Source: Planctomycetota bacterium (GTDB taxonomy: Bacteria > Planctomycetota > Planctomycetia > Gemmatales > Gemmataceae). From it: DNA of 45,384 nucleotides. The notes under the pieces were generated by a model. That model was not told the DNA's origin. It searched no databases and worked only from the letters and a program-made list of their open reading frames with translations. Of the stretch, positions 1 to 45,384 are shown piece after piece. The first letter of the stretch is position 1; each line of letters starts with the position of its first letter. The stretch covers positions 4,792-50,175 of the forward strand of contig JAKBCS010000019.1 in NCBI GenBank assembly GCA_021807595.1, written 5' to 3'. Position numbers and translations under genes: made by a program.

Positions 1-99
1 AACCGAGAGCGGTTGAGTGCAGACCCGCGAATCCATAGAATTACTCCGATCTCATGCTATTTCGTTCTGCAAACACCTCGGTGGAAAGGTTCCGGCGCG

Positions 100-852
100 A
101 TGATCCGGGTCGAGAACGTGATGCGCTGTTTCACCGCGCCGGGAGGGCGGGAAGTGCGGGCCGTGGACGGCATTTCGTTTCACGTCGCGCCCGGTGAAGT
201 GTTTGGCCTACTCGGTCCCAACGGAGCGGGCAAAACCACGACGCTGCGTATCATTCTTGGATTGCTGAGGCCCACCTCCGGGCAAGCGAGCATCGGCGGC
301 TATGGCGTCGCGGAGTCGCCCAATGAGGTGAAACGACAAGTCGGCATCGTTTCCGCCGGCGCGGCCCTCTATCAACATCTCACTGTCCGCGAGATGTTGC
401 TATTCTGCGCCGATCTGTACCGCACGCCGCCGAGCCAAGCCGGAGAAGAACTCGAACGCCTGTCGCGCCTTATCGGATTTAAGGACTATATCGACCGCCG
501 TTGTGGCACGCTTAGCACCGGCCAGCGCCAGCGCGTCCATTTGGCCCGCGCCCTCATCCATCGTCCGCCGGTGCTGCTGCTCGACGAACCGACATCGGGG
601 CTGGACGTTCTCGGCAGCCAGGTCGTCGCCGAGTTTATCGCCCTGGCGCGCTCCGAAGGCAGGGCCGTGCTGCTGACCACGCATCAACTCGATGAGGCCG
701 AACGCCTGTGCGATCGCTTCGGCCTGCTACATCGAGGAAGGCTGGTTCGCACCGGCACGCTGGCCGAGCTGCGCCAGATCAGCGGCTGCAATTCGCTCGT
801 CGAAATGTTCCTGAAACTCGCCGCTTCCGTGGACGAGCAGGCGATCGGGTGA
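100..852 (+). CDS. ABC transporter ATP-binding protein (NatA-like)
   Basis: Cytoplasmic ATPase subunit of an ABC-2/NatAB-type exporter; it hydrolyses ATP to drive the membrane partner encoded immediately downstream. The 250-residue protein shows Walker A GPNGAGKT (residues 39-46), signature LSTGQRQR, Walker B VLLLDEPTSGLD and the switch histidine in LLTTHQLDEAE. I chose the ATG at 100 because GGAAAGG lies just upstream and the protein begins directly with the ATPase fold; a TTG at 13 would add 29 residues with no domain character. Its stop overlaps the GTG of the permease gene (GTGA at 849-852), so the two are probably translationally coupled. The substrate is not visible; sodium or drug export would be a guess from the family. 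Confidence 0.93.
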   Translation: MIRVENVMRCFTAPGGREVRAVDGISFHVAPGEVFGLLGPNGAGKTTTLRIILGLLRPTSGQASIGGYGVAESPNEVKRQVGIVSAGAALYQHLTVREMLLFCADLYRTPPSQAGEELERLSRLIGFKDYIDRRCGTLSTGQRQRVHLARALIHRPPVLLLDEPTSGLDVLGSQVVAEFIALARSEGRAVLLTTHQLDEAERLCDRFGLLHRGRLVRTGTLAELRQISGCNSLVEMFLKLAASVDEQAIG

Positions 853-2225
853 ACGAAGAATCCAATGCCTTGAGGGATGTGGAAGAGATGGAAACGACCA
901 CACCTCGTCGCACGGCCGCCGCTGCCCCCTCGTGGCTGGGCATGGTGCGCCGGTTGACGCGCAAGGAACTCAACGAGATTCTGCGCGATCGGCGAACCGT
1001 GCTTACTTTGGTATTGATGCCTCTGTTGTTGTATCCGTTATTGGGAGTCGCCTTTCGGGCGTTCTTGTTCGGCGGCCCGACGCCCTCGACGGCGATGGTT
1101 TATCGTTTAGGCGTGCGCCCCGATGTCGAGGGCAAGGCCATAAAATTCTATGTGGAACAAGGGCAGTTGGCGATTCAGGAGCGCCAGCCATCGACGACGA
1201 GCCACGAGCCAGCCCTCCACCAACGTCCCGCGCCCGAACTGCAAATAATGGAGTCAGACGATCTCGAAAGCGATGTACTGTCCGAGCGCATTGATGTCGG
1301 CATTCGCGTCCACGGCTCGATTCCCTTCGATCCGTATCGACTGGATCGAGAGTTGAAGATCGATTGGCAAGTGCTGTACCGCGAAGACTCGGCGTTCGGC
1401 GCGGAGGCGGTGCGCTATCTGGAGGAGGTCTGCGCCGCGGCCAACGCTCGCTATCTCTTTGTGGGTCTGCGGGCGCGGGGCGTGCGGCAGCGCGAGATGC
1501 CCGTGCTGATGTGGCCTATCGTTTTGCGCGATCCGCACGCCCGCAAGGCGACGCTGCTGCCGGTCCTGGTGCCGTTGATTTTGATTCTGATGACCATCAC
1601 CGGTGCGGTGTATCCGGCCATCGACGTGACGGCCGGCGAGCGCGAGCGCGGCACGTTGGAGATTCTTGTCGCCGCCCCCGTGCCGCGCCTGGCCGTGCTG
1701 TTCGCCAAGTATCTCGCCGTCCTCTTCGTGGCCATGCTGACGGCGCTGGTCAATCTCGGCAGCATGGCGCTGACGCTGTACCTCAGCGGCATCGCCGACA
1801 AGCTACTCGGTCCCGACGCCCTGTCGCCTCTGGTCTTGGTGCAAGTGCTGGCGTTGTTGCTGTTGTTCGCTGGGTTCTTTTCGGCGGTGCTGTTGACGTT
1901 AACCAGCTTCGCGCGCAGCTTCAAAGAAGCGCAGTCGTATCTGGTGCCGCTCATGTTGTTGGCGTTGATGCCCGGTGTCCTCAGCCTGATTCCCGGCCTT
2001 CATTTGAGAGGTATTCTATCCGTTGTACCGCTCCTCAACGTCGCGCTGCTAACGCGAGATCTCCTGGAAGGCAACGTCCATCTCTTCGGCGCGCTGGTGG
2101 TCGTCGGATCGACGTTGGTTTACGCAGCCTTGGCGCTGACCTTGGCGGCGCGCATCTTCGGTGCCGAGGCCGTGTTGTACAATCAATCTGGCGGCTGGCG
2201 CGATCTGTTGCGACGACGCAGATAA
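849..2225 (+). CDS. ABC-2 type transporter permease (NatB-like)
   Basis: Membrane subunit that pairs with the ATPase upstream. After a basic N-terminal stretch there is one membrane segment (LTLVLMPLLLYPLLGVAF), a long external domain of about 200 residues, the motif TAGERERGTLEILVAAPVPR typical of NatB-like ABC-2 permeases, and then about five more hydrophobic segments to the C-terminus. The GTG at 849 overlaps the ATPase stop by 4 bp; an in-frame ATG at 888, preceded by GAGGG and GGAAGAG, is an equally credible start and would shorten the protein by 13 residues. The family is clear, the substrate unknown. Confidence 0.9.
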   Translation: MNEESNALRDVEEMETTTPRRTAAAAPSWLGMVRRLTRKELNEILRDRRTVLTLVLMPLLLYPLLGVAFRAFLFGGPTPSTAMVYRLGVRPDVEGKAIKFYVEQGQLAIQERQPSTTSHEPALHQRPAPELQIMESDDLESDVLSERIDVGIRVHGSIPFDPYRLDRELKIDWQVLYREDSAFGAEAVRYLEEVCAAANARYLFVGLRARGVRQREMPVLMWPIVLRDPHARKATLLPVLVPLILILMTITGAVYPAIDVTAGERERGTLEILVAAPVPRLAVLFAKYLAVLFVAMLTALVNLGSMALTLYLSGIADKLLGPDALSPLVLVQVLALLLLFAGFFSAVLLTLTSFARSFKEAQSYLVPLMLLALMPGVLSLIPGLHLRGILSVVPLLNVALLTRDLLEGNVHLFGALVVVGSTLVYAALALTLAARIFGAEAVLYNQSGGWRDLLRRRR

Positions 2226-2231
2226 GCATCG

Positions 2232-2423
2232 ATGTCCAGGCGAATCCGATCCGTCGCGGCATACGACTTCAAATCGCTGGTCGATTTTCGCCTCGATCTG
2301 GCCAAGTACAATGGTCTCATCGGTTCGATCGGTTCGAGCAAATCGACCCTTCTCCACTTCTTTGACTTTCTCGCTCCGCAGATGCGCGGCGAGCTTTCGA
2401 ACCGGCTGCAAGCACGCGGCTAA
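2232..2423 (+). pseudogene. Remnant of an AAA/RecF-like ATPase N-terminus
   Basis: A 63-codon reading frame resembling the first 60 residues of the AAA/SMC-like ATPases that begin with a short FKSL.DF strand, followed by a P-loop and a helix. Here the P-loop reads IGSIGSSKST, where the family has IGPNGSGKS: the proline-asparagine and the second P-loop glycine are replaced, so ATP binding is unlikely. The frame stops at 2423 with no Walker B or other domain in the following sequence. It begins 6 bp after the permease stop. It is best read as the truncated, decaying start of a former gene; expression as a small peptide cannot be excluded. Confidence 0.45.
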
Positions 2424-2532
2424 CCCAATGAACGCCTTCGCTGCCGGCGTTTCCGATCCAACGTTCAAAGCGGCAATTACGAGAAACGGCGGCGAGATAC
2501 TCGATCCCGATTGGTAAGCGTGAAATCGGGTG

Positions 2533-2568
2533 TAAAAACGAGCAACGGGGAGGCGAAGCTCCCCGTTG
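2533..2568 (-). terminator. Rho-independent terminator after the lipoprotein pair
   Basis: A perfect 10-bp stem (2543-2552 with 2559-2568) with a 6-base loop. On the minus strand it is followed by CTCGTTTTTA. It lies 25 bp beyond the stop of the minus-strand gene ending at 2593 and would end that two-gene transcript. Confidence 0.65.
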
Positions 2569-2592
2569 TCGTCCCCCACCCTTACGTTCGCA

Positions 2593-2862
2593 TCATGGCC
2601 GAACCGGACTGGCGTTGGCGGCCATCGCCGGTCGATTGCCGGCGTCGTAATCCAACTCGCGGGCCAATGCCTGAGCGATGTCGCCGGCATTCTTTTCATT
2701 CACCAGATCGGCGCTCACTGTGGGCGGCTGCGGAGGCGCGTCTTCCAGACGCACGGGCGGCAGTTGGCGCACTTCTTTTTCAACGGACGTTCCCGTGCCG
2801 AGGCAGCCCGCTTCCATCGCGGTTGCGGCCAACATCAGCAACAAACAAGCTCTCCGCATCAT
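2593..2862 (-). CDS. Small putative lipoprotein
   Basis: An 89-residue protein with a lipoprotein-type leader: MMRR, a short hydrophobic stretch, then AMEAGC with the putative lipidated cysteine at about residue 20. The mature part is hydrophilic and proline-rich at first (QLPPVRLEDAPPQPP), with no domain I recognise. Its start overlaps the stop of the preceding gene (ATGA, 2859-2862), so the two are co-translated. The lipobox lacks the usual leucine at -3, so lipidation is likely but not certain. Function unknown; cell-envelope location is inferred from the leader. Confidence 0.6.
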   Translation of the reverse strand: MMRRACLLLMLAATAMEAGCLGTGTSVEKEVRQLPPVRLEDAPPQPPTVSADLVNEKNAGDIAQALARELDYDAGNRPAMAANASPVRP

Positions 2863-3434
2863 GGATTCTTCCCCCCCATGTTCGCGCCGTTGAGGATCGC
2901 TTGCTCGCTTCGATCCGTACCTGCCCCGATACCCGACGCCCCTTCGCCGGATAGGGGACGGCGGCGCGGCGACGCCGTCGTCTCTTCCCCTTCGCGGGCC
3001 AATACTCCGCCGGCGCTCTCGCTGGGAACGACCCCCGACCGCGGCGCGGGCAACGGCAGGCGCGCGGTCTGAAGGCGAAAGATTTCATTGGCCCGTTCTT
3101 GTAATTGGTAGGCTCGATTTCTCAGCTCTTCATCGCCGGTCTCATCGGCAATGAATTGCAGACGATCGCAGACTTCCATCCGCCGCAGAAGCGCGTTTTG
3201 ATAGCGCAATTGCAGCGCGTGCGTCGACTCGACCGCGACCGAAGCCGCTTTGTCCTCGACGGACTTGGCGTCGGCTTTGGCTTGTGGGCGAGGTTTCTCG
3301 CCGAAGAGACTCGACAACAAACCCTTCGGGGCGGGCGCTTTGCCTCGGTAGTCCTCGCCCCGCGTTGATGCAACGGCAACCCCCAACCCCGCGATCAGGG
3401 CCGCCGTCATTCCCATGAACCTCGTTCCGCGCAT
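2859..3434 (-). CDS. Secreted protein of unknown function
   Basis: A 191-residue protein starting MRGTRFMGMTAALIAGLGVAV, a typical signal peptide with likely cleavage near ASTRGED. The mature part has a basic linker, a probable helical segment (about residues 75-130, rich in Leu, Arg and Glu) and a disordered tail with Gly, Ser and Pro. The ATG at 3434 is preceded by a very strong ribosome site (GGGAGGGGGAG), which decides it over the longer open frame reaching 3587. It overlaps the next gene by 4 bp. No family recognised; the pair is probably an envelope module. Confidence 0.65.
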   Translation of the reverse strand: MRGTRFMGMTAALIAGLGVAVASTRGEDYRGKAPAPKGLLSSLFGEKPRPQAKADAKSVEDKAASVAVESTHALQLRYQNALLRRMEVCDRLQFIADETGDEELRNRAYQLQERANEIFRLQTARLPLPAPRSGVVPSESAGGVLAREGEETTASPRRRPLSGEGASGIGAGTDRSEQAILNGANMGGKNP

Positions 3435-3586
3435 GGCTCCCCCTCCCGGCACATTCCGGATGGCCGAGCCGCCCCCCAGCGGCTTGGCCTTTGTCTTTTC
3501 TTTGCGAGCAATGAGAGGGCGGGGATATGCCAAAAAAAACCCGGCGTGTAAAGAGCAATTTTCGCCTCGGCGGACGGGACATTCCA

Positions 3587-4687
3587 TCAGAACGGGATGC
3601 GATACTTCGCCACGGCATCAACGTCGAGAACTAATCCCAATCCCGCACTCGACGGCGGGACCAGTCTCCCTTGTTCGACGCGAGGCGGATTGGTGAAAAG
3701 AGGATAAAGCCACGGCATGTATTCGACGCTGGCAACATGCGGGAGACCGCACGCCAAGTGGACGCCGACCTCCGGCAAGAGATGCGGCGACAGCGGAAGG
3801 TGATGCGCCTCCGCCAGCGCTGCCGTCTTCAGCCAGCCGGTGAGACCGCCGAGCCGGGTCACATCCGGCTGGACCACGGCCAAGGCATCGCGCTCCAGAT
3901 ACGAACGAAACTCGTCGAGTCCGAACAGCATCTCGCCGGCGGCGATGGGGATTTCCAACTTCGACGCCAAGCGCGCATGTCCGGCAATATCTTCGCAGCT
4001 GATCGGCTCCTCGAACCAGTCGGCCCCAATCTCTTCTTCGAAGAAATGCCCCATCGCCAACGCCGTGCCGTAGTCGTAGCGCTCGTTCGCATCGACGCCG
4101 AGCCACACCTCGTCGCCCAGCGCTTCGCGGATGCGCGTCAACCGATCCGCGTCCGCTTCGGGATCGGCTCCGACCTTGACCTTAATGCCCATCATGCCCT
4201 GGTCGAGATAGGGACGCGAGGCATCGATAATTTCTTCGGGACTCATCCACAGCCAAGCCGTGTCGGAGCCGTAGACCGGAGCCGACTCGCGCGCGCCGCC
4301 TAGCAATTTGTACAGCGGCAATCCCGCCGCCTTGCCTTTGAGATCCCATAGGGCGAGGTCCATCGCCGAGTACGCCTGCTGAACCAGCCCCCGCCGACCG
4401 ATCGTCTGCAAACGCCAATAAACCTTGGCGGCAAGACGTTCGTGATCCAAGGCGTTCTCGCCCACGAGTAGCGGCGTGAGATCGTCTTCGGCCAGAGCCA
4501 ACAGCGCACGACCGCTGCCTTGCAAGGCATAGGCAAAACCGAGTCCCGTCAATCCCGTCTCGGTGTGGATGTGGGCCAGCAGAACCACGATATGGTTGAG
4601 CCGTCCCGCCGCCGCTTCCGAAGGCGCGGCGCGAGGCCGAGACAGGGGAACGTGTAACAATTCGTTGACAATTCGTGTGATACGCAT
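3587..4687 (-). CDS. Mandelate racemase/muconate lactonizing enzyme family protein
   Basis: Enolase-superfamily enzyme of 366 residues, the normal length. The N-terminal capping domain (about 1-125) is followed by the barrel. Visible catalytic residues are the KxK pair (K169, K171) in GIKVKVG, the metal ligands D199 (GVDAN), E226/E227 (WFEEP) and E252 (AAGE), and the D275/H302 dyad (QPDVTRLGG and SPHLLPEVG). KxK plus His-Asp places it in the mandelate racemase subgroup, so it likely dehydrates or epimerises a sugar acid or related carboxylate in the cytoplasm. The exact substrate cannot be read from sequence, and the neighbours (permease, small protein) do not narrow it. Confidence 0.9.
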   Translation of the reverse strand: MRITRIVNELLHVPLSRPRAAPSEAAAGRLNHIVVLLAHIHTETGLTGLGFAYALQGSGRALLALAEDDLTPLLVGENALDHERLAAKVYWRLQTIGRRGLVQQAYSAMDLALWDLKGKAAGLPLYKLLGGARESAPVYGSDTAWLWMSPEEIIDASRPYLDQGMMGIKVKVGADPEADADRLTRIREALGDEVWLGVDANERYDYGTALAMGHFFEEEIGADWFEEPISCEDIAGHARLASKLEIPIAAGEMLFGLDEFRSYLERDALAVVQPDVTRLGGLTGWLKTAALAEAHHLPLSPHLLPEVGVHLACGLPHVASVEYMPWLYPLFTNPPRVEQGRLVPPSSAGLGLVLDVDAVAKYRIPF

Positions 4688-4734
4688 GGAAAACTTCTTC
4701 TCGTACTGTGAGATTCGCCCAGTTCTTCAGTTTT

Positions 4735-5052
4735 TCAAGCTCTCCGTTGAAACTCTGCGATGATGTCGCCGATTGGCGTCGCTTGACACAACTCGATTTG
4801 TTCTTGCATTTCTTTCAGCCGATGTTCGTTCTTCTCACAGGGCGAAATCCTCGAATACTGAACTTGGAGGACTCTTGCCCATGCTGCCCGGACATCTTCT
4901 GCTGCTGCCGACACGTCCGAATCACTCTTGCCTCGCTGAAGCGTGCGTAACAACTCGATCTCTCGCCGGGCAAGATATTTGAGCTTCTTCTGGTGGTTAG
5001 CGACATAGCTGGTCATGTAATGTTGGCCATAATGGCTTCGATGTCTCATCAT
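4735..5052 (-). CDS. Small hypothetical protein
   Basis: A 105-residue, charged, mostly helical protein with no signal peptide; an alternative start at residue 13 (MTSYVANHQ) is possible. Two cysteines are present (SPCEKNE and LCQATP). The middle, from KKLKYLARREIELLRTLQ to the end, looks amphipathic and may form a coiled coil. It lies between the enolase-family gene and the amino-acid permease, all on the minus strand, with a 79-bp gap to the permease. I do not recognise the family. It has base composition like its neighbours but no strong ribosome site, so coding status is moderate. Confidence 0.45.
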   Translation of the reverse strand: MMRHRSHYGQHYMTSYVANHQKKLKYLARREIELLRTLQRGKSDSDVSAAAEDVRAAWARVLQVQYSRISPCEKNEHRLKEMQEQIELCQATPIGDIIAEFQRRA

Positions 5053-5131
5053 CTGCTAACGAAGGGCGGTCTATCTGCCGTGACTTCCGGCAGATAACCG
5101 TGTCCAAGCCGGCGACGGGCACGATCGACAC

Positions 5132-7093
5132 TCACTTCTTATCGTGAATCTGTTCGCGCGAAGGCTGGATTGCCTCCGAGTCGGGCTCGAGGGCATGTTT
5201 CGCCTTCACGTCCTCCGCAGTGCCGAAATCGAACGCGGGGATCAAACCGCTCAGCCGTTGGCCGACGACGCTGCGCCACATGCCGTAACCGAAATAAATC
5301 ATCAAGCCGACGATCAGCCAGACGACCAAACGAATCCAAGTATACAAGGGTAAAAACAACATCATAATGAGATTGACGACGATGCCGAGCGGTGCAAACA
5401 CGAAGAGGAACGGCGTGCGGAAGGGGCGTGCGGCGTGGGGTCGGCGGATGCGTAGCAGCAGCACGGCGGCGCAGACGATGACGAAGGCCATCAGTGTGCC
5501 GATGTTGACCATCTCTTCCAGGTCGTTGATGGGCGTGAAGGCGGCGACCAATGAGATGAGTACGCCGGTCAAGATGGTCGAGCGATGCGGCGTGCGGAAG
5601 CGTGGATGAATGGCCGCGAAGATACTTGGCGGCAACAGGCAGTCGCGCGCCATGGCTAAGAAGATCCTCGCTTGACTGAGGAATGTAATCATCAACACGC
5701 TGGTCATTCCCGCCAGCGCGCCGATGGAGATGAGCAGAGCGGCCCCACGGAGGAACCCAGCGTTGGCCGCTCCGGCTGCCTTCTGACGAAACGCTGCCGC
5801 CACGGCCGCTTCAGAACTGATCTCCGGATACGGCATCATGCCGGTGATGACGGCGGCGACACCGATGTAGAGAAGCGTACACAACACCAGCGAGGCGAGG
5901 ATGGCGATGGGTACGTCGCGCTGCGGTTTCATCGCTTCCTCGGCCTGCGTCGAGATGGCATCGAAGCCGATGTAGGCGAAGAAGACGATGGACGCGCCGA
6001 AGACGATGCCGGCCAAGCCGTAGGGCATGAACGGCGAACGAACGGCGTCGTCGATGGACTCCAACTTTCGGTTGAGACCCATCAAGCCCAGAATGCCCCA
6101 CTTTTCGGTCGCCTTTTCGGGAGCTTTCTCGTTCGCGCGCCGAATGACCCCTTCGACGAGAATCTTGTCTTTCTCGCTTTGCGGCAGCTTCGCGGAATAC
6201 TTGTTCGCGGCATCGCGCGCCATGGTTTCCGCCATCTCCGCCGAGTGTTTCCCCTCAGCCAGCATCCGCTCGGCCAACGACTTGGTGCGGGAGAGCTTAT
6301 AAGTCGCCAACGCTTGCTCGGCGATCCGATCGATTCGCTCCTTGTCCGCTCCCGTTCGACCTTCGTACTTTGCCTGGGCGGTTACCACATCCTTGGCGCA
6401 AGCGGGGATCAACAATTCCTCCGGCATCACCCGATCCGCAACGGGCACATCGGTCCAGTTGCTTGTACTCACGAAGCCGATGCCCGCGGCGAGGACGAAC
6501 AGCACTACGCCGAGCTTGACGGCGACGAGGACGGCGTTGGTCGTGGCGCTCTCGCGGATGCCGACGACGAGGATCGCCGTTACCGTCAGGGTGATGAGCA
6601 GAGCCGGCAAGTTGAGCCAGGCTCCGGGAGTCGTAAAAGGATCGGAACACAGAAAGGCGGGGACGTGCAACCCGAAAAAGAGCAGAAACTCGTTGAGATA
6701 TTTCGACCACGAAGCGGCGACGCACGCGCAGGCCATGGCATATTCGAGAATTAGATCCCAGCCGATGATCCAAGCGAACAGTTCGCCGAGCGTGGCGTAG
6801 GCATAGGTGTAGGCGCTGCCGGCCACCGGTGCCATCGACGCGAACTCGGCGTAGCACAGAGCCGCGAACAGGCAACCGACTCCCGCCACCACGAACGACA
6901 ACACCACCGCCGGCCCGGCGTCCTGCGCCGCGACGCGCCCGGTCATCACGAAAATACCCGCGCCGATAATCGCGCCGACTCCCAGCGCCGTCAACGAAAT
7001 CGGCCCCAGGACACGATGCAGACGATTCTCGCCTTTGACCTCGGCTTGCAGGATCTCCAGCGACTTGGTAGCGAACAGTTGTTTCCAAAACAT
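5132..7093 (-). CDS. APC-family amino acid permease with a central insert
   Basis: Inner-membrane amino-acid transporter. The start of the transport domain shows the family signature GVGAIIGAGIFVMTG (residues 38-52), and the middle shows FFAYIGFDAISTQAEE and KPQRDVP, as in CAT/YfnA-type members of the APC superfamily. The 653-residue length is well above the usual 450-500 because residues about 222-350 form a charged, Lys/Glu/Ala-rich helical insert between the membrane segments flanking NWTDVP and the FFAYIGFD helix. A clear ribosome site (GAGAGGG) precedes the ATG. The substrate, perhaps a cationic or branched amino acid, is not determined. Confidence 0.92.
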   Translation of the reverse strand: MFWKQLFATKSLEILQAEVKGENRLHRVLGPISLTALGVGAIIGAGIFVMTGRVAAQDAGPAVVLSFVVAGVGCLFAALCYAEFASMAPVAGSAYTYAYATLGELFAWIIGWDLILEYAMACACVAASWSKYLNEFLLFFGLHVPAFLCSDPFTTPGAWLNLPALLITLTVTAILVVGIRESATTNAVLVAVKLGVVLFVLAAGIGFVSTSNWTDVPVADRVMPEELLIPACAKDVVTAQAKYEGRTGADKERIDRIAEQALATYKLSRTKSLAERMLAEGKHSAEMAETMARDAANKYSAKLPQSEKDKILVEGVIRRANEKAPEKATEKWGILGLMGLNRKLESIDDAVRSPFMPYGLAGIVFGASIVFFAYIGFDAISTQAEEAMKPQRDVPIAILASLVLCTLLYIGVAAVITGMMPYPEISSEAAVAAAFRQKAAGAANAGFLRGAALLISIGALAGMTSVLMITFLSQARIFLAMARDCLLPPSIFAAIHPRFRTPHRSTILTGVLISLVAAFTPINDLEEMVNIGTLMAFVIVCAAVLLLRIRRPHAARPFRTPFLFVFAPLGIVVNLIMMLFLPLYTWIRLVVWLIVGLMIYFGYGMWRSVVGQRLSGLIPAFDFGTAEDVKAKHALEPDSEAIQPSREQIHDKK

Positions 7094-7160
7094 GGATTCC
7101 CTCTCGGTTTGACCGTTTCGGCGAACGGGAGTGCTGACGCGACCCCGCGCGCCGAAATGG

Positions 7161-7607
7161 TCAAACTTCCCTCGTATCGAGGATCAGAGTCACCGGCCCG
7201 TCGTTGACCAGTTCCACTTGCATCATCGCCCCGAAGCGGCCGGTACGCACCGGCAGCCCGAGAGAGCGGAGCGTATCGACGAACGCCTCATACAACGGCA
7301 CAGCAACGTTCGGCGGCGCGGCGTCGATAAAGCTCGGACGCCGCCCTTTGCGACAATCGCCGTACAGCGTGAACTGACTGACGACCAGCACCGCGCCGCC
7401 AACGTCGGCCACGCTCAAATTCATCTTGCCGGCCTCATCGTTGAAGATACGCAATCCTGCCGTTTTTTCCGCCAGCCAACGCACTTCCTCGGTCGAGTCT
7501 TGCGGCGCGATGCCGATCAGCACGAGTAAACCGCGCTCAATCTGCCCGACCATTTCACCGTCCACGACGACGGCAGCTCGACGAACACGTTGCAGCACGG
7601 CGCGCAT
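7161..7607 (-). CDS. dtd: D-aminoacyl-tRNA deacylase
   Basis: Cytoplasmic editing enzyme that releases D-amino acids (and glycine from tRNA-Ala) from mischarged tRNA. The 148-residue length is typical. Diagnostic motifs are MRAVLQRV at the N-terminus, [17 protein letters not shown] in the middle (the SQFTL nucleophile-region motif) and [11 protein letters not shown] near the end, which holds the Gly-cisPro motif. It is encoded on the minus strand upstream of the amino-acid permease, separated by 67 bp. Nothing unusual is seen. Confidence 0.97.
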
Positions 7608-7725
7608 GGCGGCTCCTTCGACCGATGAGAACGATGATTTTATAGTGAAGAATCCTCTTGACGGAATGGCCCGATTGCATCACGCTAACAAGAATCATCC
7701 TCGTGGCCCCCCTTGGGAGAGATCG

Positions 7726-7986
7726 ATGGCGGACTTCACCCCGTATCAGCAAAAAGTCATCAAGCGCTACTACGACAATAACGACATCCTTCATTTGCAG
7801 CGTTTGGGCGAACTTGTCAGCGAATTGTATTTGAGTACGGGCAAGAAACGACAGAGCGTGTGGACGCAGGCCATCGGAGCCATGCAGAAGCTCGGCGTCC
7901 CGCAGTCGCGCATCGATCATCTGCGCGAGCAAGACAAGCCCGAACTGGTGGCGGAACTGGTCAAGGAACTCGATGCCGCCAAATAG
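7726..7986 (+). CDS. Small conserved-looking protein
   Basis: An 86-residue helical, charged protein beginning MADFTPYQQKVIKRYYDN. The ATG at 7726 has GGGAGA six bases upstream, which favours it over the longer open frame. Its content (KRYYDNND, ELVSELYLSTGKKRQ, VPQSRIDHLREQDKPELVAELVKEL) suggests a compact all-helical cytoplasmic protein. I do not know a named family for it. It is convergent with the oxidoreductase gene, with 10 bp between the two stops. Confidence 0.75.
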   Translation: MADFTPYQQKVIKRYYDNNDILHLQRLGELVSELYLSTGKKRQSVWTQAIGAMQKLGVPQSRIDHLREQDKPELVAELVKELDAAK

Positions 7987-7996
7987 CGGTTTCGCA

Positions 7997-8779
7997 TTAG
8001 CCGATCTCTTCCTCCACCAAGCGGCGTGCGAACGACGCGCCCAGAATCGTTCCCATTTTGCGTCCGCCGGTGGCCAACCAGGTACGGCCGGCGACTCTCT
8101 CGAAAAAGGGACCGCCCTTCGTGTACGGACGGCGGCCCCACAGACGCACGCTCGGTTCGCTCAGTCCCATCCTCTCCGCCCGACGCAACGACAGACGCTC
8201 GTGTTCCTCGGTGTAATCGCGCTCCGCCGTGCCGTCGCTGAAGTACGTCGTTCCCGGAGCGCGGACGAATGCGATTGCCTGTCTACCGTCCTCGAAGCGC
8301 CGCGTTCGACCCGCCCGTTCGCCGGGATAGACGAAAGCTGCGCCCGCCTTGCCGATTACCTCCAGTCCAGGTAGGAATTGTGGGGACCAAACGCCGGCGG
8401 CGATATAGATCCAGCCTTCGTAGCGCCGGCCGCCCGCTTCGAGCCAGCCGTCGCCGACCGTCTCTACGCTTTGACGAATGGGCGACGGTTCGAGAATCAT
8501 CGAGGGGGGAACAAATAAATGAGAATCCCTGTTACCCTCGTCGCCTTCCAGCGAGAGCGCGCAGATGGGATAGAGTTGCTCCAACAAAGGCAGGGCGCGA
8601 TGATAGTGTCGATGGAGTTTGCGCCCCGCCCAGCTTTCTTTGAACAGACCGGCGGCGGCGGAAGAGGCGGCACCGCTTCGACTCGAATCGAACACGATGG
8701 CCTCTATGCCGCGCGCGCGCGCACAAGCGGCAGCCAGCGAACCGAACAAGCCACCGCCTACCACGAACAGGGAGGGCAT
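7997..8779 (-). CDS. FAD-dependent oxidoreductase (DAO-like)
   Basis: A 260-residue flavoprotein with an N-terminal dinucleotide-binding motif VVGGGLFGSLAAACAR (GxGxxG type, residues 5-20), an acidic strand end (VFDSS) and a C-terminal segment RTWLATGGRKMGTILGAS resembling the second FAD-contact region of the D-amino-acid oxidase/glycine oxidase fold. It is shorter than the usual 360-400 residues, so the substrate domain is reduced. The ATG at 8779 starts directly at the Rossmann strand with GAGG upstream; the open frame extends to 8911 but that part has no domain features. The oxidised substrate cannot be inferred. Confidence 0.75.
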   Translation of the reverse strand: MPSLFVVGGGLFGSLAAACARARGIEAIVFDSSRSGAASSAAAGLFKESWAGRKLHRHYHRALPLLEQLYPICALSLEGDEGNRDSHLFVPPSMILEPSPIRQSVETVGDGWLEAGGRRYEGWIYIAAGVWSPQFLPGLEVIGKAGAAFVYPGERAGRTRRFEDGRQAIAFVRAPGTTYFSDGTAERDYTEEHERLSLRRAERMGLSEPSVRLWGRRPYTKGGPFFERVAGRTWLATGGRKMGTILGASFARRLVEEEIG

Positions 8780-8876
8780 CTCCCAATCCTCACAATCCCC
8801 GTCGAGCCGCGATCGTCGGGAGCGTTCATTTTCGCGCCGGGCAAACGATCGCAGCTCGAGTTGGGTTCGATATTCC

Positions 8877-9326
8877 TTATCGATCGTACCAGTAACTCGG
8901 CGCTTGTCCATCGTGGAGGATGGGGTTGTAGCTCGTCGGTCTCAAGTAGGGTGGATAAAGCAAGCTCGGTGTCGTTGGGGACGAGGTTTGCGGCTTGGGT
9001 TGCGGTGCGGGAGCCGGTTGCAGTGCCGGCGCGGTTTGTGGATAGGCGGCTACCGGCGCAGGAGCATAGGCTCCAGTGTTATACGTCATCGCCGGTATTC
9101 CCTGCGGCGACGGCCAATAGGGATAGCCGGTCGGCGCGGGCGTGCAGAAGTGCGCCTCGAGCGGCCAATAGAGATACCACGGTCCCGCTTGCGGCCAACT
9201 CGGTCCAGGGCCGCCCTTGATGTAAAAGCTGCCTCCCGCCTGCACGTTGAACGGCCAACCTTGGGCGTTGGCGGCACCGGCGGCGAACGGCAGTATCAAT
9301 AACGCCACTCCGAATATCTTTTTCAC
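8877..9326 (-). CDS. Secreted proline-rich protein ending in QAPSYWYDR
   Basis: A 149-residue secreted protein. The GTG start at 9326 is decided by AGGAGGG seven bases upstream and by the leader VKKIFGVALLILPFAAGAANAQG, a clear signal peptide. The mature region begins WPFNVQAGGSFYIKGGPGPSWPQ, continues with aromatic-proline text (WYLYWPLEA, YPYWPSPQG) and a Pro/Ala linker, and ends in QAPSYWYDR. It shares the QAPxYWY ending with the next gene upstream (9638-10078). No catalytic motif is visible; a surface or envelope-associated role is inferred from the leader only. Confidence 0.7.
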   Translation of the reverse strand: MKKIFGVALLILPFAAGAANAQGWPFNVQAGGSFYIKGGPGPSWPQAGPWYLYWPLEAHFCTPAPTGYPYWPSPQGIPAMTYNTGAYAPAPVAAYPQTAPALQPAPAPQPKPQTSSPTTPSLLYPPYLRPTSYNPILHDGQAPSYWYDR

Positions 9327-9561
9327 GAACGGACCCTCCTGTGTAGCGGCAGGCCCCCGGCCGACGGGCGGCGAGGCGCGTGCCTCCTGAAAATGTCTCA
9401 GACGCTCAAACATTCCCGCCGTTGGGTAGGTCGTCCAGAAAAAATGGCATGGCGACGGCTTGAGATTGTTGGAACGCGCCGACGCACCAAGTAGAAGCGG
9501 CGCGACAGAAGCGATGGGCGTTTTCGGCGCATCGGCTCGATTTGCTACAAACGATGTGCGC

Positions 9562-9616
9562 GGAGAAAAGAGCCGCTTGCGACGTCGTGTGGGGAGTCCA
9601 CTAAGCCACAAGCGGC
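9562..9616 (-). terminator. Possible terminator after the Tyr-rich secreted protein
   Basis: An 8-bp stem (9572-9579 with 9609-9616) with a 29-base loop; on the minus strand it is followed by TCTTTTCTC. It sits 22 bp beyond the stop of the gene ending at 9638. The loop is long, so this is moderate at best. The rest of the 9327-9637 interval shows nothing else I can name. Confidence 0.35.
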
Positions 9617-9637
9617 CAGGAGAAGACGCCGACGCTC

Positions 9638-10078
9638 TCAATACCAGTAATTCGGTGCTTGAGCGTACCCGGCTCCGTAGCCGTAGTAGCCGTAGTTCAT
9701 GTAGTAGTTGTAGCCGCCGCTGTAGTCGTAGGCCGGGGCGAAAGTCTGGCCGTAGTAGTTGTAACCGGCCTGTTGAACGGCGGGTTTGGCCGGCGCGGGA
9801 GCCGGTGCTTGGAACACCGGAGCCGGAGCGGCTTGAACCGGAGCCGCATAAGCGGGCAGCGCATTCCAAATGGCCGGGCCGCTCGCGCTCGCGCAGCTAC
9901 CGCCGGGGCAACCCAGCGGGTTCGCAGAGCTGTTGAAAGAGAAGCAACGATTCTTCGAGGTGCGCGTGTAGCCGATGTGCCGCGAGCAGCTGTACTCGAA
10001 GGCCACATCCGCCAGAACCGGCGATGCCGACAACGCCAAACCCAGAGCCGCAAGGCTCCCATACACAAAACGCTTCAT
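9638..10078 (-). CDS. Secreted Tyr/Gly-rich protein ending in QAPNYWY
   Basis: A 146-residue secreted protein with signal peptide MKRFVYGSLAALGLALSASP and probable cleavage after VLA. The mature N-terminal part contains four cysteines (about residues 31-67, in YSCSRHIGY, NRCFSF, LGCPGGSC) that could form two disulfides. A Pro/Ala linker follows, then a tail unusually rich in Tyr and Gly, ending QAPNYWY. The ATG at 10078 has GAGAGGA upstream. The C-terminal motif recurs in the neighbouring gene, suggesting paralogues or a common sorting or anchoring signal. Family not recognised. Confidence 0.72.
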   Translation of the reverse strand: MKRFVYGSLAALGLALSASPVLADVAFEYSCSRHIGYTRTSKNRCFSFNSSANPLGCPGGSCASASGPAIWNALPAYAAPVQAAPAPVFQAPAPAPAKPAVQQAGYNYYGQTFAPAYDYSGGYNYYMNYGYYGYGAGYAQAPNYWY

Positions 10079-10339
10079 TGAGGGGATCCTCTCTTCTCGT
10101 ATCCAACCCGGCTGGCGTCCTCTCCACAAGAACCGCATCAACCGGGACAATCAACTATTCCCCACGAGTAATTGGGCGGCCAAGGAAAACTGTTCCGAGA
10201 GGGAAAAGAAATCCGCTTGTGAGGCGTTTTCCATCGCATTGTCGCCTTTGTCCGCGCTTTGCGCGTTTTCGATTCAAGTTGAGAAAAAAAATGGAATGAG
10301 AGAACAAAAATGCTCTTTACAGCTGCTACAATCGGCGAA

Positions 10340-13171
10340 CTAAAACTCGATGCGCAGCTGCGCGAGGTCATGTGGAGCCACTTCCACCGCGACGGCGTCG
10401 TCCCGCACGGTCGCATCCATCAGCGGCGAACCGAGCGCGTCCACGAGCCGGGCGCGCTGGGGATTGCGAACGCAACGCATCTCCGCCTGCGCGGCGAAAC
10501 CGCTGCATTCCAGAAGACGCGCCACGATGCCGGTGGCCTCGCCCTCCGCCCAAGGACGCAAGCCCGTCAGCAACAAGTTCGGGGCGTCGAGATGAAAGAG
10601 CCAACCCTCGGAACCAACGTGCGGCGGGCCTTGCGTCGTCGTCGCCACCGGCGCGGGCGTCACCAGTCCCAACGCCGTCTGCATGGGATATTCCCGGTCG
10701 AGTCCGACGGCCAGATCGAACGTCCGCGCATGCTCGCCGGGGCAAACGAGCAGAATGTCGATCATGCGCCCGCCGTGGCGTTGATGGAAGGGTAGCCCGC
10801 CGGGGAACAACACGGTGTTCTGACGGCCGAGGCGAATCTCCAGATAATCGGGGGTTTCCGGGCGCGAGTGGGTCGTCGTCGCGGAGGAACCGTTGACTCC
10901 ACGCTGGAGGATCGCGCGCTCGTCGCGCCAGGCAAAGCGCGCGGCGTAGTAGGAGTGCCACGGATAGCCGACCGGAGGTTGATGGGGAACGATTTCGACG
11001 CTCAGATCGAGAATCGGTCGGCCCAGCCAGGCGCGGAACCGCTGACGAAAGCGTGCCAGCGGTTGATTTTGCCCATCGAGCAAATCGCCTTCGCTGACAA
11101 CCTCGCCGACGGCCGGCCCCTCGGAGACCGTCTCAATCCGTTCGGCACGCATGGTGCTGCCGGGATTGAACACCAGTTGCTGACCGAGCCGATTGACGCG
11201 CGTGCGCACATCGCGGACGGCGCGAAGCCCGCCGGTCTGGGCATCGATCTCGGCCTCGAAGAATTCGTTGCGAACGATGCGTTCGTCGGCCAACTTCATC
11301 CGCCGTGTGGGCGTCGTTCCAGGCATTCCTTGACGTGGGATCCAAGCGAAGCCGAGGGCGGGCACTTCCACGACCACCCGCGCCGTCTCGCCGTCGAGTT
11401 GGCACGCCTTGAGCGGACCTCCCAGCGGCGGCAAAGAGCGCACTCCCTCCAAATCCAAGGCGACGCGGCGCTTGAAGCTGCACGGATTGAGAACGAGAAA
11501 TCCTGGGTTGTTCGCTTGGCCGCGCGCCGTCAAACGCCGCGCCAGCGCGTCCGCAAGCCGGTGCTGGACTTCGAGCAATTCTCGATCCGGCGAATTCGTA
11601 TCGCCTTCGAGGCGTTCTTCGAGATGGGACAGGTGCGCCAAAAGATCGCTATTGTCCTTTGTGAACGCTGAGTCCAAGCCGCTTTGGAGTGCGGCCAGAG
11701 TCCACACGGTATCGAGTCGGCGGCGGGAACGAACGTGCCGAGCGAACATGCCGATGGGTTGCTCGCCGCCTAGTCCGGCTGGGGCGTCTGCGTTCGGGTC
11801 GTCGGCATAGTTTTCCAGCGGACAGCGTTCGACGAGATAGTCGCCGTGAAAATCGTCGGCCTCGCCGGGGGAGGCATAATCGCCCGACAAAACCTCGTTG
11901 AAATAACTCGACAGCGTCGTCCATTGGCCCAACACCGGAGCAAGCCGACTCAATTCGATCCAATCGACGTACCACGGACAGGCCAACTTGTCGCGGTGCA
12001 ACAGGGCAAGCGTTGCCGCCTGATCTTGCGCGATGGTCTGATGCAGATGGTACGTCAAATTGAAAAACGTCTGCGCGCTATCGGCGGGATGAGGCGTCCG
12101 CGTGAACGCCTCGACCGACTTACCGTCCGCGGAAGGCCAGCTAATCGTGGGCGAACGATGCGACGGCAGCACCCCCTCATCGAAGGCGACGAGCAGCGCC
12201 CGGCTCATCCCCACGTTGTGCAACAGCAACGGCAACTGCGGATGAAATCCGAAGCGCCGCCGCGCGAACACGCGCACTTCTCGACCCAGCAAATCGCGGT
12301 GAACTTTCGCCCCCTTGAGGAGGTTCCATAGCTGCGATTCCAGAGGCAGCAACGGATCTTCGCGCTCGAGATACACTCCGCCACACACCTCCGCGCCGTC
12401 GCTTTCGATGTGGGCGCGCAGATTCGTCATGTGCCGCGGTTGTTCGTGAGCCAAGCGTTCGAGCAAAGCCGAGCAGGCGACCAGGTTGAACGGCAAGCCG
12501 CGTTCCAAAGTTTGCGGCCACCCCTCGCCCAACCGTTCGCCGTCGAGGAGGAACAGATCGATCAGATGGAGCGCGACGGGATACAACACCTCGCGCGCCG
12601 CCAACAACTTCTCCGCCGCGCTCCGCAAATGTCCGCGCGCCGTCTCGGCATCCGCCCCGGCCAGCGAAGCCGTCACTTCCTGCCAAAACTCCGACGACGC
12701 CAACACGTTTTCGTGCGCCATCGCCTCGAACAGCGCCTCGACGTGCAAGTGCCCGAAGCCGATGCCGAGAAACGGTGCGACTCGTTCCGCCTCCAGGTCG
12801 AGAAACGGCAGCGATGCCTGGCCCCATTCGCTCCACTGGCGTAGAGCTTCGCGCAGATTGTTCAACGTCTCGTCGCGGTCCATCGTGGCGCGGAAGGCGA
12901 GCGCCCCAGCGGCACGGACGCGCTCGTCCCAATCGTCGGACAATACCGAGGGCGGATTGTCCGGCACGGCATAGAGGTGTCCCGCCGTGGGCTGTTCGTG
13001 GTCGTAGGGCGAGCCGAGTCGCGGCGGCCCGGCTGCGCCGATCAGCGCGGCGGGATGCCATAGCGCGGTGTAGCCGTTGAGGAAAGCCGCCGCCTCCTCA
13101 TCGCCCAAATAGAGGGTATTGTGTGTTGGAACCCGATACGGACTCAGCAGAATTAGCTCGCGCGCGTTCAT
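10340..13171 (-). CDS. Large GH38-like protein (alpha-mannosidase-type C-terminal domains)
   Basis: A 943-residue cytoplasmic-looking protein with no signal peptide. The second half resembles the beta-sandwich region of GH38 alpha-mannosidases: RIVRNEFFEAEIDAQTGGLR at about residues 630-650, then a beta-rich stretch with the ending AVEVAPHDLAQLRIEF. The first half may be a diverged GH38 barrel plus helical region, but I do not see the usual HxHxD zinc motif at the start; instead it begins LLSPYRVPTHNTLYLGDEE. It is therefore either an atypical glycosidase or a catalytically dead relative. It shares orientation with the nuclease/helicase gene upstream, 137 bp away. Function uncertain. Confidence 0.6.
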   Translation of the reverse strand: MNARELILLSPYRVPTHNTLYLGDEEAAAFLNGYTALWHPAALIGAAGPPRLGSPYDHEQPTAGHLYAVPDNPPSVLSDDWDERVRAAGALAFRATMDRDETLNNLREALRQWSEWGQASLPFLDLEAERVAPFLGIGFGHLHVEALFEAMAHENVLASSEFWQEVTASLAGADAETARGHLRSAAEKLLAAREVLYPVALHLIDLFLLDGERLGEGWPQTLERGLPFNLVACSALLERLAHEQPRHMTNLRAHIESDGAEVCGGVYLEREDPLLPLESQLWNLLKGAKVHRDLLGREVRVFARRRFGFHPQLPLLLHNVGMSRALLVAFDEGVLPSHRSPTISWPSADGKSVEAFTRTPHPADSAQTFFNLTYHLHQTIAQDQAATLALLHRDKLACPWYVDWIELSRLAPVLGQWTTLSSYFNEVLSGDYASPGEADDFHGDYLVERCPLENYADDPNADAPAGLGGEQPIGMFARHVRSRRRLDTVWTLAALQSGLDSAFTKDNSDLLAHLSHLEERLEGDTNSPDRELLEVQHRLADALARRLTARGQANNPGFLVLNPCSFKRRVALDLEGVRSLPPLGGPLKACQLDGETARVVVEVPALGFAWIPRQGMPGTTPTRRMKLADERIVRNEFFEAEIDAQTGGLRAVRDVRTRVNRLGQQLVFNPGSTMRAERIETVSEGPAVGEVVSEGDLLDGQNQPLARFRQRFRAWLGRPILDLSVEIVPHQPPVGYPWHSYYAARFAWRDERAILQRGVNGSSATTTHSRPETPDYLEIRLGRQNTVLFPGGLPFHQRHGGRMIDILLVCPGEHARTFDLAVGLDREYPMQTALGLVTPAPVATTTQGPPHVGSEGWLFHLDAPNLLLTGLRPWAEGEATGIVARLLECSGFAAQAEMRCVRNPQRARLVDALGSPLMDATVRDDAVAVEVAPHDLAQLRIEF

Positions 13172-13308
13172 GCTCTGGATTTAGCGAAGCCGCGCGCGAA
13201 AAGCTAGATCCGCGAGCCGTCCCCTTTCTTTTTCCCCGCATTGAGCCTCGTGCGCCGCATGCGATCGGCTAAACGATGGGGTCGAATGGGCCGAGGAACG
13301 CTGTACGA

Positions 13309-16300
13309 TTACCTCTCCGCCTGCGAAGCGCGCAGGACGCGCGCTTCCACTTCCTCGCCCTCGAAGAGCAGTTCCTCGCCGTGTTGGCGGATCCAATCGA
13401 CCAGGCGGCGCATGAAGCCGAGTCCGGCGGCGGCGGCTTCTACGTCGAGAACCTGCGGCGATGCCTCCAACAGAGGACGCGGCAAGCAGACGATGGATTT
13501 GCAACGCGCCCGCGTTAAAGCCACGTTGAGGCGGTTCAAACCGTAGATGAACTCGGCTTCGCGCAGGGCGAACTCTGGATCGGAGACGCCGTAGCTGACA
13601 AGTACGGCGTCGGCTTCCTGGCCCTGCATCTTGTCCACGGTATCGACGAACGGCAGGCTGCTCCACGCGCGCTGTTTCGCCAATTCCTGTTGAATGGCCC
13701 GAATCTGCGCGTGATGCGGGCTAACGATGAACACGCCGCGGCGGAAGAAGGCGGCATCGTCGGCGTAGGCGCGGCCGGAAGCACCGCGCAGACCGTCCCG
13801 CAGCGCCACCGTCAGTTGCGCGACGAGATCGGCCTCGATCGGATTGGCGCGCGAAGCGCGGATGCCGTCGAGGACGACGACGACCAACGGATAATGCGGA
13901 TCGAGACAGGAGGAGACGAGCGGATCGAGTTCGCGTTTGGGTTTGAAAGCGAGTCGGCGTTGGGCCACTTCGCTGCTGCCGCACTTGTAGCGTGGACCGT
14001 AGAGCAGGTGCGCGGCGCAGCCGGTCAATACGTCGTTCATGCGGAAGTTTTCGAGCAGCTGACGGACAATTCGGCTCTCCGTAATCTGTTGTGTTTGCCG
14101 AGGACACACGGCCTCGAAGATGGAGCGATGCAACAGCGGTTCGCCGGGCGACGCATCGGGATAGACACCGGCGACGATAGGCGGCAATTGCAGGTGATCG
14201 CCGGCCAGCACCAGCCGTCCGCCGTCGCCGCTCAGATACACGGCGATCGCCGACTCCGGCACGCGAACTTGAGACGCCTCGTCTACGACTACGAGATCGA
14301 ACGACGGCAGATCGAGGCGTTTTTTGACGCAGGAATAGACCGTGGCACCGAGGACGACTTGGGCTTCGTCCCGCAGCCAACCGCCCAGATCGTTCTCCGC
14401 CACGACATCGACACCGGGATTGACGCTCTGCCAATTTTTCGCCTTGCCGAGTAGAAAATGAGTGGAATTCGCTTTGCGGCACTCGGCGATTTTGGTCAGC
14501 AAATTCTCGATGGCGGCGTGGGTGAACGCTGTCACCAAGACGCGGAAGGGCAAGCCGGCGCACTTGTAAGCCGAGGCCAGGGCGACGATGGTGGCGGCGA
14601 GGAAATGCGTCTTGCCCGTGCCCGGCGGCCCCCAGACTGCCGTGGCGCGCTGGCCGCATATCGTATGAAACGCTTCGAGCTGGCTGGGCGTGAAGCCGAG
14701 TCGATCCGCTCCGCCCCTCGCCGCCGTTCGCACTTTCGCAGGTAGGGGCAAGGGTACGGCGGCCTCTTCGGGATGGCGTAACAGCTGGGCATAGAAGCCG
14801 GCGGGACCATCGCCGTCGTGGGTGGCTCGATCCAGCTCTTCGAGAAACTTCACGAGCGGATCGGTCGTGAAATCGGTGAAGCGTTGGTAGAGCAGAAAGC
14901 GCTCGCCGGCCGTGGGCGGATTATTCTTGAACTTGCGCGCGTACTCCAAGCGAAGGCGCGCGCTGTCGCCGACGGCATGAATGGCGGTGACGCCGACGAT
15001 GGCGCGATGCGGGCTGTCGGGACCGCCGTGTACCTTATTGCGATACCAATAGTCGGCATACTCGACTTGAGCGCGGCGGCCGTCCTCGTCGTCGCGCACT
15101 AGCAGCCACGCGGGAAAGCCACTCGTTTCCGGCTCGACGACCAGATTACCGATAATTTCCATCTCATTTGCGTTGATTGCCTTCAATTCGACGACTTGTC
15201 CGAGCAACACCTGAGTGGCCCGCGCTTCGGCGCGCGATTCGCGGACGGCCAAGCAGTTCAACAAACTCTCGTAGCGGACGAAAAAGGCGAGGCGCGACAG
15301 AATCGGTTCGCGGATGCCGGCTCCCCTCGGCAGCGCGAAGCGCGGCGGCCAGGCGAATAGCTGCGAGGCGGCGCGCTCGCGCACCGAACGCAACAGCGCG
15401 GCCACGGCGAATAGATAAAGCCGCGACTGATGCCGAATCTCGTCGAGATTCTCGCTCTTGCCCGCATACCAGGCCGCGTGCAACGCCTCGGCCCGCAACC
15501 CGTGGCCCAGAGGAAAGTGATAGAAATCGCGCCGCGTATAACGGAACGGACTGCCCAAGGCTTCCAACATCTCCGGCAGCGTGTAGCTAACTTCGACCGG
15601 CAGAGCGAGCAATCGGCTCACGGCGTTTTGCAGGACGACGACGGGATAGGCCACTTCGCTGCCGGGATGGCTCGCCGCGTGCAATAGCTCCGGCCCCTGA
15701 AAATGAAAGAGCAACGCCATCGCTTTTTCGGCCAAATCGGGCACGGTCAAGGCATCGAGCAGGGCGGCGAACAAGAGCGCCCGTTCGTCTTCGGTGTGGA
15801 CGTAGACTTGCAAACTCAACTTGTCCTTCCATTCCGCCCGGGCTTCGTTGTAGGCATGGACGCGATGGAACAGATCGTCGAGTCGTTCGATGAAATGCCG
15901 ACGCACCTCGACAGCAAGGTCCGGCTTGTCGGCCAACCAGACGCACGGTTGCGGTTTGCCTTCGCCGTCGGTCAATTCTCGCGCCGTCATCGCCGAGAAC
16001 ACGGCGCGGCGCACATCGTCGCGTCCGGTGACGTGCAGACCGGCGAGATAGATCGTTTGCCCCAACGGTTCCTTTTGCAGCGTCAGAAACACGGCGAGAT
16101 TCTCACCGCGCGGCAGATCCGGCGAAGTTGCGCCATGGAGTTGTGGCTCTTGCAATTCCAGCGCGGCAACGCGCACGGCCAGGCGATGTCGCTGTCCCGC
16201 CAACGAGTCGCAACGATCCAGCGCTTCATCGGCATCGGCGCGCTTCAGGAACTTGCCCAGTTCCGTCAACGTGCAGACACCCGCCTCGTCGCGTAGATGA

Positions 16301-17121
16301 CGCTTGCCGTAGGTCGTCAACTGCACCAAGCGCGATACGTCGTCGGTGCGGCGCATCTCTTCGCGGCACGAATCGAAGAACTCGCACCATTCGCAACGGT
16401 CGTACAGATGCCAATGCGCCTCGCGCGCCTCGCCCTGTAAAATGCGGCTCAAATCGTTGCGGAGGAATCCCTCCAAATGCGGTCGAAAATCGCCCAGATT
16501 GAAGATCTCCGGTTCCTCTTGCTTCCCCAGCCAGACGGCTCCGCATTCGAGATCGACGCCGGCATCAATCCCCTCGGCCTCAAGCAACGCTTGCAATTCC
16601 AGAGCGTAAAAGAGAATCTGCACTCGATGCGTCAGCTTCAGTGCCTCGCCGCGTTTCAGGTCGATAATGCGAATCCTGCGCTTGCCGTCTTCGCCCGACA
16701 GAATCGAGAGCAGATCGGGATGATTTTCGCTGACGAGAATCCCGTGCGGATCGATGCCGTAATCCTCGTAGAAGCGCGGCGGCGGCGCAAGGGTCGGCTG
16801 ATAGAGAAAACGTCCGGCCGGTTCGCGCCGCAGATGACGCAGCGTCGCGGCCAACGGCAGCCGCCGCGTGTGCAACTCTCCCGCCCCCGGTGCAACGACG
16901 ACCTTTCCTTTCAGCATCCGCTCGACGACTTCGCGTTCCCACTGAAAGCCGCTGGCCAAAATCGATTCGACGAGCGGGCTGTTGTCGAAAGCCGGCTTGG
17001 GAATGCCCTGTCGCTTGCGTTCCAGCGGCGTGGCAGAGGTGTAATAGAGAAAGCGTTCGCAATCGTGAAAGAAATAGCGAGCGATGGTGGATGGACTGAC
17101 TCGAAACGGCGGCGCGGCCAT
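13309..17121 (-). CDS. Dna2-like Fe-S nuclease fused to superfamily 1 helicase
   Basis: A 1270-residue DNA-processing enzyme. The N-terminal part carries a Cas4/AddB/Dna2-type nuclease: HPDLLSIL (D136), IIDLKRG (D154, K156) and the QILFYALEL helix (Q168, Y172). Four cysteines in the characteristic spacing, one at residue 21 (HDCERFLYY) and three at 243, 246 and 252 (CEWCEFFDSC), would hold a 4Fe-4S cluster. The C-terminal part is an SF1B helicase: Walker A GPPGTGKT (about 831), DEAS box (947), AGDHLQLPPIV, NFRMN, VDKMQGQEAD and NVALTRAR. The start at 17121 (MAAPPFRVSPS) lies directly before the nuclease fold; the longer frame to 17202 is less likely. Probable role: DNA repair or defence. Confidence 0.9.
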   Translation of the reverse strand: MAAPPFRVSPSTIARYFFHDCERFLYYTSATPLERKRQGIPKPAFDNSPLVESILASGFQWEREVVERMLKGKVVVAPGAGELHTRRLPLAATLRHLRREPAGRFLYQPTLAPPPRFYEDYGIDPHGILVSENHPDLLSILSGEDGKRRIRIIDLKRGEALKLTHRVQILFYALELQALLEAEGIDAGVDLECGAVWLGKQEEPEIFNLGDFRPHLEGFLRNDLSRILQGEAREAHWHLYDRCEWCEFFDSCREEMRRTDDVSRLVQLTTYGKRHLRDEAGVCTLTELGKFLKRADADEALDRCDSLAGQRHRLAVRVAALELQEPQLHGATSPDLPRGENLAVFLTLQKEPLGQTIYLAGLHVTGRDDVRRAVFSAMTARELTDGEGKPQPCVWLADKPDLAVEVRRHFIERLDDLFHRVHAYNEARAEWKDKLSLQVYVHTEDERALLFAALLDALTVPDLAEKAMALLFHFQGPELLHAASHPGSEVAYPVVVLQNAVSRLLALPVEVSYTLPEMLEALGSPFRYTRRDFYHFPLGHGLRAEALHAAWYAGKSENLDEIRHQSRLYLFAVAALLRSVRERAASQLFAWPPRFALPRGAGIREPILSRLAFFVRYESLLNCLAVRESRAEARATQVLLGQVVELKAINANEMEIIGNLVVEPETSGFPAWLLVRDDEDGRRAQVEYADYWYRNKVHGGPDSPHRAIVGVTAIHAVGDSARLRLEYARKFKNNPPTAGERFLLYQRFTDFTTDPLVKFLEELDRATHDGDGPAGFYAQLLRHPEEAAVPLPLPAKVRTAARGGADRLGFTPSQLEAFHTICGQRATAVWGPPGTGKTHFLAATIVALASAYKCAGLPFRVLVTAFTHAAIENLLTKIAECRKANSTHFLLGKAKNWQSVNPGVDVVAENDLGGWLRDEAQVVLGATVYSCVKKRLDLPSFDLVVVDEASQVRVPESAIAVYLSGDGGRLVLAGDHLQLPPIVAGVYPDASPGEPLLHRSIFEAVCPRQTQQITESRIVRQLLENFRMNDVLTGCAAHLLYGPRYKCGSSEVAQRRLAFKPKRELDPLVSSCLDPHYPLVVVVLDGIRASRANPIEADLVAQLTVALRDGLRGASGRAYADDAAFFRRGVFIVSPHHAQIRAIQQELAKQRAWSSLPFVDTVDKMQGQEADAVLVSYGVSDPEFALREAEFIYGLNRLNVALTRARCKSIVCLPRPLLEASPQVLDVEAAAAGLGFMRRLVDWIRQHGEELLFEGEEVEARVLRASQAER

Positions 17122-17416
17122 CAATTGATCTCGGTGCGAAGAGGAGCGGAGTCTCTCGGCTATCTTAATCGTGAGATCCACGCCTGTCGAGAGGCACCGC
17201 ACTCGCCCATCGCGGGGCGATTTCGCTCACGAATCGAGACGTCGAGAAGCCCGCGAGCGGATGGACCGTGGCGAGCCTGCCATCCATGAGAGAATTATCG
17301 ACCCATCGAGCGATGCTTCACGAGGGGCGCTTCTCTGTAGAGCCGTTGCCGAAACGGTGGGAGAATCGGTAAGGTTACTCTTTCGTCTCGTTTCACCCGA
17401 TGGGAATGGCGGGAAT

Positions 17417-18205
17417 ATGTCGGAGCCGATGAACGAGTTGTTGTGGCTGGGGTTGTCGGCTCTGGCGGCGGGGACCATCAATTCCGTGGCGGGGGGAGGT
17501 ACGCTGTTGACGTTTCCCGCGCTGTTGGCCGCGCTCAATCCGCTCGGGGTCGAGGCGGGCCGCATGGCCAACACCACCAGTACCGTCGCCCTTGCGCCCG
17601 GCTCGTTGGCCGGAGCCTGGGGCTATCGCCGCGAGATGGTCGCCGCGCGGCGGTGGACGCTGCTCTTGCTCGCCCCCAGTCTGATCGGCGGCGGCATCGG
17701 CTCCCTGTTGGTAACGCGACTCGACGCCAAATACTTTCAGAATCTCGTGCCCTGGCTCATCTTGACGGCGTCGTTGCTGTTTTTGGCTCAACCGCTGGTT
17801 GCACGACTCTTGCAAACCAAGCCCCACGCCGCGCCTTCGTCGCGGACGCTCGCCGCCATCGTCTTCTTTCAATTCCTGGTCGCGGTCTATGGAGGATATT
17901 TCGGAGCGGGAATAGGGATCCTTATGCTCAGTTCGCTCGCCTTCATGGGCATGTCCGGCGTCCATCAGATGAACGCCGTCAAGACGTTTCTCGCTTTTTG
18001 CATCAACGGCGTCTCCGTGGTGATTTTCATTCTCGAAAACAAGGTGGAATGGCGCTTTGTCCCCGTCATGGCCGCGTCGGCGATCGCGGGCGGCTATCTC
18101 GGCGCGAGGTTGGCGCGGCGGATTCGTCCACTGTACGTCCGCTGGTTTATCGTCGCCGTCGGTTTGGGATTGTCCACTTATTGCTTCTATAAACAGCTTG
18201 CTTGA
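17417..18205 (+). CDS. TauE/SafE family sulfite/sulfonate exporter-like permease
   Basis: A 262-residue inner-membrane protein with about eight hydrophobic segments. Family features are the N-terminal repeat LAAGTINSVAGGGTLLTFPALL and the second repeat FLVAVYGGYFGAGIGILML, as in TauE/SafE permeases (anion or sulfonate transport). The ATG at 17417 (GGCGGGAAT upstream) starts the first helix; the upstream open frame is hydrophilic and atypical. The 295-bp gap to the divergent nuclease/helicase gene shows no other gene. The membrane-protein gene starts 29 bp after its stop, so the two are probably co-transcribed. Confidence 0.9.
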   Translation: MSEPMNELLWLGLSALAAGTINSVAGGGTLLTFPALLAALNPLGVEAGRMANTTSTVALAPGSLAGAWGYRREMVAARRWTLLLLAPSLIGGGIGSLLVTRLDAKYFQNLVPWLILTASLLFLAQPLVARLLQTKPHAAPSSRTLAAIVFFQFLVAVYGGYFGAGIGILMLSSLAFMGMSGVHQMNAVKTFLAFCINGVSVVIFILENKVEWRFVPVMAASAIAGGYLGARLARRIRPLYVRWFIVAVGLGLSTYCFYKQLA

Positions 18206-18234
18206 AAGATGATCCCTTGACGCTGCCACACTCG

Positions 18235-19983
18235 ATGCCGCTTTTTAGCCGAACGCGAGGGAGAAAGATTCTCTCGTTTCTCTTAGGTTCACTCCTCTTC
18301 GGTCTAGCCTATACGCAGCCGCGGTTGTATTACTCAAATCAGCACCAGTATTTCTTGCACGGAGCGGCGGCCGCGGGAGAGGGATTTCTTTCGCACGATT
18401 GGTTGGCCAACACCGCCGATCCGACTCCGGTATTCAGTACCCTCGTCGCCTGGACCTTGCGCTACGGTCATTCCTTTTTGTTCTATGGGTATTATCTCAT
18501 TATCCTCGGCATCTATCTCCATGCGCTGATGGGCATTTTCGACGCGCTCGGCGACAGTCTACAAAGCCCCTCTCCTCCCGTTCACAGGGGGAGAGGGGTT
18601 GGGGTGAAGGGGTGGACTTTTTCTAGGATATTCGCCCCCTCAACCCCTCTCCCTCGAATAGAGGGGGGAGGGGAAAGGACGGACTCGCAGCAGAGCCGTG
18701 AATCCGCAAAGCGAGCGCGCTGGGCGTTTCTCACGTTCGTCGTCGTTGTCCATTCCGGCCTCTTGCGTTGGAGTTCGGTGCGGGTCTTCGGCGTCGATTA
18801 TCCCTGGTATTTCCAAGCCGGAGTCGCCAATCAATACATCCTTGGCGCGGGATTGCAACCGTCGGTGTTCGGCGTATGGTTGGTATTGTCCGTATCCATT
18901 TTCCTCAAGAATAGACCGTATCTTGCCGTGACATGGGCGGCTCTATCGGGAGTAATACACTCGACGTATCTCTTGAGTGCCGCGCTGTTGACGCTGTCTT
19001 ATTTGTATCTACTCCTACGCGCCGGTCGGCGTCGAGATGCCGCGCTCGTGGGATTGTGGGCGCTGCTCGTCGTTTCTCCCGTCGTGGTCTACAACGCCGT
19101 CTCCTTCGCACCGTCTTCTCCCCAAGCATTTGCCGAGGCCCAGCATCTTTTGGCCCACGTTCGCATCCCCCATCATACCCAAGTAGATCGCTGGCTCGAC
19201 GGCTTGGCCTGGATGCAGCTCGGATGGATTCTTTGGGCGATGTTCTTGGTGCGAAAGAGTCGATTGTTCGTCGTATTGTCCGTGTGCTTCGTCGGTTCGC
19301 TGGCTTTGACACTGGTGCAAGTCGCCACCGGCAACGATACCCTGGCGCTGCTGTTCCCTTGGCGCACGTCGTCCTTTCTCGTGCCCATTGCTACCGCAGT
19401 TATCCTGACGCAAACACTAAATCATTTCGCATTCCGTTCCTATCCGGCAATACAATATATTTATGGTTTCGTTCTCATTGTTTTCGTGACGGGGGGAGTC
19501 GTCATCAGTTATTTCGGTCTCGGTTATCGTACCAATACACAAGAGACAAGACTGCTGGAATATATCCGCGATCATAAAACCGCTGAAGACGTGTATCTTC
19601 TGCCTGTGGAACTGCCCAAACTCACATCTGGCCAGCGCGGGGCGGCTTCGCTCAACTTCACGCCGCCACCGCAACGAAGCACTCAGAAGCAAAATATCTC
19701 AGTCGATTTACAGCAGTTTCGCTTGTTTACCGGCGCGCCCATCTACATCGACTTCAAGTCGATCCCCTATAAGGATGTCGAAGTGCTGGAATGGCGTCAC
19801 CGTGTATTGTGGACTCATGGACTATACGAAGAGCGCAATTGGAACGAGCATGAGATTGCGACGGAATTGTCGCGACGCAAAATCACGCACATCGTCGCCA
19901 CCGCCGACCGCGACATAAGCTGCGCCGCCCTAGAGTTGGTGTGTAAAGATCCCAGCTATCGTTTGTATCGCGTGCGAAAATAG
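18235..19983 (+). CDS. Polytopic membrane protein, possibly DUF6798-type
   Basis: A 582-residue membrane protein with about ten hydrophobic segments (first at residues 14-27) and a soluble C-terminal domain of some 140 residues after YFGLGYRTN. That domain contains VYLLPVELPKL, FRLFTGAPIYIDFKSIPYKD and THIVATADRD, and resembles what I remember as DUF6798; this is recollection, not a search. No catalytic motif stands out; the layout recalls glycosyltransferase-like membrane proteins. The start is uncertain: a TTG at 18202 overlaps the preceding stop, while the ATG at 18235 precedes the first helix; neither has a good ribosome site. Residues about 111-150 are encoded by an inserted palindromic element. 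Confidence 0.75.
   Translation: MPLFSRTRGRKILSFLLGSLLFGLAYTQPRLYYSNQHQYFLHGAAAAGEGFLSHDWLANTADPTPVFSTLVAWTLRYGHSFLFYGYYLIILGIYLHALMGIFDALGDSLQSPSPPVHRGRGVGVKGWTFSRIFAPSTPLPRIEGGGERTDSQQSRESAKRARWAFLTFVVVVHSGLLRWSSVRVFGVDYPWYFQAGVANQYILGAGLQPSVFGVWLVLSVSIFLKNRPYLAVTWAALSGVIHSTYLLSAALLTLSYLYLLLRAGRRRDAALVGLWALLVVSPVVVYNAVSFAPSSPQAFAEAQHLLAHVRIPHHTQVDRWLDGLAWMQLGWILWAMFLVRKSRLFVVLSVCFVGSLALTLVQVATGNDTLALLFPWRTSSFLVPIATAVILTQTLNHFAFRSYPAIQYIYGFVLIVFVTGGVVISYFGLGYRTNTQETRLLEYIRDHKTAEDVYLLPVELPKLTSGQRGAASLNFTPPPQRSTQKQNISVDLQQFRLFTGAPIYIDFKSIPYKDVEVLEWRHRVLWTHGLYEERNWNEHEIATELSRRKITHIVATADRDISCAALELVCKDPSYRLYRVRK
18565..18682. repeat. In-frame palindromic dispersed element
   Basis: About 118 bp made of two G/C-tract hairpins and long-range complementarity. 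The left hairpin pairs CCCCTCTCC (18567-18575) with GGAGAGGGG (18590-18598). The right arm (about 18641-18673) folds CCCCTCTCCCTC on GAGGGGGGAGGGG with one bulge. The segment GGGAGAGGGGTTGGGG (18589 on) is largely complementary to CCCCTCAACCCCTCTCCC (18636 on). It reads through in frame inside a membrane-protein gene, giving a Pro/Arg/Gly-rich stretch between membrane segments. The look is that of a MITE/REP-like planctomycete repeat; copy number cannot be seen here. Confidence 0.65.
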
Positions 19984-19993
19984 GTGTTCGGGT

Positions 19994-20011
19994 CGAAGTT
20001 CTTTAACTTCG
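19994..20011. terminator. Hairpin between convergent genes
   Basis: A perfect 7-bp stem, CGAAGTT (19994-20000) with AACTTCG (20005-20011), loop CTTT. It lies between the plus-strand membrane-protein stop and the minus-strand reverse-transcriptase stop, and overlaps the latter stop codon. No T-run follows on either strand, so it is a weak bidirectional terminator or only a stability hairpin. Confidence 0.35.
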
Positions 20012-20941
20012 GGGGCGATTGGAGATCATGGTCTGGTATCCCAGGTATCCCGCGAGCCGTTCGACATCGTGCGCGGCCCAGCTGCGTTTCAGAGTATTCA
20101 TCGTCCGCCGCATGCGTTCGGGGAGACGAACCCCGCCGTGTCGAGTCAAGATGGCTCCGGTAATCTCCGGCTCATCGCGGCGATGATACAGCCGCCAACC
20201 TTTTTTCCGGTGCAACGTATAGCCGAATTCGTGCAGTACAGAACGCACACCATTCTCAAAATCCGAAGTCGGGCCTGGCCAATGTCGCCAACTAAACACC
20301 ATATCGTCGCAGTATCGGGTGTAGCGCGCGCCGGCCTGGCGCGCACGACGGAACAGCCGCTCATCTAATTCTCGATTTATCGAGTTGCTCAACGCCGGGC
20401 TAGTCGGCGCGCCTTGCGGAAGTCCGCCCCGATCGGTCGTCAACAGCGTCAGCAACCGGGCGAGGTCGGCATCGACGCGCTCGCGCCACCAGTCATCAAC
20501 CCGGGCCGCTTGCGTGGTGGGAAAAAAGTCCTCAATGTCGGCGGCGATGAGAAATTCAGCGCCGGCATGAGGCCAAACGTGATCGGCGATCGACTTTTTC
20601 TTGCAGTAGGCAACCGCTGCTGGATGAGGCTTTTCCTCCTTGAAATAGAAGGCGAGTATCCAGCGCTGAATCGACTTGAGTTTGACATCCGGCTCGACGA
20701 GGTCGCGCAGTCCACCGTCCTTTTTCGGCTTCGTGAAATGACGATAATGAAAATGAGGATGCAGGGAGGAGGTCGCAGCCACTTCTTGAAAAACCGCTTG
20801 CGTAAGACCAACTTGAACGAGCAGGTCATCCCACTCGCTCTTGAGGGCGAGGGACGGCGTAATTCGGAATCGACTCCTCCCCGTGTAGCGTCCGCCGGTC
20901 AAGGTGCGAAGCAGCGGTGCAAAGGCGGCGAGCGGATTCAC
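20003..20941 (-). CDS. Retron-like reverse transcriptase
   Basis: A 312-residue reverse transcriptase, the size of retron enzymes, with no maturase, endonuclease or protease domain. RT blocks in order are HFTKPKKDGGLRDLVEPD (residues 68-85), the motif-A aspartate D135 in ADIEDFFPTT, GLPQGAPTSPALSN (173-186), the active-site YCDD (210-213, Cys where YADD is usual), a basic motif HRKKGWRLYHR (244-254), and EITGAILTR (259-267), matching the VTG region of retron RTs. The retron NAxxH position reads HVWPH (121-125), a degenerate form keeping the histidine. It starts at GTG, overlapping the SPFH stop by 4 bp. Expected activity: RNA-templated cDNA synthesis from a dedicated RNA. Confidence 0.9.
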   Translation of the reverse strand: MNPLAAFAPLLRTLTGGRYTGRSRFRITPSLALKSEWDDLLVQVGLTQAVFQEVAATSSLHPHFHYRHFTKPKKDGGLRDLVEPDVKLKSIQRWILAFYFKEEKPHPAAVAYCKKKSIADHVWPHAGAEFLIAADIEDFFPTTQAARVDDWWRERVDADLARLLTLLTTDRGGLPQGAPTSPALSNSINRELDERLFRRARQAGARYTRYCDDMVFSWRHWPGPTSDFENGVRSVLHEFGYTLHRKKGWRLYHRRDEPEITGAILTRHGGVRLPERMRRTMNTLKRSWAAHDVERLAGYLGYQTMISNRPRS

Positions 20942-21672
20942 GAACTGCCCTCCTTACGGCGCGGGACGAACAGATCGGCCAAGTTGGGCAGCAACACGAC
21001 ATTGCCGCTTTTGCCCGCAAGATTGATTAGTGCCTCGATTTCTTGCAGGCGAGCGACTTCGGGATTCTCGGACAGAATCTTGGCGGTGTTCGCGCGCGCC
21101 CGCGCCGCCGCTACTTCGTGACGCGCCCGGACCAGTTCTGCACGACCGGCGCGATCGGCTTCGACTTCCAGCATCATCACCTGCCGAACCTCGCCTGGCA
21201 GGACAATGTCGCGGATGCCGACTCGACTTACTTCGATGCCGTAGCGTTTAGCTGGCTCCGCAGACAATTGAAGCAATTCGGCGGCCAACTCGCCTCGGTT
21301 GTCGAGAATCCGATCGAGAGTCCGGCTGGCGATGACATCGCGCAGAGCGAGTTGTAGTTCTTGATGGAGTTGCTCGTCGTAGTTCTCCACGGCGTTGATG
21401 GCTCGAACGGGATCGACGACGCGATACTGAGCCACCAAGGACACGCGCACTTCGATGCGATCCGCCGTCAAGATTCCCTGGCCGGCGACGATGTGACTCA
21501 TTTCACGCAGGCTCACCTTGGCCACATCCACCGCTTCGCCAACCCAGAAGCGATAGCGACCCGGTTCCAGCACCTTCTCCAGCTTGCCCTCGCGGTATAG
21601 AAGGCCACGCTCGTACTCGTAAATGGTGATTGCTTTGCAGAGCCAGAACCTGTGTTTCATGGGGGCCAGCAT
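20938..21672 (-). CDS. SPFH/band-7 (slipin-like) protein
   Basis: A 244-residue SPFH-domain protein. The core runs from about residue 14 (ITIYEYERGLLYREGKLE) through LTADRIEVRVSLVAQYRVVDP (69-88) to YGIEVSRVGIRDIVLPGEVRQ (144-164), the slipin/prohibitin signature, followed by a charged Ala/Arg/Glu coiled-coil tail. Unlike typical slipins it lacks an N-terminal membrane hairpin, so it is probably soluble or peripherally attached and oligomeric. The ATG at 21672 has AGAGGGG seven bases upstream; the open frame continues to 21951, but that part overlaps a structured region. It overlaps the reverse transcriptase gene (GTGA), so the two form one translational unit. Confidence 0.88.
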   Translation of the reverse strand: MLAPMKHRFWLCKAITIYEYERGLLYREGKLEKVLEPGRYRFWVGEAVDVAKVSLREMSHIVAGQGILTADRIEVRVSLVAQYRVVDPVRAINAVENYDEQLHQELQLALRDVIASRTLDRILDNRGELAAELLQLSAEPAKRYGIEVSRVGIRDIVLPGEVRQVMMLEVEADRAGRAELVRARHEVAAARARANTAKILSENPEVARLQEIEALINLAGKSGNVVLLPNLADLFVPRRKEGSS

Positions 21673-21700
21673 CGATATTCCCCTCTGCGCGATTCCAATT

Positions 21701-21863
21701 CCGGGCTGTTTCGGACACCCTCGCCTTACTAAGGGGGAGCCGAGGTTGACACCGTCTTTGTCCGTGAAGCCGAGACCTCGCGAACGCGGTCGGTGGGTAT
21801 CTCCTGGGCTGCAAGCCCGATTCAGACGCCCACCCAAGGGTGGGGAGCGCCGGAACAGCCCGG
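21701..21863 (-). ncRNA. Structured element upstream of the SPFH-RT operon (candidate msr-msd-like RNA)
   Basis: A 163-bp segment bounded by 14-bp inverted repeats (21701-21714 and 21850-21863, one mismatch). Read on the minus strand, after the first repeat come two tight hairpins, CCCACCC/GGGTGGG (21829-21844) and GGGCT/AGCCC (21806-21818), then a region with several shorter complementary stretches, e.g. CCTT/AAGG inside CCTCG/CGAGG. The second repeat ends 29 bp before the SPFH start codon. Layout and size resemble a retron RNA with a1/a2 ends. The alternative is a dispersed MITE-like repeat. On the plus strand the mismatch becomes a G-U pair, which slightly argues against the minus-strand RNA. 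Confidence 0.35.
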
Positions 21864-21874
21864 CCTGGACCAGT

Positions 21875-21897
21875 CCCTTCCGCCGAAGGCGGAAGGG
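21875..21897. repeat. Perfect GC-rich hairpin
   Basis: A 10-bp perfect stem, CCCTTCCGCC (21875-21884) with GGCGGAAGGG (21888-21897), loop GAA. It lies 12 bp outside the 163-bp structured element upstream of the SPFH-RT operon. It may be part of the same transcript leader or an independent stability hairpin; no T-run follows on either side. The rest of 21898-22048 contains no gene I can support. Confidence 0.55.
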
Positions 21898-22048
21898 GAC
21901 ACGGATCACCCCATGCGCGGTACGCACGAATCGAACCGGTGTGCGCCGCAAGTGCTGGATGTACTTTATGTGAGGTCGAGGAAAGCGACAATCGGGATCC
22001 GCACTGTAAGCGAGTATGCTGCGGACTCCGAGAGCATAATCGGCACGG

Positions 22049-22819
22049 TCAGTCGGGAAGTGAGGGAGTCAATTCATCCCGCCAGCGTTTCGGCACGGCG
22101 GCGAAGGCAGTGCGATAAGTTTCTTCCAGCGGCACAAGTACATAGACCTCCGCTTCCAGGAATAACGGCATCGACGGCAATTCGTCTTCCACCGCCACCG
22201 GCTCGATGAAGGCGCGTTGGACATAGCCGGCCGAGTAACTCGCCAAGGTCAGCGGTTTGTCCGGCGGGAGTTGAAAGGCATCGTCGTCGATTTCGGACCA
22301 GATGGCGGCATGAATGCCTTGCGGATCGCGCGGTCCCGGAGGGAACAGATCCAGCACCAATAAATGGATGCCTGCTTCGAGGAACTCCACGGCTTTCTCG
22401 ACGAAAGCCCGCAAGGCATGACGAGTGCCCTTGTTGCCGGGAGAGACGATTTCGACCAGAGCCACAACCCGATCGTCGCTGACGTGGCGGATAGCGATGC
22501 GGTTTCGTTTTCGGGCTTGGATTTCCGCTTCGGCAGAGGCGGTGAAGCGCACGCGGGGCGGAGCGACGGCCAAGGCAATGCCGCCATTCGTCGAAGGCGT
22601 CTCGGAGGGACCGTTGCCGCCGCCATTCATCGAAGCGGCCGCGTCTCGTCCGAGCGTCAGCACATCGGGATGGAGTCCTCCGGCAACCTGTTCCGCCAAG
22701 GCATAGTAATCCGGTGGCAGAACGCCCTGGTTCAAGGCGTGCTTGATGGTGAAAATCCAATCGTGATGGAAGTCGTGAAAGATCCCTGCGGCGACGCGCG
22801 TCCAATCGTGAATCGGCAA
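22049..22819 (-). CDS. DUF4058 family protein
   Basis: A 256-residue protein beginning MPIHDWTRVAAGIFHDFHHDWI, the characteristic start of DUF4058 proteins, which are abundant in planctomycetes and cyanobacteria. Other recognisable parts are LALAVAPP-like text before RVRFTA, the strand IAIRHVSDDRVVALVEIVSPGNK and the segment GIHLLVLDLFPPGPRDP. The family resembles Uma2-like proteins with a restriction-endonuclease-type fold, but the biochemical role is unknown. A TATAAT box lies 43 bp upstream (22862-22867 on the minus strand). Length is typical for the family. Confidence 0.85.
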   Translation of the reverse strand: MPIHDWTRVAAGIFHDFHHDWIFTIKHALNQGVLPPDYYALAEQVAGGLHPDVLTLGRDAAASMNGGGNGPSETPSTNGGIALAVAPPRVRFTASAEAEIQARKRNRIAIRHVSDDRVVALVEIVSPGNKGTRHALRAFVEKAVEFLEAGIHLLVLDLFPPGPRDPQGIHAAIWSEIDDDAFQLPPDKPLTLASYSAGYVQRAFIEPVAVEDELPSMPLFLEAEVYVLVPLEETYRTAFAAVPKRWRDELTPSLPD

Positions 22820-22861
22820 GGTGGTTCCTCCCTTTGTGGAGACGCGATACGGCCTATGCGG

Positions 22862-22867
22862 ATTATA
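22862..22867 (-). promoter_or_regulatory. Possible -10 box (TATAAT) for the DUF4058 gene
   Basis: A perfect TATAAT on the minus strand, 43 bp before the DUF4058 start. No convincing -35 hexamer is found at 16-18 bp (nearest TGAATA), so this rests on the -10 alone. Confidence 0.3.
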
Positions 22868-22894
22868 TCCGCTCGGCGTCTATTTATTCACCGC

Positions 22895-22942
22895 CTAGCG
22901 AAGTACGACGTCCGCGTAGAGACTGGGGAAGATGTCGCTCAT
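22895..22942 (-). pseudogene. Truncated partner of the small 69-residue protein
   Basis: A 15-codon frame (MSDIFPSLYADVVLR then stop) whose ATG overlaps the stop of the 69-residue gene as ATGA at 22939-22942. Such a tight overlap is the usual sign of a second operon gene, but here the frame ends at once. It is probably the leftover N-terminus of a lost downstream partner, or simply chance. Confidence 0.25.
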
Positions 22943-23148
22943 GGGGTCATTCGCTCTGCCTGTAGCCGTAACAGGGTGAGGACCTCGGCGAGATCGACCA
23001 ATCCCTCGGTCTCCTTCCGCTCCTGCGCGGACAGCGGTTGGCCGGAATCCTGACGGTCGAGGAGCATCTGCAAGCGGGCGGCGACGGCTTCCGGTAGTCG
23101 GAATCGAGCGAGATCTTCGGGCAGATCGACTTCAAAAGTCAAGGTCAT
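22939..23148 (-). CDS. Small hypothetical protein (antitoxin-sized)
   Basis: A 69-residue acidic helical protein, MTLTFEVDLPEDLARFRLPE onward, with the internal text LQMLLDRQDSGQPLSAQERKE and LVDLAEVLTLLRLQAERM. GGAGG lies six bases before the ATG, supporting expression. Small proteins of this type in planctomycetes often precede a nuclease-like or toxin-like gene, from memory; here only a 15-codon stub follows. It could be a solitary antitoxin-like relic, but no toxin is present and the function is unknown. Confidence 0.6.
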   Translation of the reverse strand: MTLTFEVDLPEDLARFRLPEAVAARLQMLLDRQDSGQPLSAQERKETEGLVDLAEVLTLLRLQAERMTP

Positions 23149-23175
23149 GCGAACCTCCGCGCTACCATTACTCCA

Positions 23176-23481
23176 TCATTTTACCGTTGGCCGTGACGAC
23201 TTCGCCGGCTGTAGGTGTGAACATGCCGCTTCCTCCTTCGGCCGAGACCAGTCTACCGCAAGGGCTGCTTCCGTTAACCGCGCGGCCTCGCCCGGCACTG
23301 CGGCCGGTTCGTCCCACACCGTCACCAGCAGGGCAGCGGAAAACAAGTAACCTTGCCGAATCAGTTCACGGATACTTAAAGCGATGCTCACAGCTTGCGG
23401 TACAAGTTGAGCCGCTGCTTGCTCGACTGGCGACAGGTGCCGATGGAAAGTGCTTTGCGCGAGCCGCGTATGTGTTCGCAT
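23176..23481 (-). pseudogene. Degenerate open frame, possible gene remnant
   Basis: A 101-codon frame in an otherwise gene-free stretch. The middle (ALSIRELIRQGYLFSAALL) looks like genuine helical protein text of the kind seen in DUF5677-like proteins, but the ends do not and there is no ribosome site. A plus-strand frame overlaps it. I treat it as a probable decayed gene. The rest of 23482-23905 shows no reliable gene on either strand. Confidence 0.25.
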
Positions 23482-23905
23482 CGCAGCTGGAATGGCCTGG
23501 TTGAATTCAAGAAGCGTGGGATGGCCAAGATAAGGCTAGTTATGCGGTAAAAAGACAGGCGGGTGCATTGAGGTCTCTATGAATTATCGCCTTGCACGAG
23601 CGCCGAACATTCGGCTGTCCTGAATGACACGGGAGAACGGGGAAGGTTCACAGAGGCAACAGCCAAGAGGAAAACTTCTGCTTCGAGCTCGCCCTGGTTT
23701 TGGTGTTAAAGCGCATCAGTGCGTTCTAATTCGGAAGAACCGGGACCGCTTCGTGCAGCACAAGCTCCCAACGTACAGGACAATGGGCTGATTGTCCAGC
23801 AACAAACGCCAGTGTTCGAGCGCACACGACACCGCGATGGCGGAATCGCGGTGGGGCGGAGTGATTCTCAAATGACGGCAAGTTGAGCGGTCGGTGTGCT
23901 TTCGC

Positions 23906-26401
23906 TCACTGATGGATCGCTTGTGTCACCGGCAATCGCACGGCCTGTCGCGCCGGTGATATAGAGGCCAGCGAAGCCATCAACACGGCGACGGCGCACG
24001 AACCGGCGATGAGCATAGAATCCATCTTAAAAGGCATCGCTCCTCCAGCCCCGGCTGCACCGGCGCGATGGATGGCATAGGCCATGCCGATGCCCGCAAG
24101 CACGCCGGGAACGAGACTCATACCCGCCAAAAGGACGGCTTGTGAGACGACGATTTTTCCCACCTGAATGTGTTTCAGTCCGAGCGCGCGTAGCACGCCG
24201 AACTCGCGCGTTTGATCGTGGACGTTCATCGTCAGCGTGTTGACGACGCCCAGCGAAGCCACGGCGAAGGCCAACGCCATCAGCCCCCACAGCGCCCCGC
24301 CGACGCGGTCGAGCATCCCCTCGATTACGGAGCGCAGATCGGCGTTGGATTGAAACAAAAGATGATGGCTCTCGCAAAAATCCTTTAATTTCGCTTCCGG
24401 CGACGGGGCACCGTTCGCGCCTTTGCCGACGAGGAAGACGTGAACGCCGGGTAATTCGAGCAATCGCCGCGCCGCCTCCCATTCCAGATAAAGAGCGAGT
24501 CCGCCGCCCGCATACTCGACGGCGGTACCGGCAACGCGCAACTCTCGAACGCCTTGTTCCGTCGTCAATTTCAGCGTGTCGCCGCGCTTCAATCCAAGCG
24601 TCCGAGCCAGGCCGACGCCCAACACAACCTCGCCCGCCAAAAGTCCGCGACGGGCACCGGATTCGTCTCCATCCTGGAGATCGAGAGGCAGCGGGCGATT
24701 CGCCGCGAAGGTCCGCGCCAGAACCAGCACCTGACGCGCTTCGACTTCGGCGGGCAGAAAGGAGATGCACTCGACCGAGGCAGCGCCACAAGTGCGAATC
24801 TCTTCGGCAAGCGATTCCGGCAGAGCGGGAGCCAGCGAGAATGAGGAATCCGGCATGGCTCCGCGAATGAGATAATCGGCGACGACGGTTTGTCGATACC
24901 AGTGTTGCAACTCGCGCAGCGTCGCCCGCAGCGCTTGACCGAAGGCGATGGCCACGACCAGGGCGAGAAAGAGAACCCCGGCGGTTAGACTCGTTCGTCC
25001 GCGATGCCGAGCCAATTGTTGCACGGCCAATCCGCCTTCGAGCCCCAAGGGCAGCCTTGCCAGCAAGCCCAACATTGGTGTAACCACGAGTGGCAACGCC
25101 AAGACGCCGCCGACGAGAAGGAGTGCCAGTGTGGGCGGCAACAAATTGCGACTCCACGAATCCGAAAACAATCCGCGTCCGAGAGCTATTTCCAAGCCGA
25201 TGCCGGCGACGAGCAAGAGGAGGCCGAACTGCCAGACGCGCCGAGAAACGGACTCTTCGCTGTGCGCGCGGCCCGGCAGAAGTTCCATCAGGGGCGGACG
25301 CCGGCTGGCGCGCCAGCCGGGCACGACGGCAGCGGCCATCGCAGCGCCTGGTCCCAAGAGAGCGGCGAGAACGAACGGTTCGGCGTTCAACATCAAACTC
25401 GGCAGCGACAGGCCGAGGAATTGCTGCATCAAATAATTCAGCCCAACGGCCAAAACGATGCCGCCCGCACAGCCGACAACTGCGCCGATGCCGCCGAGAA
25501 GGACCGTCTCACGCAATAATAATCGCAACACCTGTCTTTGCGATGCGCCCAGCGAACGCAGCACGGCGACTTGTTTGCGGCGTTCGCCGAGATTGAGCAG
25601 GAACGTGTTCAAGATCACGAATGTCGACGCAATTAGGGCGACGAGACTGAGTGCGGACAATCCTTGCTCGGCGGATGCAAGCGTCGCGCGCGCCAACTCG
25701 CCGCGCGCCCCCGGAGCCTGCACGATCAGATGAGGAGGCAACAGACGAGCGATTTCCGCTTGCACGACAACGGAGTCGGCGTCGTCGGCCAGACGTATTT
25801 GAATGCTATTGATGCGCTGGGGCAGCTTGCAAAGGCGTTGCGCACATGCCAGGGAGACAATCATCTGTCCGCCCGCCGCGGCGCTCACGCCGTGCGGCTG
25901 AAATATGCCGCACACGCGCAGCGGCGTCGATCCGGCGGGCGACCAAACTTCAACGGATGTCCCCGGTGACAAATGCAGAGAAGCGGCCAAGGCGGGATCG
26001 AGCAAGAGTTCTGCGTCGTCGCACAAAGGTCTGCCGTCGCGTATGGGCCAATCGGCCGCGCCGATGGCATCGAGACCTAGCAGAGGAACGGCCAGGCTTT
26101 GCGATCCGCACACTAAAGCCGCGGCACTCTGGATGCGAGGCACGACCGCTTTCACCCCGGCCACGCGATCCAGACCCGATACCGCCTCCGCCGCAAACCC
26201 TCCCTGTCCCTTCGCCGCGATTTCCAACGCCGGACGGCCGGACACCCCCTCGAACAGTTCTCGGTAGGCGCGATCGACCGTGCGAATGGAGAGACGCGTG
26301 GCGACGACGGCGGCCAACCCCAATGCGATGCCGAGCAACGTCAGGATCGTTCGCCCTGGGTGCCGCTGAAATTCGCGGAGATTGTAAGTCCACAGATTCA
26401 T
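23906..26401 (-). CDS. FtsX/MacB-type ABC transporter permease
   Basis: An 831-residue inner-membrane permease with the FtsX-family layout: N-terminal helix (TILTLLGIALGLAAVVATRLS, residues 17-37), a periplasmic domain, three helices, then a second copy of domain plus three helices ending near the C-terminus. Text such as RRKQVAVLRSLGASQRQVLRLLL and TREFGVLRALGLKHIQVGKIV is the cytoplasmic loop typical of FtsX domains, present twice. The ATG at 26401 has GAGGGAGG upstream and overlaps the ATPase stop by 4 bp. With its ATPase it probably exports or extracts a lipid, lipoprotein or peptide (LolCDE/MacB-like); the substrate is unknown. Confidence 0.92.
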   Translation of the reverse strand: MNLWTYNLREFQRHPGRTILTLLGIALGLAAVVATRLSIRTVDRAYRELFEGVSGRPALEIAAKGQGGFAAEAVSGLDRVAGVKAVVPRIQSAAALVCGSQSLAVPLLGLDAIGAADWPIRDGRPLCDDAELLLDPALAASLHLSPGTSVEVWSPAGSTPLRVCGIFQPHGVSAAAGGQMIVSLACAQRLCKLPQRINSIQIRLADDADSVVVQAEIARLLPPHLIVQAPGARGELARATLASAEQGLSALSLVALIASTFVILNTFLLNLGERRKQVAVLRSLGASQRQVLRLLLRETVLLGGIGAVVGCAGGIVLAVGLNYLMQQFLGLSLPSLMLNAEPFVLAALLGPGAAMAAAVVPGWRASRRPPLMELLPGRAHSEESVSRRVWQFGLLLLVAGIGLEIALGRGLFSDSWSRNLLPPTLALLLVGGVLALPLVVTPMLGLLARLPLGLEGGLAVQQLARHRGRTSLTAGVLFLALVVAIAFGQALRATLRELQHWYRQTVVADYLIRGAMPDSSFSLAPALPESLAEEIRTCGAASVECISFLPAEVEARQVLVLARTFAANRPLPLDLQDGDESGARRGLLAGEVVLGVGLARTLGLKRGDTLKLTTEQGVRELRVAGTAVEYAGGGLALYLEWEAARRLLELPGVHVFLVGKGANGAPSPEAKLKDFCESHHLLFQSNADLRSVIEGMLDRVGGALWGLMALAFAVASLGVVNTLTMNVHDQTREFGVLRALGLKHIQVGKIVVSQAVLLAGMSLVPGVLAGIGMAYAIHRAGAAGAGGAMPFKMDSMLIAGSCAVAVLMASLASISPARQAVRLPVTQAIHQ

Positions 26402-27270
26402 GCCGCCTCCCTCGACCCCGGCGCATGTTCGAGCGCATCGCCGGCGCACGGAGTGACGAAGGAAACCGCGTTGAACGAACACGGAGGCGGCTCGACGGAC
26501 CATTCCACGCATTCGACGACATGAACGGCACGGGGAGTTGCGCGCCCCCCCTCGCCGAGCCATTCACTCGGGGCGCTCACGCGACCCCGATCGGCGTTGT
26601 TTATTCGTCCATCGCGCAGGTAGATAATACGATCGGCGCGCGCAGCGTGGTTGGCATCGTGGGTGACCATGAGCATGGTCTGGCGATGCTCCTCGACGAG
26701 TTGGCGCAGTAGTGCCATGATCTTGTCGCCCTGTACGCTGTCGAGATTGCCGGTCGGTTCGTCGGCCAAAAGCAAGAGCGGCTCGACGACGAGGGCGCGT
26801 GCGATGGCGACGCGCTGCTGTTCGCCTCCGGATAGCTCGTGCGGTCGATGCGGCCGGCGCGCGGCCAATCCCACCGCGCCCAACAGCCTTGCGGCGCGCC
26901 GTCTCGCTTCCTCCGCCGGGCAGCCGCCGATGGCCAACGGCAGGGCGACATTCTCTTCCGCCGTCAACGTGTCGAGAAGCTGAAACGACTGAAACATCAA
27001 GCCGATTTGTTTTCGCCGCAGCAAGGCGCACTCGTCTTCGCTCATGCCGGCCATGTCCACGCCGCCGATGCGAATGCTGCCCGCCGTCGGTCGATCCAAC
27101 CCGGCGAGGAGATGGAGCAAGCTGCTTTTCCCAGAGCCGGACGGTCCCATGACGGCCGCGAATTCGCCCCGCCGCAACGTCAGGTCGATGCCGCGCAAGG
27201 CTTCAACCCGCGTCGCACCCGTGCCGTATGCCTTCGTCAAACCCACAACCTCAAGGACGGCATTGTCCAC
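26398..27270 (-). CDS. ABC transporter ATP-binding protein (LolD/MacB-like)
   Basis: ATPase partner of the FtsX-type permease immediately downstream (4-bp overlap). Visible motifs are Walker [11 protein letters not shown]-loop [17 protein letters not shown], signature [15 protein letters not shown], Walker [14 protein letters not shown] and the switch VTHD. It carries a C-terminal extension of about 60 residues with several cysteines ([19 protein letters not shown]) beyond the normal 220-230-residue domain. The start is uncertain: the open frame reaches a GTG at 27354 that overlaps the upstream lipoprotein stop, but residues from there read through a dispersed-repeat-like segment. I chose the GTG at 27270, next to the ATPase domain. 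Confidence 0.85.
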
Positions 27271-27298
27271 AGTGTCACCAATTGCCCTCTCATACCCT

Positions 27299-27327
27299 CT
27301 CGTTCCCACGCGGAGCGAAGGAACGAG
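27299..27327. repeat. Small inverted repeat of dispersed type
   Basis: CTCGTTCC (27299-27306) is complementary to GGAACGAG (27320-27327), with a 13-base loop; GAGGAATGGG is then repeated twice just after (from 27325). It lies between the lipoprotein and ATPase genes. It resembles the widespread GTTCCCACGC-type palindromes of planctomycetes, judged from memory. Confidence 0.4.
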
Positions 27328-27350
27328 GAATGGGCGAGGAATGGGACGAC

Positions 27351-28466
27351 TCACAGAGTCCCCGGTGGAAGACGTAGATATTTGCCATAAATGGTCGGAT
27401 CGCCCCAGGTGCTTTGGTCGAAGTGCATCTTAATCTGATCGTCGGCGCGCGGCTGGCCGGCGCTGTCGACCCCGGCGAACGACATCAGAAATTTCTCTTT
27501 CTTTCGCTCCGCGCCGTGGACTTTGCCGCCGTTGCCGAGATCGAAGAACGGCGCTTCCTTGCCGCCTCCATCGACGGCTACATGATACAGTTCGTCGTAG
27601 GATGCAATCTCGTAGGGATGCGTCCTGTCTCCGCTTGGCGTCTTCAAACGTGCGGCGCTGCCGAGTCCGATGACTTTGTGTTCGCCCGCCTTGAGAAACA
27701 CCACGGGGCGGCGCGGCTGATCGCGCGGTTCATCGACGATGCCGGCCACCTCCCAGTCAATGTCGTCCTTCAGCGTCTTGGCCACGCAGTATTTCTTGTC
27801 CTTTTCCGGCGCGCCGAAAGTTTGGCGCGACGCGTCTTCGATGTGCTTCTCGACGAAAACCTTGTGGAAACACCCGCACGCCGCGATGGTTTCATAGAAC
27901 ATCGGGCCATGTTCGGCGTCGAGCGTAACGCGGACAACGCAGCTGTCGATGTCCGCCGCCTCGGTATCGAACGCCTTTAGTTTTGGATGCGCCGGATACC
28001 ACGCCGTGTAGGTGATCTGCATGTGCGGATGGCCTTCGATCTGGACTTGCGGCTTGACGATGGCGTACACCTTCGGTGCCCCGGCGACATAGGCTTTGAA
28101 CTTGCCCTTCTCGTCGTAACGAAGATGGGCTTGGCCGATCTCGTCGAATTGGGGCGGATAGGGGTACTTCTGCGCTTGCGAGTTGATGCGCTGCTGGACG
28201 AAGATGGGAGCGTAGTAATCGACCAAGACTTCGGGAGATGCCGCAGCAAGTTGCTTGCGATTCATAGGCTTGTCGGCAAGGCGAGGCGTGAAGACGAACG
28301 CATCGCCGCCGACGGCCTTGACGGGGTCTTCCAGGGCCGACTGGTCGAGCATATTCCAGTGCGTCAGTTTGTTGGAAATGGCCTTGCAGCCGACCACCGC
28401 CAAGGCGAAGCCAAGCGACGAAGCGAGAAGAAGATACAGCGAGGAGCGAAATGAACGCGCGGACAT
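27351..28466 (-). CDS. Putative lipoprotein of unknown function
   Basis: A 371-residue protein with a lipoprotein leader: [24 protein letters not shown]-type hydrophobic core ending in AVVGC, the probable lipidated cysteine. The mature region has the segments [32 protein letters not shown] and [16 protein letters not shown], with a CxC pair, and no domain I can name. AAGGAGTCC eight bases before the ATG at 28466 sets the start; a longer frame to 28559 lacks such support. A possible promoter lies at 28531-28559. It is encoded upstream of the ABC ATPase/permease pair on the same strand and might be co-transcribed. Confidence 0.8.
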
Positions 28467-28530
28467 AATCGGACTCCTTCCGTCGATGTTAAAAACACCG
28501 AATGCCCCTCCAAGGCGTGGAAAGTAGCAC

Positions 28531-28559
28531 TCTATACCACATCCGGAAAGGCAACACAA
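28531..28559 (-). promoter_or_regulatory. Possible promoter of the lipoprotein gene
   Basis: On the minus strand TTGTGT (28554-28559) and TATAGA (28531-28536) are separated by 17 bp, and the start codon is 65 bp downstream. Both hexamers deviate from consensus, so support is modest. Confidence 0.3.
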
Positions 28560-28631
28560 TCTGAACTGAAACGCGAGGTGGATTCCTTAAGAGCAGTTTC
28601 CTTTCGGGTTGCACACAACTAACAAGTTATT

Positions 28632-28693
28632 GGTTAGCCGCGACGCGCCGCGGAGCGCGAGGTCTCGCGCTCGGCTGCGCGTCGCGGCTAACC
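28632..28693. repeat. Large perfect palindrome at the end of the histidine kinase gene
   Basis: A 62-bp hairpin. The outer arms, GGTTAGCCGCGACGCG (28632-28647) and CGCGTCGCGGCTAACC (28678-28693), are perfectly complementary over 16 bp; the inner arms GAGCGCGAG (28653-28661) and CTCGCGCTC (28664-28672) over 9 bp. The kinase stop codon TAG lies in the outer arm (28688-28690), so the element supplies the last residue and stop. It may act as terminator or mRNA stabiliser and looks like a dispersed planctomycete palindrome. Confidence 0.75.
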
Positions 28694-30226
28694 AAAACCC
28701 GGTTCCGTGCGCAATTCGAATGGGAGTCGCTCTAGGTCGTTCGATACTTCGGCCCGAGGCAGCAGTACGCTGAAAGTGCTGCCACGATCAACGAGGCTTT
28801 GCACGTTCAGCGTTCCTCCAAATGCCGCGGCGATTCGCCGCACCACCGTCAATCCCAACCCAATGCCGGGCTTGCCTAGACTTCGAGTGTGCGGCGAACG
28901 AAAGAACGGTTCGGACAAGTGCGGCAAATCCTCGGCCGGGATGCCGCAGCCGTTGTCTTCGACCGTCAGGACGACACATTTTTCTTCTTCGCGAAGGCGC
29001 AAGACAATGTTGGTGCCGGGCGAACTGTACTTGCAAGCGTTGTCGAGCAAGTTATCCAACAACTGCCCCATCAGAGGCGGTTGGGCGCGAATCGGCAACG
29101 CGCGATCCGAGACTAAATCGAATCGAAAATCCGCGCGCCGAGGATGAGCGGACCAAGCCTCCAAGTGAAGTTGAATCCAGGCGGAGAGATTTAATTCGAT
29201 CAAATTCGGTCGAGTGGCCTCGGCATCGGCGCGAGAGAGAAATAACATCATCTCGACGATTTGCCGCAGTTGCTCTGCTTGGCGATGAACCCCCGCCAAG
29301 ATCTGTCGATATTCTTGCGTCGACCGCTCGCGACGGAGAATAACCTCGACCTGTCCGAGCATGGCGGTCAGCGGTGTGCGCAACTGATGCGAGACATCGC
29401 CGCTGAAGCGCCGTTGCCTCTCGAACGCTTCTTCGAGCCGAGCCAATAGTCCGTTGAAGGAATCGTGCAGATCCTCCAACTCGTCCCCAGTCTCGGGGCT
29501 GGGTAAGCGATGGTTGAGATCCTTGGCGTTCATGGCGCGAGCGGCAGCGGCCATGTGGCTCATGGGTGCCAAGGCTTTGCGGCAGATCCACCGGCCCGCC
29601 GCCGCCGCCGCCAACCAAACCCCCAACGAAAGCAAGGCCAGAGCCAACGCCAGTCGGTGCAATGTCTCTTGGAGCGGTTCCAACGAAAGCGCCGTTGCCA
29701 AAACTAACTCGGTGTGCTGATTCGAGGGCAAATGTCGTCGCGATCCACCCGAATCGGCCGAAGGCGCGGACGAGAGCGAGGCGAGGGCGACCATTGGAAG
29801 AGAGGCGGCGGAGTGTTCCGGCCGAAGACGCCGACGGGCCAAACACCAGGGATGTCCGGAACGCTCAATCTCTTGGATACTTCTGCCATCGTCTGCCGGG
29901 CTAGACAGTCCGGCGACGAAGAGCGTACCTTCCAGATTGGCGGAACGGTCCACGCTTTGGCCTCGACCGTCGCGCACTTCCCAGCGGATATGATCTTGGC
30001 CGCTGTCCTTGCCGAGCATCAAATGGTGTTCTTCCGGTTCCCAGTGGAGAATAGTCGGCTTGACCTCGGCGGCGGCAGCCAAAGTGTCCAACGCCGAGGC
30101 CAATCGATCTTTCGTTTTCTGGTAAAGGTACGACTGAGCCATGAAATACAACGACAGCGAAAACCCCACAAACACCAGGGCCAAAGCTGCCAAGAAAAAC
30201 GCCGACAATCGACGGGATAAACTCAT
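28688..30226 (-). CDS. Two-component sensor histidine kinase
   Basis: A 512-residue inner-membrane kinase, partner of the regulator encoded 2 bp upstream. Layout: transmembrane helix at 8-30, periplasmic sensor of about 160 residues, second helix at about 190-212, HAMP linker (AAAARAMNAKDLNHRLP), HisKA with phospho-acceptor H280 in DVSHQLRTPL, and an HATPase domain with LLDNLLDNACKYS, VEDNGCGIP and GIGLGLTVVRR. The sensor part shows no known ligand domain, so the stimulus is unknown. The gene ends inside a large palindrome that supplies its stop codon, so its last residue may differ from relatives. Confidence 0.95.
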   Translation of the reverse strand: MSLSRRLSAFFLAALALVFVGFSLSLYFMAQSYLYQKTKDRLASALDTLAAAAEVKPTILHWEPEEHHLMLGKDSGQDHIRWEVRDGRGQSVDRSANLEGTLFVAGLSSPADDGRSIQEIERSGHPWCLARRRLRPEHSAASLPMVALASLSSAPSADSGGSRRHLPSNQHTELVLATALSLEPLQETLHRLALALALLSLGVWLAAAAAGRWICRKALAPMSHMAAAARAMNAKDLNHRLPSPETGDELEDLHDSFNGLLARLEEAFERQRRFSGDVSHQLRTPLTAMLGQVEVILRRERSTQEYRQILAGVHRQAEQLRQIVEMMLFLSRADAEATRPNLIELNLSAWIQLHLEAWSAHPRRADFRFDLVSDRALPIRAQPPLMGQLLDNLLDNACKYSSPGTNIVLRLREEEKCVVLTVEDNGCGIPAEDLPHLSEPFFRSPHTRSLGKPGIGLGLTVVRRIAAAFGGTLNVQSLVDRGSTFSVLLPRAEVSNDLERLPFELRTEPGFG

Positions 30227-30228
30227 GG

Positions 30229-31038
30229 TTATCTTTCCACACGAACGCTCGACGCCTCGCCGAACAGATAGCCGCGCCCCCTCAACGTGTGAATCAGGCG
30301 CGGGCCATAGGCTTCCAACTTGCGCCGCAATTCCATGACGTGAACCTCCAACGTGTTGGACGTTCCGTCGTAACGCTCATCCCAAACCTGTTCGTAAATG
30401 CGCGTGCGCGACAACACTTCGTCGGGATGGCGCAGGAAGAAGAGCAACAGCGAGTATTCCTTGGCGGTTAAGTCGAGATCTTTGCCATCGCGTTCCGCGC
30501 GCTGGCAGACGGGGTCCATGCGCACGCCGAATCGACTGAAGATCGCTTGTTGCCCGCTGTTTTGACGACGTGCCAGTGCCCGCACGCGCGCTAACAATTC
30601 CTCGAAGGCGAACGGTTTGCACAAGTAATCGTCCGCGCCGGCATCCAGGCCGCGCACTCGCTCCGATACGGTGTCGCGGGCCGTCAGAAAAAGCACCGGC
30701 GTATTTTGGTCGATTTCGCGAAACCGCCGGAGCAGGCTCAGACCGTCGGGACCGGGAAGACACCAATCGAGCAACACCACGTCCCAACTTCTGCCGTGCA
30801 GGGCTTGCCACGCCGTTATGGCGTCGCCACTCTGTTCCACTGTGAACCCTTCTTCTCTCAACCCGCGTACTACAAACTCTGCGATAGCCGTTTCGTCTTC
30901 GACGACCAATACATGGATGCCCACGCTTGGCTCCTCCTCGACGGCGCGCATTGCTCTGGGTGGAGCCAGGGCCACATAGCCTCCACCCAAAATCAACCTC
31001 GCATCTCGATTCGATTCTGTAACCACGTCAGGATTCAT
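30229..31038 (-). CDS. OmpR/PhoB-family response regulator
   Basis: A 269-residue DNA-binding regulator. The receiver domain starts near residue 41 (IHVLVVEDET), with phospho-acceptor D91 in VVLLDWCLPGPDG, the conserved threonine in LFLTARD and lysine in DYLCKPF. The C-terminal winged helix includes LDLTAKEYSLLLFFLRHPDEVLSR and TLRGRGYLF. A 40-residue N-terminal extension precedes the receiver; the ATG at 31038 is favoured by GAGGAG and AAGG upstream, though later starts (30951) would remove the extension. It lies 1 bp after csrA and 2 bp before the kinase gene, so the three are one operon. Confidence 0.95.
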   Translation of the reverse strand: MNPDVVTESNRDARLILGGGYVALAPPRAMRAVEEEPSVGIHVLVVEDETAIAEFVVRGLREEGFTVEQSGDAITAWQALHGRSWDVVLLDWCLPGPDGLSLLRRFREIDQNTPVLFLTARDTVSERVRGLDAGADDYLCKPFAFEELLARVRALARRQNSGQQAIFSRFGVRMDPVCQRAERDGKDLDLTAKEYSLLLFFLRHPDEVLSRTRIYEQVWDERYDGTSNTLEVHVMELRRKLEAYGPRLIHTLRGRGYLFGEASSVRVER

Positions 31039-31039
31039 G

Positions 31040-31261
31040 TTACCTTCGTCTCCTCGAATTGTCGCCGTTCGTTGGACGCGCGGGAGTCGGCTTTCGATAG
31101 AGGCTTAATCGTCGCCAAACTTCTTCTCGATGGACGGCCACACGATCGGGCGCGGAAATCCCGAGGCGCACCTTGTTTCCCTGCGATTCCAGAACCGTAA
31201 TCACGATACCCAACTCGGGAACCACAAGAGATTCACCGATCTTGCGCGTCAATACCAGCAT
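31040..31261 (-). CDS. csrA: Carbon storage regulator CsrA
   Basis: A 73-residue RNA-binding translational regulator. MLVLTRKIGESLVV is the family signature, followed by ITVLESQGNKVRLGISAPDRVAVHREEVW. It acts as a dimer that binds GGA motifs in mRNA leaders, often blocking ribosome sites. The C-terminal tail (KPTPARPTNGDNSRRRR) is longer and more basic than the usual 61-residue protein. GGAG precedes the ATG. It is the first gene of an operon with a response regulator and kinase, which suggests shared control, although the targets cannot be seen. Confidence 0.95.
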   Translation of the reverse strand: MLVLTRKIGESLVVPELGIVITVLESQGNKVRLGISAPDRVAVHREEVWRRLSLYRKPTPARPTNGDNSRRRR

Positions 31262-31331
31262 GTTGCCACTCCGTGCATGCGAGAAGGAAAAGGCGAACGA
31301 GGCGAAGGACAGCGACCGACGGCATCTCCGT

Positions 31332-32378
31332 TCAAGCCGTATCTCGATCGGAAGGCGACGCGGTTCGAATGAGCGACTTGACGCAGCCGGCCACCAGATG
31401 TTGCACCAAGTTATACAGGATGAGCGGAAGCAGCACCTTCGAATGCGAGGCCATGACTGTTGCCGCCAGTACCAGACCCGTACCATTATTATTCATGCCC
31501 AATCCGTACATGAGCGCGCGCGTCTGAGCGTCTCCAGCCTTCATCAGCCGAGACAGCCCCCATCCAGCCGCGAACATCAACGCGCACAGAACGACGACCA
31601 ACAACATCACCCAAGTTAGGTAACTCCAATCCGGATACGCAACGGCATGCGGCAGAGACACGGCGGCGTTGGCGTAGCAGAGCGTCAACAAGACAAGGGC
31701 ATTGAACGCGCTGAGACCCGAACGCCATGGATTGAGCCGGTCCTCCCCCAACAAGCGATGGCCGAGAAGTCCCAACGCCGAAGGCACCACGACGGCGACA
31801 AGTAAAAATGCGTTGGTTCCTCCCGCCAATTCCAGCAGGAGATCGGAGCTTTCGCCGGTGGTCATTTGGCTGGCCGCTCGCAGAATCAACGGCGTAGCGA
31901 ACGGACTGAGCAACGTGGAACCGAGAACCAGTCCCAGAGACAACGACACGTCGCCGCCGCCGTTTTGCGACCACGCCGCCGAGGAACCCGCCACCGGCAT
32001 GGCAACCACCAGTGTCAGACCGATCGACAATTCCTGAAGTTCGGCAGCATCGACGCAACCGCGTAGAATTTTCGTCAGGACGCAAAGCAGCGCGAGCGGC
32101 ACCAAGAGATTGGCAAACAATCCGGTGGCGAGAAGCCACGGCGCGCGGCCCATGCACGCCAGCAACTTCGTTCGCACGGCCAATCCCGCGTTCGCCAAAA
32201 GTAGAGCCAACAAGACGAGAGGGAGCGTCCATTCCACCCGGCTCCCGAAGAAGGCGATTTCACCGAGCGACACGGAGCGTATCCATAATCCCGCCCTCGG
32301 CCACAACGCAGCGGCTGCATAAGAGGCTAGAAGTAACCAGAGAAAGTGTCGATTCAAGGCGTTCGCAATTTTCGCCAT
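31332..32378 (-). CDS. BASS-family (bile acid:sodium symporter-like) transporter
   Basis: A 348-residue inner-membrane protein with about ten hydrophobic segments. Family-type features are LTLVVAMPVAGSSAAWSQNGGGDVSLSLG around the middle, near the first crossover region, and GLGMNNNGTGLVLAATVM in the second half, as in BASS-type Na-coupled transporters. Likely substrates are organic or inorganic anions; none can be assigned. The ATG at 32378 lies before the first helix (HFLWLLLASYAAAAL) but its ribosome site is weak; the open frame extends to 32603 with hydrophilic sequence. It sits 70 bp upstream of csrA on the same strand. Confidence 0.82.
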   Translation of the reverse strand: MAKIANALNRHFLWLLLASYAAAALWPRAGLWIRSVSLGEIAFFGSRVEWTLPLVLLALLLANAGLAVRTKLLACMGRAPWLLATGLFANLLVPLALLCVLTKILRGCVDAAELQELSIGLTLVVAMPVAGSSAAWSQNGGGDVSLSLGLVLGSTLLSPFATPLILRAASQMTTGESSDLLLELAGGTNAFLLVAVVVPSALGLLGHRLLGEDRLNPWRSGLSAFNALVLLTLCYANAAVSLPHAVAYPDWSYLTWVMLLVVVLCALMFAAGWGLSRLMKAGDAQTRALMYGLGMNNNGTGLVLAATVMASHSKVLLPLILYNLVQHLVAGCVKSLIRTASPSDRDTA

Positions 32379-32717
32379 CCACGGCGTTGAGGTCGGAACT
32401 TCCCCCTCTGCGAGCGATACCAGCCGGCTCCTTCTCACATCGGCATTCCAGGCCGTCGAGGAGTTATTTTCGCGTGAAGTCGTTGAGACGCGACGCGGCA
32501 GAAGTCTTCCAAAAAGCCAATTTGCTCTCTTCGCTTGTGAACATCGGCAACCATCTCCCTCTGTTTCAACGAAAGGGATCGATCCGAACACTCGATTCTC
32601 CATCGCCTATTCCTCTCTCGAGCGGATTCCGTAGGCGTTTGCTTTCGGCCGGACCAGACGGCGAACCGTTCTGTCGATGAAGAAAGTATAAAGAGAGAAC
32701 ATAAACGCACGATGAAC

Positions 32718-32774
32718 GGCGGATAAAATCGACCTTATCCGATGGTTCTCGCGTCTCAGACAGGTTTATCCGCC
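32718..32774. promoter_or_regulatory. Inverted GGCGGATAAA repeats upstream of the cytochrome gene
   Basis: GGCGGATAAA (32718-32727) and TTTATCCGCC (32765-32774) form a perfect 10-bp inverted repeat, and a third TTATCCG lies at 32735-32741. The cluster is 50-110 bp upstream of the cytochrome start and could be an operator. A TATACT at 32775-32780 could be a -10 box. The divergent transporter gene starts 340 bp away. Confidence 0.3.
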
Positions 32775-32825
32775 TTATACTGAAATTACCGGCATCGCCG
32801 AATCTCAATCACGAGGAGGGTTGAC

Positions 32826-33308
32826 ATGCGTATCCATCGGAGTAATGCGAAGGTTTTGGGAGGGTTGGGCGGCTTTCTGGTGACGTGGCTGTGGTTGGCG
32901 GGACCGTTGCCCGGGGCGGGAGCTGCCGATCCGCTCTTCGACAAACAGGTGCAGCCGATCTTAAACTCCAGTTGTGTCCGCTGCCACTCCGGACGCAAAA
33001 ACAGGGGAGGACTCGATCTCAGCACGCGAGAAAAACTATTACTCGGCGGCGATTCCGGTCCTTCCGTGGTTCCCGGCAAACCCGCCGAGAGCATCCTGAT
33101 CGACGTATTGGCTCCCAGAGGAAAGCCTCACATGCCGCCCAAAAAGCAGATGCCTCCCGCCGCCATCGCCATCCTGACGCGATGGGTTGGCACGTTGAGG
33201 GCGTCCGATGTCCCCGTGGGAGCAAACCAAAACGCTGCTCCGAATAAGGGACGCGCGAAGAAAAAGAGAGGCAGGCGCGAACGAGGGCGAGGACGCGAGG
33301 ACGATTAA
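32826..33308 (+). CDS. Planctomycete-type cytochrome c domain protein
   Basis: A 160-residue secreted c-type cytochrome. After the N-terminal signal/anchor segment (VLGGLGGFLVTWLWLAGPLPGAGA) comes DPLFDKQVQPILNSSCVRCHSG, with the haem-attachment CVRCH (C50, C53, H54), and the distal segment PHMPPKKQMPPAAIAILTRWV typical of the PSCyt1-type domain, where M103 or M109 could be the sixth ligand. The domain normally heads large DUF1549/DUF1553 proteins; here it stands alone and is followed by a basic Lys/Arg tail (GRAKKKRGRRERGRG). GAGGAGGG lies upstream of the ATG. Likely role: periplasmic electron transfer. Confidence 0.88.
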   Translation: MRIHRSNAKVLGGLGGFLVTWLWLAGPLPGAGAADPLFDKQVQPILNSSCVRCHSGRKNRGGLDLSTREKLLLGGDSGPSVVPGKPAESILIDVLAPRGKPHMPPKKQMPPAAIAILTRWVGTLRASDVPVGANQNAAPNKGRAKKKRGRRERGRGREDD

Positions 33309-33361
33309 CGGCGACATTGTACCCCGAAGGCCCAGCTTTCTAGCCCGATCCATGGCGCGTC

Positions 33362-34087
33362 TTAATTCTTCGGCGAGGTCAACTGGGCGGCGCGAGCGCG
33401 GGCGGCGGCGGCGATCAGGTCGGCGCACACGTCCTCGCCCAAAAGGCTCGAATTGAGAATCAGATCGTAGGAGTAGATATCGTTGGGATCGCGGTGGAAA
33501 TTGGCGGCAACGAACTCGATACGGCGTTCGTCGCGCGTGCGAACGCGCTCGGTCGCCTCGTCGACGGTCAGACGCAGCCATTGCCCCATGTAGGCGATGC
33601 GCTCGTGAAGGGGAGCGATAATACGGACGTTCAAGGTCGCTTCGCGCGGCAGAATATAGCCCGCTCCGCGACCGATCAACACGACCTGCCCCTGCGCCCC
33701 CAAGGCCAAGACCACGCGAGCCAGGTTCACGATGTTGGGATGCTCGCTCAGCGCGCGGTCGTGGAGAAGTTGGCGCAGACGTAGTTCGGGCCAATCGGCA
33801 GGCGCTTCCGGTGGTTCGTCGAGAACGCCTTGGCCGACGATCGCTTCTTGAGCCATGAATTCGAGTAATTCTTGATCGTAGACTTGCCAACCGAGTTTGC
33901 GACCGACGCGGCGAGCGATGGAGCCGCCGCGCGCACCGGCCTCACGGCTGAAGGCAACGGTCAACGTCGAGGGGCCGGAACGGGGCGCGGGCGGGGCACC
34001 ACGATCGCCCTGGAACCCGTGGCGCGGCGACTCGCGCGGGGCTTCGCCGATGGCAGGCGGGCTGACGGGGCGAGGAAGCGGAGGCAT
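33362..34087 (-). CDS. Cytidylate kinase-like family protein
   Basis: A 241-residue protein. After a proline-rich N-terminus of about 45 residues, the core begins LTVAFSREAGARGGSIARRVG, the altered P-loop of the cytidylate kinase-like family (PF13189), and continues with WQVYDQELLEFMAQEA, VLIGRGAGYILP and NVRIIAPLHERI. GAGGG eight bases before the ATG at 34087 fixes the start. The family resembles nucleoside-monophosphate kinases, but its substrate is not established. It is the last gene in a minus-strand run with two ABC transporter pairs, 37 bp after the previous stop. Confidence 0.88.
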   Translation of the reverse strand: MPPLPRPVSPPAIGEAPRESPRHGFQGDRGAPPAPRSGPSTLTVAFSREAGARGGSIARRVGRKLGWQVYDQELLEFMAQEAIVGQGVLDEPPEAPADWPELRLRQLLHDRALSEHPNIVNLARVVLALGAQGQVVLIGRGAGYILPREATLNVRIIAPLHERIAYMGQWLRLTVDEATERVRTRDERRIEFVAANFHRDPNDIYSYDLILNSSLLGEDVCADLIAAAARARAAQLTSPKN

Positions 34088-34124
34088 GACACAATCCCTC
34101 GAAAGTTCCGAAAGCAAACGAAGG

Positions 34125-35144
34125 TCAAACGACTTCGTGATATTGGGCGCGCGAAAAAACCACCGTGCCGATCCCTAAAAGAATCACCGTTAACCCCAGC
34201 AAGACGACGAGGGCGGTTGCGCCGTCCACCGGCAGGAAGATCTCCGGGCGCTCCGGTTGCACGCCGAAATCGCCCGCCGCGTCGAACATCATGCAACGCG
34301 CATAGAAACCGATGCTGATGCGCTTCAGATAACCGGGCATGTTGCCGAAAATCACTTCGAGAAAAAAAGCATACACGATGGCGGCCACGGCGGGCCGGCG
34401 GAAAGTCGCACCCATGAAATAGAACAGCGACGAAAACGCCAATGTCGCCGCCAGCACGCTCGGCCAATACAAGCGCAAGGCCAGCACTCCCGATCGGCCG
34501 CCCACCAGACACAACAACACGAAGCCGCCCAGCGTCAGCCCGATCGTCCACGGCAACAGCGCCGCGAACTTCGCCAAATAAATTGCCGGTCGAGGCAACG
34601 GCCGGCTCAACAGCCAGATTAGACTATTGCTCTCGCGCTCGCCACCCAAGGCTTCGGTGGCAAAACTGAGATTGAACAGGGGTACGAGAAAGCTCAAAAA
34701 CAGCAGGAAAACGATCCAGTGCGAGAAAATCGGGAAGCCGGAGTAAAGGATAATGCCGCGCACGCTCGCCGCCAGCGCCGCCTGCACCCCTTGCCCCTCT
34801 GCCGAAGCGTCCGGCAAACTCGCCAGCAGTTGCACTTCGTCGGCCCACTGCATATACGTCGGTCCCTGGCGATACGGCCAACGCCAATAGCGCATGCTCC
34901 ATGCGCCGCGCGCCGTGAAAATCGCCACCAACGACACCGAGAACAGCAGCAACCCTACCGCGATCCACACCATCTGCTGCGAGCGCGCTTGTCTCCGCCA
35001 ACTCAGCCAGACGAGGTAGAACCACGCCCTCAACCCAGAGGTGGAGACCGGGAGAAGGGGAGACACGGCGACGAGGGAACGGTTCGCGGCCTTCAGCGAA
35101 ACCGCCTCCCGTTCCCCCTCGTTCTCATTGTAGTCCGGCACCAT
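34125..35144 (-). CDS. ABC-2 family transporter permease
   Basis: A 339-residue inner-membrane permease with six main hydrophobic segments: MVWIAVGLLLFSVSLVAIF (about 60-78), a large loop, IVFLLFLSFLVPLFNLSF, then the motif GGERESNSLIWLLSRPLPR characteristic of ABC-2 permeases, and three or four further segments. GGGGAG six bases before the ATG at 35144 supports the start. It follows the ATPase gene at 35165 by 20 bp, which is its likely partner. The substrate is unknown; with the second pair just upstream it may form a heteromeric exporter. Confidence 0.87.
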   Translation of the reverse strand: MVPDYNENEGEREAVSLKAANRSLVAVSPLLPVSTSGLRAWFYLVWLSWRRQARSQQMVWIAVGLLLFSVSLVAIFTARGAWSMRYWRWPYRQGPTYMQWADEVQLLASLPDASAEGQGVQAALAASVRGIILYSGFPIFSHWIVFLLFLSFLVPLFNLSFATEALGGERESNSLIWLLSRPLPRPAIYLAKFAALLPWTIGLTLGGFVLLCLVGGRSGVLALRLYWPSVLAATLAFSSLFYFMGATFRRPAVAAIVYAFFLEVIFGNMPGYLKRISIGFYARCMMFDAAGDFGVQPERPEIFLPVDGATALVVLLGLTVILLGIGTVVFSRAQYHEVV

Positions 35145-35164
35145 GAACTTCTCCCCTTCCGATT

Positions 35165-36268
35165 TCAAGCCGAACGGCCGCGCAGGAGATAGCCGAGGAC
35201 TGCGGACGTGGAGTCGTCGAGCGTTTCCAGCCGAGCGATTTCGTACCATTCTTCGAGAACCAAGCGCGTCAATTCTTGGAAGAATCGCTGGGGATTGCGG
35301 GCGCGGACCAGGACCGGATCGACGGCGTCTTCGGAGCGGGCGTCCAATAATTCGACGCCGACCACATCGTTTAGTTTGAGCAGCCCCGCCGCCAGGCGAC
35401 GCCGTTCGTCGTTAGCGGAGTCATTGTCGCCGGGCGAATTTCTTTTGACATCAATGCGGATCAGCAGCGGGTGATTGTCGAGTCGGTCGCGGATTTGGGC
35501 CACCGTGCCGACGGCGGCAATGCGACCGTGGGCCATGATGGCGAGATGATCGGTCAGCTTTTCCAACTCCTCCAGTTCGTGGCTGGAGATTAAGAGACAT
35601 TTGCCCATCGAGGCCAAATCGCGGAACAGGCGCACGAATTCGTCGCGCCCTACGGGATCGATACCGCTGAGCGGTTCGTCGAGAACCAGTAGTTCCGGAT
35701 CGTGGAGGAGGGCCTGCGCCAGTTTGATGCGCTGCCTCATGCCCTTGGAGTAGCCGCGCACGCGGCGCTCGGCACGCCCGGCCATCCCGACGCGCTCCAG
35801 GGCGAAGGCGGCGCGGTCGATTGCCACCCGGCGTGGATAGCCGCACAGACGCGCCATCGCCTCGACGAACTGCCGCCCCGACATTTCTTCGTAAAAGGAG
35901 TCCAATTCCGGACAATAACCGACGTGCCGCCGGGCCGCCGTACTCCAGGCGTCGTGGCCGCGAATTTCGATGCTGCCCAGATCGGGACGCAGTTGTCCGG
36001 TGATGAGCCGCATGAGAGTGCTTTTGCCCGCGCCGTTGGAGCCGACCAAGCCGGTGATGCCCGAACGCAATTCGAGCGTCACCTGGTTGACGCCGATGAC
36101 CGGGCCATACCACTTCGAGACGCGCTGGCACAAGAGTAGCGGCGTCGGAACCGCGACCGTAAGGGAGCGGTTGTCTTCCCCGCTCTCCTTCGGGTCGCGG
36201 CCAACCGAAAGAGCCGTCAGCGGACGATCTCCACGCCCCGAATTCGGTGAATCAAGTAGGTCAGGCAT
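35165..36268 (-). CDS. ABC transporter ATP-binding protein
   Basis: A 367-residue ATPase. The ABC domain begins near residue 45 (LLLCQRVSKWYG), with Walker A GSNGAGKST, signature YSKGMRQRIKLAQAL, Walker B LLVLDEPLSGIDPVGR and the switch SSHELEE. The C-terminal 100 residues form the accessory region common in ABC-2 exporter ATPases. The first 40 residues are an unusual hydrophilic extension, and the gene start overlaps the preceding permease gene by 52 bp; no later ATG or GTG is available before the domain, so the overlap is probably genuine. GGAGGAG lies upstream at a rather long spacing. Confidence 0.9.
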   Translation of the reverse strand: MPDLLDSPNSGRGDRPLTALSVGRDPKESGEDNRSLTVAVPTPLLLCQRVSKWYGPVIGVNQVTLELRSGITGLVGSNGAGKSTLMRLITGQLRPDLGSIEIRGHDAWSTAARRHVGYCPELDSFYEEMSGRQFVEAMARLCGYPRRVAIDRAAFALERVGMAGRAERRVRGYSKGMRQRIKLAQALLHDPELLVLDEPLSGIDPVGRDEFVRLFRDLASMGKCLLISSHELEELEKLTDHLAIMAHGRIAAVGTVAQIRDRLDNHPLLIRIDVKRNSPGDNDSANDERRRLAAGLLKLNDVVGVELLDARSEDAVDPVLVRARNPQRFFQELTRLVLEEWYEIARLETLDDSTSAVLGYLLRGRSA

Positions 36269-37173
36269 AGCAGACTCACTCCTCCCAGTGCCAGGGCCGC
36301 TTCATACCACGGCGGTTGATTGCCGGGCCGAATCGTTTCCAAATCCAATCCCAGACAAGCGGCACCGATGAGCGACGTACTGTTCCACAAGTCGATCAAG
36401 CGCCAACGCGGGCTGAAACGCAGACCATCGACCATCGCGGCCGACAGCAGCCGACAGAAGAAAAACAACGTCGTCCACATCATAATGAGCGGCACCGTCC
36501 GCCGCAGCCAAGTCGCCGTCGCCAACAGCAGCACCGTCAACGTCACCGTCAGCACCAAGCCGTATCCCAGAATGCCGAGCAACAAATCGAACCGCTCGAA
36601 GAGATATTCCCACGATTCGAGAACGCCCCATTGTGCGAACAGAACGACGGCGGGCAGGGTAGTCATCAGATTGATGAAAACGGCCACGGCCAGCCCCTTG
36701 CCGAGCAGATAGTGCCAGCGGGACAAGGGCTTCGACAGATAATAGGGCAGGCTGCCGAAGCGCAGATCGTTGCCGATGAGGATGGAGCCGGCCAGGGCGA
36801 GAACGATCATCACAATGTAACCCTGATAGGCGAAGAAGCCGCGATACGACTCGGCGCTGCCGTCCAGCTTCAAAAACCCGCGGAACAGGGCGATCAAATG
36901 GCGGGGATTCATGCGCCCCCATCCGCCCAGCTGTACGTCCGACTCACCCGCCTGCGTCTCCGCCCACGACAACAGGTATTGTCCGAAGAAGAAGAGCAGG
37001 AAGATGAGCAATCCGAGGATGTATATGATCCAGAACATCCATTTTTGGAAGATGCTCATCAGCGCCACGCGCGCAATGGGCCAGACACTGGCGGCAGGTG
37101 TCCGAAACTCACCTCGCCAGGGTCGATAGTGCAACAATTCGGGAGTCGCCGCCCGATTCAGACTTTCGCCCAT
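36217..37173 (-). CDS. ABC-2 family transporter permease
   Basis: A 318-residue inner-membrane permease. Segments include MFWIIYILGLLIFLLFFFG (about 46-64), YIVMIVLALAGSILIGNDL, the ABC-2-type text LRFGSLPYYLSKPLSRWHYLLGK and a cluster of C-terminal helices. It belongs with the ATPase encoded 27 bp upstream (37201-38148) and overlaps the next ATPase gene by 52 bp. Two ATPase/permease pairs in series suggest either two transporters made together or one heteromeric complex. The substrate is not visible. Confidence 0.88.
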   Translation of the reverse strand: MGESLNRAATPELLHYRPWRGEFRTPAASVWPIARVALMSIFQKWMFWIIYILGLLIFLLFFFGQYLLSWAETQAGESDVQLGGWGRMNPRHLIALFRGFLKLDGSAESYRGFFAYQGYIVMIVLALAGSILIGNDLRFGSLPYYLSKPLSRWHYLLGKGLAVAVFINLMTTLPAVVLFAQWGVLESWEYLFERFDLLLGILGYGLVLTVTLTVLLLATATWLRRTVPLIMMWTTLFFFCRLLSAAMVDGLRFSPRWRLIDLWNSTSLIGAACLGLDLETIRPGNQPPWYEAALALGGVSLLCLTYLIHRIRGVEIVR

Positions 37174-37200
37174 GTCGCCCTTTATTCTTCGCGCGCGGGA

Positions 37201-38148
37201 TTAGGTTTCGTCCTTCAACACGCGATGGAACAATTCTTCGAGATCCTCGTCGTCGGGTTGCAAACCGCGCAGCAGGACGCGGTGATTGTCGGCCAGCGTG
37301 AAGAACGCGCGCGTCACCCATTGCGACGGCACGGCTACCCGCAACTCGCCCCGTCCATTGTCGTGGAGAATTTGCACGCCTTCAAGACGTAACTCCTCCC
37401 GAAAGGCTGTGGCGTCGCCCTGAATTTGCAGGCGGTAACGATCCTGACGACGACGGCACAACTCGGCGACGCCCCCTTGCAACAACAAGCGCCCCTTGTG
37501 CAAAATCAACACCGAATCGCAGACGCGCTCGACATCGCCGAGTAGATGCGTGGACAACAAAATCGACTTGTTATGATCGCGGCCCAATGTGAGCAGCAAG
37601 CGCAACATGGCCTCGCGTCCGGCGGGATCGAGACCGCTGGTGGGTTCGTCGAGCAACAGCAGCGGCGGATCGTGGACGAGCGCCTGGGCGAGCTTGAGCC
37701 GCTGTTTCATGCCGGTCGAATACTCTTCCAGACGGCGATAGCGGGCGTCTTCCAGCTCCAAATACGTCAGCACTTCGTGGGCGCGTCGTTGGGCTTCGCG
37801 GCGCGTCATGCCGTACAGTTCACCGGCCAAGGCGACATAATCCGCGCCGCGCAGACCGGGGACAAGGGCGTCGGCCTCCGGCATGTAGCCGATGGCGCGG
37901 CGCAGAGCCGTTCCTTCGACGCCGATAACGTGGCCCAAAACGTGTCCCGTACCGGAGGAGGGCGGCAGCAGGCCGAGCAAGATCTTAAGCAGACTGGATT
38001 TGCCCGCGCCGTTGGGGCCGAGCAGACCGACCCGACCGGGTGCCATCTGAAAGGTGATGTCGCACAGCGCTTGAAAGTCGCCGTACCATCGAGATAGGTT
38101 GCGCAGGTCGATCGTCGTTCGCCGATCGTTTGCTGCAATCTGCCCCAT
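37201..38148 (-). CDS. ABC transporter ATP-binding protein
   Basis: A 315-residue ATPase: Walker A GPNGAGKSS, signature YSTGMKQRLKLAQAL, Walker B LLLLDEPTSGLDPAGR and switch STHLLGD, plus the C-terminal accessory region with GLQPDDEDLEELFHRVL, typical of ABC-2 exporter ATPases. GGGAGA six bases before the ATG at 38148 sets the start. It is the first gene of the five-gene minus-strand run (ATPase, permease, ATPase, permease, cytidylate kinase-like). A TATAAT lies 126 bp upstream. Confidence 0.93.
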   Translation of the reverse strand: MGQIAANDRRTTIDLRNLSRWYGDFQALCDITFQMAPGRVGLLGPNGAGKSSLLKILLGLLPPSSGTGHVLGHVIGVEGTALRRAIGYMPEADALVPGLRGADYVALAGELYGMTRREAQRRAHEVLTYLELEDARYRRLEEYSTGMKQRLKLAQALVHDPPLLLLDEPTSGLDPAGREAMLRLLLTLGRDHNKSILLSTHLLGDVERVCDSVLILHKGRLLLQGGVAELCRRRQDRYRLQIQGDATAFREELRLEGVQILHDNGRGELRVAVPSQWVTRAFFTLADNHRVLLRGLQPDDEDLEELFHRVLKDET

Positions 38149-38273
38149 GTTTTCTCCCTGGGCTGGGCACCAGAACACTGTTTTCATTGTAGCAAAGCGG
38201 GCAAGTCTTCGCGCGGGCAACCGGCTGCGTCTCTTGGGAGACACGGCTCGCACCTGAATATAAAAGATTCTTT

Positions 38274-38279
38274 ATTATA
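38274..38279 (-). promoter_or_regulatory. Possible -10 box for the ABC operon
   Basis: TATAAT on the minus strand, in an AT-rich pocket 126 bp upstream of the first ABC gene. The best upstream hexamer (TTTGAG) is only 15 bp away, so the -35 is weak. Confidence 0.3.
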
Positions 38280-38307
38280 CCCACTCTACCCTTTCTCAAA
38301 TTCCGCG

Positions 38308-38336
38308 TTGACACTTAGAAGGGGAGACGGTATTGA
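38308..38336 (+). promoter_or_regulatory. Possible promoter of the thioredoxin-like gene
   Basis: A perfect TTGACA (38308-38313), 17-bp spacer, then TATTGA (38331-38336), 46 bp before the ATG at 38382. The -35 is consensus; the -10 is poor. Confidence 0.4.
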
Positions 38337-38381
38337 CTATCCCTCGTCAAACGTCTCGCTCGGTTCACGGAGGAGAAGAGT

Positions 38382-38939
38382 ATGTTTTATGGGCGAAGTC
38401 TGTGGGCGGCTTTCCTCGTCGCTCTACTGTCGGCGGGGATGGTCGTGGCCGGTTCGGTAACGTCGGGACCGCAGGTTGGCGACAAGGTTCCCGGTCCCTT
38501 CAAGCCGATGAACGTCACCGGGGAGGACGCGGGAAAGGCGTCTTGCCAGTATTGCAAGAACGGATCGCGCCCCGTCGCCGTCGTTTTCGCCAAGGAAGTG
38601 ACGCCCGCCTTGGCGCAGTTGGTCGCTAAGATCGACGCTGCCAACGTCGCCAGCAAGGATGGCATGGGCAGCTACGTCGTCGTATGCAACGAGGCTCCCG
38701 GCGTGGATCGGCAGTTGCTCGCTGTCGCCCAGCAGAATCGGGTTCAACAAACGGTTCTGACCACCTATAAGGCCGGTGGGCCGGAGAAATATCGCCTCTC
38801 TCCCGAAGCGGATGTGACGGTGTTGCTTTACAACCACTTCACGGTGAAGGCCAATCGCGCCTTCAAGAAATCCGAACTGACCGAGGAGGCGATGAACGCT
38901 GTCGTGGCCGATCTCGGCAAAATGCTTGCGGACAACTAA
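38382..38939 (+). CDS. Secreted thioredoxin-like protein
   Basis: A 185-residue secreted protein. Signal peptide MFYGRSLWAAFLVALLSAG, probable cleavage after VVAG. The mature N-terminal part (VGDKVPGPFKPMNVTGE) is like the start of thioredoxin-fold proteins of the peroxiredoxin/ResA kind, and a CxxC pair follows (C55 and C58 in SCQYCKNG). The later segments PVAVVFAKEV and EADVTVLLYNHFTVKANRAF match the alternating strands of that fold. A periplasmic redox role is plausible, but the CxxC position is not the classical WCxxC. GGAGGAGAAG lies upstream of the ATG. Confidence 0.75.
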   Translation: MFYGRSLWAAFLVALLSAGMVVAGSVTSGPQVGDKVPGPFKPMNVTGEDAGKASCQYCKNGSRPVAVVFAKEVTPALAQLVAKIDAANVASKDGMGSYVVVCNEAPGVDRQLLAVAQQNRVQQTVLTTYKAGGPEKYRLSPEADVTVLLYNHFTVKANRAFKKSELTEEAMNAVVADLGKMLADN

Positions 38940-38951
38940 ACTCCGCAAATT

Positions 38952-39003
38952 CGTTTGCGACTCTCTCGTTCGCTCCCTCGGAGGGGTGAGGGAGTCGCAA
39001 ACG
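38952..39003. repeat. Intergenic hairpin with 12-bp perfect arms
   Basis: CGTTTGCGACTC (38952-38963) and GAGTCGCAAACG (38992-39003) are perfectly complementary, with an inner G/C-rich loop that can fold further (CTCCCTCGGAGGGG). It lies 12 bp after the thioredoxin-like stop and 44 bp before the next start; it may terminate the first transcript or be a dispersed palindrome. Confidence 0.6.
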
Positions 39004-39047
39004 ATCGGCGTCTTCGGACAAGGTCGTCCGTCCAACGAGTAAAAAGC

Positions 39048-40562
39048 ATGGCACGAGGCATTCTGCTTACCGGCGCGACGGGTTTTTTGGGTCGCTACCT
39101 TCTGCGCGATCTGCTGGTCCACGGGCGATCCGTCGGGCTCTTGATTCGGGGCAACGCCGAACAATCTGCCTTCGAGCGACTCGACGAACTGCACGATTTC
39201 GCCTGCGAATCATCGAGCCGGACCTTGCCGCGTCCGGTGCTGTTGGAAGGCGATTTGCGGACGCCGAATCTCGGACTCGACGCTGCGGAGCGTTCTTGGC
39301 TGGCACGCGAGGTCGACGCCGTGGTTCACTCGGCGGCCTACGTCGCTTACCAGCCGACTTCAGACGGCGAACCGTGGGAAACCAACGTCAACGGAACCTA
39401 TCGCCTGTTGGAATTGTGCCGATCGTTGGGCATCACGGAATTGCATCATCTTTCGACCGCTTTTGTGTGCGGAGATCGGCGTGGCACCGTCCACGAAAAC
39501 GAACTCGACCTCGGCGACGGAACCGGTAACGCCTACGAACAGAGCAAGTTTGCCGCCGAGCAGCTGATCCACGATTGTTCCGGAATGAGGACGACGATCT
39601 ATCGTCCGTCGATTGTCGTCGGCGACAGCGCGACCGGCTACACCAGCACTTACCACCATTTTTATCGCTTTCTCGAACTGGCCGTGCGTCTGTCGGGCCA
39701 AGGCGGCAAGAACCGAACGCGACGCCAGAATCTCTCGATTCGTCTCCCCTTAACCGGCGAGGAAGTGCAAAACATCGTGCCGGTGGATTGGGTTTCGCAA
39801 GCGTTGCTCGCAATACTGAGCCAACCGCGCCGGCACGGAAGCACCTATCACTTGGTCGCCTCTCGGTCGTTGCGCTTGCGTGAGATTTGCGCCATCCTGG
39901 GCGATTTGTTGGGCTTCGAGGGAGTATCGTGTGTCGGCTCGGAGGGATTGCCCGATGCGACGGCGTTGGAGAGCCTGGTTCTCGATCAATTTAAGGAATA
40001 TTGGTCGTATCTCCGCGCCAACGTGATATTCGATCGTCGCAATCTCCTCAGCGCGTTGCCCGATCTGCCGCCGCCCGCCTTCGATGCCGCCTATGTGTCG
40101 CGCCTTTTGGCCTTCGCCCAACGAGACGGGTGGGGCCGCGATCGCACCCGCCCGACACAGAGAGACGAGGCCGCTGGCTTGGGGCACTATCTGGAGCACA
40201 TCCTCCCGATGCGAATGCGGAACTCTCCCCTGGCCGAGGCGCTGCCGGACGGTTTGATCTTCGTTCTCGACGTGCGCGGTCCCGGAGGCGGTCAGTGGTC
40301 TTATCGTTGTGCCGATGGCTCGCTGCGCGTCTGGCGCGGCCGCGCCGCCGATGCCTCCGTCGCCTATCGAATGGAAGTACCGGCGCTTGCCGATGTCCTC
40401 CAACGACGGCAGACGGCGCAGCAAGCCTTTTTCGACGGACGCATCGACATCGAAGGCGATGCGGAAAAGGCCATGAAGTTGGCCTTGCTCATCGAACAGT
40501 TCCTGGCTCAAGACAACCAGGTCTCGCCTCAAGATACGGAGATGATTCATGCCGCCGGCTGA
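39048..40562 (+). CDS. Thioester-reductase-like SDR fused to an SCP2 domain
   Basis: A 504-residue protein. The first 350 residues are an extended short-chain reductase: the NAD(P) motif GATGFLGRYLLRDLL (residues 8-22), GDLRTPNLGL, HSAAYVAYQPTSD and the YxxxK active-site motif in NAYEQSKFAAEQL. This is the Male-sterility/thioester-reductase type, which reduces acyl thioesters or modifies sterol-like substrates. The last 110 residues, from DGLIFVLDVRGPGGG to GDAEKAMKLALLIEQFL, look like an SCP2 sterol/lipid-binding domain, suggesting a hydrophobic substrate. The start ATG at 39048 has a weak ribosome site. The following hydrolase gene overlaps its end by 14 bp. Confidence 0.82.
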   Translation: MARGILLTGATGFLGRYLLRDLLVHGRSVGLLIRGNAEQSAFERLDELHDFACESSSRTLPRPVLLEGDLRTPNLGLDAAERSWLAREVDAVVHSAAYVAYQPTSDGEPWETNVNGTYRLLELCRSLGITELHHLSTAFVCGDRRGTVHENELDLGDGTGNAYEQSKFAAEQLIHDCSGMRTTIYRPSIVVGDSATGYTSTYHHFYRFLELAVRLSGQGGKNRTRRQNLSIRLPLTGEEVQNIVPVDWVSQALLAILSQPRRHGSTYHLVASRSLRLREICAILGDLLGFEGVSCVGSEGLPDATALESLVLDQFKEYWSYLRANVIFDRRNLLSALPDLPPPAFDAAYVSRLLAFAQRDGWGRDRTRPTQRDEAAGLGHYLEHILPMRMRNSPLAEALPDGLIFVLDVRGPGGGQWSYRCADGSLRVWRGRAADASVAYRMEVPALADVLQRRQTAQQAFFDGRIDIEGDAEKAMKLALLIEQFLAQDNQVSPQDTEMIHAAG

Positions 40563-41256
40563 GATGAGCTGCCCGGTTGTCGAAGGAGTACGCTTTTCCA
40601 CGGCGAATCATGTGTTGGAAGGCGAACTGGCGTATCCGGAAGATCGGACCATTCCTCTCGGCGCGGTCGTGGTGGCCGGTTCCCATCCGCTCTTGGGCGG
40701 GAATATGCACAACAATGTCGTGCGCGGTCTGGGCGATGGCTTGGCGGAGCGCGGCTGGGCGACGCTGCGGTTCAACTATCGCGGCGTTGGTCGAAGCGAG
40801 GGTCCGCGCGTCGATGTGGCGCACCACTTGGCCGAGTTTTGGCGCACCTCGCACGTCGCCGGCGAGATGGATCTGTGGCAAGACGTGCAAGGGGCCGTCG
40901 CGTTCATGCGTTCGGTAGTCGATCCGTCGTTGCCGCTCGTCCTGATCGGCTACAGCTTCGGCTGTGCGCTGCTGCCCGCCGTGGGCCGGGCTGCAAGTCC
41001 CGCCGCGCTGATAACCGTCGCTCCGCCTTTAGGCAAACACAATTATAGCGACTTTATGGATTCTCAATGTCCTATTTTGGCGATCGTATCCGAGGACGAT
41101 TTTACCCTGGAACAGCCCCGGTTGAAAATCTGGTTCGATGCGTTACCGGAGCCGAAGCGACTGGCGCAAAAGGCGTCGGACAATCACTTCTTTCGAGGGC
41201 ACGAACCTTGGATCGTCGAGACGGCGTCCGCCTTTCTTGAGGAACATCTGCCATGA
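40549..41256 (+). CDS. Alpha/beta hydrolase
   Basis: A 235-residue cytoplasmic hydrolase of minimal alpha/beta type. The nucleophile elbow is GYSFG (S136), the probable acid is D183 or D184 (VSEDDF) and the histidine H213 (SDNHFF). VVVAGSHPLLGGNMHNNVVR near the N-terminus is the oxyanion strand region. The shape resembles short-chain serine esterases that lack a lid domain. It is encoded between the SDR-SCP2 gene (14-bp overlap) and the adenylate-forming gene (ATGA overlap), so it probably cleaves an ester or thioester intermediate of that pathway; this is inferred from context. Confidence 0.88.
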   Translation: MPPAEMSCPVVEGVRFSTANHVLEGELAYPEDRTIPLGAVVVAGSHPLLGGNMHNNVVRGLGDGLAERGWATLRFNYRGVGRSEGPRVDVAHHLAEFWRTSHVAGEMDLWQDVQGAVAFMRSVVDPSLPLVLIGYSFGCALLPAVGRAASPAALITVAPPLGKHNYSDFMDSQCPILAIVSEDDFTLEQPRLKIWFDALPEPKRLAQKASDNHFFRGHEPWIVETASAFLEEHLP

Positions 41257-42383
41257 ACGTTCGTTCGTTGAATCGGGACATGAAAGCGCGGCGAGAGACG
41301 AAGTGCGATCGGGAGGAAGGTCTGCGCGATCTCTTGGCGCTCCATTTTCACCCCGAATTGGGCAGCGAATACTGGCTGCGGCGTCAAGAAAACCTCGGCT
41401 GGGATGTCTGCGACCGCGTGCGGACGCTCGACGATCTTTGGCTGCTCGGTCCCACGCCGTTGCCCGACCTGCGCGGCCATCCGCTGCGGACGTTCGTCCC
41501 CCGCGCTTTGCATCGACAAATGCCGCGCTTCGTCCTCGGCGAAACGGCTGGTACGAGCGGCGCGCCGCTGACGACGGCCTATCGAGACGACGAGTTTCAA
41601 GCGGCCTTCATCGATCCGTTTCTGCGCGTGGCCGAGGTGACGGGCTTTCCCCAAGCCGAACCGTGGTTGTGGGTCGGGCCTTCCGGGCCGCACATCATTG
41701 GCAAAGTGGTGCGCGAGTTGGCGAGACAGACGGGCAGCATGGACCCTTTTAGCGTCGATTTCGATCCGCGATGGGCGAAAAAGCTGGCCGAGGGATCGCT
41801 GGCGCGGCAAAGGTATCTCGATCACGTCACCGATCAGGCATTGGACCTCTTGAACCGAGAGGAGATCGGCGTGCTGTTCATCACGCCGCCGGCATTGGCC
41901 GCGCTGACAACGCGACTGACCGACCGCCAGCGCGAAGCGATCCACGGAATTCATTACGGCGGCATGAGTCTGACGGCTGAGACGGTCAATGGGTTTCGCG
42001 CCGCCTATCCCAACGCCGTCCATTTGGCCGGCTACGGCAACACGCTGTTCGGCGTGGTCATGGAAATGGCCGACACGCCGCGATCGAGCATCGATTATTT
42101 CCCCATGGCCGAGCGGCTCCAATTCCGCGTCGTCGAATGGTCCGACGATGAAAAGTCGCCGGGCGTTTGGCCGCCTCGCCCCATGCGGCGCGGCGAGAAG
42201 GGCCGCGTTTTGTTTCATCGCCTGGACGAGAGTTGTTTGTTGGTTGGCGCGGTGGAACGCGACGAGGCGGAGCGCATCGAACCGAGTGCCGAGGCGCTGG
42301 CGCTGGGATGCCGGGCGGATGGCCTGCGCAATCCACAACCGCCCGCGCCGTTGGCCGGTCGCTTGCAATTAGGGCTTTATTAG
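41253..42383 (+). CDS. Adenylate-forming enzyme, PaaK/F390-synthetase-like
   Basis: A 376-residue protein resembling the N-terminal large domain of phenylacetate-CoA ligase and coenzyme F390 synthetases. The AMP-binding P-loop-like motif reads GETAGTSGAPLTTAY (residues 96-110), where relatives have a TSGTTG-like loop. Later LAGYGNTLFGVVMEM corresponds to the YGxTE region, with Asn-Thr-Leu replacing Thr-Glu. The C-terminal small domain with the catalytic lysine appears absent or reduced, since the protein ends soon after GRVLFHRLDESCLLVG. It could be an adenylate-only or inactive form. It starts within the previous stop (ATGA) and lies in the same operon. Confidence 0.75.
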   Translation: MNVRSLNRDMKARRETKCDREEGLRDLLALHFHPELGSEYWLRRQENLGWDVCDRVRTLDDLWLLGPTPLPDLRGHPLRTFVPRALHRQMPRFVLGETAGTSGAPLTTAYRDDEFQAAFIDPFLRVAEVTGFPQAEPWLWVGPSGPHIIGKVVRELARQTGSMDPFSVDFDPRWAKKLAEGSLARQRYLDHVTDQALDLLNREEIGVLFITPPALAALTTRLTDRQREAIHGIHYGGMSLTAETVNGFRAAYPNAVHLAGYGNTLFGVVMEMADTPRSSIDYFPMAERLQFRVVEWSDDEKSPGVWPPRPMRRGEKGRVLFHRLDESCLLVGAVERDEAERIEPSAEALALGCRADGLRNPQPPAPLAGRLQLGLY

Positions 42384-42417
42384 GGCGAATCGAGTCGCCG
42401 ATCGGAAGGAGCAAGGC

Positions 42418-43302
42418 ATGGAAGCTGTGAAACGTTTGCGCATCGCTTACACGCCCGATAGCGACGACGCCTTTTATTACGACGGGCTGGAGACCGGACA
42501 AGTCGCTCTGCCCGGCTACGAACTGGAATTCTATCGGCAGCCGATGAGCGTTCTCAATCGCGCCGCCCTGCACGGCGAGTACGACATTAGCGCCATTTCC
42601 TCTGTCGTTTATCCTCGTATTGCGCGCCGCTATGCGATTCTCAGCGTCGGAACCAGCGTCGGCCGCGGCTATGGGCCGGTTTTGGTGGGCCGCGAGCCGA
42701 ACACCTTGGCAGAGCTGGCGGGTAAACCGGTCGGCGTCGGCGGAATTCCGACCACGGGATGGTTTCTCTTGCGCCTCCTTTGCCCGCAAGCGGTGCCCAT
42801 CGAGATGCCGTTCGACCGCATCGCCGACGCCGTTGCCGCCGGTGAACTGGAAGCCGGCGTAATGATTCACGAAGAACTCCTGTATTATCCGCGTCTGGGC
42901 TTGCATCGCATCGTCGATCTGGGGGCGGAGTGGTGCCGTCTCTACGGGTTGCCGTTGCCCGTTGGACTGAACGTGATTCGCCGCGATCTCGGCGCGACGG
43001 CCATGCAGCATCTTTGCACCGTCCTGCGCCGCAGCCTACGGCACGGTTTGGACCACCCGCGCGAGGCGCTGGCGCGAGTCTGTCGTTTCGGACGCGGCGA
43101 GGACGGACAATGCACGGATCAATTCGTGTCGATGTTCGCCAACGAAGACTCGGTCTGCATGCCCCACGACGTGCGCAAGGCACTCCGCGTTCTGTTCGCG
43201 CAAGTCGTCGATTTGGAGTTGGGCCAATCTCCGCCTATTTTAGACATTGTGGAGGGTATAAAAGACGTTACACCCGCCTACGAAGTTCTGCAGGCGGCAT
43301 GA
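42418..43302 (+). CDS. mqnD: MqnD-like protein (1,4-dihydroxy-6-naphthoate synthase family)
   Basis: A 294-residue protein with the periplasmic-binding-like fold of MqnA/MqnD. Matches to MqnD include IAYTPDSDDAFYYDGL (in place of SPCPNDTF), EYDISAISSVVYPRIARRYAIL, GRGYGPVLVG, AGVMIHEELLYYPRLGL and LPLPVGLNVIRRDL. MqnD converts cyclic dehypoxanthinyl futalosine to dihydroxynaphthoate in the futalosine menaquinone route. GGAAGGAG lies upstream of the ATG. Because its neighbours are not the usual mqn genes, a related reaction in a different pathway is possible; I hold the exact assignment loosely. Confidence 0.65.
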   Translation: MEAVKRLRIAYTPDSDDAFYYDGLETGQVALPGYELEFYRQPMSVLNRAALHGEYDISAISSVVYPRIARRYAILSVGTSVGRGYGPVLVGREPNTLAELAGKPVGVGGIPTTGWFLLRLLCPQAVPIEMPFDRIADAVAAGELEAGVMIHEELLYYPRLGLHRIVDLGAEWCRLYGLPLPVGLNVIRRDLGATAMQHLCTVLRRSLRHGLDHPREALARVCRFGRGEDGQCTDQFVSMFANEDSVCMPHDVRKALRVLFAQVVDLELGQSPPILDIVEGIKDVTPAYEVLQAA

Positions 43303-43373
43303 GGCTCAAGCGGCGCGCTCTCCACGAAGAGCTTTCGTATGGATTCGGTCACTAAGGCTCGAAGAGAAGTGTT

Positions 43374-44495
43374 ATGATCTGCAAGTCTTCGAGAGTTTTT
43401 TGGGTTCGGTGGCTGGCCCTTTCGTGTCTCCTCATCGAGGCTGGCTGCGATCATACGGCGGGCTTCCTCCGCTCCCCATCGACGGCAGCGACGGCAGCCG
43501 CGGCCGATCCTCCGCCGGACGATCCACCTCCCGAAAAAGCCCAGGGGAACGATTCGCTTCGGACGGGGAGCGATTCGCTTCTGACGGGGAGCGACACGCT
43601 TCCCCCGCCGCACGTTGACCAATCGGCACAGTCCGACGCTCCGCCGGGAGAGGCATCCCCCCCCGCGAACGCTCCGCTCTTTGCCCCGCCTCAACTGGCT
43701 GCTTCACCTCCGTTGAAGCCCGGCTCGGTTGCCTCCGATCCGGTGTCTTCCGTCTGGGGTATCATCGGACTGGAAGGTTTTCCTTACGGTCAAACCATCG
43801 CCTCCAACGGGGTCGAGTACAATCAACTCTTTTCGTTGGGCTTGGATTTCAACATCTGGCTTTGGCGCGCCCAGCGCGTTTATGGGTTCGCCGATTCGAC
43901 CTTTTGGGGGCAGAAAGCCGCGCCGGGCATCACCAATCCCAAGCAGGGCATGTTCGACTTCAGCAAGCGCGAATTCGATTTGAACATCGGCGCGGCTTGG
44001 AATTACTACGGCAATTGGGAATTGCGCACCTTTGCCTATTCGTTCAACAATCTCAATCGCGGCGACTCGCAGGTCAGCCCGCAAGGATTCAACGACGGCG
44101 TCGGCCTGGAAAACCGCTACTATTTGAATCCCACCTACGCCGACCTCGGTACGCCCGCTTTCGATAAGGCGCGAGCCACCTTCCTCAGTTTCGGCTACTA
44201 TCCGACCAAGAGCATGGTCGACGGCAGCGGCGCTCAGTTCAAGCCCGGTGCGTTCCTCCGCAGCTATCTTATTTGGGAATTATACGGTCCTAAATGTTAT
44301 CTATATACCGACGACACGTTTCTCACCGACAAAGGGATGCGGCCCGCGCTGTTCACCACCGATACCGGCATCGCCTATCGTCCGTTCGACAAGCTGCCGC
44401 GCGTCGAGTTCCGCCTGGGAACGCAGGACATCATCGACTTGCTCAATACCGATGTGGAGACCAGCGTCTACGTCGCCGTCCGTTGGATCTTCTGA
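43374..44495 (+). CDS. Lipoprotein with barrel-like domain
   Basis: A 373-residue exported protein. The leader ends in LLIEAGC, with the probable lipidated Cys at residue 25. Residues 33-115 are a low-complexity Pro/Ala/Ser linker containing three 7-residue repeats (GNDSLRT, GSDSLLT, GSDTLPP). From about residue 120 the sequence alternates aromatic and polar residues (FSLGLDFNIWLWRAQRVYGFADSTF, EFDLNIGAAWNYYGNWELRTFAYSF) and ends VETSVYVAVRWIF, with a terminal aromatic as in outer-membrane beta-barrel proteins. A barrel or adhesin role is plausible; no family recognised. Confidence 0.72.
   Translation: MICKSSRVFWVRWLALSCLLIEAGCDHTAGFLRSPSTAATAAAADPPPDDPPPEKAQGNDSLRTGSDSLLTGSDTLPPPHVDQSAQSDAPPGEASPPANAPLFAPPQLAASPPLKPGSVASDPVSSVWGIIGLEGFPYGQTIASNGVEYNQLFSLGLDFNIWLWRAQRVYGFADSTFWGQKAAPGITNPKQGMFDFSKREFDLNIGAAWNYYGNWELRTFAYSFNNLNRGDSQVSPQGFNDGVGLENRYYLNPTYADLGTPAFDKARATFLSFGYYPTKSMVDGSGAQFKPGAFLRSYLIWELYGPKCYLYTDDTFLTDKGMRPALFTTDTGIAYRPFDKLPRVEFRLGTQDIIDLLNTDVETSVYVAVRWIF
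43544..43606 (+). repeat. Three tandem 21-bp repeats within the lipoprotein gene
   Basis: Units 43544-43564, 43565-43585 and 43586-43606 begin GGGGA(A/G)CGA and differ at a few positions; each encodes seven residues (GNDSLRT, GSDSLLT, GSDTLPP) in the disordered linker. In-frame units can expand or contract without disrupting the protein. Confidence 0.7.
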
Positions 44496-44516
44496 TTGCT
44501 CCACCCGAGGATACCC

Positions 44517-45384
44517 ATGCAAGACGGTCCTCCCGCGATCGGTGCCGCACCAACGCTCGCCTCCGGACGGCGACGGCGTACCCGTCCGTGGCGGCGGATC
44601 GCGGCTTGGGGATTGCTTTGGATTGTCGCGGTCCAAGGGTTCGTCGTGCTGTATTTGGAATGCTTCCATTCGGAGTTTCTCGATCCGAAATATGGCTGCC
44701 GCGCGGTTGCTCTCCGCGAACAACGCCGGCAACGAGCCGATCGCCCTCTGCTGTTGGCGTTGGGTTCGTCGCGGACCGAGCAAGGGTTTCGTCCGAGTCT
44801 GTTGCAACCGAGCGGCCCGATGTTTTACAACCTGGGGCGCGGCGGCAGCAGCCCGTTGCTCTATCTTTTGACGTTGCGGCGACTGTTGGCCGACGGCGTG
44901 CGCCCCGATGGGTTGCTCGTGGAGATCTTTCCCCCCGCGCTCGTGGAGGGCGAGGAAAGCGCCGTCGTTTACAAACCCACGCTGCGCGATTGGCCGCTGC
45001 TGCGCCGCTATCCGATCCACGCTCGAACCTGGACCTTCTGGTTGCAGGATCGCCTGTTGCTCTGGTACAAGTATCGAAGTGGATTTCTGGCCTCGTTGGC
45101 TCCAGGGTTGTTGCCGGCGCAAGCTCGGTGGGGCGAGAATCTATGGGATTATCGCGGCGGCGAATGGCGGGCCGTGGGCGATTGGATTTCGCCTTTGGAA
45201 CGGCGGCGGTTGACGGACGATGCGCGACGCCGTTACGCGCATTCTCTAAGACATTTTCAACTCGACGCCGATGCCGACCGCGCCCTCCGCGAATTGTTGG
45301 ATACTTGCCGCACTCAGGACATTGCCGTCGTTTTGTTTCTCATGCCCGAGTCCGACGAGTTTCGCGCCTGGTATTCCCCCGAAG
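44517..45384 (+). CDS. Membrane-anchored SGNH-like/DUF1574-like protein (partial)
   Basis: The frame is open from the ATG at 44517 to the window end (289 codons), so the C-terminus is missing. GAGG six bases before the ATG supports the start. After a basic N-terminus (GRRRRTRPWRRIAAW) there is one membrane helix (GLLWIVAVQGFVVLYLE), then LLLALGSSRTEQGFRPSLL, which resembles the SGNH-type nucleophile region (GSSR), and FYNLGRGGSSPLLYLLTLRRLL, as in DUF1574/AlgX-like proteins. A role in polysaccharide acylation is a family-based guess. It starts 21 bp after the lipoprotein stop. Confidence 0.75.
   Translation, partial: MQDGPPAIGAAPTLASGRRRRTRPWRRIAAWGLLWIVAVQGFVVLYLECFHSEFLDPKYGCRAVALREQRRQRADRPLLLALGSSRTEQGFRPSLLQPSGPMFYNLGRGGSSPLLYLLTLRRLLADGVRPDGLLVEIFPPALVEGEESAVVYKPTLRDWPLLRRYPIHARTWTFWLQDRLLLWYKYRSGFLASLAPGLLPAQARWGENLWDYRGGEWRAVGDWISPLERRRLTDDARRRYAHSLRHFQLDADADRALRELLDTCRTQDIAVVLFLMPESDEFRAWYSPE

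What the first reader, a model, noticed from the sequence alone, without database searches (positions are those of the whole stretch)
20003..21863. SPFH (slipin-like) protein and retron-like reverse transcriptase in one operon
A retron-sized reverse transcriptase (312 residues, no maturase) starts inside the stop codon of an SPFH-domain gene, so the two are translationally coupled. A structured 163-bp segment lies directly upstream. Retron systems consist of an RNA, an RT and an effector, and act in anti-phage defence by established knowledge; I do not know a described retron type whose effector is a soluble SPFH protein. SPFH proteins form oligomeric membrane-associated assemblies, so a membrane-acting or cage-like effector is an inference worth testing.
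Basis: partly seen in the sequence, partly recalled or inferred. Interest (0 to 1): 0.87.

Follow-up and report, generated by a model that had tools for sequence, protein, structure and literature searches.

The report
SPFH retron with new structured RNA
A three-part genetic cassette (a new structured RNA, a soluble SPFH/stomatin-like protein and a retron reverse transcriptase) recurs intact in 20 sampled genomes of two bacterial phyla and looks like a new retron type whose partner protein is of a kind not previously seen in retrons.

Summary
On the minus strand lie an SPFH (stomatin/slipin-like) gene (20938-21672, 244 aa, no membrane segment) and, overlapping its stop by 4 nt, a 312-aa retron-clade reverse transcriptase (20003-20941). 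The same pair occurs in 20 genomes (Planctomycetota and Chloroflexota). The SPFH-linked RTs form one clade (SH-aLRT 100) inside the retron RTs, next to type XIII-like RTs, and belong to no PADLOC class. It is the 3' part of a ~265-nt RNA that also has an invariant 5' hairpin and a sequence-hypervariable perfect hairpin. Covariation is strong (96% paired vs 64% in shuffles), Rfam has no match, and a model built from Planctomycetota RNAs alone finds all five Chloroflexota ones. RNA, SPFH and RT are the only conserved parts. A congener with mostly 88-92% identical flanks lacks ~2.07 kb holding just these three. I read it as a new retron type, most likely a defence module. cDNA production, phage resistance and SPFH toxicity are inferred, not shown. 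No held paper describes an SPFH retron; the main retron classification paper was not held.

The parts
19984..22048 (.). discrete accessory cassette present here, absent from a congener with otherwise closely similar flanks (80-92%, mostly 88-92%)
   Evidence: window 18711-19932 and 22049-22893 align to adjacent stretches of G003:C213 (L211), where the two flanking genes' stops lie about 45 bp apart
21963..21991 (-). tentative promoter of the RNA/operon (TTGTCG ... CATAAAGT); similar elements precede the RNA in relatives
   Evidence: read from the sequences; not detected by the consensus scan, so weak
21701..21960 (-). conserved structured non-coding RNA (5' end approximate)
   Evidence: no Rfam match
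21917..21949 (-). SL1: 5' hairpin GCGGCGC...GUGCGUACCGC with a conserved U(A/U) bulge
   Evidence: 98.9% of cells of the 9-bp stem paired in 20 loci, compensatory changes in 6 of 9 pairs; 178/180 pairs vs 159 shuffled
21875..21897 (-). SL2: perfect 10-bp hairpin, sequence hypervariable among relatives, 10-20 nt after SL1 (msd-like candidate)
   Evidence: own-arm complementarity 97% vs 45% between loci
21701..21863 (-). 3' domain (163 nt) closed by a long-range a1/a2-like stem, arms 21850-21863 and 21701-21714
   Evidence: long-range stem found in all 19 loci where the 3' domain was recognised (coordinates)
21738..21810 (-). P4: two covarying helices around a conserved internal loop GGAUACC / UCAA (here AGAUACC / UCAA); outer strands 21803-21810 and 21738-21745
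   Evidence: 96% of cells paired vs 64% shuffled; compensatory changes in 12 of 13 pairs
20938..21672 (-). SPFH/Band_7 (stomatin/slipin-like) protein, 244 aa, no transmembrane segment
   Evidence: Pfam Band_7 2.7e-30, stomatin profile match 1e-37, fold match to stomatin, HflK/C, prohibitin, hydropathy
20003..20941 (-). retron-clade reverse transcriptase, 312 aa, catalytic YCDD, start overlaps the SPFH stop (GTGA)

Best explanation
This is a previously undescribed retron type. A cassette of three parts is transcribed as one unit (inferred from gene order and overlap): a structured RNA of about 265 nt, an SPFH protein and a retron RT. Proposed working: the RT binds the RNA and reverse-transcribes part of it (inferred), and the RT-RNA/DNA complex holds or positions the SPFH protein (inferred). 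SPFH is a soluble stomatin-like subunit lacking the membrane anchor and probably forms a ring or dome (inferred from homology). When a phage disturbs the RNA/DNA part, SPFH is released or re-assembled and acts on the membrane or another large target, stopping the infected cell (inferred by analogy with known retrons). Shown here: the three-part unit, its conservation, RT class, RNA structure and accessory distribution. Not shown: cDNA, toxicity, defence.
For: RT is of the retron class: best PADLOC, NCBIfam and PDB profile matches are all retron RTs; the best 18 fold matches are retron RTs, ahead of group II, DRT and DGR RTs; the tree places 20 SPFH-linked RTs as one clade (SH-aLRT 100) grouping with type XIII-like retron RTs (99) (classes). 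Every RT found scoring 286 bits or more to the family profile has the SPFH gene next to it, and none at 245 or below does. An RNA upstream of SPFH is recognised in all 20 loci by at least SL1 and in 19 with the 3' domain; covariation; long-range stem; a Planctomycetota-only model finds the 5 Chloroflexota RNAs at E 3e-10 to 3e-3 and nothing better than E=0.54 in 19 other RT loci; one copy per genome, only in SPFH-RT genomes among 41 searched. SPFH and RT distances correlate (Mantel r=0.905). Only RNA+SPFH+RT are conserved in the flanks. Presence/absence of exactly this unit between congeners; sporadic distribution: 1 of 4 genomes of the genus, 10 of 102 in the order. The RNA-partner gene-RT order also occurs in known retrons (own knowledge: Ec86, type II-A).
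Against: No branching-G motif was recognised. SL1 and SL2 lie outside the a1/a2-like stem, unlike the textbook a1-msr-msd-a2 order. Neighbouring genes tested in other loci are mostly housekeeping, not defence genes (a kinase beside L166 gives only generic kinase matches). The SPFH gene is more conserved (57% mean identity) than the RT (43%), which is not what a fast-evolving toxin would suggest. No experimental evidence for cDNA or phage resistance.
Confidence: 0.6

Rival explanations
1. Cage/scaffold reading: the SPFH protein is not a toxin but a soluble ring or dome that houses or anchors the RT-RNA/DNA complex, a structural RNP compartment distantly reminiscent of vaults (the vault shoulder is SPFH-like).
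For: No membrane segment in any of 19 SPFH rows scanned; fold matches to ring- and dome-forming SPFH proteins and, weaker, to major vault protein; the GN..xLP segment near the C-terminus is conserved; SPFH is under stronger purifying selection than the RT.
Against: No oligomer was modelled; all precedents with a known retron partner use it as an effector (own knowledge); the vault match is weak (TM 0.57, rmsd about 11).
Confidence: 0.2
2. The RNA is a cis-regulatory leader (protein-binding autoregulatory element) of the SPFH-RT operon, not an RT template.
For: It sits directly before the SPFH ribosome-binding site; it has a conserved GGAUACC/UCAA internal loop typical of a binding site; no branching G recognised.
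Against: A hypervariable perfect hairpin and a 9-22 bp closing stem fit retron-type RNAs better than a leader; the RT clade's relatives work with templates encoded next to them (own knowledge); no terminator-like site was found in the window.
Confidence: 0.12
3. A retron-derived system with a housekeeping or stress role (for example membrane or protein quality control through SPFH) rather than phage defence.
For: Neighbours are housekeeping genes; SPFH proteins generally regulate membrane proteases (HflK/C, established knowledge).
Against: Patchy presence, presence/absence between congeners, and Chloroflexota sequences nested among Planctomycetota ones in the RT tree, suggesting horizontal transfer, fit an accessory or defence element better.
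Confidence: 0.2
4. Chance neighbours: an SPFH gene that happens to precede an RT.
For: None beyond the single window.
Against: 20 loci in two phyla with a matched RNA and the same order.
Confidence: 0.01

Closest known systems
Retrons, especially type XIII-like RTs (nearest in the tree) and type II-A Ec86 (best solved match)
   Same: RT class and fold; adjacent structured RNA with long complementary ends; partner gene in the operon; RNA-partner-RT order as in Ec86 (own knowledge)
   Different: RT is outside every PADLOC class (167-197 bits to several classes, against 344 for a genuine III-A RT); partner is SPFH, which matches no PADLOC family; RNA has two extra 5' hairpins and matches no Rfam family
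Stomatin/slipin family (human stomatin, P. horikoshii PH1511, E. coli QmcA, HflK/C)
   Same: SPFH core, following long helices and C-terminal GN..xLP segment; profile E=1e-37 to stomatin
   Different: no N-terminal membrane hairpin; no recurrent NfeD-like partner in the flanks; encoded with an RT and an RNA
DRT/UG reverse transcriptase defence systems (DRT2, DRT9)
   Same: RT with a neighbouring structured ncRNA
   Different: RT matches DRTs far more weakly than retrons

Membership tests
retron | RT belongs to the retron RT clade | tested here: met
retron | retron RT motifs NAxxH (region X) and VTG (region Y) plus catalytic YxDD | tested here: met
   YCDD/YADD/YGDD in all; NAxxH intact in L027, L029, L030, L031, L165, L173; in the window it reads HVWPH (His invariant) and VTG reads ITG, so met in the clade and partly in the window
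retron | structured ncRNA beside the RT with long complementary ends (a1/a2) | tested here: met
   but SL1 and SL2 lie outside the closing stem
retron | conserved branching G after a1 and a reverse-transcribed msd | tested here: inconclusive
   no branching-G motif recognised by reading the aligned RNAs; SL2 is a plausible msd hairpin; needs cDNA sequencing
retron | co-operonic accessory/effector gene | tested here: met
   SPFH in 20/20 loci; that it acts as an effector was not tested
retron | belongs to a described retron type (PADLOC classes) | tested here: not met
retron | makes msDNA; anti-phage activity | not testable with these tools
   needs experiment
stomatin/slipin (SPFH) | SPFH domain fold | tested here: met
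stomatin/slipin (SPFH) | N-terminal membrane-inserted segment | tested here: not met
   no stretch of membrane-level hydropathy in 19 rows
DRT/UG RT | RT in a UG/DRT class | tested here: not met

The most novel reading that the evidence does not exclude
A soluble SPFH ring or dome (vault-like) physically encloses or gates a retron RT-RNA/DNA complex; phage-triggered opening or membrane docking of the ring is the immune output, a new way of coupling reverse transcription to a membrane or cage machine, with a new bipartite retron RNA.
Probability: 0.15. Interest if true: 0.88.

Novelty: new variant of a known kind. Interest (0 to 1): 0.76.

Why it matters
SPFH proteins form some of the largest rings and domes known in membranes, yet their activities are often unclear. 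An RT-RNA pair that has travelled with one specific SPFH protein through two phyla gives a compact, genetically tractable system to ask what an SPFH assembly does. It would also add a new effector class and a new RNA architecture to the retrons, which are used as DNA-writing tools.

Tried and rejected
Chance neighbourhood (rejected: 20 loci). Membership in a known retron type (rejected: equal, low scores to several classes). Group II intron, DGR or DRT RT (weaker profile and fold matches; no maturase domain). Rfam families (none). Same RNA beside other retron RTs (no hit better than E=0.54). SPFH-linked copies on phage, plasmid or viral contigs: the family profile found no SPFH gene beside the RTs of the 80 viral contigs fetched; the best phage matches are only 31% identical and plasmid RT matches were not checked exhaustively for SPFH. 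Defence islands: the neighbours tested gave no convincing defence gene. Promoter/terminator consensus scan: nothing. Single-sequence folding is weak evidence here (z -2.1 to -2.5). Alignment of all loci by MAFFT mis-registered SL2, so it was tested arm-against-arm instead. Papers: no held paper combines a retron with an SPFH partner; the retron classification paper of Mestre et al. 2020 was not found among the held papers, so a brief mention there cannot be excluded.

Full report
OBSERVATION. On the minus strand an SPFH gene is followed, with a 4-nt GTGA overlap, by a 312-aa RT (20003-20941). Pfam sees Band_7 (2.7e-30) and RVT_1 (1.8e-11) only, no maturase. Homologues place the SPFH start at ATG 21672 (244 aa), not at the end of the longer open frame.

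CONSERVATION OF THE PAIR. tblastn and profile searches of about 1,750 genomes found the SPFH-RT pair in 20 genomes: Planctomycetota of several families (window, L024, L025, L026, L027-L031, L165-L170) and Chloroflexota of class Anaerolineae (L171-L175). All RTs scoring at least 286 bits to the family profile are SPFH-linked; the next RT scores 245 and is not. Flanking genes are not shared beyond close relatives. SPFH and RT distances correlate, r=0.905; shared history alone can contribute to this. Substitutions between close pairs are mostly synonymous in both genes (for example 95 vs 6 single-change codons in SPFH and 109 vs 31 in RT), so both are maintained.

RT CLASS. Best library matches are retron RTs (PADLOC, NCBIfam St85), best solved relatives Ec86, Kva2, Ec67, Ec83, Ec78, and the best 18 fold matches are retron RTs (model pLDDT 88). 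In a 103-sequence tree the 20 SPFH-linked RTs are one clade (100) which groups (99) with Planctomycetota RTs that PADLOC calls nearest to type XIII. Class scores are low and undecided (window: III-A 169, XIII 167, II-A 154; L174: 'other' 197; a genuine III-A RT scores 344), so it fits no described class. The window's NAxxH motif is HVWPH; relatives keep NAxxH.

THE RNA. Upstream of SPFH lies a conserved RNA with the order SL1 - SL2 - closed 3' domain. SL1 (GCGGCGC...GYGUWCCGC) pairs 178/180 positions over 20 loci, against 159 when arms are shuffled (tool count); even the AT-rich L165 keeps it with compensatory changes. SL2 is a near-perfect hairpin, mostly 9-17 bp, at a fixed distance after SL1, whose sequence is unrelated between most loci (own arms 97% complementary, cross 45%); the automatic hairpin picked for L027 is shorter than its folded one and that for L165 is doubtful. 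Inside, P4 has two covarying helices around GGAUACC/UCAA: 96% of cells paired vs 64% shuffled, both-side changes in 12 of 13 pairs, and register-shift controls collapse to 24-45%. Rfam has no match. Leads seen in 10 loci held in the 10 found later.

THE SPFH PROTEIN. It is stomatin-like (1e-37; fold match to stomatin, HflK/C, prohibitin, erlin, flotillin; model pLDDT 81), with no membrane-level hydrophobic stretch in 19 rows. At E<=1e-10 it is the only such protein in its own genome and in two of the six others checked. No PADLOC family matches it. L165 carries several SPFH domains in tandem.

ACCESSORY UNIT. One of four genomes of the genus has it. In congener G003 the flanks align at 80-92% (most at 88-92%) but window 19933-22048 is missing, the two flanking stops lying about 45 bp apart: the unit gained or lost is RNA+SPFH+RT, with no integrase. 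Chloroflexota sequences fall in two places among the Planctomycetota ones in the RT tree, suggesting horizontal transfer.

READING. Defining retron features met: RT class, adjacent RNA with long complementary ends, partner gene. Not met: any described type. Not testable or inconclusive: branching G, cDNA, defence. I therefore call it a new retron type by architecture, with SPFH as probable effector (60%); the scaffold/cage reading, a non-defence role and a cis-regulatory RNA are the live rivals. No held paper describes it; a 2026 preprint on Kva2 says retrons have been grouped into sixteen subtypes with effectors ranging from ATPases to HEPN RNases and transmembrane proteins, and no SPFH protein is named in the passages read (PMC13405049).

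Noticed in passing
window 18552-18710: A GC-rich repeat with inverted CCCTCAACCCCTCTCCC-type arms (18589-18605 and 18637-18653) sits in frame inside the DUF6798 gene; congener L211 lacks it there but has a similar copy at 8161-8274, in the stretch between its DUF4058 and ABC-permease genes.
   Followed up: partly
window 13309-17202: 1297-aa protein whose C-terminal helicase part gives partial matches to PADLOC DpdJ and MkoA; not part of the cassette.
   Followed up: no
L165 (G200), operon upstream of the RT: The most divergent SPFH-RT locus encodes several SPFH domains in tandem within a 539-aa open frame, and its RNA keeps SL1 but not a recognisable P4.
   Followed up: partly
window 22049-22819 and G003 genome: The DUF4058 gene next to the cassette belongs to a family greatly expanded in the congener (17 matches in G003), function unknown.
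   Followed up: no
L169 RT: RT with an insertion in the GY..KGW region and a long acidic C-terminal extension, unlike the other members.
   Followed up: no
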